DNA of 64,000 nt from Neptuniibacter caesariensis (lineage in GTDB: Bacteria > Pseudomonadota > Gammaproteobacteria > Pseudomonadales > Balneatricaceae). The DNA is taken from positions 1,218,607 to 1,282,606 of the forward strand of contig NZ_CH724125.1 in assembly GCF_000153345.1 (NCBI RefSeq), given 5' to 3'. The notes below the pieces were generated by a model. The model did not search any database, was not told the DNA's origin, and was given only the letters and a program-made list of their open reading frames with translations. The position numbers and the translations under genes are program-made. Positions 1-64,000 of this stretch are shown here, one piece after another. Positions within the stretch are counted from its first letter, which is position 1; the number at the start of each line of letters is the position of its first letter.

Positions 1-75
1 TGATTATTCAACTGTCGCAATTTAAAACCCCTCTAACTCATTGAAATTATTAAGTTTGCATATAAAACACACAAC

Positions 76-115
76 AGACTGTCTCTAAAAAGAGACAGTC
101 TTTGGCGTTTTTTAA
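76..115 (+). terminator. Terminator-like hairpin upstream of the EF-hand gene
   Basis: An 11-bp perfect stem (76-86 with 91-101) closes an AAAA loop and is followed by TTTGGCGTTTTTT. It could end a plus-strand transcript entering from the left edge. The same palindrome also fits a GlrR operator (separate entry), so its real role is open. Confidence 0.55.
80..97. promoter_or_regulatory. Candidate GlrR binding site, TGTC-N10-GACA
   Basis: TGTC at 80-83 and GACA at 94-97 are separated by exactly ten bases. This is the site form I recall for the response regulator GlrR upstream of sigma54 promoters in enterobacteria. It lies about 95-110 bp upstream of a sigma54-like promoter, a usual enhancer distance, and glrR itself is encoded at 2785. 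Only one copy was seen, and the sequence is also a terminator-like hairpin. Confidence 0.4.
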
Positions 116-191
116 CTGGTTATTTTTTCCAACGGTCTAAAGCAAACCATAAATAACAATAAGCATTTGATTTATAATACTTTTTTAAAAC

Positions 192-206
192 TGGCACAGT
201 CATTGA
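192..206 (+). promoter_or_regulatory. Sigma54-like -24/-12 promoter
   Basis: TGGCAC at 192-197 and TTGA at 203-206 have the exact spacing of the sigma54 consensus TGGCAC-N5-TTGC, with one mismatch (A for the last C). It precedes the EF-hand gene at 264 and would give a leader of roughly 45 bases. With the possible GlrR site upstream and a sigma54 activator encoded just downstream, regulation by GlrR is a reasonable inference. Confidence 0.4.
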
Positions 207-263
207 TATATACCTAGTGATTTTTCATTTCCCTTTTTTACGGTTACTCATTAGGAGAGACAG

Positions 264-605
264 ATGACTTTTAAAAACTTAACAATTGCATCCATCATTT
301 TGCTGGGTTCTTCTGCAGCAATTGCTGCTGATCAGGCTCCTCTAAAAGTTGAGCCTGCAGCACAGCCAGAGGTTCTAAAAAGCGAAGAGATCAAAACCCC
401 AAGCATCTTTGAAAAACTTGACCAGAACAAAGATGGCAAGGTTAGCGCCCAGGAAGCTCAGGTATCGCCAGCTCTGGTAAAAAGCTTCGACAAAATCGAT
501 AGCAACAAAGATGGCTTCCTAAGCCAGGATGAATTTTCTCAGCTTCAGGTTAAAGCAACCACGGCAACTACGTTCATTGCCCTGGCTACTGTACATAACT
601 ATTAA
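264..605 (+). CDS. Secreted EF-hand calcium-binding protein
   Basis: This 113-residue protein begins with a Sec signal peptide (residues 1-21, cleavage after AIA-A). It carries two EF-hand loops: DQNKDGKVSAQE near residue 53 and DSNKDGFLSQDE near residue 79. Both have acidic or polar residues at loop positions 1, 3, 5 and 12, so calcium binding is likely. An AGGAGAG ribosome-binding site precedes the ATG. The region between signal and first loop is Pro/Glu/Lys-rich, and the last 20 residues are hydrophobic and Thr/Ala-rich. It would act in the periplasm. The partner is unknown. It sits just ahead of the glr operon behind a sigma54-like promoter, which suggests membership of that regulon. Confidence 0.85.
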   Translation: MTFKNLTIASIILLGSSAAIAADQAPLKVEPAAQPEVLKSEEIKTPSIFEKLDQNKDGKVSAQEAQVSPALVKSFDKIDSNKDGFLSQDEFSQLQVKATTATTFIALATVHNY

Positions 606-894
606 GGGTTCACCTCTCTTGAAAAGGTGACTCACTGATTCCGAGACAGCCTCAGCAGGTCACTGATTCATGAAAGGTAACAGTTAATTCAGAGCATCCT
701 TGTCCACACTAGCCGCCCGCTCTGGCTTGACTTGGCCGGATACCAGGAAGGTATCCGGTCGCCTTACTTAAGGGTATTTTGCAATCCCTCAGCAGGACTG
801 AAAGATTGCAAAGTTTCCGCGACTAGATCGATAGTTTTGATGGAAGACCGCTTTAATGGATAATAGACATACAGATGTTTAAAAAGATTGTTTA
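606..894 (+). other. Leader region of glrK with strong hairpins, no ORF
   Basis: No coding frame is credible here. Two strong inverted repeats are visible: CCGGATACC/GGTATCCGG (736-744 with 750-758, 5-base loop) and TTTGCAATC/GATTGCAAA (778-786 with 804-812). A weaker stem lies at 610-630. None ends in a T-run. In enterobacteria the sRNA gene glmY sits at this location relative to glrK. I see no sequence similarity to glmY, so an sRNA here is only a positional hint. Confidence 0.3.
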
Positions 895-2304
895 ATGCCC
901 AGAAAAAATAGCCGCTTCTGGCGATTGAGTTCACTTAAACAGTTAGTGCTACTCTCATTCCTGGTTGTCGTAACCCCCTTCGGCATCCTTATCTTTTATG
1001 CTACTGATGCTCTGGTTGCTCAGTCGGCACAAGGGCGTGTGCTTGCAAAACAGGCATTAGAAGTAACCCGCAGAGGTCAACAGCTGGAACACCTGGCCGA
1101 AGATATCACCCGTTCAGCGCGACAATATCAGATCGTTCAGAAATCTGAAATTCAACAACGCCTCGATCAGTTCCTTAATGATTATCGTACCACTCTGGAC
1201 ATACATGGTTTTCTGCTCAGTGATGCTACGACTTTTAATGAGATCAAAAGACTACTCGAGCGAATCAGTCAATCTGAACCTGTTGAAAGTAATAGCCTGC
1301 TAAGCCTCACCCGAGAGATCAATAAACAGATCGATCGTATTCTGGACAACCGAATCCAGGCGTTAAATGAGACAGCACAAAAAACACAAACTCAACTCAG
1401 TACAATGGCACTGATTCTTCTCGCCTTTGAAGCCCTCTTGATCCTGTTTTTAAGCTTCACGATCATTCAGCCAGTTCGACGTATTGCTGACCGAATCCAA
1501 GCGCTGGGCACCGGTGAAGAGTACTTTGGCGCCAAGGTTGGCGGACCTGATGAGCTGGTGGAACTTGAACAGCAACTTGACTGGCTGACCGAGCGCCTGG
1601 CAGAAGTAGAAAATGAGAAACAACGTTTTCTGCGCCATATGTCTCATGAGCTAAAAACACCTCTGACAACCTTAAGAGAGGGCTCTGACCTTCTCGCAGA
1701 TCAGATTACCGGCCCTCTCAATAACAGCCAGATGGAAGTCGCTAACCTGCTGCAAAGTAATGCCAGGCAGCTGCAGACGCTCATTGAACAGCTGTTGGAT
1801 TATAGCCGTCTGAGTCAGCATGAGCCGGTTGCAATCCAACAGGTTCCTGTTCTGCCTGTTATTGTCGAGGCATGCGAACCCTACAAATTACTGCTGGAAC
1901 AAAAAGAGATCGACTTACAGATCCCTGGGGATGACTTCCAGTGGAAAACTGACCGGGCCATGCTGGTTAGGATTCTGGGTAATCTCATCTCTAATGCTGC
2001 GTTATATGGAAGCAAACAGGGTTACCTGGAAGTAAAAACATTCATTTATGAAGATGAATTCTGTATTGAAGTCATCAATGATGGACCCACCATCCCGGAT
2101 ACAGATATTCCACACCTGTTTGACCCATTCTACCAGGGCCAAAACCGTCGATTAGGTCCCGTCAAAGGCTCAGGTATTGGTTTGAGTATCGTTAAAGATG
2201 CGGCTGAATCAATAGGGGCACGTGTTGAGCTGATTCAGAACAGTGACAATCAGGTGGGTTTCAGAGTTAGCTTACCTAAAGAAGAGGACATTCACCTTGC
2301 GTAA
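895..2304 (+). CDS. glrK: Sensor histidine kinase GlrK (QseE)
   Basis: This 469-residue inner-membrane kinase has a transmembrane segment at about 14-38, a roughly 130-residue periplasmic domain, and a second segment at about 171-193. A HAMP linker follows, then a HisKA domain with the phospho-acceptor His251 in RHMSHELKTP. The HATPase domain has an N box (NLISNAALYG) and a glycine box (GSGIGLSI). It should autophosphorylate and pass phosphate to GlrR, encoded two genes downstream. Order and overlaps match the glrK-qseG-glrR operon. The ATG follows a weak ribosome-binding site. The name rests on operon context more than on sensor-domain identity. Confidence 0.85.
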   Translation: MPRKNSRFWRLSSLKQLVLLSFLVVVTPFGILIFYATDALVAQSAQGRVLAKQALEVTRRGQQLEHLAEDITRSARQYQIVQKSEIQQRLDQFLNDYRTTLDIHGFLLSDATTFNEIKRLLERISQSEPVESNSLLSLTREINKQIDRILDNRIQALNETAQKTQTQLSTMALILLAFEALLILFLSFTIIQPVRRIADRIQALGTGEEYFGAKVGGPDELVELEQQLDWLTERLAEVENEKQRFLRHMSHELKTPLTTLREGSDLLADQITGPLNNSQMEVANLLQSNARQLQTLIEQLLDYSRLSQHEPVAIQQVPVLPVIVEACEPYKLLLEQKEIDLQIPGDDFQWKTDRAMLVRILGNLISNAALYGSKQGYLEVKTFIYEDEFCIEVINDGPTIPDTDIPHLFDPFYQGQNRRLGPVKGSGIGLSIVKDAAESIGARVELIQNSDNQVGFRVSLPKEEDIHLA

Positions 2305-2788
2305 TACCGCGCTATTCAGCTTATGCTGCCTGTTCCTGCTATCAGGGTGCCAGCTTCAGGAACTTAAGCCCAATTTAAAGGCGAGTGAAGAAAAGCCAAC
2401 CTGCCGGATAACGCCCGCGCACCTTTATGATCTGCAAAACACTGAGCGACAGTTTCTCAGTAAACCTGATCAGCGTAGTCGCATTATGCTCAATGCGATT
2501 AAAAGTAAAGACAGTGCCCTGCTTGCGCTGCTCTTATCCACGCCACTCTCTTCCACTGAACAACTTCAGCAGGCCAAGCGACACTACGCAAAACTGGTGC
2601 TATTTCCTCATGAAAGCTGCCCCGGAGATCGCTACCTGGACGTTCGTAACCAATTCACTTCGACCCTGATGTGGATGAGAGCCGAACAAGATAACCTGTT
2701 GGAAGAAAACCAGGCTTTACAGGTAAAAATTGATGCATTAACTCAGATCGAGTCTGATCTGAATGAAGAACGTGAGGGTCAGCAATGA
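2297..2788 (+). CDS. qseG: Outer-membrane lipoprotein QseG-like
   Basis: I place the start at the TTG at 2297, eight bases after an AGAGGA site. This overlaps the end of glrK and puts a clean lipoprotein signal at the N-terminus. The 163-residue product has a hydrophobic segment ending in lipobox LLSG-C at about residues 15-19. An upstream ATG at 2243 would bury the signal 18 residues in. The mature part is helical and ends in a coiled-coil-like stretch rich in Glu, Leu and Gln. QseG in enterobacteria links this kinase to envelope signals and to RapZ. Sequence conservation is low, so the name comes mainly from synteny. Confidence 0.75.
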   Translation: MRNTALFSLCCLFLLSGCQLQELKPNLKASEEKPTCRITPAHLYDLQNTERQFLSKPDQRSRIMLNAIKSKDSALLALLLSTPLSSTEQLQQAKRHYAKLVLFPHESCPGDRYLDVRNQFTSTLMWMRAEQDNLLEENQALQVKIDALTQIESDLNEEREGQQ

Positions 2789-4104
2789 ACCCTGCGATTC
2801 TTCTTGTCGATGACGACAGCTCACTACTGAAACTTCTTTCTATGCGTCTGGAGGCCAGTGGGTATAAAGTCACCTGTGCCGATAGTGCTGAGCGAGCCTT
2901 AGAATTAATCAACGATCAGTTCGACCTGCTGATCACAGACCTGCGAATGGAAGGGATGGACGGGATGGCCCTGTTTAATCAGGTCCAGCGCCTATACCCG
3001 CAACTCCCTGTTGTCATCATCACCGCCCACGGATCCATACCTGAAGCGGTCACCGCAACACAGCAAGGTGTATTTGGTTTTCTAACCAAACCTATAGATC
3101 GCGACCAGCTTTTACAGACGATTAGTGCCGCACTAGCCAGTACAAGCCGTTCTCTGGGTAAATGGCGTGAGAATATTATCAGCCGCAGCTCTATCATGGA
3201 AAACCTGCTGGCAGAAGCTGAGCAAATTGCAGGGTCTGATGTCAGTGTATTAGTCACCGGGCCCAGCGGTAGTGGTAAAGAACTGATGGCAAATGCGATA
3301 CATAACGCCAGTCCTCGGCATAAAAAGCCCTTTGTCGCCATCAACTGCGGTGCACTACCTGAACAACTGCTGGAGTCTGAACTCTTTGGCCATACCAAAG
3401 GGGCCTTTACCGGCGCGGTTAATAAACATGAAGGATTATTTCAGGCAGCTAATGGAGGCACGCTGTTTCTTGATGAGATCGGTGATATGCCAATGCCACT
3501 TCAGGTGAAGTTGTTACGGGTATTACAGGAGAGACAGATCAGGCCTGTCGGTAGTACTGAAACCGTGCCTGTCGATGTGAGGATAATCTCTGCCACTCAC
3601 CGAAACCTAGAAGAAGCCATGCTTAACAATGACTTCCGGGAAGACCTGTTTTATCGACTTAACGTGGTCAACCTCCATCTCCCTCCATTATCAGAACGCC
3701 CCGAGGATATTCCGCCCCTTGCTCGGCACTTCGTAGATAAAGCGGCTCAACGCCATAACCCAAAGGTTAAAAACATCTCCAGCGCTGCCCTTCACGAGCT
3801 AGCGCAGTCGGCATGGCCTGGAAACGTCAGGCAGTTAGAAAATATTATTGAGAAAGTCACCGCACTTTCAACAACGCCGATTATCTCTGATAGCGCGGTA
3901 AAACGAGCACTGGCGAATCAGGAACAAGTGATTCCGAATTTTAATGAAGCCCGTGCGGAATTTGAGAAACGCTATCTGATTAAGGTGCTACAAATAACAG
4001 AGGGAAATGTTTCTCAAGCGGCTAAAATTGCGGGGAGAAACCGCACTGATTTCTACAAGCTGCTCAAGAAACATGAATTGGAAGCGGCAAACTTTAAAGG
4101 CTGA
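2785..4104 (+). CDS. glrR: Sigma54-dependent response regulator GlrR (QseF)
   Basis: This is a 439-residue NtrC-class regulator. The receiver domain (1-120) has the acidic pair in LVDDD and phospho-acceptor Asp52 in LLITDLRM. The AAA+ domain (about 135-365) shows Walker A GPSGSGKE, the sigma54-contacting GAFTGA loop, and Walker B in GGTLFLDEIGDM. The Fis-type helix-turn-helix at the C-terminus (about 405-435) includes GNVSQAAKIAGRNRTDFYKLL. The start overlaps the qseG stop as ATGA, so translation is coupled. All key residues are present, so it should be an active enhancer-binding activator of sigma54 promoters. Confidence 0.9.
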   Translation: MNPAILLVDDDSSLLKLLSMRLEASGYKVTCADSAERALELINDQFDLLITDLRMEGMDGMALFNQVQRLYPQLPVVIITAHGSIPEAVTATQQGVFGFLTKPIDRDQLLQTISAALASTSRSLGKWRENIISRSSIMENLLAEAEQIAGSDVSVLVTGPSGSGKELMANAIHNASPRHKKPFVAINCGALPEQLLESELFGHTKGAFTGAVNKHEGLFQAANGGTLFLDEIGDMPMPLQVKLLRVLQERQIRPVGSTETVPVDVRIISATHRNLEEAMLNNDFREDLFYRLNVVNLHLPPLSERPEDIPPLARHFVDKAAQRHNPKVKNISSAALHELAQSAWPGNVRQLENIIEKVTALSTTPIISDSAVKRALANQEQVIPNFNEARAEFEKRYLIKVLQITEGNVSQAAKIAGRNRTDFYKLLKKHELEAANFKG

Positions 4105-4106
4105 AT

Positions 4107-4901
4107 TTACTGATAATCGTCCGGTAACTGAATGCCCATTGCATTCGCTTCAACCTGAGCTAGCTTTTGAAAACGTTTACGTACTTCCGAGCCTTTAGGC
4201 TTGGTTAAATAAAACAACCATTTGCTAGCAACTTCGGGTTTCAGATTGTTTTCTTCGCCCCAGGACTGAATAAAAGTAAACAATGACGTATCACTTTTAT
4301 CAGGCAGTGCTACGGCAACAGGCATTGTAAGCTCTTCACCTGCACGTACCCGGCGACAGATAACATCATAGTTGTAACGAAAATCAGGAAATACATCGAC
4401 TTCATCTTCAGTGCGCAGTCGGAACCAGCCGGTCGCTTTGCCAGCAAAGTAAATAGCAGGATGGGTCCAGTTATGCTTAGAGGCATGCTCCGCATTCAGA
4501 CAGGCTTCCTCATAAGCGTGCTTAGCGATTGGCAGACCAAGATCACCGGTTAGATTACGCAGCACTTTAAGGAATTCAGAGATAGTCGGCATCCAGGCAC
4601 TGTGCTCTTTACAGTAGTCTATAGCTGCAACCAGCTCCTGCTCAGTGTACCCGCCCAGGCTTAGCGCCCATTCTCGCTTAGCGATCCTGATCTCATCCTG
4701 CGTCTCAAAGCAGCTTTTAAACTTATGACCGTATATCGCCATAAAACGAGCAAAGATCATGTTCACAAGTGTTTTAACTTCAACACTTAGCTCATTGCTA
4801 ACCGGCTCAGCCTGCTGATCACCAGTCGGTGTCTTTGATGTCCATGATTGCTGCGGTAACCCGTTGGCGTTTTTCGCGAGTATCTCTGCGGGGGTTTTCA
4901 T
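4107..4901 (-). CDS. Lambda-P-like replication protein (helicase loader candidate)
   Basis: This 264-residue protein resembles the replication protein P family (phage lambda P, a loader of DnaB helicase). Residues 45-120 contain the family-like core: a helix with MIFARFMAIYGHKF, then KREWALSLGGYT and CKEHSAWMPTISEFL. The ATG at 4901 follows an AGG and lies 83 bp inside the end of the DnaT-like gene, so the two are translationally coupled. It ends 2 bp from the converging glrR stop with no terminator visible. No prophage genes surround it, so it appears to be a resident chromosomal gene. With the DnaT-like gene it mirrors the dnaT-dnaC order of Escherichia coli. Family assignment is from memory of motifs, not a search. 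Confidence 0.65.
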   Translation of the reverse strand: MKTPAEILAKNANGLPQQSWTSKTPTGDQQAEPVSNELSVEVKTLVNMIFARFMAIYGHKFKSCFETQDEIRIAKREWALSLGGYTEQELVAAIDYCKEHSAWMPTISEFLKVLRNLTGDLGLPIAKHAYEEACLNAEHASKHNWTHPAIYFAGKATGWFRLRTEDEVDVFPDFRYNYDVICRRVRAGEELTMPVAVALPDKSDTSLFTFIQSWGEENNLKPEVASKWLFYLTKPKGSEVRKRFQKLAQVEANAMGIQLPDDYQ

Positions 4902-5793
4902 GGTTAAAACCTGCTTGCTGTTCGTTTGATAAGCGCTGCTGGCGCCCTTCCTGAGTTTGCTTCTTAACCCACTCTCTTTTCACCCAACCAAGGAACTTCT
5001 GATCCCAATTAGTTTCCTTACGGTCTTTATCTAACCAGTAAAGCACAAACTCATCCAAACAGGTCTGGGCAAACTGAGGGGAAATATTGTGTCTCGGTAA
5101 TAATGCATAAAAATTAGCTGATGGCTGCCAGCCTAATTCCATAGGGTGCAATTTCTTTCTTAACTTTTCCTGTTGGTCAAAACAGGCATGCAGTTCATCA
5201 GAACGTCCACTTCTTTGCTGCTGGGCTTTTCGAGCCCAGCCAATACTGCCACCAAAAGTCGGCGCAGGCCCTCGATCAACAGCGGTTGTCTGAATGGTAG
5301 GTATCGAAGACTGAGGCACAGCGGGCTGATTATGATCAGGGTAATACGGCGTATCCTGCATTTCCGGGTAAGCCGCATGCGAATAGTCAGGGGATGGCTG
5401 GTTAACCGGCGTTGGAGCCGTATTTTCCAGATGAATCTCTTCAACAACCGGGAGCCTACTCACAATTTCAATTTCAGGTTCTTCCACGAAGGCATCATCT
5501 GCATCCGCTTCAGCTTCAACAAACTGAATCTGAACACGCCCATCCGGAACAAAAGACGCTTCCAGATAGCCTGCCGCAACTAACTGACTCGTCAACTGTG
5601 CTAGCTGCTCTTCATCCCAGAAAGCACCAAGCGCCAACCACTGTTGATGAGAAAAAATCAGTTCAGAAGAGTGGTTCTGCAAACGCTGAAACTGCTGATG
5701 ATAGAGTGTTAAAAGTACAGCAGCCTCCACGCCTAGCTCTTTGGCTAAAGATGGGTAAAGCAAAATAGGCGTTTCTGGAAACTGATAACTCAT
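4819..5793 (-). CDS. DnaT-like primosomal protein
   Basis: This 324-residue protein has three parts. Residues 1-90 look like a compact helical or winged-helix domain. Residues 95-205 are a low-complexity Pro/Glu/Gln-rich linker. A DnaT-type DNA-binding domain lies at about 214-280 (begins HPMELGWQPS, ends WVKREWVKKQ). The tail ends in the acidic MDIKDTDW motif. It is nearly twice as long as enterobacterial DnaT because of the N-terminal domain and linker. A role in primosome assembly and replication restart is inferred. It overlaps the lambda-P-like gene by 83 bp. The 5' ribosome-binding site is weak. Confidence 0.7.
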   Translation of the reverse strand: MSYQFPETPILLYPSLAKELGVEAAVLLTLYHQQFQRLQNHSSELIFSHQQWLALGAFWDEEQLAQLTSQLVAAGYLEASFVPDGRVQIQFVEAEADADDAFVEEPEIEIVSRLPVVEEIHLENTAPTPVNQPSPDYSHAAYPEMQDTPYYPDHNQPAVPQSSIPTIQTTAVDRGPAPTFGGSIGWARKAQQQRSGRSDELHACFDQQEKLRKKLHPMELGWQPSANFYALLPRHNISPQFAQTCLDEFVLYWLDKDRKETNWDQKFLGWVKREWVKKQTQEGRQQRLSNEQQAGFNHENPRRDTREKRQRVTAAIMDIKDTDW

Positions 5794-5852
5794 TCAGGCA
5801 CTTCTGGTGATAGCTACTGCTCCACTGAATCATTACAGGGAGCCAGGGAAAT

Positions 5853-5881
5853 AAAAAAGCCGCAGTCTTTGCCGCGGCTTT
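5853..5881 (-). terminator. Rho-independent terminator after the CBS gene
   Basis: AAAGCCGC (5856-5863) pairs with GCGGCTTT (5874-5881). On the minus strand the stem is followed by TTTTTATTT. It lies just past the CBS-domain stop codon. Confidence 0.8.
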
Positions 5882-5898
5882 AATCTTAAATGATCAAC

Positions 5899-6306
5899 TT
5901 AACCGTCTTGGGCAAACTGCTCTACAGCACGTAAAACATCTCGACGGCTGATCTGCCCGATCAGTTTACCATCTTTTACCACCGGGAGACGACGGCGTTT
6001 ATTATTAATAAACTCTTCGGCAACTTTAATAATATCGGCATCGTGGTTGATGGTATACACCTCATCCGACATGTAAGTTCCTACACGACCACCCATCTCT
6101 TCCTCGTGGTAGGTCAGCGTCAATATTGCTTTAAGACAGTCAACTTCAGACATCAATCCGATGAGATTGCCATCCTTATCAACTACCGGCGCACCAGTAA
6201 TACGGTACTCAAGTAATTTATTAATCGCTTCAAACAGATCTGTTTCAGGGGTAAAAGTAATCAGGTCTTCACACATGTAGTCCTGAGCTTTAACGGATCG
6301 TAACAT
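5899..6306 (-). CDS. CBS-domain pair protein
   Basis: This small cytoplasmic protein (135 residues) consists only of two CBS repeats (about 8-66 and 75-130), with typical strands such as DLFEAINKLLEYRITGAPVVDKDGNLIG and RRLPVVKDGKLIGQISRRDVLRAV cores. Such pairs bind adenine nucleotides or similar ligands and sense energy state. The target is unknown here. The start is set at the ATG at 6306, seven bases after GGAGGA. The ATG six bases upstream abuts that site and is unlikely. It is a single-gene unit with its own terminator. Confidence 0.85.
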   Translation of the reverse strand: MLRSVKAQDYMCEDLITFTPETDLFEAINKLLEYRITGAPVVDKDGNLIGLMSEVDCLKAILTLTYHEEEMGGRVGTYMSDEVYTINHDADIIKVAEEFINNKRRRLPVVKDGKLIGQISRRDVLRAVEQFAQDG

Positions 6307-6428
6307 TCGCATTCCTCCACAGCTGATAAACGACTATCAGCATCCGTAGATAAAGCCGATCAGATAACCGGCTTCCCTTGATGCTTTTATGTTTACACCT
6401 ATCCGCTGATAACCGCAACTGACGAGGA

Positions 6429-7283
6429 TCAGTTAAATACGACAGTCTTGTTACCCTGGACCAAAATTTTATCTTCCAGGTGCCAGCGCAGTCCTCGAGA
6501 CAAAACATTTTTTTCAACATCGCGCCCTAAACGCACCATCTCTTCAGGCGCATCGCGGTGGCTTACACGGATAACGTCCTGATCAATAATAGGGCCCGCA
6601 TCCAGTTCTTCAGTCACGTAATGGCACGTAGCACCAATCAACTTCACACCACGCTCATGTGCCTGATGATAGGGTTTTGCCCCGGCAAATGAGGGTAGGA
6701 AACTATGATGAATATTGATAATCCGGTGAGCATATTCCTGACACACATCAGAAGGCAAAATCTGCATGTAGCGCGCCAGTACAACGGTATCCGCTTTATT
6801 CTCACGAATAAGGCGAGCCACTTCATCAAAGTGAGGCTGTTTATCTTCCTTATTCACCGGTACATGATGGTAAGGAATATTGTGCCACTCCACCATGCTA
6901 CGCAGATCATCATGATTAGAAATAACGCAAGGGATTTCACAATCCAGCTCGCCTTCATGATAGCGATAGAGCAGATCGGCAAGACAGTGCGATTCACGAC
7001 TTGCCATCAGAATAACCTTCTTCGGCACAGCTGAATCACTAATATTCCAATCCATATTGAAAGACTGAGCAATCGGTGAAAAGGCCGCTTTAAGCTCTTC
7101 CAGGGAGAATGGCAACGTCGCAGCATTAATCTCGACACGCATAAAGAACCAGCCAGTCGAGCTATCAGTGTGCTGATTGGCGTCAGAAATAGAGCCGCCA
7201 TGGCTGGAGATAAAATTACTCACCATTGCCACAATGCCCACACGGTCGGGACACGCCAGTACTAACCTGAATCTACGTTCCAT
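6429..7283 (-). CDS. purU: Formyltetrahydrofolate deformylase PurU
   Basis: This 284-residue enzyme hydrolyses 10-formyl-tetrahydrofolate to formate and tetrahydrofolate, feeding formate to PurT-type purine synthesis and balancing one-carbon pools. An N-terminal ACT domain (about 5-80) senses glycine/methionine status in the E. coli enzyme. The C-terminal formyltransferase domain contains ASRESHCLADLL, NIHHSFLPSF with the catalytic His, and ATCHYVTEELDAGPI with the catalytic Asp. Length matches the family. A GGAG lies ten bases before the ATG. There is no tight operon partner; the pterin dehydratase gene lies 100 bp upstream in the same orientation. Confidence 0.93.
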   Translation of the reverse strand: MERRFRLVLACPDRVGIVAMVSNFISSHGGSISDANQHTDSSTGWFFMRVEINAATLPFSLEELKAAFSPIAQSFNMDWNISDSAVPKKVILMASRESHCLADLLYRYHEGELDCEIPCVISNHDDLRSMVEWHNIPYHHVPVNKEDKQPHFDEVARLIRENKADTVVLARYMQILPSDVCQEYAHRIINIHHSFLPSFAGAKPYHQAHERGVKLIGATCHYVTEELDAGPIIDQDVIRVSHRDAPEEMVRLGRDVEKNVLSRGLRWHLEDKILVQGNKTVVFN

Positions 7284-7383
7284 TTAGCCAAAACTCCAAG
7301 CGCTGAAAATAATCGAGCGACTATTCTAGAGTAGATATTAGATAGATGGAATCTAACCTGTGATCTTTTGTCAGCCTGCGGAC

Positions 7384-7734
7384 CTATCCGTTATACAGCT
7401 GATCACTGGCTGCAGCACAACGAAAGTCATTCCTGTGCAACCCTCCAATGGCATGGGTATACCAAGTGAGTTTAACGCGCCCCCAGGAAGTCAGAATATC
7501 CGGGTGGTGATCGCGTTTTTCTGCCATCTCACCTACCTTATTAGTGAATGCCAAAGCCGTTAAAAAGTTGGAAAAAGCGTATTCCTTTTCCAGTCGATCA
7601 ATCCCCTCAGCCTTCTTCCATTGCCAGCCTGGAACTTCCACAAGGAGTGTTTCTATTTGTTGAGCCGTTAATCGAGGTGCATCTTTTCGGCAGGCTTCGC
7701 AAGTCTCTGTCGCCAAATCATGATCTATATTCAT
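7384..7734 (-). CDS. phhB: Pterin-4a-carbinolamine dehydratase
   Basis: This 116-residue protein carries the dehydratase signature EKRDHHPDI followed by THAIGGL, with the catalytic His pair. It recycles 4a-hydroxytetrahydrobiopterin after aromatic amino acid hydroxylation. No phenylalanine hydroxylase (phhA) is adjacent, so here it may instead support molybdopterin or another pterin use, as in other bacteria that carry the gene alone. AAGGTG precedes the ATG. The N-terminus has two Cys residues (CEACRK) not needed for catalysis. Confidence 0.9.
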   Translation of the reverse strand: MNIDHDLATETCEACRKDAPRLTAQQIETLLVEVPGWQWKKAEGIDRLEKEYAFSNFLTALAFTNKVGEMAEKRDHHPDILTSWGRVKLTWYTHAIGGLHRNDFRCAAASDQLYNG

Positions 7735-7811
7735 AAGTACACCTTAGTTGATCAAGAATAGTTTTACCTCCGCGATTTAGTTCATATACTGCTAGTAAGC
7801 GGAGAGAATAT

Positions 7812-9332
7812 ATGAGTTATACCCCAGAGAGAATGACACCCCTAAACGCATGTCGCTTAGGTTTAGATACCCATCAGGAACCCACTATCTACTTACGACA
7901 GGATAGTCCAGTCTGCCGCTCGGAAGGCTTCTCTGCACTCTCTCGTGTGCTTGTTCGCACAGAACAACGACACCTTATCGCAACCCTGCATATGGTAACA
8001 GGCGAGTTATTAATGCCTGGTGAGATAGGCTTTTCAGAGTCTGCCTGGAAACGACTAGAGCTTCGTGAAGGTACCTCCGTTTGGTTATCTCACCCTAAAC
8101 CTGTGCAATCGCTCTCCTACATCCGTTCTAAGGTTTATGGCAATGAACTCAGCCAATCCGAACTTAAAGAGATCATTGAGGATATTGTGGCAGGCCGCTA
8201 TGCGGATGTTCACTTAGCTGCTTTTATTACTGCCTGCGGTGATGACAAACTCAATATCCGCGAGATCACAGACCTGACCACCGCAATGGTCGAGTCGGGT
8301 AGTTCGATTGAATGGGGATTACCGATCGTTGTGGATAAACATTGTGTTGGCGGATTACCGGGAAACAGAACAACCCCGATTCTGGTTTCAATACTCACCG
8401 CAGCTGGCCTGACCATGCCCAAAACGTCATCAAGGGCAATCACATCCCCTGCTGGAACAGCGGATACAATGGAGACACTTACGAATGTAAGCCTCAGCCT
8501 TGACCAAATGCGTACCGTAGTTGAGCAAGAGGGAGGCTGTTTAGCCTGGGGGGGATCAGTAAAATTATCCCCCTCTGATGATCTATTGATTCAGGTTGAA
8601 AGAGCACTGGATATCGACAGTGAGGGACAGCTAATCGCTTCAGTGCTTTCCAAGAAAATTGCCGCAGGTGCTACCCATGTTGTAATCGATATACCTGTAG
8701 GCCCCACTGCAAAAGTACGTAGTCAGGAAGCCGCTGAAGTTCTTGCCGCAAACTTTAAAACCGTTGCAGACACTTTAGGTCTTAAAATAACGACCTTATT
8801 TACTGACGGCTCCCAACCGGTAGGTCGTGGGATAGGGCCTTCACTTGAAGCCAGAGATATTCTCGCAGTGCTTAAACAAGACCCGGACATGCCAAAAGAC
8901 CTTTACCAGCGTGCCTCAGAAGTCGCCGGCGCAGTGCTTGAAATGGTTCAAGGCTTAGGACCCGGTGAAGGATATAAGAAAGCCATTGAGATACTTAATT
9001 CCGGCGCGGCATGGGAAAAGTTCCAAGCGATCTGCCATGCGCAAGGGGCCTTTAAGAGACCACCAATCGCACCCTACCGATATGAGTTGGTCGCTAAAAC
9101 TCGTGGGGTTGTTAGCTGTATAAACAACCGTAAACTGGCCAAGGTAGCTAAATTGGCTGGAGCGCCAGCGGATCTCGCGGCAGGTCTGGATCTACATTGT
9201 AAGATTGGCGATCCTATCGAGCCTCAACAAACTCTGCTCACCATCCACGCAGAAAGCTCGGGCGAGCTCAGTTATGCTGTCGAGTATCTTGAAGACCATC
9301 TGGATATCATTGAATTGGCTAAGGATAAGTGA
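7812..9332 (+). CDS. AMP phosphorylase / thymidine phosphorylase-2 family enzyme
   Basis: This 506-residue enzyme belongs to the long thymidine-phosphorylase-like family that includes archaeal AMP phosphorylase. It has the family's N-terminal domain (1-90) and the phosphate/base-binding motif DKHCVGGLPGNRTTP, followed by KTSSRAITSPAGTADTME. That loop matches AMP phosphorylases (VPGNRTTP type) rather than the KHSTGGVGD form of classic DeoA. It would cleave a nucleoside monophosphate with phosphate to give a free base and ribose-1,5-bisphosphate. GGAGAGA precedes the ATG. It heads a tight three-gene operon with a PRPP-synthetase-like gene and an AlkB-like gene. The substrate is inferred. Confidence 0.85.
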   Translation: MSYTPERMTPLNACRLGLDTHQEPTIYLRQDSPVCRSEGFSALSRVLVRTEQRHLIATLHMVTGELLMPGEIGFSESAWKRLELREGTSVWLSHPKPVQSLSYIRSKVYGNELSQSELKEIIEDIVAGRYADVHLAAFITACGDDKLNIREITDLTTAMVESGSSIEWGLPIVVDKHCVGGLPGNRTTPILVSILTAAGLTMPKTSSRAITSPAGTADTMETLTNVSLSLDQMRTVVEQEGGCLAWGGSVKLSPSDDLLIQVERALDIDSEGQLIASVLSKKIAAGATHVVIDIPVGPTAKVRSQEAAEVLAANFKTVADTLGLKITTLFTDGSQPVGRGIGPSLEARDILAVLKQDPDMPKDLYQRASEVAGAVLEMVQGLGPGEGYKKAIEILNSGAAWEKFQAICHAQGAFKRPPIAPYRYELVAKTRGVVSCINNRKLAKVAKLAGAPADLAAGLDLHCKIGDPIEPQQTLLTIHAESSGELSYAVEYLEDHLDIIELAKDK

Positions 9333-10210
9333 TGAAACCTCTGTTTTTTAACCTCGATAGCGATCCACAGCTTGCTGCAAACCTGGCGGAACAGATCAAT
9401 GCTGATACGGGCCAACTGGATATGCGTCACTTTCCTGATGGGGAAAGTTACCTGAGAGTCATGAACGAATGTGACGGCAGGTCGGTAATTATATTCTGTA
9501 ACCTCTATCAACCCGATAGTAAAACCCTGCGCCTGATCTTTCTTGCAGATACATTGCGAAGCTTAGGTGCCACACGGATTGGATTGATCACTCCTTACCT
9601 CGCCTATATGCGGCAGGATAAAGCTTTCAACCCTGGAGAGTGCGTTTCATCTCGCCCTTTTTCAGCATTGCTTTCCAGTCATCTGGATTGGTTAGTTACG
9701 CTGGATCCTCATCTACATCGTTACAACGCTTTGGACGAAATCTACACGCTTGAGAGCACTGTCGTCCATGCGGCACCAATGATTGCAGAATGGATAAGCA
9801 GATCAATCGATAAACCTTTACTTATTGGTCCGGATAGTGAAAGTGAACAATGGGTTTCTCATGTCGCTCAACTGGCAGGAGCGCCTTTTCAGGTCCTGAC
9901 AAAGATCCGCCACGGAGACTACGATGTTGAAGTATCACTACCTGAAGTTGAACGCTGGCATGACCATACCCCAGTACTGGTAGATGACATTATTTCCAGT
10001 GGCAGAACGATGCTGGAAACCGTCCGCCATCTGCAAAAAGCACAACTTAAGAAAGCCTGCTGTATTGGTGTACACGGCCTGTTCTCTGATTCTGCCTTCA
10101 ATGCCCTATCTTCGGAGGCAGAAATCGTTACCTGCAACAGCATTCCCCATCAAAGTAATCAGATAGAGATCAGTCAGGCGCTTTCTATAGCCGCGAAGGA
10201 ACTGCTGTAA
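9332..10210 (+). CDS. Ribose-phosphate pyrophosphokinase-like protein
   Basis: This 292-residue protein resembles PRPP synthetase but is shorter than the usual 310-320 residues. It has a flexible-loop Arg (RQDKAFNPGE), the metal-binding segment DPHLHRY, and the PRPP-binding loop VLVDDIISSGRTM near residue 215. It should transfer pyrophosphate from ATP to ribose-5-phosphate, or act on a related sugar phosphate. The ATG at 9332 overlaps the preceding stop as TGATG, with AAGGA six bases upstream; a GTG at 9329 is less likely. Coupling to an AMP-phosphorylase-like enzyme suggests nucleotide salvage rather than the housekeeping prs role. Confidence 0.8.
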   Translation: MKPLFFNLDSDPQLAANLAEQINADTGQLDMRHFPDGESYLRVMNECDGRSVIIFCNLYQPDSKTLRLIFLADTLRSLGATRIGLITPYLAYMRQDKAFNPGECVSSRPFSALLSSHLDWLVTLDPHLHRYNALDEIYTLESTVVHAAPMIAEWISRSIDKPLLIGPDSESEQWVSHVAQLAGAPFQVLTKIRHGDYDVEVSLPEVERWHDHTPVLVDDIISSGRTMLETVRHLQKAQLKKACCIGVHGLFSDSAFNALSSEAEIVTCNSIPHQSNQIEISQALSIAAKELL

Positions 10211-10798
10211 GTGAGCGAAAAGAATCCCAAACGTGATGACTTAACACCTGACTACACTCTGATTACCGATTTTCTAAGCCCTGATACTGCTGACCAGAAT
10301 TTTAATACGCTAAGTAATGAACTAGAGTGGCGCCAGGATCAGATAAAGATGTTTGGTAAGCTGGTAGCCATTCCCCGTTTACAGAATTTTATGGGTGATC
10401 CTGGAATCCGTTACCGCTACTCAGGACTGACTTTGACAGCTTCAGGATGGCACCCGGTCGTCAAAAAGATAAAAGAACTCGCTGAAGCTGCAAGCAACAC
10501 CGAATTTAATGCGGTTCTGATCAATTTATACCGAGATGGGCAAGACAGCATGGGCTGGCACAAAGATGATGAACCAGAGCTTGGGCCTGAACCGACCATC
10601 GTTAGCGTCTCTCTTGGGGCAACACGGCGCTTTTTACTTCGGGCAGCCGATAAAACTCAGCACGAACTGCTTCTGAATTCTGGCTCACTTCTGGTAATGG
10701 GCCCCGAATTACAGAAACATTGGCAGCACTCAATACCCAAAACCCGCAAGCAAATCGGTCCTAGAATTAACCTGACTTTCCGAAAAATTGTTCAATAA
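10211..10798 (+). CDS. AlkB-like 2-oxoglutarate/Fe(II) dioxygenase
   Basis: This 195-residue protein is of the AlkB/ALKBH2-3 type. The iron ligands are His-x-Asp in GWHKDDE and a distal His in HWQHSIPK. The 2-oxoglutarate-binding Arg pair is in GPRINLTFR. NLYRDGQDSMGWH and SLGATRRFLLR are characteristic of the family. It should repair N-alkylated bases in DNA or RNA. The GTG start directly follows the stop of the preceding gene, with AAGGA ten bases upstream, so it belongs to the same operon. The link between alkylation repair and nucleotide salvage is not obvious. It could act on damaged nucleotides, but this is speculation. Confidence 0.9.
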   Translation: MSEKNPKRDDLTPDYTLITDFLSPDTADQNFNTLSNELEWRQDQIKMFGKLVAIPRLQNFMGDPGIRYRYSGLTLTASGWHPVVKKIKELAEAASNTEFNAVLINLYRDGQDSMGWHKDDEPELGPEPTIVSVSLGATRRFLLRAADKTQHELLLNSGSLLVMGPELQKHWQHSIPKTRKQIGPRINLTFRKIVQ

Positions 10799-10914
10799 TC
10801 AGACACTTGTAAATATTACAATAATATATAGACCTTCAGGCCATAAATGCAGTAAGTTATACTCCGGCTGAAACAATAACCATAAAAATAAACTATAAAA
10901 ATAAGCAAGATTTG

Positions 10915-13551
10915 ATGAATAGCTACGCTATTACACCTAACCCTGTCATTGAGGGAGATCCCAGTACAGAAGAGCTGAAAACAATTCTTCAACTGCAAAA
11001 CCAAGTACTGGAAAAGGTTGTCCAAGATACAACCCGTGCGCAGATTCTCGAACAGATCTGCCATTTTGTGGAAAAGTGTGTACCGGATTGCGTTGCTTCA
11101 ATCATGTTGTTTGATTCAGACCAAAAGTGTCTGAACGTGAGTTGCGCGCCAAGTATACCAAGAGAGGCACAAGTTCTGCTGGACGGGATGGTTCCCGGAG
11201 TCGGCGCGGGCTCTTGTGGGACCTCTGTTTTCCTGGGTTCTCCTGTTTTTGTCATTGATACCGCGGAAGACAACCGCTGGGATCAACTTCGACCTATAGC
11301 TCAACAGCTCGATCTACGTGCTTGTTGGTCATATCCGATCCGCACAGATGCTGATGAGATTGCCGGTAGTTTCGCAATATCCAGTTTTACACCTCGTCAG
11401 CCCACGCCTTTCCACGCGCAGTTGTTAGAAGCCGCAGCAAACATCGCGGGCATTGTCCTGAACCGCTTTAGTTCGCAAGAGAATTTGCAACACAAAGAGC
11501 GCCTGCTGGAGAACATTACCCAGGCAATGCCCGGCGTGGTTTATCAGTACCATCTGGATGACGAGCTAAAACAATCCTTCACTTACATTGGACCCGGCAT
11601 AGAGACCATATCAGGCATCACCGCTGAAGCAGCCATAGAAGACTTCAGCGAATTCTGGGAACAAGTCCATCCGGATGACCGATCTGGCCTTTGGGCCAGC
11701 ATTGTTCATACCGGCAAACATGGTCTGGCCTGGAGCCACGAGTTCAGAGTTTTTCATAAAAACGGCCAGATGCATTGGGTTAGAGGATCCGCTTTACCAA
11801 GCAAACTTGGCTCTCAGGAAGGCCTGCTTTGGAATGGTATTATCCTCGACATAACACCTGAAAAAGCCTCTATTGAGCAACTTCGTCTTGCCGGAATCGC
11901 ATTTTCCAGTACCAACGAAGGGATCATGATTACGGATAAACGTAATCGGATCATCGATATCAACCGCGCCTATATGAACATCAGTGGTTATGGGCGTGAC
12001 GAGTTAATCGGCAAGAACCCATCGATCCTGCGCTCAGAGCATCACAGTAATGAGTTCTATCAATCGATCTGGAAATCTCTGGAAGAGGAAAGGCACTGGC
12101 AAGGAGAGATCTGGAACCGACTCAAAAATGGTGAGGTTGTTCCGCACTGGGTCAATATAAATGCAGTCCACGATCCAAACACCGATGCCCTAACCCACTT
12201 CGTCAGTGTTATCGCCGATATTAGTAATATTAAGGCTTCTGAAGAGAAGTTATCTCACCTGGCGCACCACGACGCCCTGACTAATTTACCTAACCGGTTA
12301 TTATTTAGTGCCCGACTGGATCATGCACTCACCCACCGAGAAGCGTCTGAAAAGATCGTGATGTTTCATCTTGATCTTGACCGTTTCAAGCACATTAACG
12401 ATAGCTTAGGTCACAAATACGGTGATCAGCTCCTTCTGCAAGTCACCGAAAGACTTAAGGGCGTTCTTTCCGATAAAGATACCCTTGCCCGTGTCGGGGG
12501 TGACGAGTTTGCCATCCTTGTTGAAGAGCTTGAACATGTCTCTGATGCAGAATCGATAGCTGATCGTCTGGTTGAAGCAATGGAACAACCTTTCACACTG
12601 GATGGCAAAGATTACTTCACCACCGCGAGTATTGGTTTAGCACTCGCCCCCGATCACGGCGACGATATAGACACGCTAACCAAGCATGCAGATATTGCGT
12701 TGAACCAGGCAAAGGATAGCGGCCGCAATAACTTCGCCTTTTTCCAGCCTGAGTTATCAGAAACTGTGCAGGAATGGATCAAGCTAGAACCTGAACTGCG
12801 TAAAGCCCTGGCAGAAAACCAGTTCCAGTTACATTATCAACCTCAGGTTGATAGCACCGGAACAGCCATCGTAGGTGCAGAAGCTCTGATTCGCTGGCAC
12901 CACCCCGAAATGGGCATCATTCCGCCTAACCAATTCCTTCCTATCGCGGAAGAGATTGGCTTAATGAATAAGATTGGCGAATGGGTCATGAACACAGCGC
13001 TTGAGCAACTATCCTTCTGGCGCTCAAGAGGGCTGATCGGTTTCCGCTTAGCGATAAACCTAGCGGGTGATCAGATCACTAAACAGAATTTGCCTATGGT
13101 GGTGATGCAAGCATTAGAGCACTTCCAGATCCCTGCTGAGATGCTGGAGCTGGAAATTCTGGAAACTTTCCTGATGGAACACGAAGAGGAAGCGACTTCC
13201 ACCTTCAAACAACTTCGGGAATTAGGTGTGCATCTCTCACTAGACGATTTCGGTACCGGCTATTCCGCATTGAGTTACCTGAAAAAGCTGCCAATCACAA
13301 AAGTTAAGATCGACCAGTCTTTGGTAAGAGATATCCCGGAGGATCCAAATGATGAAGCGATCGCAAAAGCCGTGATACTGCTTGCGCATACACTCGACCT
13401 GACCGTCTGTGCTGAAGGAGTAGAAACCCGGGCTCAGCGAGAGTTTCTTGAATCTGAAAATTGCGACCAGTTACAAGGTTACCTTTTCAGTAAACCTATT
13501 GAAGCCAACGCGTTTACAAACCTTCTGAAGAAGCACAATAAACTGGCCTGA
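10915..13551 (+). CDS. GAF-PAS-PAS-GGDEF-EAL c-di-GMP signalling protein
   Basis: This 878-residue cytoplasmic protein has no transmembrane segment. A GAF domain (about 30-185) has motifs such as GAGSCGTSVF. Two PAS domains follow (about 200-325 and 325-445), then a GGDEF domain with intact RVGGDEF (residues 528-532) and an EAL domain with intact EAL (656-658) and DDFGTGYSAL. The position five residues before GGDEF reads SDKD, so the RxxD inhibition site is absent. Both cyclase and phosphodiesterase activity are possible. The ATG at 10915 is chosen over the TTG three bases upstream; neither has a strong ribosome-binding site. Confidence 0.92.
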   Translation: MNSYAITPNPVIEGDPSTEELKTILQLQNQVLEKVVQDTTRAQILEQICHFVEKCVPDCVASIMLFDSDQKCLNVSCAPSIPREAQVLLDGMVPGVGAGSCGTSVFLGSPVFVIDTAEDNRWDQLRPIAQQLDLRACWSYPIRTDADEIAGSFAISSFTPRQPTPFHAQLLEAAANIAGIVLNRFSSQENLQHKERLLENITQAMPGVVYQYHLDDELKQSFTYIGPGIETISGITAEAAIEDFSEFWEQVHPDDRSGLWASIVHTGKHGLAWSHEFRVFHKNGQMHWVRGSALPSKLGSQEGLLWNGIILDITPEKASIEQLRLAGIAFSSTNEGIMITDKRNRIIDINRAYMNISGYGRDELIGKNPSILRSEHHSNEFYQSIWKSLEEERHWQGEIWNRLKNGEVVPHWVNINAVHDPNTDALTHFVSVIADISNIKASEEKLSHLAHHDALTNLPNRLLFSARLDHALTHREASEKIVMFHLDLDRFKHINDSLGHKYGDQLLLQVTERLKGVLSDKDTLARVGGDEFAILVEELEHVSDAESIADRLVEAMEQPFTLDGKDYFTTASIGLALAPDHGDDIDTLTKHADIALNQAKDSGRNNFAFFQPELSETVQEWIKLEPELRKALAENQFQLHYQPQVDSTGTAIVGAEALIRWHHPEMGIIPPNQFLPIAEEIGLMNKIGEWVMNTALEQLSFWRSRGLIGFRLAINLAGDQITKQNLPMVVMQALEHFQIPAEMLELEILETFLMEHEEEATSTFKQLRELGVHLSLDDFGTGYSALSYLKKLPITKVKIDQSLVRDIPEDPNDEAIAKAVILLAHTLDLTVCAEGVETRAQREFLESENCDQLQGYLFSKPIEANAFTNLLKKHNKLA

Positions 13552-13577
13552 TCTAATCTGCCGTTGTCTATCCGTGT

Positions 13578-13606
13578 CAGGCCAGTATCGCTATAATACT
13601 GGCCTG
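13578..13606. repeat. 11-bp perfect inverted repeat
   Basis: CAGGCCAGTAT (13578-13588) pairs with ATACTGGCCTG (13596-13606) around a 7-base loop, between the GGDEF-EAL stop and the DUF2986 start. No T-run follows, so it may be an attenuating hairpin or an operator. TATAAT at 13592-13597 sits within it and could be a -10 box for the small gene. Confidence 0.5.
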
Positions 13607-13627
13607 GCAACCTATCTTGAGAACCCG

Positions 13628-13789
13628 ATGAACCGTAAAAAAAAGATCAAGCAGATTCTCACAAAGAAAGCGAAAAAGGCAAACTCAAAGCTTGCTCCTA
13701 AAAGCACTAAACCCCGCTATATATCTAAGGCTGAACGCGCAGAGTTAGCCGCAAACGAATCTTCCGAAATCCAATCTGATGCAACCTAA
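13628..13789 (+). CDS. DUF2986 small basic protein
   Basis: This 53-residue, very Lys-rich protein begins MNRKKKIKQILTKKAKKAN and contains PRYISKAERAELA. It matches the DUF2986 family of small gammaproteobacterial proteins as I remember it. The start is set at the ATG at 13628 because the family starts MNRKKK and a GAG precedes it; an upstream frame would add 18 unrelated residues. It is strongly positively charged, so nucleic-acid or ribosome contact is possible, but the function is unknown. The stop overlaps the end of the converging creA-like gene by four bases. Confidence 0.75.
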   Translation: MNRKKKIKQILTKKAKKANSKLAPKSTKPRYISKAERAELAANESSEIQSDAT

Positions 13790-14247
13790 TTGCCTGCCAT
13801 AGGGTATGCTTCTGTCCCCCACAAAGGCACAGTCGACAGACTGTGTTTATAACTACCCGATGTTTCTTTTGTCGAATAGGAAACATACATCAGAGTATTT
13901 GATGTTTCATCAAAGATTCTGCGGATTTTAAGGCTCTTAAAAAGAATACTCTTCGATTTTTTGAACACCACCTCACCCGATTTAGAACGATCAATTTTAG
14001 CAATCATCGCCGGGGTTATCGGGCCTGTTTGACGACATGCTATTGCTGCATCGCTGGGATCTGAAAAATCCAGATCAGCCTCGATACTGGCAATATGGCA
14101 TGTCACTCCCGACACAACGGGGTCTTTTAACACATCAATTTTAATATCCTTTGTGGTCAGTACACCCAGGGAAACATCACCGACCTCCTCTTCGCCTCCG
14201 CAAGCGGACAAAAGAGCAGCCACAATAAGCAAACCTGATTTTTTCAT
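13786..14247 (-). CDS. creA: CreA-family lipoprotein
   Basis: This 153-residue protein has a lipoprotein signal with lipobox LLSA-C at about residue 16. The body shows the CreA pattern: DPVVSGVTCHIAS followed by DPSDAAIACRQTGPI. CreA is a periplasmic protein of unknown biochemical function. Most homologues have a plain signal peptide, so the lipid anchor is a small variation. The start at 14247 has AGGG six bases upstream; the ATG at 14265 would extend the signal by six residues. It converges with and overlaps the DUF2986 gene. Confidence 0.8.
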   Translation of the reverse strand: MKKSGLLIVAALLSACGGEEEVGDVSLGVLTTKDIKIDVLKDPVVSGVTCHIASIEADLDFSDPSDAAIACRQTGPITPAMIAKIDRSKSGEVVFKKSKSILFKSLKIRRIFDETSNTLMYVSYSTKETSGSYKHSLSTVPLWGTEAYPMAGN

Positions 14248-14349
14248 TACTAACCCTATATTCATGATTTTACAGACGGCAATAATGGACGACTGAAAAG
14301 TAAAAGGTTATTTTCAGCAGAACTTATCAAGGATTCTACAGGCTCGACT

Positions 14350-14763
14350 ATGAATGCAGAACAGGCCCAGGCTTATTGTCTAAAACGACCTGACGCTACT
14401 ATGGATTTTCCATTTGTGCCTGACGTTCCGGTCTTCAAAATTAAAGGGAAAATGTTCGGTCTACTCGGCCAATGCAGTGAAAATGGCAAAGAGCTTGGGA
14501 CTGAATATGCAGGTTGTCATTTCCTCAACCTTAAGTGTGACCCCGATGAAGCAATCATGCTGAGGGATATTTTTCCTGAGGTTAAAGCGGCCTATCATAT
14601 GTCTAAAACGCATTGGATCAGCGTGGTGCTTATCGACTCCATGCCTGAAAAAGAGATCGAGCGCCTGATCGATCGCTCCTTTGCCCTCGTTGTAAAAAGT
14701 TTAAAGAAAACCGAACGTCTGCAACTTGAGCTAAAATATCCGCACGAACAACTTTATCGATAG
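14350..14763 (+). CDS. MmcQ/YjbR-family protein
   Basis: This 137-residue protein is of the MmcQ/YjbR type (a double-wing fold). It has an early PDATMDFPF segment, a VFKIKGKMFG strand, NLKCDPDEA, and the late SKTHWISVVL motif. The family is often annotated as DNA-binding, but its role is not established. AGG lies eight bases before the ATG. It is a stand-alone gene between creA and a chemotaxis receptor. Confidence 0.85.
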   Translation: MNAEQAQAYCLKRPDATMDFPFVPDVPVFKIKGKMFGLLGQCSENGKELGTEYAGCHFLNLKCDPDEAIMLRDIFPEVKAAYHMSKTHWISVVLIDSMPEKEIERLIDRSFALVVKSLKKTERLQLELKYPHEQLYR

Positions 14764-15002
14764 TTCCCTGCCAAATTAGCGATTATGCACCCCATCAGTG
14801 CATTTTTAGTAACAATATCGAAATATATTAGTTTTTTTTAATTTTTATTCCCCCTTCAGCTTTCTCTCTATCTTGGTTCTGTTATATTGCTGTAAATCCA
14901 ACCTAAACAGTTGTTTTAAATAGAAAAACACCACATAAGGTAGGGTTAATTATTCTAATTATAAATATCACTCACAATGCACCCTCTCCGGAGACTAGTT
15001 TT

Positions 15003-16697
15003 ATGCTGTTAGGCTCTCTTAAAATCGCTACCCGCATCTACCTTCTTGCGGGATTAATGCTCGGATTGATATCAATGGTAGGTGGAGTTGCGATATTCCA
15101 GATGAATAAGATCGGTATTGAACTGATCGATATCGCTGAAGAAGACATTCCTATCACGAATGCACTATCCAAAGTCACGCAACATCAGCTTGAGCAAGCC
15201 ATCCTCTTCGAGAGAAGCCTGACTTATGCAACTGCATTGAATTTCGGCGAACAACGTAACTCAGAGTTAACCAGCACCCTGAATAAGTTCTCTCAGCTTT
15301 CTGACAAAGTGAACAATGAATTCAAGGAGCTGGAACAGCTGATTGATGAAGCCATTGTCAAAACTCACAGCGAAGCGGCCAAACTTGAGTTTACCCAATT
15401 GCTCACCACGATAATGGCAATTGATAAAGATCATAAGCAGTATGAAGGGAAAGCATTATCACTTCTGGAGCAGATGCAAAACGGTGCTTATGAACAGGCA
15501 CGCTCATCCGTAGATTCTGTGATTGCATTGGAAGAGAAGATAGACCATGGCCTGGTTGAGGCTTTAGCTAAGACTCAGGACTTCACGCTTCAAGCTACAC
15601 GCCAGGCAGAGAAAGATGAACTCGATGCTTTGAAAGCGATCACGATTCTGTTTGGCATCGCTCTATTCATCGGTATTGCCGTTCCTGCGGCTATTTCCAG
15701 AAGCGTAACCTCTCCTGTTAAAGAGATGCGTAACCGTCTGCGTGAACTGGCTGAGGGTGATGGTGATCTTAGAGTAAGACTACCGATTAAAGGCAAGGAT
15801 GAGACCACTGAGGCGTCTATCGCTTTTAATACCTTGATGGAAAAACTCGGGATTATGATCAACTCGATCAAAAGCACTTCCACAACGCTTGTACAGAGTT
15901 CTGAAAATACCATTGTTGTAATGGAAGCAACGCGCGATCAAGTGACCCAACAGAAAAACGAAACTGAGCTGGTTGCCAACTCCGTTCAGGAGATGGCAGC
16001 GAGTGTGACTCAAATCGCACAATCAACTGAACATGCTGCAAGCCTCGGTAGCGATGTGCTTAACAACGTGAAATCCGGTAGCTCGATGGCAATGCAAAAC
16101 CAAAATGTCATCCAGGAACTCGTAGGCAACGTCGACAATGCAGCTTCTCAGTTAACAACGCTGGCAGAAGAAACTGACCGTATCAGCGAAGTGCTAAACA
16201 ATATCCGCGGTATAGCAGAACAAACCAATCTGCTAGCGCTCAATGCAGCAATAGAGGCAGCCCGTGCCGGCGAATCCGGTCGTGGCTTTGCGGTGGTTGC
16301 CGATGAGGTTCGCTCTCTGTCTCAACGCACGCAGTCATCGACTGAAGATATCCAGGAACTTCTTCAGAGGTTACAGACAGGAACAACAAATGCTGTATCC
16401 ATCATGCGTGAAGGTCAAAACAATGCTGAGACTTGTATTCAACACTCTGAGAAAACCACAGCAGAACTAAACGACGCAACTCATGCTGTAGAAAATATGG
16501 CGGCCATGAATACACAAATAGCTGCGGCAGCAGAAGAGCAGTCCGCTGTCGTACGGGAGATACATACTAACCTGGCCAGTATCTCTGAATATGCAAGCAG
16601 CACCAACGATAGTGCCAATCAGACCGCTGAAATCAATCGTGGAATGAGTCTCGAGCTTAAACAGTTGAACAGCATGGTCTCCGAGCTGAAAGCCTAA
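15003..16697 (+). CDS. Methyl-accepting chemotaxis protein
   Basis: This 564-residue receptor has transmembrane segments at about 12-34 and 210-232 that flank a helical periplasmic sensor of the four-helix-bundle type. A HAMP domain follows (to about 285), then a cytoplasmic signalling domain. The hairpin tip carries the invariant block beginning [19 protein letters not shown] near residue 405. It should couple a periplasmic stimulus to CheA/CheW. There is no C-terminal CheR-docking pentapeptide (it ends MVSELKA). CGGAGA precedes the ATG and a strong terminator follows, so it is monocistronic. The ligand is unknown. Confidence 0.95.
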
Positions 16698-16720
16698 TTC
16701 CTCATAAAGCAAACAGAATA

Positions 16721-16756
16721 AAGCCCGGACAGTTTTGAACTGTCCGGGCTTTTTTA
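16721..16756 (+). terminator. Rho-independent terminator after the chemotaxis receptor
   Basis: A 14-bp perfect stem (16721-16734 with 16738-16751) has a 3-base loop and is followed by a T-run. It is very strong. Confidence 0.95.
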
Positions 16757-16892
16757 TTCCACCTTTACATTAGTTCACTTACGGATACAGAATTAATCAA
16801 TTACATCCATATATCAAATCAATAGACCCTTCTATAGTGGCTCCATCAACGGTGTTACCTACTTCACCGACCCACATAACCGGAGACACAAC

Positions 16893-17756
16893 ATGCGTAA
16901 CTTACTTCTCACAGCACTTGGAGCAATCACCCTTTCAACCACAGCCCTTGCCGAGACCGATCTATCACTGAAGGTTTATAACGCTGACGGAAACAGCTTC
17001 CACGTCACTTCCGTTTTGGTAAGCGGTGAAAAAGAATCTATTTTAATCGATAGTGGTTTTACTAAAGCTGATGCATACCGTATTGCAGCAAACGTTTTAG
17101 ATAGTGGCACTGAATTACAAAAGATCTTTATCAGTCAGGCTGATCCAGACTACTTTTTCGGTGCGGAAACACTTAAAAAGATCTTTCCTAACGCTGAAGT
17201 GGTAAGTACCCCTGCGGTGATTGCACAAATCAAGAAAAAGGCGGCTGGAAAAGTGGCATACTGGGGGCCTAAAATGGGTAATAATGCGCCGGTTTCCCCG
17301 ATTATTCCTCAAGCAGTCAAAGCAGATTCACTCATGCTTGAAGGCCAGGCAATAGAGATCATAGGCACGGAAGGCCCTCTTGCCCATCGTCCATACCTGT
17401 GGATCCCGTCGGAGAAAGCTATTCTTGGCAATGTCGCAGTATTTGGCGACCTCCATGTCTGGACTGCAGACACGCAAAAATCGACTGAGCAGAGTGCATG
17501 GAAGGCACAACTGGTTGAGATGGAACGCCTCAAACCAACAACCGTTATTCCTGGCCATATGCAAGCGGACAGTAAAACAGACCGCTCTGCGATTACGACG
17601 ACAAAAGCTTATCTTGAAGATTTCTATTCTGAAGCAGAGAAAGCCAAGAACGCAGAGCAGTTGATCCAGGTAATGCAGAGCAAATACCCTTCAGCCAAAC
17701 TTGAAATTGCCCTGCAAATCGGAGCAAAAGTCGCCAAAGGCGAAATGAAGTGGTAA
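16893..17756 (+). CDS. Periplasmic metallo-beta-lactamase-fold protein with altered metal site
   Basis: This 287-residue protein has a Sec signal (1-20, cleaved after ALA) and an MBL-fold body. The normal HxHxDH zinc motif after the second strand is replaced by SQADPDYFFGAE, which lacks all three His. Later positions keep candidate ligands (GPLAHRP, VFGDLHVW, VIPGHM). It may bind one metal, or none, and could act as a binding protein or an unusual hydrolase. GGAGA precedes the ATG. It is followed by a bidirectional terminator and is not in an operon. The substrate is unknown. Confidence 0.8.
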   Translation: MRNLLLTALGAITLSTTALAETDLSLKVYNADGNSFHVTSVLVSGEKESILIDSGFTKADAYRIAANVLDSGTELQKIFISQADPDYFFGAETLKKIFPNAEVVSTPAVIAQIKKKAAGKVAYWGPKMGNNAPVSPIIPQAVKADSLMLEGQAIEIIGTEGPLAHRPYLWIPSEKAILGNVAVFGDLHVWTADTQKSTEQSAWKAQLVEMERLKPTTVIPGHMQADSKTDRSAITTTKAYLEDFYSEAEKAKNAEQLIQVMQSKYPSAKLEIALQIGAKVAKGEMKW

Positions 17757-17780
17757 TGACCACAGATTACTGAATAACAA

Positions 17781-17802
17781 CGAGGAGCATTGCTCCTCGT
17801 TT
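17781..17802. terminator. Bidirectional terminator
   Basis: CGAGGAGC (17781-17788) pairs with GCTCCTCG (17792-17799), followed by TTT on the plus strand and TTGTT on the minus strand. It lies between the converging MBL-fold and cyclase genes. Confidence 0.75.
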
Positions 17803-18979
17803 AACACTCAGCAGTCACCATTTGACTCTCAGCCATAACAACTCGATTTCTGCCATTTCCTTTAGCATGGTAGAGAGCCTCATCAGCGACTCTCACCAGT
17901 TCATAAAGATCACCGCGATCCCCAACCAACTCTTGCCCAGCGACCCCAAAGCTGGCAGTCACACTTATTGCAACATCTCTAAGTTGGAAATGATCCGTTT
18001 CGATTGCAACTCTGACACGTTCAGCAAAACGCACAGCTTGTTCAACATCAGCTCCAGGAAGAATGATAACAAACTCCTCTCCCCCGAAACGGGCCAGTTT
18101 ATCCTCCTGACGAAGCACCCCATGTGTTCTCGCAACAACCAGTTTTAAGATCTGGTCCCCTACATCATGGCCATGGGTATCGTTAATTTTTTTAAAATGA
18201 TCAATGTCCAGAATGACCACCGCAAACGTCTCGTGGGTATCCAGGATCCGCTGCCATACTTTTTCCAACCCCAGCCGGTTATGCGCTCCCGTCAGAAAAT
18301 CCTTAGTAGAAAGTGCCTCAATTTTGCGCGCATTCCGGGTGATCAACAAAAATAGCATCGAGCCCTGAAAGCAGATAGCAATGAGCCAGATAAGGTAAAG
18401 GGCATACAGATTGAAGTTTGAAGCGGCAATAAGATCCAGCTCATTAGATTGCATATATGCAGCCATCTCGACCCGTAAGATCCATAACGAAGTCGCAATT
18501 ATTCCAATGAAGCCCATCGCCCAGGCGACACGGGTACCATGTTCCCGCCAAAGAGGTTTCAAGCCTCTCTTCATTGCCATAATACAACACAGTCCGGAAC
18601 TTGAGCCTAAGACCACCAGCCGATCAAACTGACTCTCCTTCGTGGGTCCTATTATGATCAATAGCAAAGCAGAGAAGACCAATAAGAAGATCAGCGAGAG
18701 CCTCGAAGACTCAAGTCTGTAATGGGTTTCAATTGACAGAACCAGGTATACAAATCCAAGCAGGATCACGAAATTGCTTAATGAGTAACCCACCCATTCT
18801 GGGAGGCACCAACGCAAGGAGATTAAAATAACCCCGATGCTCCAACAAAGGGTATAAGCAGACGATTGTAGGCAGTAAAGGCGATCATTGCTGGTATATC
18901 GAGCACAAGCCCACCAAACAGACGCGAAAAAGAATAGTACTAAGGCCAGTAAACTATAACCAAGGGAAACCGTAGTCAT
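17801..18979 (-). CDS. Membrane diguanylate cyclase
   Basis: This 392-residue protein has an N-terminal half of about six or seven transmembrane helices (5-215), followed by a GGDEF domain with an intact GGEEF signature. An RQED inhibition site (RxxD) lies five residues before it, so a product-inhibited active cyclase is expected. The sensor is hydrophobic, has few loops, and is of no family I recognise. Just upstream of the start, CCTAAC-GGA-GTTAGG (18983-18997) forms a hairpin that places the GGAG of the ribosome-binding site in its loop. That might modulate translation. Confidence 0.9.
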   Translation of the reverse strand: MTTVSLGYSLLALVLFFFASVWWACARYTSNDRLYCLQSSAYTLCWSIGVILISLRWCLPEWVGYSLSNFVILLGFVYLVLSIETHYRLESSRLSLIFLLVFSALLLIIIGPTKESQFDRLVVLGSSSGLCCIMAMKRGLKPLWREHGTRVAWAMGFIGIIATSLWILRVEMAAYMQSNELDLIAASNFNLYALYLIWLIAICFQGSMLFLLITRNARKIEALSTKDFLTGAHNRLGLEKVWQRILDTHETFAVVILDIDHFKKINDTHGHDVGDQILKLVVARTHGVLRQEDKLARFGGEEFVIILPGADVEQAVRFAERVRVAIETDHFQLRDVAISVTASFGVAGQELVGDRGDLYELVRVADEALYHAKGNGRNRVVMAESQMVTAEC

Positions 18980-19182
18980 ACGCCTAACTCCGTTAGGACA
19001 TCGATTAAAATCTACGGTACAGACTTAATCCGTAAGACGTTATTTAATTCTAATATATCTCCAGGCTTTATGTGGTTAATTAAAACTATCAACTAAGCGA
19101 ATATAAAAACTAAAATGCCCAACTGAAAAGCGCAAACATTATCAGGATCACCTTCCTTAGTATGGATGCAGGAGGAGACAAG

Positions 19183-20061
19183 ATGAAAGAAAGCACAGGA
19201 AACAACTATCGACGCCGCCTATGCAGGGTACTGGATTATATCCATAACCACCTTGATCAGGATTTGGATGTTAATGCTCTGGCTGAAGTGGCTTTGATGT
19301 CGCCCTACCACTTTCATCGAATCTATCGGCAGATGGCAAATGAGACCGTTAACGCTACCGTCCGAAGACTCCGCCTGCAAAAAGCCGCTTCTGATCTGAT
19401 TAGGAGCAATCTGTCACTCGACAGAATTGCCAAAGATGTTGCTTACTCTAGCCCCGAAGCATTTATTCGAGCCTTCTCTAAAGAGTATGGAGAAAGCCCT
19501 GCTGCTTACCGGGACAAAAGACAGCAACCAATCATCCCGACAGAACAGTTAAGCGTCGAATTACAACCATTATCTAAGGAGTGTAAGACGATGTTCAATG
19601 TAGAAATGATGGAGTTTGAAACGACTAACCTACTGGGTTACGAACACAAAGGCGACTATATGGAGATAGGTAATGCCTTTGACAAGTTGTTTATGTTTGC
19701 CGGGAGTAAACGTTTGATTGGACCTGAGACCCGCTCAATAGGGATCTATTACAACGATCCAGGCTCTGTTGACGCTTCAGAGCTACGATCTCATGCCTGC
19801 ATTAGTGTCGAGGCACCTAGAGATGCAGAAGAGGAACAAGACCCGGAGAATCTTCAAATCCCCGCCGGGCGTTGTGCCACTTTGCTGTTTAAAGGACCTT
19901 ATGCTGAACTAGAAAAACCCTACAACTGGTTCTTTGGTCAGTGGCTGCCGCAAAGCGGTTTAGAAGCTGCGGACTTCCCGCCGTTTGAAGAATACCTGAA
20001 CGATCCCAGAACCACAGCGCCCTCTGAATTGCTTACCCGCATACACTGTTTGCTAAAGTAA
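19183..20061 (+). CDS. AraC-type regulator with GyrI-like C-terminal domain
   Basis: This 292-residue regulator has an N-terminal pair of AraC helix-turn-helices (about 10-105; motifs VALMSPYHFHRIYR and AYSSPEAFIRAFSKEYG). A GyrI/Rob-like effector domain follows (about 130-290), a fold that binds small, often cationic or aromatic drugs. The start is set at 19183, seven bases after GGAGGAGAC; an upstream ATG at 19162 lacks a site. Such proteins usually control stress or efflux genes. No obvious target is adjacent, since the downstream gene is 150 bp away. Confidence 0.88.
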   Translation: MKESTGNNYRRRLCRVLDYIHNHLDQDLDVNALAEVALMSPYHFHRIYRQMANETVNATVRRLRLQKAASDLIRSNLSLDRIAKDVAYSSPEAFIRAFSKEYGESPAAYRDKRQQPIIPTEQLSVELQPLSKECKTMFNVEMMEFETTNLLGYEHKGDYMEIGNAFDKLFMFAGSKRLIGPETRSIGIYYNDPGSVDASELRSHACISVEAPRDAEEEQDPENLQIPAGRCATLLFKGPYAELEKPYNWFFGQWLPQSGLEAADFPPFEEYLNDPRTTAPSELLTRIHCLLK

Positions 20062-20078
20062 CCTGAACCCTGATAACC

Positions 20079-20098
20079 GTGCGCCAGCAATGGCGCAC
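20079..20098. repeat. Perfect 8-bp hairpin
   Basis: GTGCGCCA (20079-20086) pairs with TGGCGCAC (20091-20098) around GCAA, just after the AraC-type gene. There is no T-run, so it is a weak terminator or a 3'-end stabilising hairpin. Confidence 0.45.
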
Positions 20099-20218
20099 CC
20101 GCTATATTGTCCTTTCGGACACTATTCTATGATCCGCCTTATCTTTAGTATGTTCCGATAATGCTTTTATTTTGAACAACTACTATAAAATAGAATAACA
20201 ATAATAAAGGGCGATGAG

Positions 20219-21277
20219 ATGCGTAGTATTCATCAACTGTGGCTGTCTCTTTTACTATTACTTTCCCTTCCCCTGAATGCTGAAACCGTTCGGGTACTTA
20301 ACTGGGAAGCCTACCTCAGTGAAAACGTACAGAAAAAATGGGAAAAAGAGAGCTCCAGTAACCTGGAAGTTATCTACTTTGATAATGACCAGCAACGGGA
20401 TTCCATTCTATTAGAATCAAAGCACCACAATATTGATATCGCGATCGTTGATGAAGTGATCGCAGAGCGCTTTGGAAAAGAAGGCCGCCTGCTCAAGCTC
20501 ACCGAACAGAACGTACCTAATATCAATAATAATGAGCCCTTCTGGCGAGAAAGGTGCAGCAATTACGCTATCCCCTATCTCTGGGGAACTCTGGGTATTA
20601 TCTATCGATCAGACATCATCAAGCAGCCTCCACAATCCTGGCGTGAAATACTGGAACCCTCAGATGAATTAAAGGGTCATATCGCCATGCTGGATGATTA
20701 CACCGATATGATCGCTCCGGCACTGTTTCTGGACGGTTTTGATCTTAATACGGAAAACCCATCTGAACTGAAGCAAGCATTCAATCGGCTGAAAGCTCAA
20801 ACAGAGCACGTTCTCACATACGAGTATCCAATCTCCTTTGTTCAAACAAGCCCGAAGAAAGACGATCTGTATATGGCAGTCGCCTATGGTGGAGACCAGT
20901 TTACGCTCAACGAAATTGTAGGAGAGGAAGGGCTTTGGAAATACGCGGTACCTAAAGAAGGTACGGTACTCTGGGTCGATTGTCTGGCGGTCACGAGTAC
21001 ATCCACGCAACAAGAGAAAGCGCTTGAGCTGATCAACTATCTGAGCACCCCCAAAGTAGCTGCGCAAAATGCTACGGATCTGTTTTATGCGACACCTAAC
21101 ATCCCGGCTTTAGAAGAGCTAAACCCTGAATTCAGAAATAACCCTAACGTTTTTCCTGAGCATGAGATTCTAAAGAAGAGCGGCCTATATGAGGTACTTA
21201 GCAACTCTAATATCAAACAACGTATCCGTATTTCTAGCGCGATAATTAATCTTCATGAATCTAAACAAGCGCGCTAG
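20219..21277 (+). CDS. nspS: NspS-like periplasmic polyamine sensor
   Basis: This 352-residue PotD-type solute-binding protein has a signal peptide (1-21, cleavage after LNA). PotD-like features include VLNWEAYLS at the mature N-terminus, YLWGTLGI, and VLWVDCLAV, positions that line the polyamine pocket in PotD and NspS. No transporter genes are nearby. Instead the gene overlaps by 23 bp a GGDEF-EAL gene of MbaA type. That order matches the Vibrio cholerae nspS-mbaA operon, in which NspS senses norspermidine and controls MbaA. The ligand here is inferred from synteny. Confidence 0.82.
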   Translation: MRSIHQLWLSLLLLLSLPLNAETVRVLNWEAYLSENVQKKWEKESSSNLEVIYFDNDQQRDSILLESKHHNIDIAIVDEVIAERFGKEGRLLKLTEQNVPNINNNEPFWRERCSNYAIPYLWGTLGIIYRSDIIKQPPQSWREILEPSDELKGHIAMLDDYTDMIAPALFLDGFDLNTENPSELKQAFNRLKAQTEHVLTYEYPISFVQTSPKKDDLYMAVAYGGDQFTLNEIVGEEGLWKYAVPKEGTVLWVDCLAVTSTSTQQEKALELINYLSTPKVAAQNATDLFYATPNIPALEELNPEFRNNPNVFPEHEILKKSGLYEVLSNSNIKQRIRISSAIINLHESKQAR

Positions 21278-23606
21278 CATACTGATTCTTCCGGTCATTC
21301 TAATCAGTTACATTCTGATAGCCCTAGTTGTGTACAACCAACAGAGCCAGTCGATTAGGCAGCTGGAACAAAACAAGCTGAATCTCAGGCTCAGCGCTTT
21401 ACGCTCGGAATTTACCCGATACAACAGTTTTCTGGATGCTTATCTGGTTTCGTTGGTAGAAGGTGAAACCCTCGCTCGGTTTATTCGTGAACCAGAGAAT
21501 ATCTATCAGGACAGAAGACTGACGGAGAATCTCTCTTCTTCAGTAAGACGTTTCTTCAGCAACAACACTGAATTCGCTTCACTCTCTGTGCTGAATACAG
21601 ACCAACAGCTAATATTTTATGTAGAGAACAGCCTCGATCCATTTGGCGAAATTCGCCAGTCTCAGTTAGAAATGGCGCAGAGAATGCGCAAAGAGAAGGT
21701 ACTAAGTATTTGGGAATATCGAGCAGAGGCCGAAGAAGCAATCATGCAACAGGGGATCATGCTGGATTCCCGGACCTTAACGCCACCTCAGATCACCCAA
21801 TTGGAGCACACGCTCAAGGTGCTTGTCGCTGTTCTGCCTTCAGGCTTTAACCAACTGCTCTCTGAAACAAAGCAGGAGTTTAGTGCCGATATAGCGTTTG
21901 TCTCTGGTAAAGACTTTAGCCCACCTCCAGAGGGCAAGCTGTATTCTGAGATTGCCTTAAAACCCTATTACCATCTCACCATAACGCCCTCTGATACCTA
22001 TCTGGCACAACAACTTTTAGTATTGAAACAGCAATTTATGCTAATTGTGTTTATCGCAACCATAGCAACATATCTACTACTTCAATTCCTGATTCGCCGC
22101 TTTATTACCTCACCTATTGCTCGGCTGGACCATCAGCTTACGGAAGTCATGGCGCAGAGACGTGAAAACATTGACGCGTCACGTTCAAAAGATGAAGTTG
22201 GGCGGCTGGGAAGAAAGTTTCAAAGCCTTTACGAAAAACTCCACAACTCATATCAAGAAAGCCACATTCAGTCGCGCACCGATGCGCTGACTCGATTACC
22301 TAATCGCGCCGCCTTCTATGAAACCGCTTCAATCAAACTGGGTGAAGCGGAAAGGAAGCAAAGCAATATAAGCATCATCTATATCGACCTGGATAATTTT
22401 AAATTTGTTAATGATAAGTATGGTCATGAAATTGGCGATGAGTTACTAAAAGCCGTCGCCATTCGGCTAGCCCACATTATCTCAATAAAATGGAAACACA
22501 CATACTCAGATGAATATGTCTATCGTTTATCGGGTGATGAATTTATTGCAATCCTACCTAATGCAGGCACAGTTAAAGCTCAGGAATTAAGCCAAACGAT
22601 TCTTAAGCAGTTTGCTGACGGTTACCACTTTGAGCTGGGGCATTTCCCGGTAACCGCCAGTATCGGTATAGCCACCTATCCACAGGACGGTCATACGCTG
22701 TCGCAGTTAATATCCAATGCAGACCTGGCCATGTATCAGGCGAAAAAATCAGGCAAGAATAAATTAGCTATCTATTCAAAAGAGTTAGCTAAAAAAGATC
22801 GCCAGGCAAAAGAGATAGAAAGCCGCTTAAAAGATATTGATTTCGATTCTGAATTGTCACTTTTCTATATGCCGATTATCGATCGCGAAAACCAGGTTAA
22901 GGGCTGTGAAGTTCTACTACGCTGGCATTCTGAAGATCTTGGGTTTGTCTCCCCCGCTCTGTTCATACCAATTGCCGAAAGCAGTGGTATGTTTGAAGCG
23001 ATCGATCTTTGGGTAATTGAAGAAGCCTTTAAATCTTATCCGCAACTTATTCAGAAGTTTGGAGCGCATCTGGAGCTTTCAATCAACATATCCTCTGCGG
23101 AAATAGGCTCTGAACGATTTATCAGAACTCTGGAAGCGCTGGCCAAAGAATATCAGATCAATCCGGACAATTTCGTCATCGAGATAACCGAAACGTTCTC
23201 AATAGAACAAAACAAAGCGGCTCTCAACTGGCTCAGCGAATTGCGTAAGCTTGGCTTTAATATTGCGATTGATGATTTCGGTACGGGTTATACCAGCCTG
23301 ATGCAGATGCTCGATTACCCGGTCGATTTTATTAAGTTCGACAGAGAGCTGGTAGAGCGGCTTATCAAGCCCGAAAAGCACGCCTTAGTAAAAGCGCTGA
23401 TCGACCTATGCCACTTTCAGGGAACGCGGGTTGTAGCCGAGGGAATAGAAACCCAATACCACATGGATATACTCCATCAGGCAGGTTGCGATTATCAACA
23501 GGGTTTCTTTATCGCTAAACCTATGCCGCTGACCGAATTTCTAAACTGGCATCTATCTTACATCGATGCCCAGAAATTCGATCAGAGCAGTAAAACAGCG
23601 CTGTAA
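21255..23606 (+). CDS. mbaA: MbaA-like GGDEF-EAL receptor for the polyamine sensor
   Basis: This 783-residue inner-membrane protein has transmembrane segments at about 8-28 and 258-280 around a roughly 230-residue periplasmic domain, then HAMP, GGDEF and EAL domains. The cyclase signature is SGDEF (426-430) and the phosphodiesterase signature is EVL (552-554). DDFGTGYTSL and AEGIET are intact. SGDEF with EVL is the pattern I recall for V. cholerae MbaA, which is mainly a phosphodiesterase with NspS-controlled activity. The ATG lies within the nspS 3' end without its own clear ribosome-binding site, so translation is probably coupled. Confidence 0.85.
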   Translation: MNLNKRASILILPVILISYILIALVVYNQQSQSIRQLEQNKLNLRLSALRSEFTRYNSFLDAYLVSLVEGETLARFIREPENIYQDRRLTENLSSSVRRFFSNNTEFASLSVLNTDQQLIFYVENSLDPFGEIRQSQLEMAQRMRKEKVLSIWEYRAEAEEAIMQQGIMLDSRTLTPPQITQLEHTLKVLVAVLPSGFNQLLSETKQEFSADIAFVSGKDFSPPPEGKLYSEIALKPYYHLTITPSDTYLAQQLLVLKQQFMLIVFIATIATYLLLQFLIRRFITSPIARLDHQLTEVMAQRRENIDASRSKDEVGRLGRKFQSLYEKLHNSYQESHIQSRTDALTRLPNRAAFYETASIKLGEAERKQSNISIIYIDLDNFKFVNDKYGHEIGDELLKAVAIRLAHIISIKWKHTYSDEYVYRLSGDEFIAILPNAGTVKAQELSQTILKQFADGYHFELGHFPVTASIGIATYPQDGHTLSQLISNADLAMYQAKKSGKNKLAIYSKELAKKDRQAKEIESRLKDIDFDSELSLFYMPIIDRENQVKGCEVLLRWHSEDLGFVSPALFIPIAESSGMFEAIDLWVIEEAFKSYPQLIQKFGAHLELSINISSAEIGSERFIRTLEALAKEYQINPDNFVIEITETFSIEQNKAALNWLSELRKLGFNIAIDDFGTGYTSLMQMLDYPVDFIKFDRELVERLIKPEKHALVKALIDLCHFQGTRVVAEGIETQYHMDILHQAGCDYQQGFFIAKPMPLTEFLNWHLSYIDAQKFDQSSKTAL

Positions 23607-23618
23607 TTTTGCTAATTT

Positions 23619-24092
23619 TTATAGCAGTTGCAGTATTGTCTCAGCACTACTCACTTCGAATGTTTTTGGCTGTTCGACATTCAGTGCTGTCACCACACCA
23701 TCTTCGACAATCATTGCATAGCGTTGCGAACGCGTACCGCCAAAAGCGCCGGTTTCCATATGCAGCCCAATCGCCTTGCTCAGCTCAGCTCCACCATCAG
23801 CCACCATGGTAATACGATCGGCGTTCTGAACTTCAGCCCAGGCTTTCATAACAAATGAATCGTTCACCGATAAACAAGCAATGACATCAACCCCATGTGC
23901 ATAGATCTCATCTGCTTTCACAACATAACCAGGAAGGTGAGAAGCCGAGCAGGTCGGAGTAAACGCCCCTGGCAACGCAAACATCACAACTTTTTTTCCA
24001 GCAAAGAAATCATCGGTAGAGATCGTTTTTGTATCGCCCCCCAACACCGTACTGATACCTACTGATGGAATTTTATCGCCAACCTTAATCAT
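23619..24092 (-). CDS. Peroxiredoxin, PRX5-like
   Basis: This 157-residue thiol peroxidase has the peroxidatic Cys in PGAFTPTCSASHLPGY near residue 45, typical of the atypical two-Cys/PRX5 (type II) group. TRSQRYAMIVEDG holds the conserved Arg. It should reduce hydrogen peroxide and organic peroxides using glutaredoxin or thioredoxin. The start is placed at the ATG at 24092, eight bases after GGAG; a TTG 15 bases upstream contains that site and is excluded. It lies 24 bp downstream of the ohr-like gene, forming a peroxide-defence pair. Confidence 0.92.
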   Translation of the reverse strand: MIKVGDKIPSVGISTVLGGDTKTISTDDFFAGKKVVMFALPGAFTPTCSASHLPGYVVKADEIYAHGVDVIACLSVNDSFVMKAWAEVQNADRITMVADGGAELSKAIGLHMETGAFGGTRSQRYAMIVEDGVVTALNVEQPKTFEVSSAETILQLL

Positions 24093-24116
24093 CTCAATTC
24101 TCCACAAATCTGTTTT

Positions 24117-24539
24117 TCAAAGTAGGAGCAACGCTACTCTGATATTGCCACGCGTTGCATTTGAAAACGGGCAAACCTGATGTGCTTTTTCAATCAGACT
24201 CTGCGCGACATCCTTTTCCATTCCGGGTAGTTCTATATGTAGTTCAACATCAAACATAAAGCCATCACCCTGAGAATTGGCAGCAATACCGCACATTGCT
24301 TTCACTGAAGTCTGCTCAGGCAATTCAAACTTTTCCCGCTTCGCTACAAACTTCATTGCGCCAATGAAGCAGGAGGAATGCCCCGCAGCATAAAGCTGTT
24401 CAGGATTGGTGCCTTCACCGCCTGGGCCACCCAATTCTTTAGGGGTACTTAGGGCAACATCTAACTTACCGTCAGATGAAATAGATCGGGCATTCCCTCC
24501 CTGTGTTGATAGAGCATCTGCGGTATAGATTATTTTCAT
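24117..24539 (-). CDS. ohr: Ohr/OsmC organic hydroperoxide resistance protein
   Basis: This 140-residue protein is of the Ohr subfamily. Its two redox Cys are in GHSSCFIGAM (near residue 58) and VCPFSNATRGN (near 123), and GGPGGEGTNPEQLYAAG is the family signature. It reduces organic and fatty-acid peroxides with lipoyl or thioredoxin reductants. No ohrR repressor gene is adjacent, so control is likely by another regulator. The start is at 24539; an upstream ATG at 24557 would add six residues. Confidence 0.93.
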   Translation of the reverse strand: MKIIYTADALSTQGGNARSISSDGKLDVALSTPKELGGPGGEGTNPEQLYAAGHSSCFIGAMKFVAKREKFELPEQTSVKAMCGIAANSQGDGFMFDVELHIELPGMEKDVAQSLIEKAHQVCPFSNATRGNIRVALLLL

Positions 24540-24557
24540 TGTAATTATTCCAAACAT

Positions 24558-24933
24558 ATTGCTTGAGGAAATTAGATCATAGCTAAATTAAGAAATGCGC
24601 GGAATCAAGATTTAGGAATCACGATCTGATCTTTTATTTTTTGATCCAGTGACACTAGCCAAGCGTAAGAAAGGGTGGTTGAAGATAAGCCTGAACAAAT
24701 AAAGTGTCAGTGAAGCAGCGAGACCCGATCGACCAAGCGCTCCGGTGGATCAAAGTTCGTTGATATCTGACATGAGTCCTTCGCGGCGAAGGATGGTACG
24801 CGGCTTTATGCTTTTGCTCGTGTGCCTCACTTTATTTATAAACAGGCTTAAGTACCCCTGGATCTGGCCTTCTTGGCGGATCAACATTTGAGTCTGGCTT
24901 TATCGCCAGACTCCGTTTTATTTGGATAAGCGG
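24558..24933 (+). ncRNA. Structured gene-free region, candidate sRNA or leader
   Basis: No coding frame is credible. Two arms, TAAGCCTG...AAATAAAGTG (24686-24705) and its near inverse CACTTTATTT...CAGGCTTA (24828-24850), enclose about 120 bases. Inside is the stem TCCTTCGC-G-GCGAAGGA near 24778. A strong plus-strand terminator follows at 24890-24923. A terminator with no gene before it implies a plus-strand non-coding transcript, or an attenuated leader for the small gene at 24934. A MITE with these arms as ends is also possible. I recognise no known riboswitch. Confidence 0.4.
24890..24923 (+). terminator. Rho-independent terminator before the DUF3081-like gene
   Basis: GAGTCTGGC (24890-24898) pairs with GCCAGACTC (24905-24913), followed by CGTTTTATTT. 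It ends only 11 bases before the next start codon. Confidence 0.85.
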
Positions 24934-25209
24934 ATGTATTCAGAAAAAGAGCTTAAAGTTGATCTGGTGAAAACCCTCAGTGTCTTCAATACTGTGTTAG
25001 ATCATGGTGAAAAGTTAAGTGATGGGCACTACCTTTATTCTGGTATTCAAGCTAAACATGACCAAGATGGTTATACGCTGACGCTGCTAGATTCACAGGT
25101 AACTTTAAATCTGTTTTTCCACAATAAATACCAGGCACAATTCGAAAGGCGCAGCCATTTCGATGAATTCCTGCATAAAATAGAACGTATTTATCACAAA
25201 CATCACTGA
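24934..25209 (+). CDS. Small protein, DUF3081-like
   Basis: This 91-residue protein has a pattern I associate with DUF3081: a helical start (LVKTLSVFNTVLDHGEK), YLYSGIQAKHDQDGYTLTL, and VTLNLFFHNKYQAQFE. It has no signal peptide or membrane segment and a His/Lys-rich end. The ATG at 24934 is preferred to a TTG at 24922 that lies inside the terminator tail. The ribosome-binding site is weak (GGATAAGCGG). A strong terminator directly upstream suggests its expression may be attenuated. Function unknown. Confidence 0.65.
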   Translation: MYSEKELKVDLVKTLSVFNTVLDHGEKLSDGHYLYSGIQAKHDQDGYTLTLLDSQVTLNLFFHNKYQAQFERRSHFDEFLHKIERIYHKHH

Positions 25210-25262
25210 TGGATCACCCGATGTAAACCGCATGCTTGTGGAAACCATCTAGGTTTATCTGA

Positions 25263-26276
25263 TTAGTCCGGCTGGTAGATACAACTACGATTACGCCCTG
25301 CCCCTTTCGCCTGATACAAAGCAACATCAGCCAGTTCAATTACTTCCTCAAGCGCCATCGAATGCTGATTAGCTGAGATACCTGCTGACAAGGTTATAGG
25401 GTCGAGTTTTTTCCCCGTGCGGCGATTAATCCAGCGCACTTTTTCTATCGTGGTTCGTACCTTTTCTGCCACCAGACGAGCGCCATCGAGGTCGGTATCC
25501 GGCAACAAAAGAATGAACTCCTCTCCCCCGAACCTAACCGCTATATCGTTACCCCGAACACTTTTCAGAATGACTTCTGCAGTGTTGTGCAAAACCTTAT
25601 CGCCAAACAGGTGTCCATAAGTGTCATTAACATTTTTGAAATGATCAACATCAAACGAGACAATTGAATAAGGCACCTGATCTAAAGGAACTGCGCGCTC
25701 TGCTGTTAACTCCTCAATACATTTACGGAAGCCCTTCCTATTTAGAAGTCCGGTCAATTCATCTTCCATCGCATCCCTGGACGCTTTATCTAAACGCTCT
25801 TTAAGCGATTTAGACTCCTCCTCGGCCGAATGCAGTTGCTCAGAGAGCGCTTCTTGAGACGATATAACCGACGATGTGCTTTGGGTTAACAGATCAACCA
25901 ACTCTACCAACTCATCATGCGAGCCCTGCTTTTGTAGATTTTCATTGCTCTGATGTAAGGTATCCAGAAATCCAGAACTCTCGTTATGAGAGCTACTGAT
26001 AGCCCCGGTTACCTGTTCAAGTAACTGGTGAAGAGCGGGATATATTTGTTCTGTATCCTGGTCATGCTGAACAATATAAGTGTTGAATAGCTCTTTGGCC
26101 GAAGCTTCGTTTAGGCCTCCTTCGTTATAGAGCTTCTGTTCAACGGCTTCGCACAATGAACGCGAATTTTTCTGGACATAACGATAGGCCAGCGCGTAAT
26201 TATCCGGCGTGGCATTGAGGTTGTGCTCATCAAGAAACGTCTCGACCGCACACATCACTTTGCTGTTATCGATCAT
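25263..26276 (-). CDS. Diguanylate cyclase with helical N-terminal domain
   Basis: This 337-residue soluble protein has an N-terminal domain (1-150) that is all helical, with a coiled-coil segment at about 125-165 (SEQLHSAEEESKSLKERLDK). Its start resembles the regulatory domain of Pseudomonas-type soluble cyclases. The GGDEF domain has intact GGEEF and an RGND inhibition site five residues before. An active, feedback-inhibited cyclase is expected, probably dimerising through the coiled coil. The ribosome-binding site is weak. Confidence 0.9.
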   Translation of the reverse strand: MIDNSKVMCAVETFLDEHNLNATPDNYALAYRYVQKNSRSLCEAVEQKLYNEGGLNEASAKELFNTYIVQHDQDTEQIYPALHQLLEQVTGAISSSHNESSGFLDTLHQSNENLQKQGSHDELVELVDLLTQSTSSVISSQEALSEQLHSAEEESKSLKERLDKASRDAMEDELTGLLNRKGFRKCIEELTAERAVPLDQVPYSIVSFDVDHFKNVNDTYGHLFGDKVLHNTAEVILKSVRGNDIAVRFGGEEFILLLPDTDLDGARLVAEKVRTTIEKVRWINRRTGKKLDPITLSAGISANQHSMALEEVIELADVALYQAKGAGRNRSCIYQPD

Positions 26277-26481
26277 AGTTCACCGGTGGTTTGGTTTCTT
26301 CTGATCACTAAAACATCCCTATCCCACTAAACATTTCCCCTCTTAAGAAAATAGCAGAAGCTGGACTAAAAACCTTACCCTGAGACTGTATGAACTATAT
26401 CTACATGCAGCAATAACTTGAAAATTCACTACTTGTCACTCATACCTTTATAGGTAGCAGGAAAAACAAGAGAGAATAGCC

Positions 26482-26670
26482 ATGACCCATAATCTAAAAA
26501 CCTGGAACGCAGATCAGCTAAAGCAGATGAATGAGGAAACGTTTCTTGTTGAAGTGTTAGATATGATCAAAATCTCCCCTGTCACTGCTGATACCGACTC
26601 CGATATAGAGAAGATGAAAAGCAAGCTCGCCCATGTCGAAGCGATGATTAAAGACAGGCTTGAAGGTTGA
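26482..26670 (+). CDS. Hypothetical small acidic protein
   Basis: This 62-residue protein starts MTHNLKTWNADQLKQMNEET and ends with a helix rich in Lys, Met and Glu. There are no membrane segments or Cys. AAGAGAG lies 8-13 bases before the ATG, and a bidirectional terminator follows the stop, which supports a real gene. I do not recognise the family. Confidence 0.55.
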   Translation: MTHNLKTWNADQLKQMNEETFLVEVLDMIKISPVTADTDSDIEKMKSKLAHVEAMIKDRLEG

Positions 26671-26677
26671 TATTGGC

Positions 26678-26702
26678 GAGAAGCCTAGAAAGTAGGCTTC
26701 TC
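26678..26702. terminator. Bidirectional terminator
   Basis: GAGAAGCCTA (26678-26687) pairs with TAGGCTTCTC (26693-26702). It lies between the 62-residue gene and the converging DUF2164 gene and overlaps the stop codon of the latter. Confidence 0.65.
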
Positions 26703-26930
26703 CATCTCCTGAATCAGATACCCGATATCTTCTGCCTTTTCGGTGAACACTCGATTAGCATCTGCCAAGCCTTGATTGTAGAAATGCGGGCCTATCTCTT
26801 TAGCAAAAAAGTCGATCAGAAACTCGGCTTCAAAGCCGCCGATATCCTGATCAAGTTCATCTCTGAAGTAAGTTTTAATCTTGCTGACAATGCGGTCAGT
26901 CTCATCCGTAGACAGTTTAATATCGCTCAT
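26685..26930 (-). CDS. DUF2164 family protein
   Basis: This 81-residue protein matches DUF2164 closely: RIVSKIKTYFRDELDQDIG, then FEAEFLIDFFAKEIGPHFYN with a following ADAN. It is soluble and acidic. The family is widespread and uncharacterised. The start is the only good ATG, and the gene lies 41 bp downstream of an alpha/beta hydrolase gene in the same orientation, perhaps in one transcript. Confidence 0.85.
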   Translation of the reverse strand: MSDIKLSTDETDRIVSKIKTYFRDELDQDIGGFEAEFLIDFFAKEIGPHFYNQGLADANRVFTEKAEDIGYLIQEMEKPTF

Positions 26931-26971
26931 TGTATTCCTTTGAATCGGTTTATAAGTCTCAATATCAGCCT

Positions 26972-27763
26972 CTAGCGGCTGGCCTCAAGGTCCTTTGCCT
27001 GAGTTAATTCCTTTAACAGTTCAAAGTATTTGGGATTCGTCGCAACCGTTCGATGATCCTTATCTTCAAACCGATAAAGTGTGGCTACCCCTGGTTTGAA
27101 ATATTCCAGAAGTTTAAGTGTGTTGGCCGGAGCAATCACCTGATCTTGCTCCGCCAGGAAGACAGCCGTATCGGCTTTAACCAATTGAGCATACTGCCAG
27201 GACAGATACTTATCTTTCAGAAGCAATGACACCGGAACCCCCCAGTAGCGCTCACTCGCCAGATCTTCAATACTGGTATAAGGCGTCACCAGGATCAGAT
27301 TTTCTATCGCTTTCTCCGCCGCCAACCGGGTCGCAATGCCAGTACCGAGGCTACGCCCCATCAGAACGATCTCAGTGTGATCTTTCTGTACCCGTTCATA
27401 TAAAGCCTGCGCATCCTGGTAGATGCTTTCTTCACGAGGGTTACCATCGCTTCCCCCATAACCGCGATAGTGAAGCAGATAGAGTGAATGGTTGGGAAAG
27501 GTTTGTTTAAAATCCTCCAAACGCTTTGAAACATCCTCAGCATTGCCACCAAAATAGATTAGCGCTTTCCGCTGATTTCTGACCTCGGTAGTTACCACTG
27601 TATTACCTACATCCGTCTTCAGCAGGTAAGTATTTTCCGGGTTAGCAACTTCTCGATCCTTTGGAAAATAGAGCAGATTATCCTGATAAAAGTAGAGGAA
27701 GGCGCACAGCAGAAAATAGCCTGTACAGCTAAGAGCGAGAAACTTTAACCCTGCCTTTTTCAT
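26972..27763 (-). CDS. Membrane-anchored alpha/beta hydrolase
   Basis: This 263-residue protein has an N-terminal transmembrane anchor (about 7-25) and a serine-hydrolase domain of the BEM46/YfhR type. The nucleophile elbow is MGRSLGTG (Ser near 147), with HYRGYGGSDG as the oxyanion region, Asp in LAEQDQVI and His in KDHRTV completing the triad. The catalytic domain would face the periplasm. The substrate is unknown. It could share a transcript with the DUF2164 gene downstream. Confidence 0.88.
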   Translation of the reverse strand: MKKAGLKFLALSCTGYFLLCAFLYFYQDNLLYFPKDREVANPENTYLLKTDVGNTVVTTEVRNQRKALIYFGGNAEDVSKRLEDFKQTFPNHSLYLLHYRGYGGSDGNPREESIYQDAQALYERVQKDHTEIVLMGRSLGTGIATRLAAEKAIENLILVTPYTSIEDLASERYWGVPVSLLLKDKYLSWQYAQLVKADTAVFLAEQDQVIAPANTLKLLEYFKPGVATLYRFEDKDHRTVATNPKYFELLKELTQAKDLEASR

Positions 27764-27859
27764 ATCAGTCGTATATCAACCTGAAAAACTCAAAGAATAG
27801 AAGCCAGAGTCTAGGGCCTGATCCAGCATAGAAGCAAGGGGTACGGCTGATCGTAAAGT

Positions 27860-28460
27860 AAAAAATCCACCTTCTAAAGAAGGTGGCTTTGCTTGTGCCC
27901 CCTATAAGGGGGCTATGTCCATAGAAAGCTGGGCCTGCTCTCGGCGCTCCTGCTTTTCTTGATGACGGACATATCGACGGATAATTTCTTCATTAATTCC
28001 AACCGAATCAACGAAATAACCTCTCTGCCAGAAATGGTTTCCCCACAATTTATTCTTCCTTAAATAGGGGTACTTACTAAATAACTTCAAAGCTATCTTA
28101 CCTTTCAAAGCCCCCATCAACTTGGAGATCGAAAGCTTAGGCGGCACCTTCACAACTAAATGCACATGATCTATCTGCACATTAAGTTCCATAACTATGC
28201 ATCCCATCTGGGCGCAATAAACATGGATGCAACGATATACATCCTTACCTAATCTATTCTTTAGAATCCTAAATCGATATTTAGGTGTCCAGACTATGTG
28301 ATATTGACAACGCCAATACACATGCGATGCTTGCTCATATCTACTCATGTTAGTTTCCTATTCGACTTCGCTAAAAATCAAATCGGCTTCTAACATGGGT
28401 AGTGTTTCGGGCAAAGCCCAGATGAATGATAACCACCTACTGAAGTAGGTGGTTTAGGGC
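27860..28460 (-). mobile_element. IS200-type insertion sequence
   Basis: A single tnpA is flanked by hairpins typical of this single-strand-transposing family: CCACCTTC-taaa-GAAGGTGG (27867-27886) and CCACCTAC-tgaa-GTAGGTGG (28433-28452). There are no terminal inverted repeats or target duplications, as expected. It is a few hundred bases from the thiolase gene and interrupts nothing. Exact ends are approximate. The transposase frame is intact, so the element may be active. Confidence 0.8.
27902..28348 (-). CDS. tnpA: IS200/IS605-family transposase TnpA
   Basis: This 148-residue Y1 HUH transposase has the metal-binding HUH motif (QIDHVHLVVKV) and catalytic Tyr in RRYVRHQEK near residue 128. 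The N-terminus reads HIVWTPKYRFRIL, as in IS200 members. It cuts and joins single-stranded ends at the flanking hairpins. It is slightly longer than many IS200 TnpA proteins and is intact. Confidence 0.95.
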   Translation of the reverse strand: MSRYEQASHVYWRCQYHIVWTPKYRFRILKNRLGKDVYRCIHVYCAQMGCIVMELNVQIDHVHLVVKVPPKLSISKLMGALKGKIALKLFSKYPYLRKNKLWGNHFWQRGYFVDSVGINEEIIRRYVRHQEKQERREQAQLSMDIAPL

Positions 28461-28469
28461 CAAAAACAA

Positions 28470-28520
28470 AAAAGGCTGACCTTCATTTGCCTGCAAGCAA
28501 AAGTCAGATCAGCCTTTTCT
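28470..28520 (-). terminator. Terminator-like hairpin after the thiolase gene
   Basis: AAAAGGCTGA (28470-28479) pairs with TCAGCCTTTT (28509-28518), giving on the minus strand a stem followed by a T-rich run. A second perfect hairpin, AGCTGGTT/AACCAGCT (28521-28541), lies between it and the thiolase stop. Confidence 0.65.
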
Positions 28521-28559
28521 AGCTGGTTCTGCTAACCAGCTATAGGAGTGACCACAGGA

Positions 28560-29741
28560 TTAAACGCGCTCGAAGACTACCGCGATACCCTGACCACCAC
28601 CGATACACATAGTTACCAGTGCATATTTACCTTCAATACGCTCAAGCTCGTAGATAGCTTTAGTTGCGATGAACGCACCAGAACAACCTACCGGGTGACC
28701 CAGCGCGATTGCGCCACCGTTTGGATTGGTTTTCGCCATATCCAGACCCAGGCCTTTCGCTACTGCGATCGCCTGCGCAGCAAACGCTTCGTTAGACTCG
28801 ATTACATCGATATCATCCAGAGTCAGACCTGCTTTCTCAAGCGCCAGCTTAGAAGCCGGGATCGGGCCTTCACCCATAATCTCATTGGATACACCGGCAA
28901 CAGCATAACCTTTGATTTTAGCGATTGGCTTCTGACCTGCCGCTTCAGCAGCTTCTGCAGATGCCAGTACGAAGAACGCAGCACCGTCGTTGATACCAGA
29001 CGCGTTACCCGCGGTTACTGTACCGTCTTTCTTGAACGCAGGGCGCATACCCGCCAGCTTTTCAGCCGTTGTGCCTGGCTTTCCGTGCTCATCGGTATCG
29101 AATACTACTTCACCTTTACGGGTTTTCTGCACGATAGGTACGATCTGAGACTTAAAGCGGCCCTCTTCAATCGCTACCGCTGCACGGCGCTGAGATTCAG
29201 CTGCAAACTCATCCTGCTCTTCACGGCTGATATCCCATTTTTCTGCCAGGTTTTCAGCAGTAATACCCATGTGGCCTGCGCCAAACGGGTCAGTCAGTAC
29301 GGAAACCATCGAATCCAGCATAGTGGTTTCGCCCATACGCGCACCTGAGCGCATCGCAGTCGACAGGTAAGCACCACGTGACATTACCTCAACACCACCA
29401 CCAACACCGTAATCACAGTCACCCAGCATGATCTGCTGTGCAGTCGTAACAATACCTTGCAGACCAGAAGAACACAGACGGTTTACAGACATTGCCACAG
29501 ATTCCATTGGCAGACCTGCCTGGATAGAAGCAACTCGTGCAACATACGCATAACGAGATTCTGTAGGGATACAGTTACCTACCGTTACATAATTAATTTT
29601 CTCTGGATCTACACCTGAACGGTTTACCGCTTCCTTCATTACCTGACCAGCAAGCTCTGCTGGTTCCATTGTGCTTAAACTTCCACCAAATGCACCAATG
29701 GCTGAACGTACTGCACTTAGAACAACAACTTCTTTAGTCAC
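28560..29741 (-). CDS. Acetyl-CoA acetyltransferase / beta-ketothiolase
   Basis: This 393-residue thiolase II has the nucleophilic Cys in NRLCSSGLQ (near residue 90), NPNGGAIALGHPVGCSG with the His, and CIGGGQG with the second Cys. It condenses or cleaves acyl-CoA, as in PhaA/BktB/AtoB. Length is normal. The start is a GTG at 29741 with AGGAG nine bases upstream; no in-frame ATG is better. No phaB/phaC or fadB gene is adjacent, so its pathway (polyhydroxyalkanoate or degradation) cannot be fixed from context. Confidence 0.93.
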   Translation of the reverse strand: MTKEVVVLSAVRSAIGAFGGSLSTMEPAELAGQVMKEAVNRSGVDPEKINYVTVGNCIPTESRYAYVARVASIQAGLPMESVAMSVNRLCSSGLQGIVTTAQQIMLGDCDYGVGGGVEVMSRGAYLSTAMRSGARMGETTMLDSMVSVLTDPFGAGHMGITAENLAEKWDISREEQDEFAAESQRRAAVAIEEGRFKSQIVPIVQKTRKGEVVFDTDEHGKPGTTAEKLAGMRPAFKKDGTVTAGNASGINDGAAFFVLASAEAAEAAGQKPIAKIKGYAVAGVSNEIMGEGPIPASKLALEKAGLTLDDIDVIESNEAFAAQAIAVAKGLGLDMAKTNPNGGAIALGHPVGCSGAFIATKAIYELERIEGKYALVTMCIGGGQGIAVVFERV

Positions 29742-30047
29742 GATTCATCACTCCTGATAATTATGTCGTATCGCCTGTAACTTCACTCTGGAAACGGCTT
29801 ACTGGCTTTCCCATCTTTTTGATTAAGTGATCACTATCTCACTTTAGGCAAATCGAATACAACACAATATCACCGGCATATGACGAAATAACAATCACAC
29901 AAAAGTATATCCCTACTAATTTAGGGGCTTGCAGATATGCAAATCGTCACTTTATTTCCAGACAAAGTTGACGTAGCTTTATTGAAGGAACTGTACGAAT
30001 ATAGATTAACCACTCAATAATCTTCGACCGTTGGTATTTCAGAGTAA
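29742..30047. other. Divergent promoter region, nothing specific seen
   Basis: This 306-base AT-rich gap lies between the divergent thiolase and GGDEF genes. It should hold both promoters. I saw no coding frame, strong hairpin or repeat. Confidence 0.5.
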
Positions 30048-31331
30048 ATGGACAACTCGCATATTCTCAATCTTCTTCCTTACGGCATTGCTGAATTCAC
30101 CGCCGAAGAAGGAAGGTACCTGTTCTTTAATGAGCAAGAGAAAGTACTCCGTGGTCTCTCTGCTGAAACTCTGCGATCCACGTCCATTTTTGAACTCTAC
30201 CCAACAGAACAAGCCGAAGCGCTTAAGCATTGTTTTCAGAAATGTTCAGCCGCAGACGAAGGCAATGAGTTCTTTTTTACCTACCAAAAGAACAACCGCC
30301 ATTACCAGATGCGTCTGGTCAAAAGCAAAGACAGCATCTTAAGCATCCTTTCCGATATCACATCAGAGCATCATCTAAAGGAGAAGGCTTTAGAGGATCA
30401 GGAAACCATTAAATGCCTGAATGATGCGGTGAACGGAGCCAATATCGGCTGCTGGGATTTTTATCCGCAAGAGGGTCGTATCATTGCCAATGAAACCTGG
30501 GTCACTCAAAAGAAATACCCAGACTCAGAGTTCAGGGAAAGCGACGCGATCTTTTCTGAGGTGATTGATGGTCTGGAACGCTGGTCATCGATTGTTCATC
30601 CGGATGATCTGGAACCAACTGTCGAACTGATCGAAAAGCATCTGAATGGCGAAACTGAGGTTTATGACGCACGGTTCCGAATGATCTGCGGAGACGGAAA
30701 ATGGCGTTGGATTCATGATGTTGGCAAAGTATTTCAACGCGATGAGCAAGGTAATGCGATTCGCATGAACGGCGTACACATCGATATATCAGAAGCGCGC
30801 GCCCTTGAGGAAAAGATTGAAAAGCTAGCGGTCACCGATTCCCTAACCGGGTTGTTTAACCGCCGTAACTTTGAGTACCTGTCTGATTCGTTGATCGAGC
30901 GTGCTAAAAGGGAGAACAGCTTTTTTTGCCTAATTATTCTCGATATCGACCACTTCAAACAATACAACGATACCTACGGGCACCTTGAAGGTGATGAAGT
31001 GCTGAAAAAAATCAGCCAAACCCTGAGAAAAAACGTCAGGCGCGGCAACGATTATTGCTTTAGGGTGGGCGGTGAAGAGTTTGCGGTGATCTTTACAGAA
31101 CGAACAAAAGGCGCTGCGACAGCACTCGCGGAACGGATCAAGAATGAGGTGGAGAGCTTGGCTATTCCCCACAAACACAATGGTGCCAGCCAATATGTCA
31201 CGATCTCTCTTGGCCTGATGATGACCAAAGATTTTACTGATGAAGATCCCATTAGCGCGATCTACCAGCACACCGATGAGTTATTATATAAAGCCAAAGA
31301 ATCCGGGCGGAATAAGCTTATCAGCGGCTAG
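30048..31331 (+). CDS. PAS-PAS diguanylate cyclase
   Basis: This 427-residue soluble protein has a first PAS-like region (about 1-110), a PAS/PAC domain (about 125-255; includes GDGKWRWIHDVGKV and NGVHIDIS), and a GGDEF domain with intact GGEEF. An RGND inhibition site lies before the signature. An active, feedback-inhibited cyclase responding to an unknown cytoplasmic signal is expected. The ribosome-binding site is weak. It converges on the 596-residue repeat protein gene. Confidence 0.92.
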   Translation: MDNSHILNLLPYGIAEFTAEEGRYLFFNEQEKVLRGLSAETLRSTSIFELYPTEQAEALKHCFQKCSAADEGNEFFFTYQKNNRHYQMRLVKSKDSILSILSDITSEHHLKEKALEDQETIKCLNDAVNGANIGCWDFYPQEGRIIANETWVTQKKYPDSEFRESDAIFSEVIDGLERWSSIVHPDDLEPTVELIEKHLNGETEVYDARFRMICGDGKWRWIHDVGKVFQRDEQGNAIRMNGVHIDISEARALEEKIEKLAVTDSLTGLFNRRNFEYLSDSLIERAKRENSFFCLIILDIDHFKQYNDTYGHLEGDEVLKKISQTLRKNVRRGNDYCFRVGGEEFAVIFTERTKGAATALAERIKNEVESLAIPHKHNGASQYVTISLGLMMTKDFTDEDPISAIYQHTDELLYKAKESGRNKLISG

Positions 31332-31339
31332 ACCTATAA

Positions 31340-33130
31340 TCAGTTAAATGCCCTACTCAGGTAATCCAGTTTCTCATGATGACTATGCTCTTCACTGAAG
31401 TAGTTAAGTAGCTTATTCAAGTCCTTCTCCACTTCAACACGCGTTCTTTCATCTGCCTGCATCAAGTCCTTCTGCTCTGCCAATCCCTGAATAACCTGTT
31501 CGCTTATCGCTGGAGGGTTATGTTCCAACACCTGAAGAAGCTGATCCACACGTTCACCGGCAAGTTCAGTAGCCTGCCAAAATGACTCACGTAATTCAGG
31601 TCGTGTCTCAGCTTCAGCTGCTACCAATTCGTTTAGATCATCAACATGGGCGATGGTGGTTGTCCGATCAAAGAAGCTACCGTAGACCTCTTGCAGGGCT
31701 TCATCAGACAGCTCAGCCATTGGATGCTCTTCCTGCCCCAGATGGTTCAGATCCTGGATCAGTTGATCGCGTTGTTCAGCCCCCATTTCAAGAAGCTTAT
31801 GGGTTAAACGTGTCGTCTGTACCTGATCTGCCGAGCTGTCATCAACCTGCTCCGTTAGCCAGGCATCTGCGGTCAGGAAACGAACCATCTCCGCTACATC
31901 ATGGTTTGCTTCTCCCAATGATTTCTGTTCGTAGAAGCGCCGCCCATCGTGGATACTCTCCTCGCCCATCCGCGATCGGAAGACCAGTTCACGGACCTGA
32001 TCATCCTGGCGTAGACCATCTATGGTTTCGTACACCGCTTGATGCTGGCTCATATCAATTTGCTTACCAGCCCGAGCAACATCCCCCAACAAAGTTTCAA
32101 GGCCGTTCTTACTGATCGCCAGATAGGCACGCTGATCACTGCGATCCATTTGCTGTAACTGCTCCCCCATCTGTTGAAGCTGTTCATCATCGAAATGGTA
32201 GTTTTCCAGAAGAGAGACCGTGTCCTCCATCATGCCAACAACAACGGAATAACCGTTATTATCGAAATCGAGCACGGAGCTGGTTTTACCAAGCGGATCA
32301 TACTTAACCAACTCTTTTCGGGAGATATCCAGCTCAGTCATATAATTCAGAATTGCATTTTGCGCAGCTGAGTCCCGCTCCTCCAGCTGATCCATCAGTG
32401 TACTACCCAGCTCGATATCCCTTCTTAAGACGCCCAGTAACTGCTTTTGCTGGGTCTCATCGAACTGCTCTAGCTGATCCAGAGTCGCATTGATATCGTC
32501 GCTCTTAGAAATCACCGTGTTGAAATTAAACAGATCATTGGCCGTCGCTGCGGCACTCATATAATTCCAGATATCCTGGGCAGCATAAGTAGGCTGGGAT
32601 GGCGGCGCTTTAACAACCTTTTCGGCATAGCCTTCAGCCTTGTCCAGCACCCGACTCCGGGTAGCGGAGTCCATCCCTGATAAGCTATTAACAAGGTTTT
32701 CCACCTGCTGGGTTCCGGAATAAGCGCGGCTGCTTTGATCACCACCCACCAGCGGTGCGGTTTGCAACGCAGAGCTGATAGCCACAAACTGACGCAGTTC
32801 ATCATCGCTCAGCTCTTCCGCCAGTTGCAGGAACTTGTCATCAAGCAGCAACGTGTTGTTATCGATTAAGGCAGCCTGCTCATTTTTGGATAAGCGATTA
32901 AGGATAGAATCCAGCCGTGCGCTTTTCTCCGGATCATCAACCGCACCACTTCGATAATTACCGGTATAGACCTTCAGAAACGGATCATTCGGGGTTGAAT
33001 CGGAACCTTGAGTTGCCTGTGATGAATCATGGCTAGGGGAAACTTGCTTGCTCTCAACTTGAGCGCTCTCGGCTATGCGGGGAGTAGATCCCGGGGAAAG
33101 CAAATGATAGTTAGCAGAGGTAATTTCCAT
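31340..33130 (-). CDS. Large helical repeat protein of unknown function
   Basis: This 596-residue, highly acidic, Gln/Asp/Leu-rich protein has no signal peptide or membrane segment. The first 60 residues are Ser/Pro/Thr-rich and probably disordered. After that, a degenerate unit recurs every 30-70 residues: Leu-x-x-[Met/Phe/Leu]-[Asp/Ser/Gly] followed by a Gln/Arg-rich helix ending Leu-Leu (examples: LEQFDETQQKQLLGVL, LQQMDRSDQRAYL, LLEMGAEQRDQLI). This suggests an alpha-solenoid. I recognise no family. It stands alone between a cyclase gene and a cupin gene, with no operon clue. Confidence 0.75.
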   Translation of the reverse strand: MEITSANYHLLSPGSTPRIAESAQVESKQVSPSHDSSQATQGSDSTPNDPFLKVYTGNYRSGAVDDPEKSARLDSILNRLSKNEQAALIDNNTLLLDDKFLQLAEELSDDELRQFVAISSALQTAPLVGGDQSSRAYSGTQQVENLVNSLSGMDSATRSRVLDKAEGYAEKVVKAPPSQPTYAAQDIWNYMSAAATANDLFNFNTVISKSDDINATLDQLEQFDETQQKQLLGVLRRDIELGSTLMDQLEERDSAAQNAILNYMTELDISRKELVKYDPLGKTSSVLDFDNNGYSVVVGMMEDTVSLLENYHFDDEQLQQMGEQLQQMDRSDQRAYLAISKNGLETLLGDVARAGKQIDMSQHQAVYETIDGLRQDDQVRELVFRSRMGEESIHDGRRFYEQKSLGEANHDVAEMVRFLTADAWLTEQVDDSSADQVQTTRLTHKLLEMGAEQRDQLIQDLNHLGQEEHPMAELSDEALQEVYGSFFDRTTTIAHVDDLNELVAAEAETRPELRESFWQATELAGERVDQLLQVLEHNPPAISEQVIQGLAEQKDLMQADERTRVEVEKDLNKLLNYFSEEHSHHEKLDYLSRAFN

Positions 33131-33250
33131 TTAATATTCCTTCATCCATAAAAGCGAGCGCATCATCCGTAGTCGGCTGAATGAAGGAAAGCTTAACTTG
33201 TTAAAGGGCGGCTGGATTTTGAAATATAAGGCTCGAGCCTAAAGGCTAAA

Positions 33251-33285
33251 AAGCATAGGCAACGGGAAAATTACCTATGCTTGGT
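33251..33285 (-). terminator. Terminator after the cupin gene
   Basis: AAGCATAGG (33251-33259) pairs with CCTATGCTT (33274-33282). Read on the minus strand the stem is followed by TTTTTAG. It ends the transcript of the cupin gene. Confidence 0.6.
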
Positions 33286-33346
33286 GTACTGAAAAGAAAA
33301 CCGGTTTATATTTTCAGCTATTGTGACCAAGACTCGTTTCAGGCGG

Positions 33347-33712
33347 TTATATCCACTCCTGATCTTCAGCGGCTACGGTGACTTCTGACTGAAGCTCCCC
33401 GGTATGGGCAGTACTGGCCGGTTCGACCATCAGAAAATGAGTATCAGGTTCTGCTACCGGACAGTGTTCAACGCCTTTAGGTACCACATACATCTCCCCC
33501 GGCGCCAACTCGATATTCTGATCACGTAGCTTCAAAGTCAGATGGCCTTTGAAGACAATAAACAGCTCATCTTCATTATCATGCTTATGCCAAACCAACT
33601 CACCACTGCCTTTAGCAATTTTCACCAGTTGCCCATTAGACTCGGCAATAATTTTTGGGGTCCACTCTTCACTGAACAGAGCAAACTTTTCCTGAATATT
33701 TATTTTTCCCAT
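33347..33712 (-). CDS. Cupin-domain protein
   Basis: This 121-residue single-domain cupin has the first motif around WHKHDNEDELFIVFKG (His, His, Glu ligands) and the second around PKGVEHCPVAEP. It probably binds one metal ion; the role is unknown. A GAG six bases upstream favours the ATG at 33712 over the one at 33718. It lies just downstream of a P-loop kinase gene on the same strand. Confidence 0.85.
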   Translation of the reverse strand: MGKINIQEKFALFSEEWTPKIIAESNGQLVKIAKGSGELVWHKHDNEDELFIVFKGHLTLKLRDQNIELAPGEMYVVPKGVEHCPVAEPDTHFLMVEPASTAHTGELQSEVTVAAEDQEWI

Positions 33713-33746
33713 TTTCATCTCAACAATAGTGGCTAGTCGCTAAATT

Positions 33747-34229
33747 TTAGATTCTAGAGATATCAAACCCTTCCTCATCGGAAGGTTCGACGAAATATGC
33801 TGTCACCTGGGCAAACATCTCGGGTGTATCCGTTGCCGCTCGTTCAGGTTGTTCAGCGCTTCGCTTTGCGATCTGCTGTAAGCAAACCTCATCAGGCAGA
33901 TCAATATAGATCAGCTCATGCTCAGCCCCGGTTTCGGAAAAGATCGAGCGGAACCAGGCCCGCTGTTTAGGGGTGTTAGCCGGGAAATCCATCACCACAT
34001 CAGTGCCCGATCGCAAAATCGATTGCACCAGTGATTTAATCTGCGGTCTGAGTAATCCTGAGTAGTGGATATAATCCTGCAACGAGCTGATCTGCCCCGG
34101 ATAGAGCGAAGCCAGCCACTCATCTTCAGAAAGTAAAACCGCATTACGCTGCGCAGCAAGTTTGCGCGACAAGGTGGTTTTACCCGCCCCCATCTTGCCA
34201 CAGAAAAATATAAATCTGCTCTTGTCCAT
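33747..34229 (-). CDS. P-loop ATP/GTP-binding kinase-like protein
   Basis: This 160-residue protein has Walker A CGKMGAGKTT at residues 10-19, a DVVMDFPANT segment (Walker B-like), and an Arg-rich lid (KRSAEQPERAA). This is the layout of AAA_33-type small kinases that phosphorylate small molecules or antibiotics. The substrate is unknown. It precedes the cupin gene by 30 bp, so they may be co-transcribed. Confidence 0.8.
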   Translation of the reverse strand: MDKSRFIFFCGKMGAGKTTLSRKLAAQRNAVLLSEDEWLASLYPGQISSLQDYIHYSGLLRPQIKSLVQSILRSGTDVVMDFPANTPKQRAWFRSIFSETGAEHELIYIDLPDEVCLQQIAKRSAEQPERAATDTPEMFAQVTAYFVEPSDEEGFDISRI

Positions 34230-34285
34230 TATCTGATTACTTATTAGAAAACTAAGCTCTGTTGTTGTGATTCTATTCAGAACAC

Positions 34286-34852
34286 CTAAGGGTTTTCACC
34301 ACGCGCCAGCGCTTCGATAAATTTTACAAATCGACGCTGGCGGGTCTCCGCTTTTTTCGCACTGATTAAACCATGGGCGATCACATAGCGCCGGGATTTA
34401 GCCAGTGTTGCATAAAATGCCTTCGCTTCTGGATAGTCATCCAATGCATTAATAAAATCTTCCGGCACTTCCATTTCACTGGCGGTATAAGCATTAGCCC
34501 AGCGCCCATCGGCTTTAGCCGCCTCTACCTGTGCTAATCCAGCTGCCATCATCCGTCCTTCGCCAATCAGGCGCTCGGCATGTTCACGATTGCGCTTCGA
34601 CCAGACACTTTTGGCCTTTCTAGGGGTAATTCGCTGCAGGTAGGCATGCTCATCCACCGACTTTTTGATCCCGTCGATCCAGCCCCAGCATAGAGACTCA
34701 ACCACCACTTCATCCCAGGTCACGCTTTGCATACCGCTTTTGACTTTAAAGATCTTTATCCACAACTCGGATTCAGAGGCATGGTTCGCTTTAAGCCACA
34801 GATGAAGCGCTTCAGGGGTTGTGAAAGATAGAGACGTGGTCGTATCAGGCAT
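34286..34852 (-). CDS. YdeI/OmpD-associated family protein
   Basis: This 188-residue protein matches the YdeI/OmpD-associated (bacteriocin-protection) family: LHLWLKANHASESELWIKIFK, VVESLCWGWIDGIKKS and RITPRKAKSVWSKRN blocks, and a C-terminal YdeI segment rich in Arg and Lys. Family members have been linked to peptide or bacteriocin resistance, but the mechanism is not clear. It lies 56 bp upstream of the kinase-like gene on the same strand. Confidence 0.85.
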   Translation of the reverse strand: MPDTTTSLSFTTPEALHLWLKANHASESELWIKIFKVKSGMQSVTWDEVVVESLCWGWIDGIKKSVDEHAYLQRITPRKAKSVWSKRNREHAERLIGEGRMMAAGLAQVEAAKADGRWANAYTASEMEVPEDFINALDDYPEAKAFYATLAKSRRYVIAHGLISAKKAETRQRRFVKFIEALARGENP

Positions 34853-35018
34853 TGGAGGTAGTATCGTTGGCTAGTGATTTATCTGAATTGTGGCATCTCC
34901 TCGTTGGCACGTATAGCTATCTAGAAAAATCCCTAAATCCAATAGCCATAACTCTGATTAAAAACTTCCAATTGATAAGCCGTGTCTATCTCGCCACGGC
35001 TTAACTTTAAACCCGCTG

Positions 35019-35573
35019 TTAACGCTTGTACAAGGCTTCGAGGGTACTCGAGCCCAGTGAGTGGGCATTGATCATATACCCCGCCAAGGCACCGGAAGCA
35101 TTCTCAGGCAGGTCTAACCTTTTAGATAGGGCATGTACTGTAAACTGGTAACGATGAGCACCATGACCTTCGGGTGGGCAGGCCCCACCAAACCCGGCAA
35201 CACCGTAATCGTTACTGATTTGCACGCTCCCTTTCGGTGCCAGTTTTTTAGCTGAATCACCCGCACCCGCCGCTAAGCTTGATACTTCCTTGGGAATATT
35301 GATCAGTTGCCAGTGCCACCAGCCACTACCGGTTGGAGCATCCGGGTCATAGGCCGTTATCGCAAAGGCTTCGGTACCTTCAGGCGCGCCACTCCATGAC
35401 AGTTGCGGAGACAGGTTTCCGCCGGTGCAGCCAAATCCCTGGAACTCCTGAGCCGGCGGCATAAAATCACCATGAGCAATGTCGGTACTGCTGAGTGACA
35501 GGGAATCCGCAGAAGCGGCACATGACATGATGAGTAGAGAGAGCAAAGACAGTTTCTGGATTGAGGTATTCAT
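35019..35573 (-). CDS. Periplasmic YbhB/YbcL (PEBP-like) protein
   Basis: This 184-residue protein has a signal peptide (1-22, cleavage after ASA). It has the phosphatidylethanolamine-binding-protein fold typical of YbhB, with ITAYDPDAPTGSGWWHW and GHGAHRYQFTVHAL. The ligand is unknown. It is followed by an imperfect terminator-like hairpin (34977-34984 with 34995-35002). It lies 76 bp downstream of an AraC-type regulator gene on the same strand. Confidence 0.9.
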   Translation of the reverse strand: MNTSIQKLSLLSLLIMSCAASADSLSLSSTDIAHGDFMPPAQEFQGFGCTGGNLSPQLSWSGAPEGTEAFAITAYDPDAPTGSGWWHWQLINIPKEVSSLAAGAGDSAKKLAPKGSVQISNDYGVAGFGGACPPEGHGAHRYQFTVHALSKRLDLPENASGALAGYMINAHSLGSSTLEALYKR

Positions 35574-35649
35574 AAAAAAATCCCGTGCGTTATTAAGTAC
35601 GGAAATCGTACCTCTGCCCCAGTCAGCCGATTAGCCCCATAACGACCAA

Positions 35650-36462
35650 CTATTCGCCCGAAACGCGCAATCGGGTTTTTCTTAACTCTGTCGGGGTCAG
35701 ATTAAACAGTTGCTTAAACTTGTCGGTAAAACGGGATTGGGAGCTATAGCCGCACTGCTCTGCAATAAGGCCAATCGGTTCTAAACTGGTTTGCAGCAGA
35801 TGTAACCCATAGCCCAACCGGGCCCGGTCTTTAATCCCTTGCAGGCTGTTGCCTTCAGCGCTGAGTTTTCTTCGCAGAGTCGATTCGCTCATCGCCAGCA
35901 TCGAAGCAAGATCACTGGCTTCCAGATTAGCCGCCACATTATCGCTGATGATCGTATGGACTTTGTGGCTTAGGGTGGGTGGCTCCATAATCCCCCCAAC
36001 CTGCTCAAAGCCCAGTGATAGCAACAGTTGAAGAATCTCCTGACGGCGCAGGTACCATAGTTCAGCCGGGGCGGTTGCAGACCACTCGATGAACTGCTGC
36101 AGCGTCAACTCGAGCCTGGATTCAATTTCGCCACGAAAGAAGGTTTCAGTGCTCGCTTTTCGATCTTTCAGGCAATCAAAGTCTGCATAATCGAACTCAA
36201 TCAGTAGCGCAAAATATTCCTCATCATTGGGAATATTACGCATCGCGATATTCGGCGTATTCGACAGAAAAACAAAACTCCCCGCCGGGCAGTTAATCGC
36301 ATCGACGCCCAGCTCTTTTCTTCCAGACAGAATAAAGATCAACAGGGGCTTCAATACCGGTACATTGAATAAACGCTGCTCGGCAGAGGAGCAGTAAATG
36401 GAAAACGGTAAGCTATCGTTTTCCTGAAGGATATTCCGAGCGGTTTCGATGAGTTTATGCAT
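35650..36462 (-). CDS. AraC-family transcriptional regulator
   Basis: This 270-residue regulator has an N-terminal cupin-like sensing domain (about 1-165) and a C-terminal pair of helix-turn-helices (about 170-265). The second shows the family signature QCGYSSQSRFTDKFKQLFNLTPTELR. The start is placed at the ATG at 36462; a TTG six bases upstream gives two extra residues. It probably controls the adjacent PEBP-like gene or itself. The inducer is unknown. Confidence 0.88.
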   Translation of the reverse strand: MHKLIETARNILQENDSLPFSIYCSSAEQRLFNVPVLKPLLIFILSGRKELGVDAINCPAGSFVFLSNTPNIAMRNIPNDEEYFALLIEFDYADFDCLKDRKASTETFFRGEIESRLELTLQQFIEWSATAPAELWYLRRQEILQLLLSLGFEQVGGIMEPPTLSHKVHTIISDNVAANLEASDLASMLAMSESTLRRKLSAEGNSLQGIKDRARLGYGLHLLQTSLEPIGLIAEQCGYSSQSRFTDKFKQLFNLTPTELRKTRLRVSGE

Positions 36463-36597
36463 AGCCAATAAAGAATCGCCTAAAGGGGAAGCCAGTTGTT
36501 GTTAGCACTGCACTGCGCTGCACTTCAGCTCAAAATATACCTATCACTCAGAGTGAATGCACTCAAAGCCTTGTTGATATCTTAAGACTTTGGTTAA

Positions 36598-36860
36598 GGA
36601 ACCTGCGAACAAGCCCTGGACGACTCAGGCTTACAGAGCGGTTCAAGATCAAGGCAACGATTACAGACATACTGGTTGTACGTCGAAGATCGTTAACGCA
36701 GAGATTGAATCGCTCTGTAAGCCCCTTTGGGTGGGCACTATAATGACTTACTGCTTTGTCAGGCAGTTTGGAAAGGACACGTCATTACACTGCATTGCCT
36801 TTCGCGCACTAAGCCGTTTTATTGCCCACTGAGAAAGTCCGAGACTTATTCGCAGGTTCC
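36598..36860. mobile_element. MITE-like palindromic element
   Basis: This 263-bp element is bounded by terminal inverted repeats GGAACCTGCGAACAAG (36598-36613) and CTTATTCGCAGGTTCC (36845-36860), matching at 15 of 16 positions. Nested inside are a perfect 13-bp pair (36628-36640 with 36711-36723) and shorter pairs TAATGAC/GTCATTA and GTGGGCA/TGCCCAC. It has no real coding capacity. The ends look like those of an IS5-class transposon, so an unlinked transposase would move it. No clear target duplication was found. Confidence 0.7.
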
Positions 36861-36943
36861 CCAAGCTAAGGCAGCAAAGTATTCAGCACGATAACTTGAT
36901 AGAATGCGCTTCGGTTTAAGATAGCGAGTCAAAGAGATAGTTC

Positions 36944-37357
36944 ATGAAAACTCCCAGCTGTGAATATGGCGTCAACGACAACTCCTACCAAATGGCAGGT
37001 GGGATCGAAGGTCTGACCCGATTGGTCGATGACTTTTATCGATTTATGGATGAGCTACCTGAAGCGAAGACTATTCGCGATATGCACCCGGAAGACCTGA
37101 CCGAGTCACGCCAGAAACTCGCTTACTTTCTTTCCGGCTGGTTAGGCGGCCCAAAGCTGTACTCGCAAAACTATGGCTCTATCCGCATCCCCATGGCCCA
37201 CAAACATCTGCCGATCGTTGAGGAAGACAGTGAGATGTGGATTTTGTGTATGCAGAAGGCAGTCGAGCTACAGCCCTATGAAGCACCCTTTAAGGATTAT
37301 CTGATCGAACAACTCAGAGTACCGGCAGGCAGAATCACCCAGGTCTGCCGCAGATAA
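36944..37357 (+). CDS. Group II truncated hemoglobin
   Basis: This 137-residue haem protein of the trHbO group reads GLTRLVDDFYRFMDELPEAKTI, then MHPEDLTESRQKLAYFLSGWLGGP, and MAHKHLPI with the proximal His. The family binds oxygen or nitric oxide and may serve in oxygen delivery or peroxide chemistry. AAGAGATA precedes the ATG. The MITE-like element ends 84 bp upstream, so the promoter lies in or near its edge. Confidence 0.92.
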   Translation: MKTPSCEYGVNDNSYQMAGGIEGLTRLVDDFYRFMDELPEAKTIRDMHPEDLTESRQKLAYFLSGWLGGPKLYSQNYGSIRIPMAHKHLPIVEEDSEMWILCMQKAVELQPYEAPFKDYLIEQLRVPAGRITQVCRR

Positions 37358-37415
37358 CCCGGGATACATTGAACTGTTTTTATAAATACTGACTACCCAT
37401 CATTGAGCACTAATC

Positions 37416-37691
37416 ATGATCAAATTTTTCCGTATCATCAGCCTGCTTGAAGGCCTATCCTACCTGGCCATTTTAAGCGTCACGCTGGGTTATATCAGCC
37501 GCGACTATGTTTCCTCTATCGGCATGACCCACGGCATCCTGTTTATGATCTATATGATCCTGGCCATGTCCAACAACACCGGCTGGACCTCACGCCAGCA
37601 ACTATTGTTAATGGCAGCTGCGCTGATCCCCTTCGCCTTTATCCCCACCGAGATCTATTTACAGAAGGCAGAACAGAAAAAACCGGCATAA
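37416..37691 (+). CDS. DUF3817 membrane protein
   Basis: This 91-residue inner-membrane protein has three hydrophobic helices and the DUF3817 pattern: FFRIISLLEGLSYLAIL, then GMTHGILFMIYM, ending with IPFAFIPTEIYL. Function is unknown. It lies 58 bp downstream of the hemoglobin gene on the same strand and ends inside a terminator, so the two may form one unit. Confidence 0.9.
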   Translation: MIKFFRIISLLEGLSYLAILSVTLGYISRDYVSSIGMTHGILFMIYMILAMSNNTGWTSRQQLLLMAAALIPFAFIPTEIYLQKAEQKKPA

Positions 37692-37703
37692 AGCCGGTTT
37701 TTT
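37679..37703 (+). terminator. Rho-independent terminator
   Basis: AAAACCGGC (37679-37687) pairs with GCCGGTTTT (37693-37701), followed by more T. The DUF3817 stop codon falls in the loop. The flanking A and T runs make it usable in both directions. Confidence 0.85.
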
Positions 37704-37752
37704 GTTGGGTTCATGTAGTTCAGGAAATGGCTTCTCCCTTTAATCCATTCCT

Positions 37753-38637
37753 TTATCCGGCCCCGTTTTCCCTGAACCAACGCTCTAAAAAACTGATACA
37801 CAGCTTAATTTTAGGAGGGGCCAACCGTCTGGCAGGGTACATGGCATATAGAGTTAAACGAGGCCTTGCTACGTTTTTTAGCAGCTCTACGACCTGCCCT
37901 TCACGAATTGAATTTCCAGCAATAAAATCAGGTATAAATCCAATACCTAAGCCATTTTTCACGACATCAAGCATAAAGGGTGTACTGTTCACGCGTAGGT
38001 TGCCACCCACCTTTACGCCCTCACCAAGCGGCCAAATATCCTGCCCTCTGAAATAGCTATAGATAAAACAGTTGTGTTCCGACAACTCTTCAACCGTCGT
38101 GATTGGGCCCTGTTCTTTCAGGTACTCTGCCGATGCGCAAACACTATAGCTAAAGTCCATAAGTGGTTTACCGACATAACCGGAATCAAACGGACGGCTT
38201 GCTGCTCTGAACCCGAGATCAAAACCATTTTCAATCAGATCGACTGGGGCATCATCAAGATGTATATCCAATTCGATTTCTGGATATTCACGCATAAAAT
38301 CTGAAAAAACCTGGCTCAGGTGTGAGATACCTAATGCCATGGGCGCATTAATCTTTAACTTTCCGCGGGGTAAATCTTGCGCCCCCTGCACAAAACTTTC
38401 AGCATCATCAATGCGCTCTAAAATATCATGACAATGACGCAGATAACCCTCGCCTATAGTGGTTAGCTGTAACGAACGGGTAGAACGGTGAATTAATCGG
38501 GCACCGACTTCCGCCTCAAGTCGACTGATCTCTTTACTAACCATTGATTTAGACAAGCCAAGCTCTTCGGCGACTTCAGTAAAGCTCCCCCGCTCAGCTA
38601 AGCGGATGAACAATGACATTGCCCTGAGTTTATCCAT
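37753..38637 (-). CDS. LysR-type transcriptional regulator
   Basis: This 294-residue regulator has an N-terminal winged helix (RAMSLFIRLAERGSFTEVAE and GLSKSMVSKEISRLE) and a periplasmic-binding-like effector domain. It is of the large CrgA/AaeR-like group. The start at 38637 has GGAAAC seven bases upstream; a TTG at 38649 is excluded. It is divergent from the GST gene with a palindrome between them, so it probably controls that operon. Confidence 0.92.
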   Translation of the reverse strand: MDKLRAMSLFIRLAERGSFTEVAEELGLSKSMVSKEISRLEAEVGARLIHRSTRSLQLTTIGEGYLRHCHDILERIDDAESFVQGAQDLPRGKLKINAPMALGISHLSQVFSDFMREYPEIELDIHLDDAPVDLIENGFDLGFRAASRPFDSGYVGKPLMDFSYSVCASAEYLKEQGPITTVEELSEHNCFIYSYFRGQDIWPLGEGVKVGGNLRVNSTPFMLDVVKNGLGIGFIPDFIAGNSIREGQVVELLKNVARPRLTLYAMYPARRLAPPKIKLCISFLERWFRENGAG

Positions 38638-38653
38638 ACAAGTTTCCAATACG

Positions 38654-38668
38654 TGAACAGTACGTTCA
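38654..38668. promoter_or_regulatory. Candidate LysR operator TGAAC-N5-GTTCA
   Basis: A perfect inverted repeat lies 16 bp upstream of the LysR start and about 80 bp upstream of the GST start, in the shared divergent promoter. The position fits autoregulation and control of the GST operon. Confidence 0.5.
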
Positions 38669-38748
38669 TATTGTAGATATATATGAAACCTGACAAGCGA
38701 TTTATTCTGATTCTGTCTTTTACGATCTGACCTAATCAGGAGAATCCT

Positions 38749-39354
38749 ATGTACACCTTGTATTACCTGCCCAACGCTTGCTCACTTGCGACACTGACTG
38801 TTTTGTTAGAGATGGATGAGTCTGTCAGCCTGATTAACAAAAATAAGGTTACAGACTTCTCGGTAATCAACCCTGTGGGTAACGTCCCCGTGCTCATCGA
38901 TGAGGGTAAAACGCTGACAGAAGGTGCAGCCATCATGCTTTACCTATTGGGCTCCAAAACCAATCAGCTGTTTCCTCAAGACAAAAGTGATCAGCAAAAA
39001 GCCATTCAGAACATTATGTTTGCCAATGCAACGATGCATCCCGCCTACGGCAGACTGTTCTTTATCACTCAAAATATGACCGAAGGGCCTGAGAAGGATA
39101 TGGCCTTAATCGCCGCCGCTAACGCGATCAATACCCTGTGGGAATCAGTAGAAGCTCAACTAGAAAACCGCAACTACCTCGGCGGAGAATCAGTCTCAGC
39201 GGCTGACATTATGCTCGCCGTCTATTCACGTTGGGGGGAGTATTTTCCCGTTGAGATAAAGCTGGGTACACGCACAACAGCCATGCTTAACCGCGTTATT
39301 GAAAGGCCGACCTTTAAGCAAGCACTGCTAATGGAGGCCGAAAATGACAACTAA
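38749..39354 (+). CDS. Glutathione S-transferase family protein
   Basis: This 201-residue GST has a thioredoxin-like N-terminal domain (YYLPNACSLATLTVLLE, then the cis-Pro in NVPVLIDEGKTLTEGAAI) and an alpha-helical C-terminal domain with NYLGGESVSAADIML. Ser12 or Cys11 could be catalytic, as in beta-class enzymes. It probably conjugates or isomerises an electrophile. It overlaps the next gene by 11 bp and heads an operon divergent from the LysR gene. Confidence 0.92.
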   Translation: MYTLYYLPNACSLATLTVLLEMDESVSLINKNKVTDFSVINPVGNVPVLIDEGKTLTEGAAIMLYLLGSKTNQLFPQDKSDQQKAIQNIMFANATMHPAYGRLFFITQNMTEGPEKDMALIAAANAINTLWESVEAQLENRNYLGGESVSAADIMLAVYSRWGEYFPVEIKLGTRTTAMLNRVIERPTFKQALLMEAENDN

Positions 39355-39739
39355 CCCAGCAATAGATGATGACTTCACGATGATTCGTAACATCATCAAC
39401 AGCTATTTTACCGGTTTATATCAGGGCAATAGCAGCCAACTGAAAGCGATCTTTCACCCAACGGCCATGCTGAAAAGCCCAGGTAATTTCCGCTCACTAG
39501 AACGCTGGCTGCAAGATGTCGAAACCCGGGCAACCCCTGAGTCACTTGGCCAGCCATTTAACTTTAAGGTGCTGTCCATCGAGATCATCCACGACCAAGC
39601 GATGGTCAAACTGGAATGCCCATTATTCGATTATTTCTATATCGATTTTTTAGGCTTACTAAAGGAACAGGGGCGCTGGCTGATTGTTAACAAAATGTAT
39701 ACAGACATCGCCCAAACAACTGAGACAAGTGCCGCATGA
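39344..39739 (+). CDS. NTF2-like (lumazine-binding-type) protein
   Basis: This 131-residue protein has the NTF2-like cone fold: an N-terminal helix (IRNIINSYFTGLYQG), then FHPTAMLKSPG, and paired strands ending in WLIVNKMYTD. It fits the putative lumazine-binding group. Such proteins are often small hydrolases or isomerases. It overlaps the GST gene, which implies joint action on a shared substrate. Confidence 0.8.
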   Translation: MTTNPAIDDDFTMIRNIINSYFTGLYQGNSSQLKAIFHPTAMLKSPGNFRSLERWLQDVETRATPESLGQPFNFKVLSIEIIHDQAMVKLECPLFDYFYIDFLGLLKEQGRWLIVNKMYTDIAQTTETSAA

Positions 39740-39802
39740 AGCCCCTTAAGCGAGAATATTTGAAGGGCCGAATCCAGCCACTTATCAACAAGAGTACTTA
39801 AC

Positions 39803-40000
39803 ATGCCATACGTGAATATCAAAATTACCGATGACGGTGTAACCCAAGCCGAGAAAAAGGCACTGATCCAAGGCACCACAAAGCTGTTACAAGAAGTCCT
39901 CAACAAAGACCCTCAATCTACCTTTGTTGTCATCGACGAAGTAGATACAGATAACTGGGGCATCGGCTACGAGACAGTTACTGAGATAAGGAAGGGATAA
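39803..40000 (+). CDS. 4-oxalocrotonate tautomerase-family protein
   Basis: This 65-residue protein has Pro directly after the initiator Met, the catalytic base of this family after Met removal, and a typical beta-alpha-beta layout (VNIKITDDG, KALIQGTTKLLQEVL, TFVVIDEVD). The usual Arg11 position reads otherwise, so the exact substrate is unclear. It is the last gene of the GST operon and is followed by a terminator. Confidence 0.88.
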   Translation: MPYVNIKITDDGVTQAEKKALIQGTTKLLQEVLNKDPQSTFVVIDEVDTDNWGIGYETVTEIRKG

Positions 40001-40028
40001 TGGAGTTCATTAGAACCCCAACAACGAT

Positions 40029-40054
40029 AAAACCGGCCAAAAGCCGGTTTTATT
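40029..40054 (+). terminator. Rho-independent terminator of the GST operon
   Basis: AAAACCGGC (40029-40037) pairs with GCCGGTTTT (40043-40051) around a CAAAA loop. Confidence 0.85.
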
Positions 40055-40157
40055 GCCTTAGTGAGAGCTCAACTGGAGGCTTAATAACAGAGCAAAATTT
40101 ATTCAGATCCCATTTGTCACATCAAAAATGTAACGTAATCTCATGTCCATACTTTTA

Positions 40158-40226
40158 CGCATAACGCCTCAAAAAATGGCGTGCAGAGCGCGTCAAAGCA
40201 AAGCGATTTAATTGACTTGTTATAAG
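40158..40226 (-). repeat. attC-like recombination site A
   Basis: Read on the minus strand, the site starts TTATAACAAGTC and ends GAGGCGTTATGCG, the paired core sites of integron cassette attC elements, around an imperfect palindrome. It directly follows the stop of the 40228 gene, as expected for a cassette, and ends the array. Confidence 0.75.
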
Positions 40227-40227
40227 T

Positions 40228-40626
40228 TTACTTACAGATACCAGTTAGAGTTTTTGAACCCATATTCATAATAAATGGTTTGTTCATACCTTCATGGTTT
40301 TCCTGAACTCGTAAATAAACAGAATTATGCGCGCCTTTGATTCCTATAACTTCGCGCGAGATCCATATTAGTTGGTATGACTGTTCCTCGCTGCCGACAT
40401 CTATAACTTGTTTTGTTGGGTATGAGCTATTTCCAACCCCAGTGCCCGAGACAACACCAGTCCTTTTTTCTACATTAAACTTAGACCCAACATAGAGTTG
40501 GTTACCACTCTCAAGACTGCCCGAGCTCGCCAGGTAGAATTCACTTTTAACTTCACAACTATATGAAAGAGAACCTGCCGAAACTAAACATGGAACACAC
40601 AACAAAAGAAGAATGACAGCTCTCAT
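40228..40626 (-). CDS. Cassette gene: secreted hypothetical protein
   Basis: This 132-residue protein has a signal peptide (MRAVILLLLCVPCLVSAG) and a small beta-rich mature domain with two Cys (SYSCEV near the start and LTGICK at the end), possibly a disulfide pair. I recognise no family. The start is at 40626, six bases after CAGGA; another ATG lies six bases upstream. It is flanked on both sides by attC-like sites, so it is a mobile gene cassette. The region looks AT-richer than the surrounding chromosome. Confidence 0.7.
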   Translation of the reverse strand: MRAVILLLLCVPCLVSAGSLSYSCEVKSEFYLASSGSLESGNQLYVGSKFNVEKRTGVVSGTGVGNSSYPTKQVIDVGSEEQSYQLIWISREVIGIKGAHNSVYLRVQENHEGMNKPFIMNMGSKTLTGICK

Positions 40627-40638
40627 AAGCATCCTGAC

Positions 40639-40698
40639 TTATAACGCCTCAAACACTCGCGCCGCTTGCTGACTCCGAGTGCTTTGACTTGTTATGTT
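40639..40698 (-). repeat. attC-like recombination site B
   Basis: Minus-strand reading starts ACATAACAAGTC and ends GAGGCGTTATAAG. The arms CAAAGCACTCGG and GCGAGTGTTTG are near-complementary with unpaired bases, as in attC folds. The 40649 gene ends inside it. Confidence 0.8.
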
Positions 40699-41512
40699 TT
40701 TGTGCTTCAGCAATTTGCCTAAGATCTAGTTCGTTATACATTGGCATACTAGGAGCAACAAAAGCCCAAGCTAAAGCATCTGTATCCTTTGGTTCAGCCT
40801 GTATTGTAAATGGATCGATAGGGCCGCCTCTTAAGGAATCAGGCTGCACCCAACCTTGAGATTTTGGAAAGAATTTCACTTCCATTCTCTCCAGCTTCTC
40901 AAAATCAATTACTTGATTAAGTGGAAACTTACCTATGATTGTTTGAATTGTCGGATACCCATTTGTTATATCAATTTCTGAAGGCTCTTCGACTGGCACA
41001 TTTAGCTTTATAGGGTTCTGACCTGGGTATACTAAGAAAGTCTCAACATTTCGGTACTTTGAATTCCATAAAGCCCAGCTCATTCGTTGTAGAAGATCAT
41101 GTGTTAGCCCAATTGCAGACGTCTTACTAACTATCTCTTGTGGCTCTGCATTTTGAAACTCAAGACCACCGTGAAAATGAGTAACAATAGTTAGATCTTT
41201 AAACTTATCTTCAAGAGCATACGATTTACGCTCCATCACACTCATGATCCACTTTTCTGGTTCGTATGGAATCTGAAGAATCGAATAAAAAGGTTCTTTT
41301 CTCTTTTTGAAATCAGAATTGTAAAACTTAAAAACTTCCCATGTGTCGAAAGCTGTGAACTCTATCGGTAAAGATTTTTTCCCGTTCGTAGCAATACAGT
41401 CAGGAGGATCTTGATTTGGCACGACTACCTCATACCCATTGGGGAACTCGGAAATAAGGAATGGGCTTAGGAGATCTAAAGCCCATTTTTCCATGTTATC
41501 TAAAACTCGCAT
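40649..41512 (-). CDS. Cassette gene: hypothetical protein, possible nuclease-like fold
   Basis: This 287-residue protein has no membrane segment or signal. Near the N-terminus DPPDCIATNGKKSLPIEFTAFD resembles the D...ExT/K spacing of PD-(D/E)xK nucleases, but this is only a motif hint. The start is the ATG at 41512 with AGGGAAAGG upstream; the longer frame to 41662 would translate the neighbouring attC. The last roughly 15 residues (from HNKSKHSESAS) are encoded by attC site B, so the native tail was fixed by the recombination site. The family is unknown. Confidence 0.7.
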   Translation of the reverse strand: MRVLDNMEKWALDLLSPFLISEFPNGYEVVVPNQDPPDCIATNGKKSLPIEFTAFDTWEVFKFYNSDFKKRKEPFYSILQIPYEPEKWIMSVMERKSYALEDKFKDLTIVTHFHGGLEFQNAEPQEIVSKTSAIGLTHDLLQRMSWALWNSKYRNVETFLVYPGQNPIKLNVPVEEPSEIDITNGYPTIQTIIGKFPLNQVIDFEKLERMEVKFFPKSQGWVQPDSLRGGPIDPFTIQAEPKDTDALAWAFVAPSMPMYNELDLRQIAEAQKHNKSKHSESASGASV

Positions 41513-41533
41513 TACCTTTCCCTGCTTTTCCGA

Positions 41534-41622
41534 ACATAACGCTTTTGTAATGGGCCGTATTGCTGCGAAGCAGCCATTTAGCGGTCCTGCCAAAGAGCGA
41601 TTATTCACAAACTTGTTATGCG
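41534..41622 (-). repeat. attC-like recombination site C
   Basis: Minus-strand reading starts GCATAACAAG and ends AAAGCGTTATGTTC, about 89 bases, longer than the other sites and with a central GCTGC/GCAGC hairpin. It separates the 287-residue and EF-Tu-domain cassettes. Confidence 0.75.
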
Positions 41623-41627
41623 GCTGG

Positions 41628-41954
41628 CTACTTTGCATTGCTTGCCGATTGTTCCAGCTCAATGATTTTGGTTATTACACCTTTGCCTACAGTACGGGCA
41701 CCTTCTCTAACTAGGAACTCCATACCTACGTGAACTTTACCAATATGTTCTTTGGGACTAAGAAAGCCAATGTATGCTCGAACTGTTTCACCTGGCTGGG
41801 CAACGTCTACGTCAGGGTAAATGTGTGAGGCATCCCAATCTTGCTCGTTGTAATAAAATTGCGGCCTATAACCAGTAAAAGCAGGAGCAGACCTGCCGCC
41901 TTCTTCTGCGGTGAGGTAATATATTTCTGCTTCGATATCTTTAGGTACTGGCAT
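41628..41954 (-). CDS. Cassette gene: free-standing EF-Tu domain 3 protein
   Basis: This 108-residue protein is clearly homologous to the C-terminal domain of elongation factor Tu. It has IEAEIYYLTAEEGGRSAP, GYRPQFYY, and FLVREGARTVGKGVITKIIE, matching EF-Tu's EGGR...YRPQFY...IREGGRTVGAGVV pattern. No GTPase or second domain is present. In EF-Tu this domain binds tRNA and EF-Ts. The gene sits between attC-like sites C and D with a short leader after site D and no strong ribosome-binding site. Its role is unknown. A decoy or modifier of EF-Tu interactions is a speculation. Confidence 0.85.
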   Translation of the reverse strand: MPVPKDIEAEIYYLTAEEGGRSAPAFTGYRPQFYYNEQDWDASHIYPDVDVAQPGETVRAYIGFLSPKEHIGKVHVGMEFLVREGARTVGKGVITKIIELEQSASNAK

Positions 41955-41965
41955 ATTTATTGGGT

Positions 41966-42022
41966 CACATAACGCCTCAATAAGGGGCGCCGTAGGCGTC
42001 CCACTTGATTGGCTTGTTAGCT
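41966..42022 (-). repeat. attC-like recombination site D
   Basis: Minus-strand reading starts GCTAACAAGCC and ends GAGGCGTTATGTG. It folds as CAATCAAGTGGGACGCC against GGCGCCCCTTATTG around TAC, with unpaired extra bases on one arm, a classic short attC. It supplies the TAA stop of the 42017 gene. Confidence 0.85.
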
Positions 42023-42637
42023 ACGGCCACCATCAAAAATCTGTTTATGTATTATTTTTAAGTCTTTGTTGGTAATGTCGATATCAATTTCGTGCAAGAT
42101 TGCATCTATTATCTCTTCATCAGCTTTACCGATTTTCCCCTTTGGATCGCCAGAAATGATACGCATAGTATTTAATGTGGCACAACCTGTGAACAAATAC
42201 CTTTTATAGTTATTCCTCAGTTGATTCCTTGTTTCATCTGTAACTTTGGTGGCTTTGATCTCTGTACAATAACCTTTGAGAGCTTCAATTTGTACTTGTA
42301 AGGATTTAGCGGCATAGCGTTGCTCTTCACTAAGCAATTGAAAGCTATTATTCATGGTGTCTTTTAAGAAGTAGCAGCTAATTTCTCGAGGTACATAATA
42401 CCAAGGTTGATCCACTTTCGGTTCGCCATTTTTTTCCCAATAATTCATATTATCCAAGCACGATGCCATATTTCTTAATTTATCGGGTAATATTTTTATT
42501 TCATCTGTCAGTTCAAGCTTCAAGTTTTCAAATATTTCTTGAGACTTTGCCTTATTCTTACGCTTTTCTATGTAAGGAACTAGATACACACCTAGGAAAA
42601 AAGTAACAAAGGGTAAAGCTGCTTTGACTTCCAACAT
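42017..42637 (-). CDS. Cassette gene: membrane-anchored hypothetical protein
   Basis: This 206-residue protein has one N-terminal transmembrane helix (about 5-24, AALPFVTFFLGVYLVPYI) followed by a basic KRKNK stop and a cytoplasmic, helical, charged domain. There is no known motif. The start at 42637 has AAGGA eight bases upstream; an upstream ATG at 42664 lacks one. The stop codon is provided by attC site D. It is the first cassette of the array as transcribed. The upstream junction is not recognisable, apart from TGTTAGCTAC near 42706-42717 (minus strand), which repeats part of site D. Confidence 0.65.
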   Translation of the reverse strand: MLEVKAALPFVTFFLGVYLVPYIEKRKNKAKSQEIFENLKLELTDEIKILPDKLRNMASCLDNMNYWEKNGEPKVDQPWYYVPREISCYFLKDTMNNSFQLLSEEQRYAAKSLQVQIEALKGYCTEIKATKVTDETRNQLRNNYKRYLFTGCATLNTMRIISGDPKGKIGKADEEIIDAILHEIDIDITNKDLKIIHKQIFDGGRS

Positions 42638-42664
42638 TACAGTGTCCTTAAAATAATATTCCAT

Positions 42665-43088
42665 AAAAGCTCAGTTATCGTACCGGTAGGACTATATTTG
42701 ATTAGTAGCTAACAGCTAAATACATATCAGATTGACATGATTAAACGCGTCAATTTGATATATATCTCCGAATGAGAACATAGGGGGAGGAAGAGAAACT
42801 CTTAGATATCATAAGCTTTCCTTGCTTTGTGATCTTAAAGGACGGGAAAAACCATCAGATTGATCCAGTATCCTTACATAAGTCATTCATGAAATAAATA
42901 GGCTTATTGCAGCAACTGGATCTTATCCAGCATGGTCATTCAATAGATAGATTCTTGCTTCTATGTGAATGATGTTATAGTTCCAAACAATAAAAAAAAC
43001 CCGGCTGTGCCGGGTCTTAAATATTTATCTCTAGCGACGCAGTTGCGTCCTAGCCACTAGAAGCGAAGCGTTCTCTAGGCCTTGCTCA
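42665..43088. other. Gene-free boundary between cassette array and cobalamin operon
   Basis: No ORF is credible here. It contains a 13-bp inverted repeat (42724-42736 with 42749-42761, one mismatch), the terminator at 42991-43015, and small palindromes near 43034-43078 that may be degenerate REP copies. No integrase gene or attI-like site was found. Confidence 0.5.
42991..43015 (-). terminator. Terminator of the cobalamin operon
   Basis: ACCCGGC (42999-43005) pairs with GCCGGGT (43009-43015); on the minus strand this is followed by eight T. It lies 74 bp past the cbiX stop and marks the 3' end of the operon. Confidence 0.85.
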
Positions 43089-44258
43089 TCAACGATGAGC
43101 GAGGGCGTCCTGCGGATCGCAAAGCGCGATCCTTTCCTTCTCCTCTTCCAGAATCTCTTCCGGGAACTGAGACATAAAGCAGCAGCAGATGCCTTCGCCG
43201 ATCATAGTGCGTGGACCCAGCGGATGGCCGATATGCTTGTAGACGCCGTGGGAGTGACCATGCTCGTGAGAATGACCATGCTCATGACTATGAGAATGGC
43301 CGTGCGAGTGATCATGATGATGGTGATGCCCATGTGAATGATCGTGGCTATGATCATGGCTATGTGAGTGATCATGGCTGTGACCATGCTCAGCATCCGG
43401 ATTAAATTCCGCATGGTGGTGATGCACATCCACCTCACCGGCAGCCAGACGACGCTGGAACGATTCCATCAGGGTCTCGTTGTCTTTCAGGTTGCCATCC
43501 AGGATCTCGCGAACACGGATCTCAAAGGCATCGATTACTTTTTCGTGATCGTTCAGGTATGGGGTTTTGATAAACTCGATACCCGGGTTTTCACCGGCAA
43601 CTTTATCCACATAACCGAAGATACGTTTGATCAGACGGCCGGTAAACAGGAAGTACGGCGCTACCACAATCTTCTTGAAGCCCAGCTTCATCAGGCGCTC
43701 AAGGCCGACACCGACAGAGGGGTAAGTCACACCCGAGTAGACGATATCTGCCCAGCCAAAGCCCATGTTTTCATTCACAATACGGGTCAGCTTCGCCGCT
43801 TCGGCGTTGGCTTCAGTATCAGAGGTACCACGGCCTACCACCACCAACATAGTGTCATACAGGCTTTCAGGTGGGTTTTCCGGATCCAGCCCCATAGACT
43901 CATAGATACGCGCCTGGAAAGCTTCGATCATCGCCGGGTGCAGACCCAGCTCTTTGCCGTAATGAACCTCTACGCCATCATTCTTTTCAGCGTAGGTGGT
44001 CAGTACAGAAGGAATATCATTTTTGGCATGGGTTGCCGCAAACAGCATACCCGGCACAGCGTAGATATCTTCTACACCCTGCTCGATCAGGGAGTTAAGC
44101 CCCATATGAATATTCGGTGCAGAAAACTCTAAAAAACCATACTCAACCGGCATGTCCGGGAAGCGTTTTTTCAACCCTTCAGCAACACGACCAAACTCTC
44201 TTTCTGCATCTTTGTCACGACTACCGTGACCGCAAACCATAATACCTTTTTTAGGCAC
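43089..44258 (-). CDS. cbiX: Sirohydrochlorin cobaltochelatase CbiX (long form)
   Basis: This 389-residue class II chelatase inserts cobalt into sirohydrochlorin, the first step of the early-cobalt (anaerobic-type) cobalamin route. Two chelatase half-domains cover about 1-125 and 135-265, with the active-site His in CGHGSRD and FAATHAKND. A His/Asp/Ser-rich tract of roughly 65 residues follows (about 278-345), probably a cobalt or nickel store. The tail has ICCCF (near residue 357), like the Cys-rich iron-sulfur site of other long CbiX proteins. It is the last gene of the operon. A REP doublet separates it from cobD. Confidence 0.92.
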   Translation of the reverse strand: MPKKGIMVCGHGSRDKDAEREFGRVAEGLKKRFPDMPVEYGFLEFSAPNIHMGLNSLIEQGVEDIYAVPGMLFAATHAKNDIPSVLTTYAEKNDGVEVHYGKELGLHPAMIEAFQARIYESMGLDPENPPESLYDTMLVVVGRGTSDTEANAEAAKLTRIVNENMGFGWADIVYSGVTYPSVGVGLERLMKLGFKKIVVAPYFLFTGRLIKRIFGYVDKVAGENPGIEFIKTPYLNDHEKVIDAFEIRVREILDGNLKDNETLMESFQRRLAAGEVDVHHHHAEFNPDAEHGHSHDHSHSHDHSHDHSHGHHHHHDHSHGHSHSHEHGHSHEHGHSHGVYKHIGHPLGPRTMIGEGICCCFMSQFPEEILEEEKERIALCDPQDALAHR

Positions 44259-44295
44259 TGGGCTTTCTCCAACTCAACATACAAACATTGTTATT

Positions 44296-44348
44296 GTAGG
44301 AGGCCACCCCGTGGCCGATTAATCGCCCTGAGGGCAGGCCTCCTACAT
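44296..44348. repeat. REP-like doublet with GTAGGAG heads
   Basis: TGTAGGAGGCC (44296-44306) and GGCCTCCTACA (44338-44348) are exact inverses. Between them are two stems, GGCCAC-CCC-GTGGCC and GCCCT-GAG-GGC. This is the layout of paired extragenic palindromes. Confidence 0.75.
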
Positions 44349-44420
44349 AGATTCATCTTTAATGAACTACATTACGATATTTTATGGGGTCTTTCGTACG
44401 AATAAGACCCCATTGATAGA

Positions 44421-45551
44421 TCATTCCAGTGTAAGTAATAACTCACTTATAACCATCTCTAATTTCTTACACTGGTTTTCTTCTGTCGCATCAATCAAAC
44501 CACTTCTTAGCAGGCAGATCGATGCTGACTGTTCAGTACTGATCCCTTGTACTGAACGACCCAATTCCTCACCGCGAACCAGCCGTATTAACACGCCCCG
44601 CTCGGCCAGGAACTGATAAATTTTTTCTGCGATTTCACTCTCTAATCGCGCACTCAGAAATAAGCCGCGGGAGCATAACAATTCAGCCCCTACCCGATCA
44701 AACAACGGCTGCCACAATGCTTGAGTTACTTCGGCATTGGCGGCTATCTGCTGACGAGCCTGTTGCTGCCAGCACTGGTTATTCAACGCATCAATGGCGA
44801 CCGCCTGAGCCGGACCATTTACTGCCCATGCGCCCAACTCGGTTTTTAGCCGGTTCAGCAATCGTGGCTCGGCAAAGACAAAACCGAGCCGAATACCTGC
44901 CAGACCAAAAAACTTACCAAATGATCTGAGGACGATCAGATTCCCGAGCTGTTGAAACCGATCATAGTCATTGAGCAAACTTTGTTCAGGGCACAGATCA
45001 ATAAAGGCTTCATCAACGATCAGATAACTCCCCTCGGTCATCTGCTCTGCCCAGCTAAAGACCTGCTCAGGAGAGAATTGCAGCCCGGTTGGGTTATTCG
45101 GATTGATCAGCAACAGGTGGCAGGGCTCGGCCTTAGCCAGCTGTTGATTAATCTGCGCAACGGCCTGCTGGTGATCATTCGCGCAGTAGAACTTAAGCGC
45201 AGCTCCCGCTTGTTGCCAGCTGTATCGGTGCTCCTGATAACCACAATCAGGTAGCAGCACGGGATAGGTTATCTGTTCACCCACTAAGCGTTCAGATGAC
45301 AATTTGGGCAACAATTCAATCGCTTGCTGGGTGCCATTGCACGCCAGGCCTTCGCCACCATAATAATTGGCGACTGCATCACTAAAAGCCTGGGACTGAT
45401 AAGGTAAACGCTGAAACAGGGCCGCATCGATCTGTGGTACCGGATAGGCAGCCGGATTGATCCCTGTGGATAGATCTAACCAATCCTCAACGGGTATGCC
45501 GTACCTTTGCGCGGCACTCACCAGATCGCCACCGTGGATCAGATTGCTCAT
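44421..45551 (-). CDS. cobD: L-threonine-O-3-phosphate decarboxylase
   Basis: This 376-residue PLP enzyme (CobD in Salmonella, CobC in Pseudomonas naming) makes aminopropanol phosphate for the cobalamin side arm. It starts IHGGDL and has NPNNPTGLQ, VDEAFIDL, and the PLP-Lys in RSFGKFFGLAGIRLG. The start is the ATG at 45551, overlapping the cbiB stop as ATGA. An upstream frame would add 21 residues of cbiB sequence. It sits between cbiB and cbiX and works with CbiB. Confidence 0.93.
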   Translation of the reverse strand: MSNLIHGGDLVSAAQRYGIPVEDWLDLSTGINPAAYPVPQIDAALFQRLPYQSQAFSDAVANYYGGEGLACNGTQQAIELLPKLSSERLVGEQITYPVLLPDCGYQEHRYSWQQAGAALKFYCANDHQQAVAQINQQLAKAEPCHLLLINPNNPTGLQFSPEQVFSWAEQMTEGSYLIVDEAFIDLCPEQSLLNDYDRFQQLGNLIVLRSFGKFFGLAGIRLGFVFAEPRLLNRLKTELGAWAVNGPAQAVAIDALNNQCWQQQARQQIAANAEVTQALWQPLFDRVGAELLCSRGLFLSARLESEIAEKIYQFLAERGVLIRLVRGEELGRSVQGISTEQSASICLLRSGLIDATEENQCKKLEMVISELLLTLE

Positions 45552-46507
45552 GCGGCTGCTCCCGAGGTAATCGCTACACTCAGCGCAATCAGGATATACA
45601 GCCCGACTCCCCACATCACGAGCACCCGGTTCACCAATGCACAGGCCTCTTCAATACTTTTCGCCGAGGGCTGATCGCCGCTCTCAGGGCCCAATTGCGG
45701 ACGCTCCTGAAGCTGACCATGATAGATCGCCGCACCACCCAGTGAGACATTGATCGCCCCCGCCCCAGCGGCCATTACCGGCCCCGCATTCGGGCTTTTC
45801 CAGGTGGGTGCCTGCTGCTTCCAGCTCTCTATGGCGATGCGGGTTTTGCCCACCAGCGCATAACTCAGTGCCGTAAGACGCGCCGGGATAAAGTTGAGCA
45901 GATCATCAATGCGGGCAGCGCACCAGCCAAAATGCAGGAAGCGCTCGTTCTTATAGCCCCACATCGCATCCAGGGTATTGCTCAGGCGATACAGCACCAC
46001 GCCGGGAATACCCAAAACACAGAACCAGAAGATCGCCGCAAAGATCGCATCGGCACCGTTCTCTAATACGGATTCTGTAGCCGCAGACGCCACCGCTTGC
46101 TCATCCAATTCAGAGGTATCGCGGCTAACGATCATCCCCACTGCAGTGCGGGCGCTGTCCAGATCCCCTGCATTCAATGGCTTTGCAATCGCGAGTGCAT
46201 GGCTCAACAGGCTCTGCCAGCCAATTGCCAGATAGAGTACAACCCCACCCACCAGCGCCAATAGAACCGGGGAATCTGATAACAGCAGGTCGATAATCAA
46301 CGCGACAAGAGTTAACGGTATAACTGCTAATGACCAAGCCAGCATACCGGATCGCTTCTGACTCTCTTTAGGCGCATTCGCCTGATTTAATTTTTTCTCA
46401 ATCGCAATCGCCAGGTTGCCGAACCCCACCAGCGGATGGAAATGTTTCGGTTCCTTAAGGAAGTAATCCAGCAGCAAAGCCAGCAGTAGGCTCAAAGCAA
46501 TACTCAT
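45548..46507 (-). CDS. cbiB: Adenosylcobinamide-phosphate synthase CbiB
   Basis: This 319-residue inner-membrane protein has several transmembrane helices, starting with [14 protein letters not shown], and the family blocks [15 protein letters not shown] and [12 protein letters not shown]-like [12 protein letters not shown]. It joins aminopropanol phosphate to adenosylcobyric acid. The start overlaps the cobQ stop by four bases and the stop overlaps cobD, so translation is coupled on both sides. Confidence 0.94.
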
Positions 46508-48021
46508 GCTTTTTCACCACCCTGTTCACTACCTCGTCCCCTACCCAAGCTAAGCAAGGTCAGGATACTCTCCAGTGGCATCACCGCTTCAACTTCATCG
46601 GCGAGGCGATTGATCTGGGCTTCGCGAAAGGCAGGGTAATCAAAGCTCTGTTGCTGATTGAGCCCGGCCCAGTTCAACCACTCGGTTAGCAATTCCGGTT
46701 GATCAAACACACCATGCAGATAGGTGCCCATTACCTGATCGCCAGGATCACGCACACCATCCGTATGCGTGCTCCCTTCAACCTGTAACTCAAACAGGGG
46801 ATTATTCAACGCCTCACCGTTACTGATACCAGCATGGATCTCGTAACCGGTCACCGGGGTATCGCTACCACAGAGTACACCTTGAACATTGCGCAGCATC
46901 TTATCGCCGGTCAGCGTGGTTTCCATCGGCAGAATACCTAAAGCGGCACTGGAGCCTGCCGTTGACTCGATCTGCTCCGGGTCATGAATCCATTCGCCCA
47001 GCATCTGATAGCCGCCGCAGATACCGATCAGCTTGCCGCCAAAGCGAAGGTGACGCTGAATAATTTTGTCCCAGCCATTCTCTTGCAGCCAGTTCAGATC
47101 ACCACGGACATTTTTACTACCGGGCAGCACAATCAGGTCCGCCCCGCTGAACTGCTGAGGATCACGCAAGAACTCACAATCCACCTGCGGGTGCATACGT
47201 AACACATCAAAATCCGTATGGTTGCTGGCCCGTGGATACAGTGGCACCACCACTTTCAGTTGTTGCTCGCCGTTACTCTTCTGCTGCTGGTTCACCGCAT
47301 CTTCCGCTTCGATATGCAGATTGGTGACATAAGGGATCACACAAAGGACCGGTACGCCGGTTTTCTCTTCCAGCCAGTCCAGCCCCGGTTCCAACAGGCT
47401 GACATCACCTCGGAAGCGATTGATCACGAAACCCTTAACGCGGGCTTTTTCTGAATCAGAGAGTAGTTCATAGGTACCCAGCAGGTGTGCAAACACACCA
47501 CCACGGTCGATATCCGCCACAATAATCACCGGGCAGTCGATCGCCTCCGCAAAACCCATATTAGCGATATCATGCTCGCGCAGGTTGATCTCCGCCGGGC
47601 TCCCCGCCCCTTCGACAATCACTGCGCTGTATTTCTGCTGTAACTGGCCGTGGCTCTTCACCACTTCCGTCAGTAGCTGCGGCTTAAAGTTGTGATACTC
47701 GGTCGCCTTCATATTGCCGATGGCTTTACCGTTAAGAATCACCTGCGCGCCAATATCGCTGTTGGGTTTGAGCAGTACCGGGTTCATCTCTACCGATGCC
47801 GGTAGGTAACAGGCTTCGGCCTGCACCGCCTGGGCACGACCAATCTCGCCACCTTCCGTGGTTACGGCGCTGTTCAGGGCCATATTCTGCGGTTTGAACG
47901 GGGCTACCGAGATGCCATGACGAGCAAGAATACGGCACAGAGCAGTGACCACAATGCTTTTACCGGCGTCGGAGGTAGTGCCCTGGACCATTAGGGTATT
48001 TGGCGATTGAAAATGACTCAT
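46504..48021 (-). CDS. cobQ: Cobyric acid synthase CobQ/CbiP
   Basis: This 505-residue glutamine-dependent amidotransferase amidates four carboxylates of adenosylcobyrinic acid a,c-diamide. The synthetase domain has P-loop GTTSDAGKS near residue 14. The C-terminal glutaminase domain has the nucleophile in [10 protein letters not shown] and the late His-x-Glu region ([11 protein letters not shown]). Length is normal. It is separated from cobN by 270 bp of REP-like repeats, the largest gap in the operon. Confidence 0.95.
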
Positions 48022-48040
48022 CTATCTCTCAATAATTTTC

Positions 48041-48280
48041 GGGGCAAGATGCCCCCTACAAACCGTTTATGTGTTTCTAAATCGAGACGGGGGCGTCTCT
48101 CCTACACGTCACTCGTCTCTATCTTTCGAGGCTAGAAGCCTCTCCTACATACCGTTCTTTGTTTCTTAATCGAGACGGGGGCGTCTCTCCTACGGGCCAC
48201 TCGTCTCTATCTTTCGAGGCTGGAAGCCTCTCCTACCAACCGTTCTTTGTTTCTTAATCGAGACGGGGGCGTCTCTTCTC
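48041..48280. repeat. REP cluster with 88-bp tandem repeat
   Basis: Six short hairpins end in CTCCTAC or a close variant: 48041-48060, 48084-48106, 48128-48149, 48172-48193, 48216-48236 and 48260-48276. The unit containing GAGACG-GGGG-CGTCTC and GAGGCT-AGA-AGCCTC repeats with an exact 88-bp period (48081, 48169, 48257), about two and a half copies. The minus-strand form is TGTAGGAG plus hairpin. It fills the cobN-cobQ gap and could stabilise or attenuate the transcript. Confidence 0.85.
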
Positions 48281-48291
48281 TCTACCTTGTA

Positions 48292-51200
48292 CTACAGGAT
48301 GCTTTCTTGTTTTTCGTCCAGCTCTAGCAGCAGATCCTGTAGCCGCTCCGAATATTCCCCCGGTTCCTGCCAGAGGCCACGCTGGGTGGCTTCCAGAAGG
48401 CGCTCAGCCATCTCTTCCAGTGCATGGGAGTTATGCTGTTCAAGGAACTCGCGGTTCTGTTGATCAAACACCAGGGCATCGCTGACTTTCTCATACTGGT
48501 AGTCGGCGATCAGGTTGGTGGTGGCATCATAGGCGAACAGGTAATCAACACTGGCGGTCATCTCGAATGCGCCTTTATAACCGTGCTCCTGCATCGCATT
48601 GATCCATTTCGGATTCAGCAGGCGGGAGCGAATCACCCGGTTCAGCTCCTCTTTCAGGGTGCGGATCTTCGGTTTTTGCGGGTTGGAGTGATCACTGTGG
48701 TACACCTGCGGCGCTTCACCACGGAACACTTCAACCGCGTTACTCATGCCACCCTGGAACTGGTAATAGTCATCGGAATCGAGCAGATCGTGTTCACGGT
48801 TGTCCTGGTTCTGCACGACCGCCTCTAGCTGCGATAGCTGGTGCTGGAATGCCTTTGGCGCAGCGACGCCATCACCCTTCTGGTTGCCGTAGGCATAACC
48901 ACCCCAGTTCAGGTAGGCCTCGGCCAGATCGCTCTTTTGTTCCCAGCAGCGCTCATCGATCAGCCCTTGTAATCCGGCTCCGTAGGCACCCGGTTTACTA
49001 CCAAACACCCGGTAACTGGCCTGGCGCTGGGCTTCCTCTGCTGGCATGCCCTCAGCCAGAAGTTCCTGCTCCCGCTTGTGAATATTCTGGGCAATGGTAT
49101 TGCTGTCACCCGGCTCTTCCAAGGCCGCGATCGCTTGTACCGCTGCATCGTATAGCTTCATCACATTCGGAAACGCATCACGGAAGAAGCCCGATACGCG
49201 CAAGGTAACATCCACGCGTGGGCGACCTAGCAGCTGGGAGCTCAGTACCTCAAAATCAACCACACGGTTTGAACCTGGCGCCCATATAGGACGAACACCC
49301 ATCAGAGCAAACGCCTGAGCGATATCATCACCACCGGTACGCATCGTGGCAGTCCCCCAGACCGATAAACCCAAGGTGCGTGGATAATCACCATGTTCCT
49401 GCAGGTGCCGCTCGATCAGCGCCTGGGCTGACCGTTCACCTATCGCCCAGGCCGCTGGGGATGGGATAGATCGGTTATCCACTGAGTAAAAGTTTCGTCC
49501 GGTCGGCAAAGTATCCAGTCGGCCTCGGGTCGGCGCACCGCTAGGCCCTGGATTGACAAATTCGCCACCCAGACCGGCAATAAGCGAGTCGATCTCCAGC
49601 TCGGCACTTTGCAATAAAGCCTTGTGGATAGTCGCCCGCGCATAAGCCAGCTGCTTTGCTGTTCTGGGTAGATCGCTTAAGTTTTCTAGCGAGTTATCTG
49701 CCAAGACATAGTCTGTTACTAACTGAGCCGCGAGCAGCTCTAAACGCTCGCGGGTATCCGCTTCGCTGCGCCAGTCATCTTCAGTAAGGTCAGACAACCG
49801 AGACGGCTTTTCACCGTTCCAGTGTTTACTGCCGGCTTCCAGTGGCTCAAATAGCTCTCCGTCTGGGTCAGAACTAACTCGCAAGTTCAGATCCTGCACC
49901 AGGTTATGCAGAATACCCTGGCTGTCGGGGTCATCCCCCCTCGGCAGACGCAAAAGGGCGACCAGTGTATCTGCCAGCTTTTCAGTTTCGGGGAGTTCAC
50001 CCAAACGATGCAGACCATGGCGGATCTGTGCTTCTTTGATATCGCAGAGGTAGGCATCCAGCTCGTTCAGCACCGCATCTTCGTCATCGGAGGTTTGGCC
50101 CAGCTCTTCTAGCAGATGGGTTGATCTGACCTGTTTAAGGATCTCATCACGCAGCCATTGCTGACGCTTATCATCCATCCCCATCGCCTGGTAATACTCA
50201 TCCACCAGCCCTTCCAGCACCGCCATCTCACCGTAGGTTTCAGCACGGGTCATCGGTGGCATCAGGTGATCGATAATCACCGCCTGGGTACGGCGTTTGG
50301 CCTGGGCACCTTCGCCCGGGTCATTAACGATAAAAGGATAGAAATGCGGCATAGGACCGAGTGCAATATCAGGCCAGCACTCTTCAGAAAGCGCACTGCC
50401 TTTGCCCGGCAACCATTCCAGGTTACCGTGCTTACCCACGTGCATAACCGCATCCACCTGATAGCATTCGCGCAACCAAAAGTAGAACGCCAGATAGTTA
50501 TGCGGCGGGATCAGATCAGGGTCATGATAGTTAGCCACCAGATCGATATTAAAACCGCGGGCGGGCTGAATACCGACAAAGGTTTCACCCAAACGAATAC
50601 CGGATAGCATCAAGCGGCCATCGCGGTATTTGATATCCTGCTCGGGCCCACCCCACTGGTTAATGACCGCTTGCTGGCAGGCCTCAGGTAGCTGTAGAAA
50701 ACAGCGCTGGTAGTCTTCCAGCGACATACTCTGCCAACAAGGGAGATTATGCAGGGTATTCGGATTGTTAGTAACTGCGCCTAAAAGCTCCTGGATCAGG
50801 GCATCGCCATTTTCCGGGATCTCCTCTAGTGGATAACCTTCAGCTTGTAGCGCACGTAAGATATTCACAGCAGAGGCCGGGGTATCTAAGCCTACTCCAT
50901 TACCGATACGGCCATCTTTAGTTGGGTAGTTCGCCAGTATCAGCGCTATACGTTTTTCCCTATTCGGCTTATCCGCCAGTTGTGCAAACCTTAAAGCCAG
51001 CCTTGCGACAAAGCCCGCCCGCTCCTGGTGAAGCTGATAACGCACCACCGATAACTGGCTGCGATCATCAAAGTGATCTTCGGTCTTAAAGCTCAGCGCA
51101 CGGGTATGCACCCTGCCATCCATCTCTGGAAGCACCACCTGCATTGCAATATCGCGGCTCCGCAGCCCCTGAGCATGGGTTTGCCAGTCTTCTTCGGTAC

Positions 51201-52173
51201 TGCTGGAAAGCACCAGTTGCAATACCGGCACCTTACGCACAAAGGGTGAGTAAAACTCGCTTGGCTGGGAACACAGATCCGGGCTGGCAACCGTATTGGA
51301 GGCAAAACCGGTGCTGTTGATAATCAGGCTGGCACCACTCTGTTCCAGTAGTGCATTCACCAGCGCCAGCGACTCTGCATCTTTAAGTGAGGCAATCGCG
51401 ATCGGCAAGGGTGGTAAACCATGGTTTTCCAGCTGTTCGATCAGTTGATCGAACATCCGGGTATTACCACTTTGCAGATGGCTACGGTAGAACAACAGCA
51501 GCGCTACTGGCTTATCAGTAAGGTTCTGCCTTTGTTGCCACTCGGCAAAGGTCGCTGCTTGTATGCCGCTCGGCGTTTGTCCTGCTCTGCTCGTTGGCAG
51601 ATAGATCATGCACTTAGGTAGCGGCCTTGGCTCATGCCAGAGACGTGCTTGTTGCAGATATTGATCCGTCAGGCAGTTCAGCAGTTGCAGACTGTTATCG
51701 ACACCCCCTTCACGCAGGTAGCGCCAGATCCGCATCGCTTCGCTATCCGTTACCGAACTTGCAGCGAACAGTTCAGGATCGGGTGTATCATCACCGGGAA
51801 CAATGATCAGCGTCCGCTGACTATCAGCAGCTGCCCAAGCTTGCAGCCGTTCAAAACCATACTGCCAGTAACTGGCACCACCCAAGAGCGACAGGACCAC
51901 CACTTTGGATTGCTCCAGCACTTTATGCTCATACAGATCATAGGCGGCGGGTTTTAGCAGCTGCATCCAGTTGGCAAGACGTACCGATGGTTGCTCTTCA
52001 CCCGCCCCATTACCTTCAATCTGCTCATCGGCAAAAAGGCTTACAGCATCGGATAGCGCGGCAAGCGAGCTATCGGCTGCAGAAAGGATAATCATATCGG
52101 CCGGTGTCTGGTTCAGATCGATGATGCCTTCATCATCGACAAACCCACCCGGTTGAGCTGCTAATAAGTGCAT
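48292..52173 (-). CDS. cobN: Cobaltochelatase large subunit CobN
   Basis: This 1293-residue protein belongs to the CobN/magnesium chelatase H family. It binds the corrin ligand during late cobalt insertion (hydrogenobyrinic a,c-diamide). Recognisable blocks include PARGFNIDLVANYHDPDLIPPH, HVGKHGNLEWLPGKG, and EHGYKGAFEMTASVDYLF near the C-terminus. Length matches CobN. It needs AAA/VWA partners: the ChlID-like subunit at the right edge could serve, since CobS/CobT are not seen. The gene lies 38 bp downstream of cobW. Confidence 0.95.
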   Translation of the reverse strand: MHLLAAQPGGFVDDEGIIDLNQTPADMIILSAADSSLAALSDAVSLFADEQIEGNGAGEEQPSVRLANWMQLLKPAAYDLYEHKVLEQSKVVVLSLLGGASYWQYGFERLQAWAAADSQRTLIIVPGDDTPDPELFAASSVTDSEAMRIWRYLREGGVDNSLQLLNCLTDQYLQQARLWHEPRPLPKCMIYLPTSRAGQTPSGIQAATFAEWQQRQNLTDKPVALLLFYRSHLQSGNTRMFDQLIEQLENHGLPPLPIAIASLKDAESLALVNALLEQSGASLIINSTGFASNTVASPDLCSQPSEFYSPFVRKVPVLQLVLSSSTEEDWQTHAQGLRSRDIAMQVVLPEMDGRVHTRALSFKTEDHFDDRSQLSVVRYQLHQERAGFVARLALRFAQLADKPNREKRIALILANYPTKDGRIGNGVGLDTPASAVNILRALQAEGYPLEEIPENGDALIQELLGAVTNNPNTLHNLPCWQSMSLEDYQRCFLQLPEACQQAVINQWGGPEQDIKYRDGRLMLSGIRLGETFVGIQPARGFNIDLVANYHDPDLIPPHNYLAFYFWLRECYQVDAVMHVGKHGNLEWLPGKGSALSEECWPDIALGPMPHFYPFIVNDPGEGAQAKRRTQAVIIDHLMPPMTRAETYGEMAVLEGLVDEYYQAMGMDDKRQQWLRDEILKQVRSTHLLEELGQTSDDEDAVLNELDAYLCDIKEAQIRHGLHRLGELPETEKLADTLVALLRLPRGDDPDSQGILHNLVQDLNLRVSSDPDGELFEPLEAGSKHWNGEKPSRLSDLTEDDWRSEADTRERLELLAAQLVTDYVLADNSLENLSDLPRTAKQLAYARATIHKALLQSAELEIDSLIAGLGGEFVNPGPSGAPTRGRLDTLPTGRNFYSVDNRSIPSPAAWAIGERSAQALIERHLQEHGDYPRTLGLSVWGTATMRTGGDDIAQAFALMGVRPIWAPGSNRVVDFEVLSSQLLGRPRVDVTLRVSGFFRDAFPNVMKLYDAAVQAIAALEEPGDSNTIAQNIHKREQELLAEGMPAEEAQRQASYRVFGSKPGAYGAGLQGLIDERCWEQKSDLAEAYLNWGGYAYGNQKGDGVAAPKAFQHQLSQLEAVVQNQDNREHDLLDSDDYYQFQGGMSNAVEVFRGEAPQVYHSDHSNPQKPKIRTLKEELNRVIRSRLLNPKWINAMQEHGYKGAFEMTASVDYLFAYDATTNLIADYQYEKVSDALVFDQQNREFLEQHNSHALEEMAERLLEATQRGLWQEPGEYSERLQDLLLELDEKQESIL

Positions 52174-52211
52174 AAAATCAGTCGTTAGTTGCTAGAAGCG
52201 AGCCGCTAGCA

Positions 52212-53291
52212 TTAAGCCAAAGCTTCTTCTAAAGCGGCTTTGATGGTTGCTTCTTCGATGCCTTTACCGATAAACACCAACTGGGTTTTCGGCTCATCGT
52301 TACCCCATGGGCGATCAAAATAAACATCCAGACGCTTACCTACCGCCTGCATTACCTGACGCATCGGTTTACCCGGCAGTGCAGCAAAGCCTTTAGCACG
52401 GTAGATGTTGTAGTCGCTAAGCAGGCCTTTAAGAATGCCCTGCAGTTTTTCACTGTCGACTTCACCGATGGAGATCACAAAAGAGTCAAAGTGATCGTGC
52501 GCATGGTCATGATCATGGCCGTGATCGTGGTGATGATCGTGATGGTTATGCACCGCTTCGATACGCTCTTCGGTCGCGCAGTCCAAACCCATCAGCATCT
52601 CAAGATCCGCTTCACCGTTGCTGATATAAGAGGTCTTAACTTCAGCAGGTACTTTGGCATTAACGATCGCTTCAACCTGATCACGCTGTGCTTCAGCTAA
52701 CAAATCATTTTTGCTGACAACCACCAGATCCGCTGCACTGAGCTGGTCTTCCAGTAGCTCCTGCAGGCTTGGGTCGTGATCAAGGCTCTCATCCGCCAGA
52801 CGCTGCGCCTGAACCTGCTCCTCATCGTGGGCAAAACGACCTGCGGCAACGGCAGGGCCATCAATCACCGTGATCACTGCATCGACGGTGCAATATTCTT
52901 TAATACCCGGCCAGTTGAAGGCTTGTACCAGCGGTTTTGGCAGTGCCAGCCCGCTGGTTTCAATCAGGATGTGGTCAATATCATCGCGGCGCTCAACCAA
53001 CTGCTGCATCACAGGTAGAAACTCTTCTTCTACCGTACAGCAGATACAACCGTTGGCCAGTTCATAGAAGCCCTGCTCGCCCTGAGAACCGCCTTCCGCG
53101 GCGGACTCATCATCACAGTCGAGTGGACAGCTACGCAGCAGATCAGAGTCGATATCCAGCTCACCAAACTCGTTAACGATCACGGCAATTCGTTTACCTG
53201 CCGCCTGTTTCAGTACGCTGGAAAGCAGAGTTGTTTTTCCGCTACCCAGAAAACCCGTTACTACCGTGGTTGGAATCTTATTCAGCTGCAT
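52212..53291 (-). CDS. cobW: CobW GTPase, metal chaperone
   Basis: This 359-residue COG0523 GTPase has Walker A GFLGSGKTTLL at residues 14-24, the metal-binding GCICCTVEEEF motif, Walker B IDHILIETSGLALP, and NKND-type SKNDLL. A His/Asp-rich stretch (about 244-265, HHHDHGHDHDHAHDH) lies before the C-terminal CobW domain. It probably delivers cobalt to the adjacent CobN. It lies between cobM (5 bp) and cobN (38 bp). Confidence 0.94.
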   Translation of the reverse strand: MQLNKIPTTVVTGFLGSGKTTLLSSVLKQAAGKRIAVIVNEFGELDIDSDLLRSCPLDCDDESAAEGGSQGEQGFYELANGCICCTVEEEFLPVMQQLVERRDDIDHILIETSGLALPKPLVQAFNWPGIKEYCTVDAVITVIDGPAVAAGRFAHDEEQVQAQRLADESLDHDPSLQELLEDQLSAADLVVVSKNDLLAEAQRDQVEAIVNAKVPAEVKTSYISNGEADLEMLMGLDCATEERIEAVHNHHDHHHDHGHDHDHAHDHFDSFVISIGEVDSEKLQGILKGLLSDYNIYRAKGFAALPGKPMRQVMQAVGKRLDVYFDRPWGNDEPKTQLVFIGKGIEEATIKAALEEALA

Positions 53292-53296
53292 GATCG

Positions 53297-54088
53297 TTAC
53301 TCAGTTGTCTCTTTTACAATTTTTGCTTTGTGTTCTTTCTTACGGAATACGTGGGCCTGATCCTTGTCATACAAGTAGGAATCAGCAAAATCATCGCTAT
53401 CCAGTACATGGCCTACCAGTATCAGCGCGGTTCGGGTGAAGCCCTTTTCACGCACTTTAGCGACAATATCCTTTAGCGTGCCGGTCACTTTGTCCTGATC
53501 CGGCCAGGAGCTGCGATAGCACACCGCTACCGGGCAATCTTCGCCATAATGGGGAATCAGCTCTTCAACAATCTTGTGGATACGCGTTACGCCCAGGTGA
53601 ATCGCCAGCGTTGCGCCACTCTGTGCCAGCTGTGGCAGACGCTCACGTTCCGGGAACGGCGTCTTGCCTTCATAACGGGTCATAATGATCGTCTGGGATA
53701 CCCCGGACAGGGTCAGCTCTTTCTTCAGATAAGCGGCTGAAGCGGCTACTGCGCTAACACCCGGTATCACTTCATAGTCGATACCTTCCGCTTCAAGACG
53801 GCGGATCTGTTCACCAATCGCACCGTAAAGGGAAGGATCACCACACTGAAGCCGCGCAACGTCTTTACCCTCTTTATGGGCCTGAACGATATGCTCGGTA
53901 ATCTGATCCAGATCGATAGTCGCGGTATCGATGATCTTCTCCGCCTTACCTTCCACTGCGTCTAAAACTTCGCGCGGGATCAGCGAACCGGCATAAAGCA
54001 CGACCGGGCACTCTTGCAGCACACGATGACCTTTCAGGGTCATTAATTCAGGATCACCGGGACCGGCACCGATAAAGTAAACTGTCAT
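53297..54088 (-). CDS. cobM: Precorrin-4 C11-methyltransferase CobM/CbiF
   Basis: This 263-residue SAM-dependent methyltransferase of the uroporphyrin methylase fold begins VYFIGAGPGDPELMTLKG. It has the second signature LQCGDPSLYGAIGEQ and EVIPGVSAVAASAAYL. It methylates C11 of (cobalt-)precorrin-4. The C-terminus has a Lys-rich extension of about 20 residues (FRKKEHKAKIVKE) beyond the usual end. Confidence 0.94.
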   Translation of the reverse strand: MTVYFIGAGPGDPELMTLKGHRVLQECPVVLYAGSLIPREVLDAVEGKAEKIIDTATIDLDQITEHIVQAHKEGKDVARLQCGDPSLYGAIGEQIRRLEAEGIDYEVIPGVSAVAASAAYLKKELTLSGVSQTIIMTRYEGKTPFPERERLPQLAQSGATLAIHLGVTRIHKIVEELIPHYGEDCPVAVCYRSSWPDQDKVTGTLKDIVAKVREKGFTRTALILVGHVLDSDDFADSYLYDKDQAHVFRKKEHKAKIVKETTE

Positions 54089-54120
54089 TTCGTTTCCTTA
54101 ATTATTGGATCTGTATGTAG

Positions 54121-54211
54121 AGATATTTTTCTCTGACGAGGCTAAAGCGCACACAGAAGCGGAGTTTACGAGTAGTAAATGAGCATTCGAGTACGCTTTA
54201 AACGAAGTCAG
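54121..54211. repeat. Palindromic intergenic element between cobJ and cobM
   Basis: Outer arms CTGAC...TAAAGCG (54133-54149) and CGCTTTA...GTCAG (54194-54211) enclose a small TTTAC-GAGTA-GTAAA stem (54165-54179). It differs in sequence from the GTAGGAG repeats. It may be a separate extragenic repeat family or an RNA structure within the operon. Confidence 0.5.
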
Positions 54212-54234
54212 GGGAAAATAGATCACGTACAGGC

Positions 54235-55011
54235 CTATAATTTCTTCGAGTAGCCGCGTGGGGTATATACCCACTCTTTACTGCCATTCACAATATGGCG
54301 GGACTCACTATTCCCCACACTCACCAAGGTGAACATATCCACATCTTTAGCATCCAGCTCGCCCAGTGTGATAATACGGATCGACTCATCTTCACGGGTT
54401 AACTGACGTCCCAACAGCACAGGCGTTTCCGCCGGGCGGTACTGCAACAGAATGTCGCGGGCATGGTTAAGCTGCCAATCGCGTTTTTTCGATACCGGGT
54501 TGTAGAAGGAGATAACAAAATCACCGGTGCCGGCACTATGAATACGCTTTTCGATGGTTTCCCAAGGGGTTAAAAGATCAGAAAGCGAGACAGTGCAGAA
54601 GTCATGACCCAGCATCGCACCCACGCGGCTCGCGCCCGCCTGCATCGCGGAGATACCCGGGATCACCTCGATCTCAACATCCAGCCATTCAGGATGGTCT
54701 TCTTTACCCTGTAGCTGCTGGTCCAGCAGTTCAAATACCAGTGTCGCCATCGCATAGATACCGATATCGCCACTGGAGATCAGCGCGGTGGTTTTACCAC
54801 TTGCCGCCAGCTCTAAAGCTAAACGTGCACGACCAATCTCTTCGCCTAATGGCAGATCATGGTGCTGTTTGTTATCACAAACATCGCCCAACAGATCCAG
54901 ATAGAGGCCATATGCCACCAGATCAGAGCTTGCGGCAATTGCTTCCAGCGCTTTTGGCGCGACTAGTTTGCTGTCGCCAGGGCCCGTGCCCACTACAAAT
55001 AGTTTTGACAT
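54235..55011 (-). CDS. cobJ: Precorrin-3B C17-methyltransferase CobJ/CbiH
   Basis: This 258-residue methyltransferase begins LFVVGTGPGDSKLVAPKA and has ISSGDIGIYAMATLV and EVIPGISAMQAGASRVGA. It methylates C17 and contracts the ring. In the anaerobic route CbiH performs this on cobalt-precorrin-3. No fusion partner is present. It lies 13 bp downstream of cbiG, the usual anaerobic partner. Confidence 0.94.
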   Translation of the reverse strand: MSKLFVVGTGPGDSKLVAPKALEAIAASSDLVAYGLYLDLLGDVCDNKQHHDLPLGEEIGRARLALELAASGKTTALISSGDIGIYAMATLVFELLDQQLQGKEDHPEWLDVEIEVIPGISAMQAGASRVGAMLGHDFCTVSLSDLLTPWETIEKRIHSAGTGDFVISFYNPVSKKRDWQLNHARDILLQYRPAETPVLLGRQLTREDESIRIITLGELDAKDVDMFTLVSVGNSESRHIVNGSKEWVYTPRGYSKKL

Positions 55012-55024
55012 TCAATTCTCTTAA

Positions 55025-55807
55025 TTAATTCTCGATGCTAGAAGCATCTCTTACACCGGAATAACTACGGGCAATCGCACAGGTAGCTTTCGTGGTTTTC
55101 AGTTTGTTCAGAACCAGTTCGGGTTGCTGACCGGTATGCTGTTTCGCACTGTATAGCGCAGCCGACTCAGCGACACCGTAGACACCGACGGTTTTAAAGA
55201 CATAATCAGAGCGGGTACTGAGTAGCGGTTCCATCTCAGCTAACTGGTGTCTATCCCAGGTCTGATAAGGTTTATTCAGTTTTTTGGCTAATTGAATCAG
55301 GCCCACTTCATCTGCCTTGATATCAATACTGCTGATCGAACTGACCTGATCCAACGTTAAGCCCGCTTGTTGCAGACAATCCATCAGCAGCTTTTCCAAT
55401 TCATCGATCGGGCAGCCTCGCTCACAGCCCATCCCCACGCTATATATCGGATTAAGATACCCATTAGCCGTGGTAATCACCGGCTGGGCATCCAGCAGTC
55501 TGGATACTTCAAGCGCCCAGTTGTTTGCTCCCCCTTCGTGGCCCGATAACAGCGGGATGACAAACTTACCCTGCTCATCGATCACCAGCACCGGTGGATC
55601 CTGGTATTTATCCTGTAACACCGGCGCCAGGGTCCGCATAACAATCCCGGTAGCACAGATAAAGATCAGTCGGTCACCATTTTTAAAAAAGCCCTGCACC
55701 TGCTCAGCAAATGGCTGCGGTTTATACACCAGATCTGCATCCAGTTTTGAGGCAAGCCGCACTCCCAGATTCTTACCGGCTTCAGTGAGGGTAATGATTC
55801 TGATCAT
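55025..55807 (-). CDS. cbiG: Cobalt-precorrin-5A hydrolase CbiG
   Basis: This 260-residue protein has the CbiG N-terminal domain (ITLTEAGKNLGVRL, IFICATGIVMRTLAP), the central domain (LLSGHEGGANNWALEVS), and a C-terminal CobE-like domain (GMGCERGCPIDELEKLL). It opens the delta-lactone of cobalt-precorrin-5A and releases acetaldehyde, a step specific to the early-cobalt route. It is shorter than many CbiG proteins (about 330-350), with a reduced middle. Confidence 0.92.
   Translation of the reverse strand: MIRIITLTEAGKNLGVRLASKLDADLVYKPQPFAEQVQGFFKNGDRLIFICATGIVMRTLAPVLQDKYQDPPVLVIDEQGKFVIPLLSGHEGGANNWALEVSRLLDAQPVITTANGYLNPIYSVGMGCERGCPIDELEKLLMDCLQQAGLTLDQVSSISSIDIKADEVGLIQLAKKLNKPYQTWDRHQLAEMEPLLSTRSDYVFKTVGVYGVAESAALYSAKQHTGQQPELVLNKLKTTKATCAIARSYSGVRDASSIEN
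55034..55055. repeat. REP-like hairpin
   Basis: GATGCT-AGA-AGCATC is followed by TCTTACA, a variant of the GTAGGAG repeat (minus-strand TGTAAGAG head). It overlaps the 3' end of cbiG. Confidence 0.5.
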
Positions 55808-55824
55808 TAGCTAAATGCCTTTTC

Positions 55825-55846
55825 GCTCACGGGGTGAGCTCCTACA
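55825..55846. repeat. REP-like hairpin
   Basis: GCTCAC-GGG-GTGAGC is followed by TCCTACA. It lies in the 70-bp gap between cobI and cbiG. Confidence 0.65.
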
Positions 55847-55877
55847 GGAACACTGAATAAATCTATAAGAACGAGCA

Positions 55878-56603
55878 TTAGCGACTCTGCCTCTCACTGC
55901 GGGTAATCACAAACAGCGAGAAATAGGGACCGGCTTCGACTTCCAGTTCACGAACATCATTCACGATGCGCTGATTGTCCCGACCGATATATTCCAGATA
56001 CTGGGCATCATCTGAACGGCCACTCTCTTCCAGCAATTTGAGAAGACGGGGTCGTGCCTGGCCCGCTTTCATAATCACTAAAGTGTCATGTTGTTGCAGG
56101 GCTGCCAGGATCTGTTCATCACTATGACGTCCATTAACCACTGCGAAGGACTCTTTCAGCATCGTTAGCGGGTGAACCAGGGTTGCCGCAGCGGCATTAA
56201 CCGAAGTAATACCCGGGACAACTTCACAGCTATAACGATCCTGTAAACGCTCTAACAGATAACTAAACGAACCAAAGAACAACGGATCGCCTTCACAGAG
56301 GAAGATTACATCTAAACCTTGTTCCAGCTGTTCCGCGATGGCAACAGCACCCTGATCATAAGCCTGATTGGCCTTTTCTCGTTCGGTCGACATCGGCATA
56401 TAGATCGGGATACCTGATTGTGCCGAGGTGGCCGAGTAGATCGCCTCAGAAGCGATCTGCTTAGCCTGGGATGCCCCCTTATCATTGACCAGATAACTAA
56501 TCACATCTGCACTCTGAATTAAGCGCCAGGCTTTAACCGTGAGTAGCTCTGGATCTCCGGGACCTACACCGACACCAATAAAACGGCCTTTGACCAGATT
56601 CAT
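55878..56603 (-). CDS. cobI: Precorrin-2 C20-methyltransferase CobI/CbiL
   Basis: This 241-residue methyltransferase begins FIGVGVGPGDPELLTVKA, with FLCEGDPLFFGSFSYL and EVVPGITSVNAAAA. It methylates C20 of precorrin-2 or its cobalt form. The start overlaps the cobL stop as ATGA. Standard length and motifs are intact. Confidence 0.95.
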   Translation of the reverse strand: MNLVKGRFIGVGVGPGDPELLTVKAWRLIQSADVISYLVNDKGASQAKQIASEAIYSATSAQSGIPIYMPMSTEREKANQAYDQGAVAIAEQLEQGLDVIFLCEGDPLFFGSFSYLLERLQDRYSCEVVPGITSVNAAAATLVHPLTMLKESFAVVNGRHSDEQILAALQQHDTLVIMKAGQARPRLLKLLEESGRSDDAQYLEYIGRDNQRIVNDVRELEVEAGPYFSLFVITRSERQSR

Positions 56604-57862
56604 ACCGCAGCTCCGTGTTTTACAAACTTAAACAAATTAACCGGTAGATTCGGTCGATACATTAACTGCCCCGCCAGGGTTTCACCGCGGCTCACAGCAA
56701 CTTGTGTGGTTTCCACCTGGCTATCCGCAGCTTCAGTTCGCTGTTGCCAGAACTGCATCAGCAGCTGTTTGGTATTTTCAGTTACCGCACTGGCCACGAG
56801 TACGCCATCAGGCGGCAACAGTTCCCATACCTGGGCTAGCAGTTGTGGCAATTCGCCATCATTGCCGCCAATAAATACTTTGTTCGGAGTCGTCAGCCCT
56901 TGCAGGACTTCAGGCGCTCGCCCCTCAATAACCTGCAAATTACTGACGACACCAAATCGTGTGCGGTTTGCTTGCAGACATTGCAAACGTTCTGGGTGGT
57001 GCTCTATCGCATTCACAGTCGCTAAGGGTTGCCAGTAAGCCAATTCAACCGCAACACCACCGCAACCTGCACCAATATCCCAGACCTGATCACCACGGCT
57101 CAGTTGCATCAGCGAGAGTATCGTCAGTCTGACCTCCCGCTTACTGATCATCCCTTTACCGGGCTTATCAGTATCGGTAATAAAGTACCGGTCGGGGATA
57201 CCCGGAAACTCGGGTAGATACCCCTCATTGCTCCCCGGCTCCACCAAGGTCAGGTGTAGCGGATCAAAGTCATTTTGAGCCGCCACTAATTCCGCAGCGG
57301 AAAACGCCCTGATCTGCTCCTCGGGATAACCCAGCGTTTCTAACACCGTCAGTTGTGCTTGTGGAAAACCGCAATCGATGCAACTTTTCGCAATCGCCTG
57401 TGGGTGACTTTGGCTATCGGTCAGGATCAGCAGTGGCTGATTCTGGCGTAAACGTGTTTTCAACTTGCCCAAAGGCCGTCCATGCAGGCTCAAGACTTCG
57501 AGATCCTGCAACGCGATACCTAAACGGTGACAAGCGGTTTGTAAGCTGGATACCGCCGGATAAAACTTCAGATCAGTTTGCGCAAAGTTACGGCTAAACC
57601 AACGACCGATGCCATAAAACAACGGATCACCAGAAGCCAGAATCATTACCGACTTCTGCTCAGCCAAGGCCCCATCAACCAAGGGTCTCAACTCAGCCAG
57701 CTTTGGTAGCTCAGCGGTCGCTTTGCCGATGGATAGCAGATCTTCAATGGTTGCCAACTGCCGCGCAGAACCAACTACCAGATCAACCTGCTGCAACGAG
57801 CGCTGCGCCTCTGCCGACAGTTCTGCCGTATGCGAAACGCCCAAACCAACCACATGGATCAT
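56600..57862 (-). CDS. cobL: Precorrin-6B methyltransferase/decarboxylase CobL (CbiE-CbiT fusion)
   Basis: This 420-residue bifunctional enzyme has an N-terminal CbiE-type methyltransferase domain (about 1-205; VVGLGVSHTAELS, ILASGDPLFYGIG) that methylates C5. The C-terminal CbiT domain (about 235-415; QVWDIGAGCGGVAVELA) methylates C15 and decarboxylates. The fused form is typical of the aerobic CobL, while anaerobic genomes often encode the parts separately. It overlaps cobH by one base and cobI by four. Confidence 0.95.
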   Translation of the reverse strand: MIHVVGLGVSHTAELSAEAQRSLQQVDLVVGSARQLATIEDLLSIGKATAELPKLAELRPLVDGALAEQKSVMILASGDPLFYGIGRWFSRNFAQTDLKFYPAVSSLQTACHRLGIALQDLEVLSLHGRPLGKLKTRLRQNQPLLILTDSQSHPQAIAKSCIDCGFPQAQLTVLETLGYPEEQIRAFSAAELVAAQNDFDPLHLTLVEPGSNEGYLPEFPGIPDRYFITDTDKPGKGMISKREVRLTILSLMQLSRGDQVWDIGAGCGGVAVELAYWQPLATVNAIEHHPERLQCLQANRTRFGVVSNLQVIEGRAPEVLQGLTTPNKVFIGGNDGELPQLLAQVWELLPPDGVLVASAVTENTKQLLMQFWQQRTEAADSQVETTQVAVSRGETLAGQLMYRPNLPVNLFKFVKHGAAV

Positions 57863-58503
57863 TAGTAATATTCCCCGCGGTTACAGCGCAGTAACGCATT
57901 GCAGCTGGCCGCTGAAACCGCGCTTCCGCCTTGTCGCCCAAGCAGGGTGATACATTCTATCCCCAGTTGTTCATGAACATCCCAGAGTGCCTGCTTAGAT
58001 TCAGCCGCGCCAACAAAGCCTACCGGCATACCAATAATCAACGCCGGCTTCCCCGCGCCCTTTTCGATCATCTCCAGCAAACGGAACAATGCGGTTGGGG
58101 CATTACCAATCACCACGACACTTCCGGCTAATGATTCACGCCATAGTTCGACGGCTGCCATAGAACGGGTTTCGCCGGTTTCTTTTGCCAACTCAACGGT
58201 TCGCGGGTCATTCAGATAACAGCTCGGCAAACGTGAAATCATCCGTTTCGTGATGCCCTGACGGACCATCTCCACATCACAGAGAATCTCACACTCCTCA
58301 GCCAATGCAGCCATGCCCGATTCACAGGCATTTTTGCTAAAACGCACCTGTTCAGCCAGCTCCGGCATACCCAGACTGTGTACAATGCGCATCACAACCT
58401 GCTGCTGTTCGCGGTCAAAATGGCTGAGTTCGGTCAGCTTACGAATCTGTCGGAAGCTGTCTTTCTCGATTGCCTGTGGATTAATTTCGTACTCAAACGC
58501 CAC
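57862..58503 (-). CDS. cobH: Precorrin-8X methylmutase CobH/CbiC
   Basis: This 213-residue enzyme shifts the C11 methyl group to C12. Catalytic His42 lies in VMRIVHSLGMPE. AVELWRESLAGSVVVIGNAPTA and PVGFVGAAESK are family blocks. It lies 18 bp downstream of cobK and overlaps cobL by one base. Confidence 0.95.
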   Translation of the reverse strand: MAFEYEINPQAIEKDSFRQIRKLTELSHFDREQQQVVMRIVHSLGMPELAEQVRFSKNACESGMAALAEECEILCDVEMVRQGITKRMISRLPSCYLNDPRTVELAKETGETRSMAAVELWRESLAGSVVVIGNAPTALFRLLEMIEKGAGKPALIIGMPVGFVGAAESKQALWDVHEQLGIECITLLGRQGGSAVSAASCNALLRCNRGEYY

Positions 58504-58521
58504 GCTGATTCTTACCTACTA

Positions 58522-59292
58522 TCATCTGGACTCGTTAACTCGGGTTCCGATCGCGTCAACACAGTCTGTTATATCTCGAAAAATCTGATCCGCTTCGGGA
58601 AGTTCCGGGCGCTCTAACATGAACACTTCGATTCCCAACTCTCTGGCTGCAATTAGCTTAGCTTCTGTCGCAGCCCCACCACTATTCTTACTGATCAGTA
58701 GATCGGTCCGATGCTTTTCCAACAGGGCCCGTTCATCCTGATGGTTAAACGGGCCTATCGCTTTGAGCCATTGCATACTGTCTGGCAATGTTGCTTGCGC
58801 AGGTGCCGCTGTACGGAACACCTGTTTCTGCCCATTGTGCTGTGCATAAACACTAAACTGATCAATCTCCTGCTGGGATAACTGACCCGCGGTTAACAAC
58901 ACAGCTTTATAACTTTCAGCCGCAGCGATCAGCGACTGCATATCGGTAAAGCTTTGCCACTTATCACCCTGCTGCGCTTTCCAGGCTTCACGGTGGAAAC
59001 GCCAGCAAGGAAGTCCCAACGTTTTAGCCGCCCTCACAGCTGAAGTACTCATGGTTTGAGCAAAGGGGTGGGTCACATCCAAAAGAAGATCGATCTGCTC
59101 ATCTTTTAGATAAGTCTCCAAGCCACCGTGTTGGCTAAAACCACCGGAGATCACCTCACAAGGCAGTTGTGGAATTCTGACTAATCCTGCAACGCTGTAG
59201 ATCACCCGGTTATCGATTAATAAACCTTTCTGATCCAGGCCCTTCACCACTTTTCGCGCATCTGAAGTGCCACCAAGAATCAGGATATTCAC
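58522..59292 (-). CDS. cobK: Precorrin-6A reductase CobK/CbiJ
   Basis: This 256-residue NAD(P)H-dependent reductase begins ILILGGTSDARKVVKGL, with DVTHPFAQTMS and the C-terminal TDLLISKNSGGAATEAK signature. It reduces precorrin-6A, or the cobalt form if the early route is used. The start overlaps the cbiD stop by four bases. Confidence 0.94.
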   Translation of the reverse strand: MNILILGGTSDARKVVKGLDQKGLLIDNRVIYSVAGLVRIPQLPCEVISGGFSQHGGLETYLKDEQIDLLLDVTHPFAQTMSTSAVRAAKTLGLPCWRFHREAWKAQQGDKWQSFTDMQSLIAAAESYKAVLLTAGQLSQQEIDQFSVYAQHNGQKQVFRTAAPAQATLPDSMQWLKAIGPFNHQDERALLEKHRTDLLISKNSGGAATEAKLIAARELGIEVFMLERPELPEADQIFRDITDCVDAIGTRVNESR

Positions 59293-60452
59293 TCAGTTTC
59301 TCCTGCGCTATTCTCAGAAACATCTTTGCCCTTTGCTTTTGCTCGACCTTGCGCATGGCCGACAAAATTACCTTTTCGATCTGTCGCCCATACTTCAATC
59401 TCTACTTGTGGCTGGGTTTTATGCACAACCTCTTCTGCGACCAATAACGCCTGAGTGCACACGGCCTGAGCCAGATCGATCTCAGCGGTTTGGCAAAGCT
59501 TCAGCACTCCCATACTGGTATTCGCGTTAGCGATCTTCTCCAACAACGGCGCATTAGCTCCCAGTTTTTCAGCCAATAAAGCCATATGCTGAAAGTCGAT
59601 ACTGGAGCTACGGCTATTCAGATCCATATGACCGTTGGCCAGTTTGGTCATTTTACCAAAGCCACCGCAAATACTGAGCTTGGCCACCGGCGCTTTGCGC
59701 AGATGCTTAAGCAGAGCCCCGACAAAATCTCCCATCTCAATCAAGGCCATCTCGTCAAGATCGTAGTGAGCTTTGATCGCAGCCTCACTGGTACTGCCGG
59801 TAGTCGCTGCCAGATGCTTAATCCCATTGGCTTTTGCAACGTCCACACCCTGGCGGATCGAAGCGATATAAGCGGCGCAGGAGTATGGACGAACAATACC
59901 CGTGGTCCCCAGAATCGATAAACCACCGACAATACCCAAACGCGGATTCATAGTTTTCAAAGCGATCTGCTCGCCCTTTTCCACGCCGACGGCCACTTCA
60001 AAACCACCTTGATAGCCATAAACCTCAGCGGCCTTTTGCAGGTGATCAGTCATCATCTGCCGAGGGACCGGATTAATGGCAGGCTCACCCACCTCTAATA
60101 CCAACCCCTCACGGGTAACTGTACCTACACCTTCGGCCGGTTTAAAAACGATTCCTGGTTCAGTGGTCAACCGCAGCTGTACAAATACCGTGGCCCCATG
60201 GGTCACATCCGGATCATCACCGGCATCTTTAATGGTTGCAGCGCGTACACCTTTCTCTTCGGCAAACAGCTGGTAAGCGATGATCTCCAGCTCGACCAAC
60301 TGCCCACGCGGCAAAAGCACTTCAACAGTTTGCGGTTGTTTGCCCGCTAATAGCGCCTGAGCAGCAGCCACACAACAGGCAGTCGCACAGCAACCGGTGG
60401 TTAAACCGCTGCGCAACTCCTGTTGTTGATTTTCGCTACTCTCAGGCCACAT
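59289..60452 (-). CDS. cbiD: Cobalt-precorrin-5B C1-methyltransferase CbiD
   Basis: This 387-residue enzyme starts after a short extension with LRSGLTTGCCATAC, followed by VGTVTREGLVLEVGEPAINP, GGFGKMTKLANGHMDLNSR, and SLLGTTGIVRP-like LGTTGIVRP. It methylates C1 in the early-cobalt route, a step done differently when CobG/CobF are used. No cobG or cobF is in the window. It lies between cobB and cobK. Confidence 0.95.
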   Translation of the reverse strand: MWPESSENQQQELRSGLTTGCCATACCVAAAQALLAGKQPQTVEVLLPRGQLVELEIIAYQLFAEEKGVRAATIKDAGDDPDVTHGATVFVQLRLTTEPGIVFKPAEGVGTVTREGLVLEVGEPAINPVPRQMMTDHLQKAAEVYGYQGGFEVAVGVEKGEQIALKTMNPRLGIVGGLSILGTTGIVRPYSCAAYIASIRQGVDVAKANGIKHLAATTGSTSEAAIKAHYDLDEMALIEMGDFVGALLKHLRKAPVAKLSICGGFGKMTKLANGHMDLNSRSSSIDFQHMALLAEKLGANAPLLEKIANANTSMGVLKLCQTAEIDLAQAVCTQALLVAEEVVHKTQPQVEIEVWATDRKGNFVGHAQGRAKAKGKDVSENSAGETE

Positions 60453-60464
60453 GTGAGATCTCGG

Positions 60465-61796
60465 TTACCCTTCTAAGTTTCCGCTGAATATCGCAGCAAT
60501 GGCTTCTGGATTGGAAGCAAAGAACAGATGTAGATAACTTGCTGTCAGCCCCTTCTCACGGTAGATCGACTCTCCTGGCGCCGGATGGCGCTGGCGACGA
60601 CCATAGCCGACGGGCTCGGGCGTTCCTGCGCTGCGTGAACGGTGATGGGCATGCGCCTGAACTTCACCTTCAGGTAACATCGCCGTTTGCATCCCCTGAC
60701 AACCTCGTTTACCGCGCATCGCGCCATGGCCCTGAAGCAGGCCCGCCATTGGCCTACAGTTATCTTCCAGATCCGTGAGGTCTTCTAGGCAGTATAGAAA
60801 CCCACCACACTCAGCCAGGATCGGTTTGCCGACCAGATGGAAATCACGCACCTGCACCTGCATCTTATGATTATCTGATAACGCCTGCGCATGCAGCTCG
60901 GGATAACCTCCCGGCAACCATAAGCTATCGGCTTCTGGCAGTGTCGAATCATGTAGCGGCGAGAAGAATTTCAGCTCCGCGCCCATCTGTTCAAGCAAAC
61001 GCAGATTGGCATCATAGATAAAGCTAAACGCTTCATCTTTGGCGATCGCAATCGTTTTGCCTTGCAGTAGCGGTTCAACCTCAGGTAGCTGGGCACTGAA
61101 AAATTCCACAGGCTCAGGCAATTCAGTAATTTTGTTTGCTTCTGCTAACGGGCCTTTAATCCACTCAGCTCCCAGTGTAAAACGGTGCTCTAATTCATCG
61201 CGAACCTCTTCAGCCTGAACCAGACCTAAGTGACGCTCCGGCAACGCTACTTCAGGATCTCGAGCAAGGGTCGCCAGCATAGGTAGCGATTCAGGGAGCG
61301 CATCACGAATGAGCTGAGCGTGGCGCTCTGTGCCACAGTTATTCGCGATTAAACCAGCTACAGATATATCCGAACGGTAATTGGCTAAACCCATCGCAAT
61401 CGCAGCTGCGGTCTGCGCCATCCCTTTAACATTCATCACAATTGCAACCGGAATATTAAAACGGGCCGCTAGATCAGCACTGGAAGGTTCACCATCGAAC
61501 ATCCCCATAGCGCCTTCAACCAGGATCAGATCAGCCGTTTGCGCAGCTTCAAAAAGTTTCTGCTGGCAGTAGTTCTCACCGGCCATCCACAGATCCAGCT
61601 GTTCAACATCCTGACCACTGGCCTGCGCCAGAATCTGAGGATCCAGATAATCTGGTCCGGTTTTAAATACCCGCACCACTTTACCCTGGTCACGGAAATA
61701 GCGCGCCAGCGCAGCGGTGATGGTGGTTTTTCCTTCACCGGAACTCGGCGCTGTCAGGAACAGTGCCGGACAACTTACAGATTGCTGCGATGCCAT
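60465..61796 (-). CDS. cobB: Cobyrinate a,c-diamide synthase CobB/CbiA
   Basis: This 443-residue glutamine amidotransferase amidates the a and c carboxylates. The synthetase half has P-loop APSSGEGKTT near residue 17 and EGAMGMFDG. The glutaminase half has the nucleophile in ILAECGGFLYCLE and the C-terminal ASYLHLFFASNP. The ATG overlaps the cobO stop by one base (TAATG). A Gly/Arg/Gln-rich loop before the C-terminus (AHHRSRSAGTPEP) is typical of this enzyme. Confidence 0.94.
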   Translation of the reverse strand: MASQQSVSCPALFLTAPSSGEGKTTITAALARYFRDQGKVVRVFKTGPDYLDPQILAQASGQDVEQLDLWMAGENYCQQKLFEAAQTADLILVEGAMGMFDGEPSSADLAARFNIPVAIVMNVKGMAQTAAAIAMGLANYRSDISVAGLIANNCGTERHAQLIRDALPESLPMLATLARDPEVALPERHLGLVQAEEVRDELEHRFTLGAEWIKGPLAEANKITELPEPVEFFSAQLPEVEPLLQGKTIAIAKDEAFSFIYDANLRLLEQMGAELKFFSPLHDSTLPEADSLWLPGGYPELHAQALSDNHKMQVQVRDFHLVGKPILAECGGFLYCLEDLTDLEDNCRPMAGLLQGHGAMRGKRGCQGMQTAMLPEGEVQAHAHHRSRSAGTPEPVGYGRRQRHPAPGESIYREKGLTASYLHLFFASNPEAIAAIFSGNLEG

Positions 61797-62383
61797 TAGA
61801 ATTCGATCCCTGCCTGTGCTTTGACACCCAAACGGAAGGCATGACGCTCATCCCGGATACTGCTGATCGTATCTGCGATCTCTTCCAACCCTTCCGGCAT
61901 GACCCGACCAGTAATCATCACATGCTGATTTTTTGGTCGGTTCTTCAGTGCTTCAATCACGGGCTCAAGCGGTAGATATTTGTACTTGAACATATAGCTA
62001 AGCTCATCGAAGACCAGCATCTCGTAACTGTTATCTTGCAGGTATTGCTCGGCCAAAGCCCAGGCTTTTTCAGCTGCGGCAATATCCTGCGATTTATCCT
62101 GAGTTTCCCAGGTAAAGCCATGCCCCATGACATTCCAGTCGATCAGTTCATGATCACGGAACAGTTTAAATTCGCCCGTTTCGGTACGGCCTTTTACAAA
62201 TTGAATCACCGCTGCTTTTTTTCCGTGCCCCACACAACGCGCCATTGTGCCAAAAGCTGAACTGCTCTTACCCTTACCGTTGCCTTTTAGCAGAATAAGT
62301 ACACCACGCTCTTCAGTGGCCTGGGCGATTCGCTTATCGATCACCTCTTTCTTTTTCGCCATACGCTCCTGATGCGTTTTCAT
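61796..62383 (-). CDS. cobO: Cob(I)yrinic acid a,c-diamide adenosyltransferase CobO/BtuR
   Basis: This 195-residue CobA/CobO-type adenosyltransferase has P-loop LKGNGKGKSSSAFG near residue 33, then GHGFTWETQD and LVFDELSYMFKYKYL. It attaches the adenosyl group to cobalt(I) corrinoids. It lies eight bases downstream of the chelatase subunit gene and overlaps cobB. Confidence 0.95.
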   Translation of the reverse strand: MKTHQERMAKKKEVIDKRIAQATEERGVLILLKGNGKGKSSSAFGTMARCVGHGKKAAVIQFVKGRTETGEFKLFRDHELIDWNVMGHGFTWETQDKSQDIAAAEKAWALAEQYLQDNSYEMLVFDELSYMFKYKYLPLEPVIEALKNRPKNQHVMITGRVMPEGLEEIADTISSIRDERHAFRLGVKAQAGIEF

Positions 62384-62391
62384 ATCGGTCC

Positions 62392-64000
62392 TTATACTCC
62401 CGCTAAAGAGAGGTAAGTTGCATTTAGTTGATCAGCGAAACGGCGGCCCTTGCCTCGTTTCACCTGGCTTAGCTCAGTGTCGATCCAGATAGGCTCGCCC
62501 TCCAGGGCTATCCCTTCCAGCGAACTACTGCTGCGACCGTCGCTTAATATATAGATGGCCACATCCAGTTCTGGCTGCTGTTTACGTAGCTGCTGCAGGT
62601 ACTTACGCGCTTCAACAAACGCTTCACGCATGGGCGTACCCCCACCTGCACCTAGCTGATCTAACCAGCAGCGCAGCTCTTTTGGCGCACGCACTCTGGA
62701 GAGCAGGTTTTTCACTTCAGTGTTACCAAACCCAAACAGAGCGATCTGCTCGCGATTGAGGTAAGCCTGCCCAGAGATCTGCAGTACGGCTGCTTTCGCA
62801 TAAGCAAAGCTCTGCGCCTGCAAAGTGGATGCTGAAGTATCCAGCAAAACCAGGTGCAAGCGATCTGCGCTTTTACCCTGCTTTTTAAACTGTAATGCCT
62901 TAGGCGGCCAGTCAGGCAAACTACTCAGCAATGTCTTAAACCAGTCGGGCCTCGTATTGAGTTCTGCAGAGAGTTTTGTCCCCTGCTTTTCATGATTCCG
63001 ATTGATCAGGTCCGGCAGCACTAACGCCGTTCTCTCAGCCGTTTTCTGTTGTTGAGGCGACATTGCACCCCACTCTCCATCGCCTTCATCAGAACGCTGG
63101 CGGTGACTATCGTCAGGACGCTTAAAGCCTTGTCGGTTTTGATCTTGAGGCGGTGTTGGCGGTTGCTGAGGCGGGCTCTGTTCGGGAGCCGCCTTACGGC
63201 GATGCGCTAAGACTAACTCTTCGACGGCATCTAAATTCTGTTTGCTGACATTCGATTGCTGATTCAGCGCCGCATGGGTTAAGGCTGCCCGATACCAGAC
63301 GATATCCGCACGCAAGCCATCTACCTGTGCCTGAGCACAACGCTCTGCAATCTCTAAACGAAGTTCGTCGGTACATTCGATTGTTGATAACTGTTCACGC
63401 GCTTCAATAATCAGTTCAACCAGCTCCGCTTGCTGATCTTCATACTCAGAAAGAAAAGCCTGTGGATCACGATCAAACTGTTCCCGGCGTTTGACGATCT
63501 CCACGCGCTCTAACGGCGCATACTGGTTACTCAGGTTTACTGAAAAGCCAAAGCGATCATGCAACTGCGGTCGGAGTTCACCTTCATCCGGGTTCATCGT
63601 ACCCACCAGCAAAAACTCTGAGCGGTGGCTATGGCTAATACCATCGCGTTCAACCCGGTTAACCCCAGATGTTGAGACATCCAATAGCAGATCCACCAGA
63701 TTATCCGGGAGCAGATTCACCTCATCCACATAGAGCACACCGCCATGCGCTTTGCTCAGCAAGCCTGGGCTGAACTGCATTTTCTTCTCATTCAGCACCT
63801 GCTCAAGATCCAGCGTTCCCAGCAGCATCTCTTCACTGGCACCAAGAGGCAGGGTGACAAATTCTGCTTGCTCCAACTGATCGCCACCTTCAGCCTGAAG
63901 ATGCTCAGGTAGCAGATCCGCCATACCACGTGCCAGTGTCGATTTAGCACTACCGCGCGGACCGCTGATCACCACCCCACCAATCGCCGGGTTGATCGCC
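62392..64000 (-). CDS. Magnesium/cobalt chelatase ChlI-ChlD fusion, 5' end outside window
   Basis: The frame runs off the right edge; the visible part starts AINPAIGGVVISGPRG-like coding and contains the whole C-terminus. An AAA+ ChlI domain has Walker A GPRGSAKST and Walker B GGVLYVDEVNLL. An acidic Pro/Gln-rich linker follows, then a von Willebrand A domain with the MIDAS motif LDTSAS and a late YILSDGRSSS. It is the likely ATPase/VWA partner of CobN in place of CobS/CobT. At least 527 residues are seen; the true start lies beyond position 64000. Confidence 0.9.
   Translation of the reverse strand, partial: AINPAIGGVVISGPRGSAKSTLARGMADLLPEHLQAEGGDQLEQAEFVTLPLGASEEMLLGTLDLEQVLNEKKMQFSPGLLSKAHGGVLYVDEVNLLPDNLVDLLLDVSTSGVNRVERDGISHSHRSEFLLVGTMNPDEGELRPQLHDRFGFSVNLSNQYAPLERVEIVKRREQFDRDPQAFLSEYEDQQAELVELIIEAREQLSTIECTDELRLEIAERCAQAQVDGLRADIVWYRAALTHAALNQQSNVSKQNLDAVEELVLAHRRKAAPEQSPPQQPPTPPQDQNRQGFKRPDDSHRQRSDEGDGEWGAMSPQQQKTAERTALVLPDLINRNHEKQGTKLSAELNTRPDWFKTLLSSLPDWPPKALQFKKQGKSADRLHLVLLDTSASTLQAQSFAYAKAAVLQISGQAYLNREQIALFGFGNTEVKNLLSRVRAPKELRCWLDQLGAGGGTPMREAFVEARKYLQQLRKQQPELDVAIYILSDGRSSSSLEGIALEGEPIWIDTELSQVKRGKGRRFADQLNATYLSLAGV

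Follow-up and report, generated by a model that had tools for sequence, protein, structure and literature searches.

The cassette array found in the analysed 64-kb stretch of the Neptuniibacter caesariensis genome (the window, C5:1218607-1282606) probably belongs, as a satellite cassette array, to a distributed integron, in which one integrase would serve several attI modules. It was proposed that the attI module behind the cbiX gene would consist of attI and part of the intI-attI leader region without intI, and that an integron integrase whose gene lies at another place in the chromosome would have inserted cassettes at the G|TTA crossover, four of which are present now. The action of the integrase in trans is what we infer as the most economical account of the dispersed attI modules. 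As judged by sequence comparison, those modules are real and have served as crossover sites in the relatives.

The attC sites were searched with a covariance model trained on 28 attC from relatives, with N. caesariensis itself excluded. Exactly four minus-strand matches at E up to 1 were found in the window (E 2.2e-11 to 9.2e-9). The original prediction, which was to be dropped at fewer than two sites, had claimed the same number and had described them as alternating with four minus-strand genes. The list of open reading frames agreed: the four attC alternate with four minus-strand accessory frames, and the cassettes are bounded by attC as in an integron. Folds of the single-stranded attC DNA gave z-scores of -0.04 to -3.08 and were not used as evidence.

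All features of the array lie on the minus strand. Cassette 1 (41973-42712) carries an open reading frame of 215 aa (42017..42664) with a hydrophobic stretch close to the N terminus, seen by eye; its product matched PHROG 31367, a family of unknown function (E 3.6e-10), and its attC was located at 41967..42022 (45.2 bits, E 8.9e-10). The array extends to the crossover at 42712, farther than the 42664 given in the original prediction. Cassette 2 (41540-41972) encodes a 108-aa stand-alone EF-Tu domain III (41628..41954; PF03143, E 4.8e-14) and has its attC at 41534..41621 (51.1 bits, E 2.2e-11). The 287-aa protein of cassette 3 (gene 40649..41512, cassette 40645-41539, attC 40639..40697 with 41.5 bits and E 9.2e-9) gave no family match, and in a sample of 390 genomes of the order it matched its own genome alone. 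Cassette 4 (40165-40644) contains a frame of 134 aa (40228..40632), whose start resembles a signal peptide by eye and which matched zero Pfam or NCBIfam families above the cut-off; its attC at 40159..40225 (46.2 bits, E 4.8e-10) is the end of the array. Hence three of the four proteins were without a Pfam or NCBIfam match over the cut-off, which bore out the claim of mostly unknown families, EF-Tu domain III being the one exception. PADLOC returned nothing for the four proteins and Rfam nothing for the window. Two stops, at 42017 and 40649, fall within attC sequence as anticipated. The GC content of 500-base intervals was 34-46% in the array, 43-49% on the left (36000-39750) and 43-59% on the right (from 43000); therefore the claim that the genes are AT-richer than their surroundings held clearly in comparison with the right side and to a modest degree with the left.

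In another point the original prediction failed, as it had placed no attI on either side of the array. An attI profile of 79 positions, built from 24 sites of relatives and none from N. caesariensis, matched the minus strand at 42710..42783 (60.6 bits, E 3.7e-16), 376 bp past cbiX and directly ahead of cassette 1. The crossover is G42713|T42712 (TATTTAGCTG|TTAGC), exactly where cassette 1 starts, i.e., the cassette begins at G|TT. A putative attI, recognised by its sequence as a profile match at the cassette boundary, thus heads the array as in an integron. The 14-mer TATTTAGCTGTTAG has exactly two copies in the genome, one in the window site and one in the intI-linked attI. Nested TGAC/TGTC repeats were observed upstream of the window crossover; in the aligned attI sites they are GATATATGACAA, TTGTCG, CGACAA and TGTCATATATTTAGCTG, ending at the crossover, and they were read as putative integrase-binding arms. 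The sites were labelled in the present analysis as type A (the window and most sites) and type B (the serS site of N. caesariensis). The last arm of the window site is TGATATG versus TGTCATA in most Neptuniibacter type-A sites, which counts against a distributed integron; with this deviation from the consensus the window attI may be decaying.

If the cassettes had been inserted off target at a genomic site that happened to fit (attG), a process that PMC12444791 cites as reported for E. coli, little beyond the G|TT core and no attI repeats would be expected. The window site does have the repeats, and its match spans the family's 57-bp attI together with some of the leader rather than just the core, so that this explanation was considered highly improbable.

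The rest of the attI module (42784..42900, minus strand, left border approximate) is partly like the intI-attI intergenic region of relatives. A consensus was taken from six sites adjoining intI, and the identity of the window to it was scored leftwards from the core, with 25 informative columns per block, giving 0.84, 0.88, 0.48, 0.80, 0.44, 0.60, 0.60, 0.12 and 0.33, where the first two blocks are attI and the others lie beyond it. The drop to 0.12 indicates that the module similarity is lost before the start codon of intI is reached. A putative leader frame of 20 codons (42750..42812, minus strand) has AAGGAAAG ahead of its ATG and ends inside attI. Such an ATG behind a AAGGAAAG-like sequence, 100 nt from the core, was found in 19 of the 27 Neptuniibacter type-A modules, the window included, with frames of 20 (window) or 23 codons closing inside attI. 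The leader start is missing in 7/27, two of these from N. caesariensis (L118 and L119), and lies 98 nt from the core at the cbiX site of another Neptuniibacter genome, G010. A comparable ORF-11 is present in class 1 attI. No sigma-70-like promoter was detected by a consensus scan of 42600-43100, module included, which is a point against a distributed integron. A terminator-like hairpin lies on the minus strand between cbiX and the module (42996..43018).

No intI was found in the window, as had been claimed. With at least two attC and no neighbouring intI, the array is a CALIN by definition, and to this extent its description as an attC cluster lacking an integrase was correct; it had left out the attI-family head and an intact intI at a distance of about 840 kb. 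The search of the whole genome (3.92 Mb, 6 contigs) returned one intI over the family cut-off, none being near the array. This intact gene (C5:419495-420448, 417.8 bits) lies on the same contig, between serS (TIGR00414, 567.6 bits) and its own array, which has 11 attC among the matches listed. Given the position of the window, the two arrays are ~840 kb apart on one contig, and no intI adjoins the window attI as it would in an integron.

With the profile of the relatives, four attI sites were found in N. caesariensis: C5:599005 (70 bits), the window (60.6), C1:28504 (58.1) and serS (34.4), and attC on the same strand comes after each. The IntI of this species adjoins a diverged type-B attI, 0.60 identical to the window site, which was counted against a distributed integron. 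Of its attC clusters, 2/6 at the main threshold and 3/7 at E up to 1 are without an attI head, also a point against it; in clusters L223-L227 the profile gave zero heads, and one weak core was noted (L224, 4125). According to blastn, no cassette genes are common to different arrays of this genome, the similarity being limited to attC.

A move of part of the serS-linked array to cbiX by rearrangement was also considered. The attC of cassette 2 is 88% identical to one attC of the intI-linked serS array, as such a move would predict, but the window attI is of type A and the serS attI of type B, the corresponding cbiX position of G010 is also occupied by an attI-like site, and attC similarity was all that blastn gave between both arrays. 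The rearrangement was therefore regarded as most unlikely.

The attI sites were then found to be dispersed in the genus and beyond it. An exact-pattern scan recorded 42 stretches, from Neptuniibacter, Amphritea, Marinobacterium jannaschii and two Spongiibacteraceae MAGs. A 20-mer with up to 3 mismatches gave 37 matches in 11 Neptuniibacter genomes vs 2 for the reversed control, and 50 vs 14 in all 57 genomes. The attI profile gave 35 core-reaching matches in the 11 Neptuniibacter genomes, with 3-5 per genome in eight of them, 1 each in G001 and G006, and 0 in G002. Opposite-strand shadows were left out of this set, as were seven weak matches (G004:C57, G010:C7, G002:C1, G008:C260, G010:C6, G005:C74 and G009:C258, partial), two of which, G008:C260 and G005:C74, do reach the core. 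A partial match from a separate search, G005:C107, was likewise excluded before counting. The first look of these searches scored no more than 150 candidates per genome, and the genomes of the relatives are mostly drafts.

Among the matches listed, attC was present downstream on the same strand within 4 kb at 27/35 attI sites, on the opposite strand within 4 kb at 0/35, and upstream at one. An intI adjoins five of the 35 sites, two of those five being split between frames. The remaining 30/35 sites have no adjoining intI (one has an intI fragment), and 22 of these 30 have downstream attC, again among the matches listed. Five of the eight attC-less sites (G003 C13, G005 C85, G005 C33, G004 C171 and G004 C46) meet a contig end within ~2.2 kb, at one common sequence; Rfam recognised this sequence as a group II intron in L120 and L122, the two scanned of those five, and also in L125. 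Clusters of at least two attC in the genus are attI-headed in 19/35 cases and not so, at this threshold, in 16/35, the latter number counting against a distributed integron.

Two other readings of the repeated motif were rejected. As a transposon end it was set aside, since it adjoins intI in five Neptuniibacter genomes and faces attC one way only (0/35 on the opposite strand), and no partner end was noticed. A mobile carrier was likewise dismissed: the sole IMG/VR match of the motif (L235) overlaps the end of a 639-aa phage frame, portal-like by eye, and because it covers only the last 21 profile positions (17.3 bits) and has no attC, it was taken as chance. Plasmids gave no match to the attI motif.

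Most of the Neptuniibacter genomes examined and several Amphritea genomes have more than one attI site, mostly without intI. In the closed genome of Neptuniibacter sp. PT1 (G007) no gene passed the intI cut-off and just a trace of 22 residues was seen at serS, yet four attI profile matches were retained, with attC after each. In G003 and G004 the intI gene is divided over two frames, in G010 it is a fragment, and none was found over the cut-off in G001, G002 and G005; these states count against a distributed integron, and some of the cassette exchange must predate the loss. The cleanest system for a distributed integron is Amphritea balenae, which has one site with an open 323-aa intI and two intI-less sites, one of them with five attC. 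Its sites scored 57.3, 66.4 and 54.8 bits with a profile containing none of them, and their mean identity is 0.93.

The likeness of attI was further compared within and between genomes, using the 46 sites that the 20-mer pattern had picked out rather than the full set of profile matches. Over 57 bp, the 58 pairs within a genome had a mean identity of 0.856 and the 977 pairs between genomes 0.753; for the matching locus in different genomes, with a close trio set aside, the mean was 0.809 (25 pairs). The within-genome value was reached in 0/5000 trials of genome-label shuffling. It partly reflects ancestry and perhaps recent duplication too. Two genomes, G000 (0.749) and G008 (0.687), showed no homogenisation when both attI types were pooled, which counts against a distributed integron. 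The window attI has 0.91 identity to L118 of its own genome vs 0.65 to the cbiX counterpart in G010, and the DNA upstream of the window and L118 sites (-180 to -57) has 0.52 identity. The attI thus looks homogenised inside the N. caesariensis genome. Either gene conversion or co-evolution with a common integrase would give such likeness.

Additionally, cassette exchange was observed at sites without intI. Common loci were set by their upstream flanks as serS, alpha (five genomes including N. caesariensis), beta (four genomes) and cbiX (the window and G010). At serS there is intI, in G007 just its trace. A search at E up to 0.01 gave no remnant of the gene at alpha, beta or cbiX. For the closest pair of genomes at each locus, G005 and G003, the identity at alpha (L120/L137) was 0.87-0.98 over six intervals between -1200 and the core and then 0.48, 0.49 and 0.39, and at beta (L122/L138) it was 0.96-1.00 up to the core and then 0.44, 0.50 and 0.43; unrelated downstream stretches gave 0.46 on the same measure. 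The other alpha and beta pairs have lower upstream identity away from the core. Past the G, every one of the 10 alpha and 6 beta pairs has just 3-4 matching bases, and the serS group has up to 7. Since the identity extends to the core and the sequences are unrelated after TTA, the replacement of cassettes at these intI-less sites took place exactly at the crossover.

Cassettes were also found to be shared between intI-less arrays of G017, which belongs to another genus of the family. Its cassette X lies behind attI in L151, behind one attC in L149 and behind a different attC in L150, the common sequence beginning exactly at G|TT each time (99.2% identity between L149 and L150). Cassette Y lies behind attI in L150 and behind attC in L149 (92.7% identity). 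The only IntI match of this genome has 44% identity and an internal stop, which was counted against a distributed integron. The comparison at cbiX itself was less informative: the upstream identity of the window and its closest cbiX relative, G010, is only 0.50-0.68, too diverged for a switch at the crossover to be seen, and this was likewise counted against. The G010 site lies at the matching place with different content behind it, and tblastn of the four window genes against the stretches behind cbiX in 12 relatives found none, so the gene order that the original prediction had named as a sign against it was not conserved there. The window site was presumably filled by the same route as those of the relatives and would still be usable.

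A different origin was weighed, in which several complete integrons at different places each lost intI and left fossil arrays with conserved attI and no action in trans. An intI remnant of 143 codons beside L141 and one of 22 codons at L143 indicate that part of the dispersed set are indeed relics of whole integrons; traces of the intI start in L121, L125 and L142 and the split IntI of G003 and G004 fit with this, and CALINs have been proposed as degraded integrons in the text of PMC9024848. Against it, zero intI remnants (E up to 0.01) were found at the window, alpha and beta, where the similarity ends before the intI start, the cassettes have turned over fully at alpha and beta between near-identical species, and the window attI is nearer to another site of its own genome than to its G010 counterpart. 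As an account of the window array, this origin was judged rather unlikely, and a distributed integron remained the preferred reading.

The window array resembles several known systems. Like other CALINs it has at least two attC with cassettes and no intI nearby, but it is headed by an attI-family site, which the CALIN definition does not require. With the sedentary chromosomal integron, here the serS-linked intI, it shares the attI core, related attC and G|TT joins; it differs in having no integrase gene and in that the attI modules are multi-copy and dispersed, whereas integrons typically have one attI close to the integrase, as stated in PMC9024848. IntI-less arrays at recurrent chromosomal loci are described for Xanthomonas in PMC12444791, where intI, if kept, is at ilvD and CALINs in general are said to be mobilisable in trans by IntI; however, no attI is reported in the portions of that article bearing on these arrays, and the window array is attI-headed. 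An attI off its usual place is also known from the delta-attI gene cassettes of mobile integrons, where, according to PMC12901181, it is functional in recombination; there the attI closes a mobile-integron cassette, and here it heads chromosomal arrays. Shewanella genomes commonly have CALINs whether or not they have intI, as noted in PMC9229058. CALINs are thus already known, and no report of attI-headed ones or of dispersed attI was found in the open-licence literature searched. The attI detection of IntegronFinder 2.0 is limited to class 1, as described in PMC9024848.

We are inclined, by a small measure, to a broader proposal for Neptuniibacter and Amphritea: they would have distributed integrons, with a single integrase acting in trans on dispersed attI-leader modules, each of them a separate first expression position, with attI kept alike genome-wide and modules outlasting intI in some genomes (G007), and some CALINs of other genera may then be attI-headed satellites unseen by present tools. 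Three routes to CALINs are proposed in PMC8618304, namely off-target insertion, intI loss and rearrangement, and dispersed attI would add a fourth. The scattered docking sites in these related marine bacteria suggest that one enzyme is able to feed many landing places. Should the attI modules exist in several copies and be served in trans, the bacterium would have several first positions; several captured genes would then be promoter-proximal simultaneously, and arrays without intI would not necessarily be dead.

In the relative genome G010, the cbiX locus holds a gene for a 588-aa ATPase downstream of its attI-like site (9570-11336 of the extracted stretch L048). The protein matched the OLD/GajA/AriA models (AriAB in PADLOC, with an E-value of 2e-27), and the search for attC behind this attI-like site in L048 found none. 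The ATPase gene is possibly a defence gene at the first position. In the window, the protein of the CbiX family (43089-44258) had a long, His-rich C-terminal region, and a free-standing EF-Tu domain III was carried by a cassette (41628-41954).

It was also observed that cassette ends at the contig ends of N. marinus and N. pectenicola (L120, L122 and L125) carried an inserted group II intron (RF00029). Across three genomes, eight arrays had contigs that terminated at the same sequence as this intron.

The intI gene of G003, a Neptuniibacter genome, had nine identical bases in a row at the point of its frame change (L139, position ~2568), representing either an assembly error or a slippage site.

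Two attI-like sites were arranged in tandem on contig C49 of G005, another Neptuniibacter genome (L121, 11106-11182 and 8326-8402), with one attC in between. This pair could illustrate the spread of the module, that is, of attI with part of the leader region.
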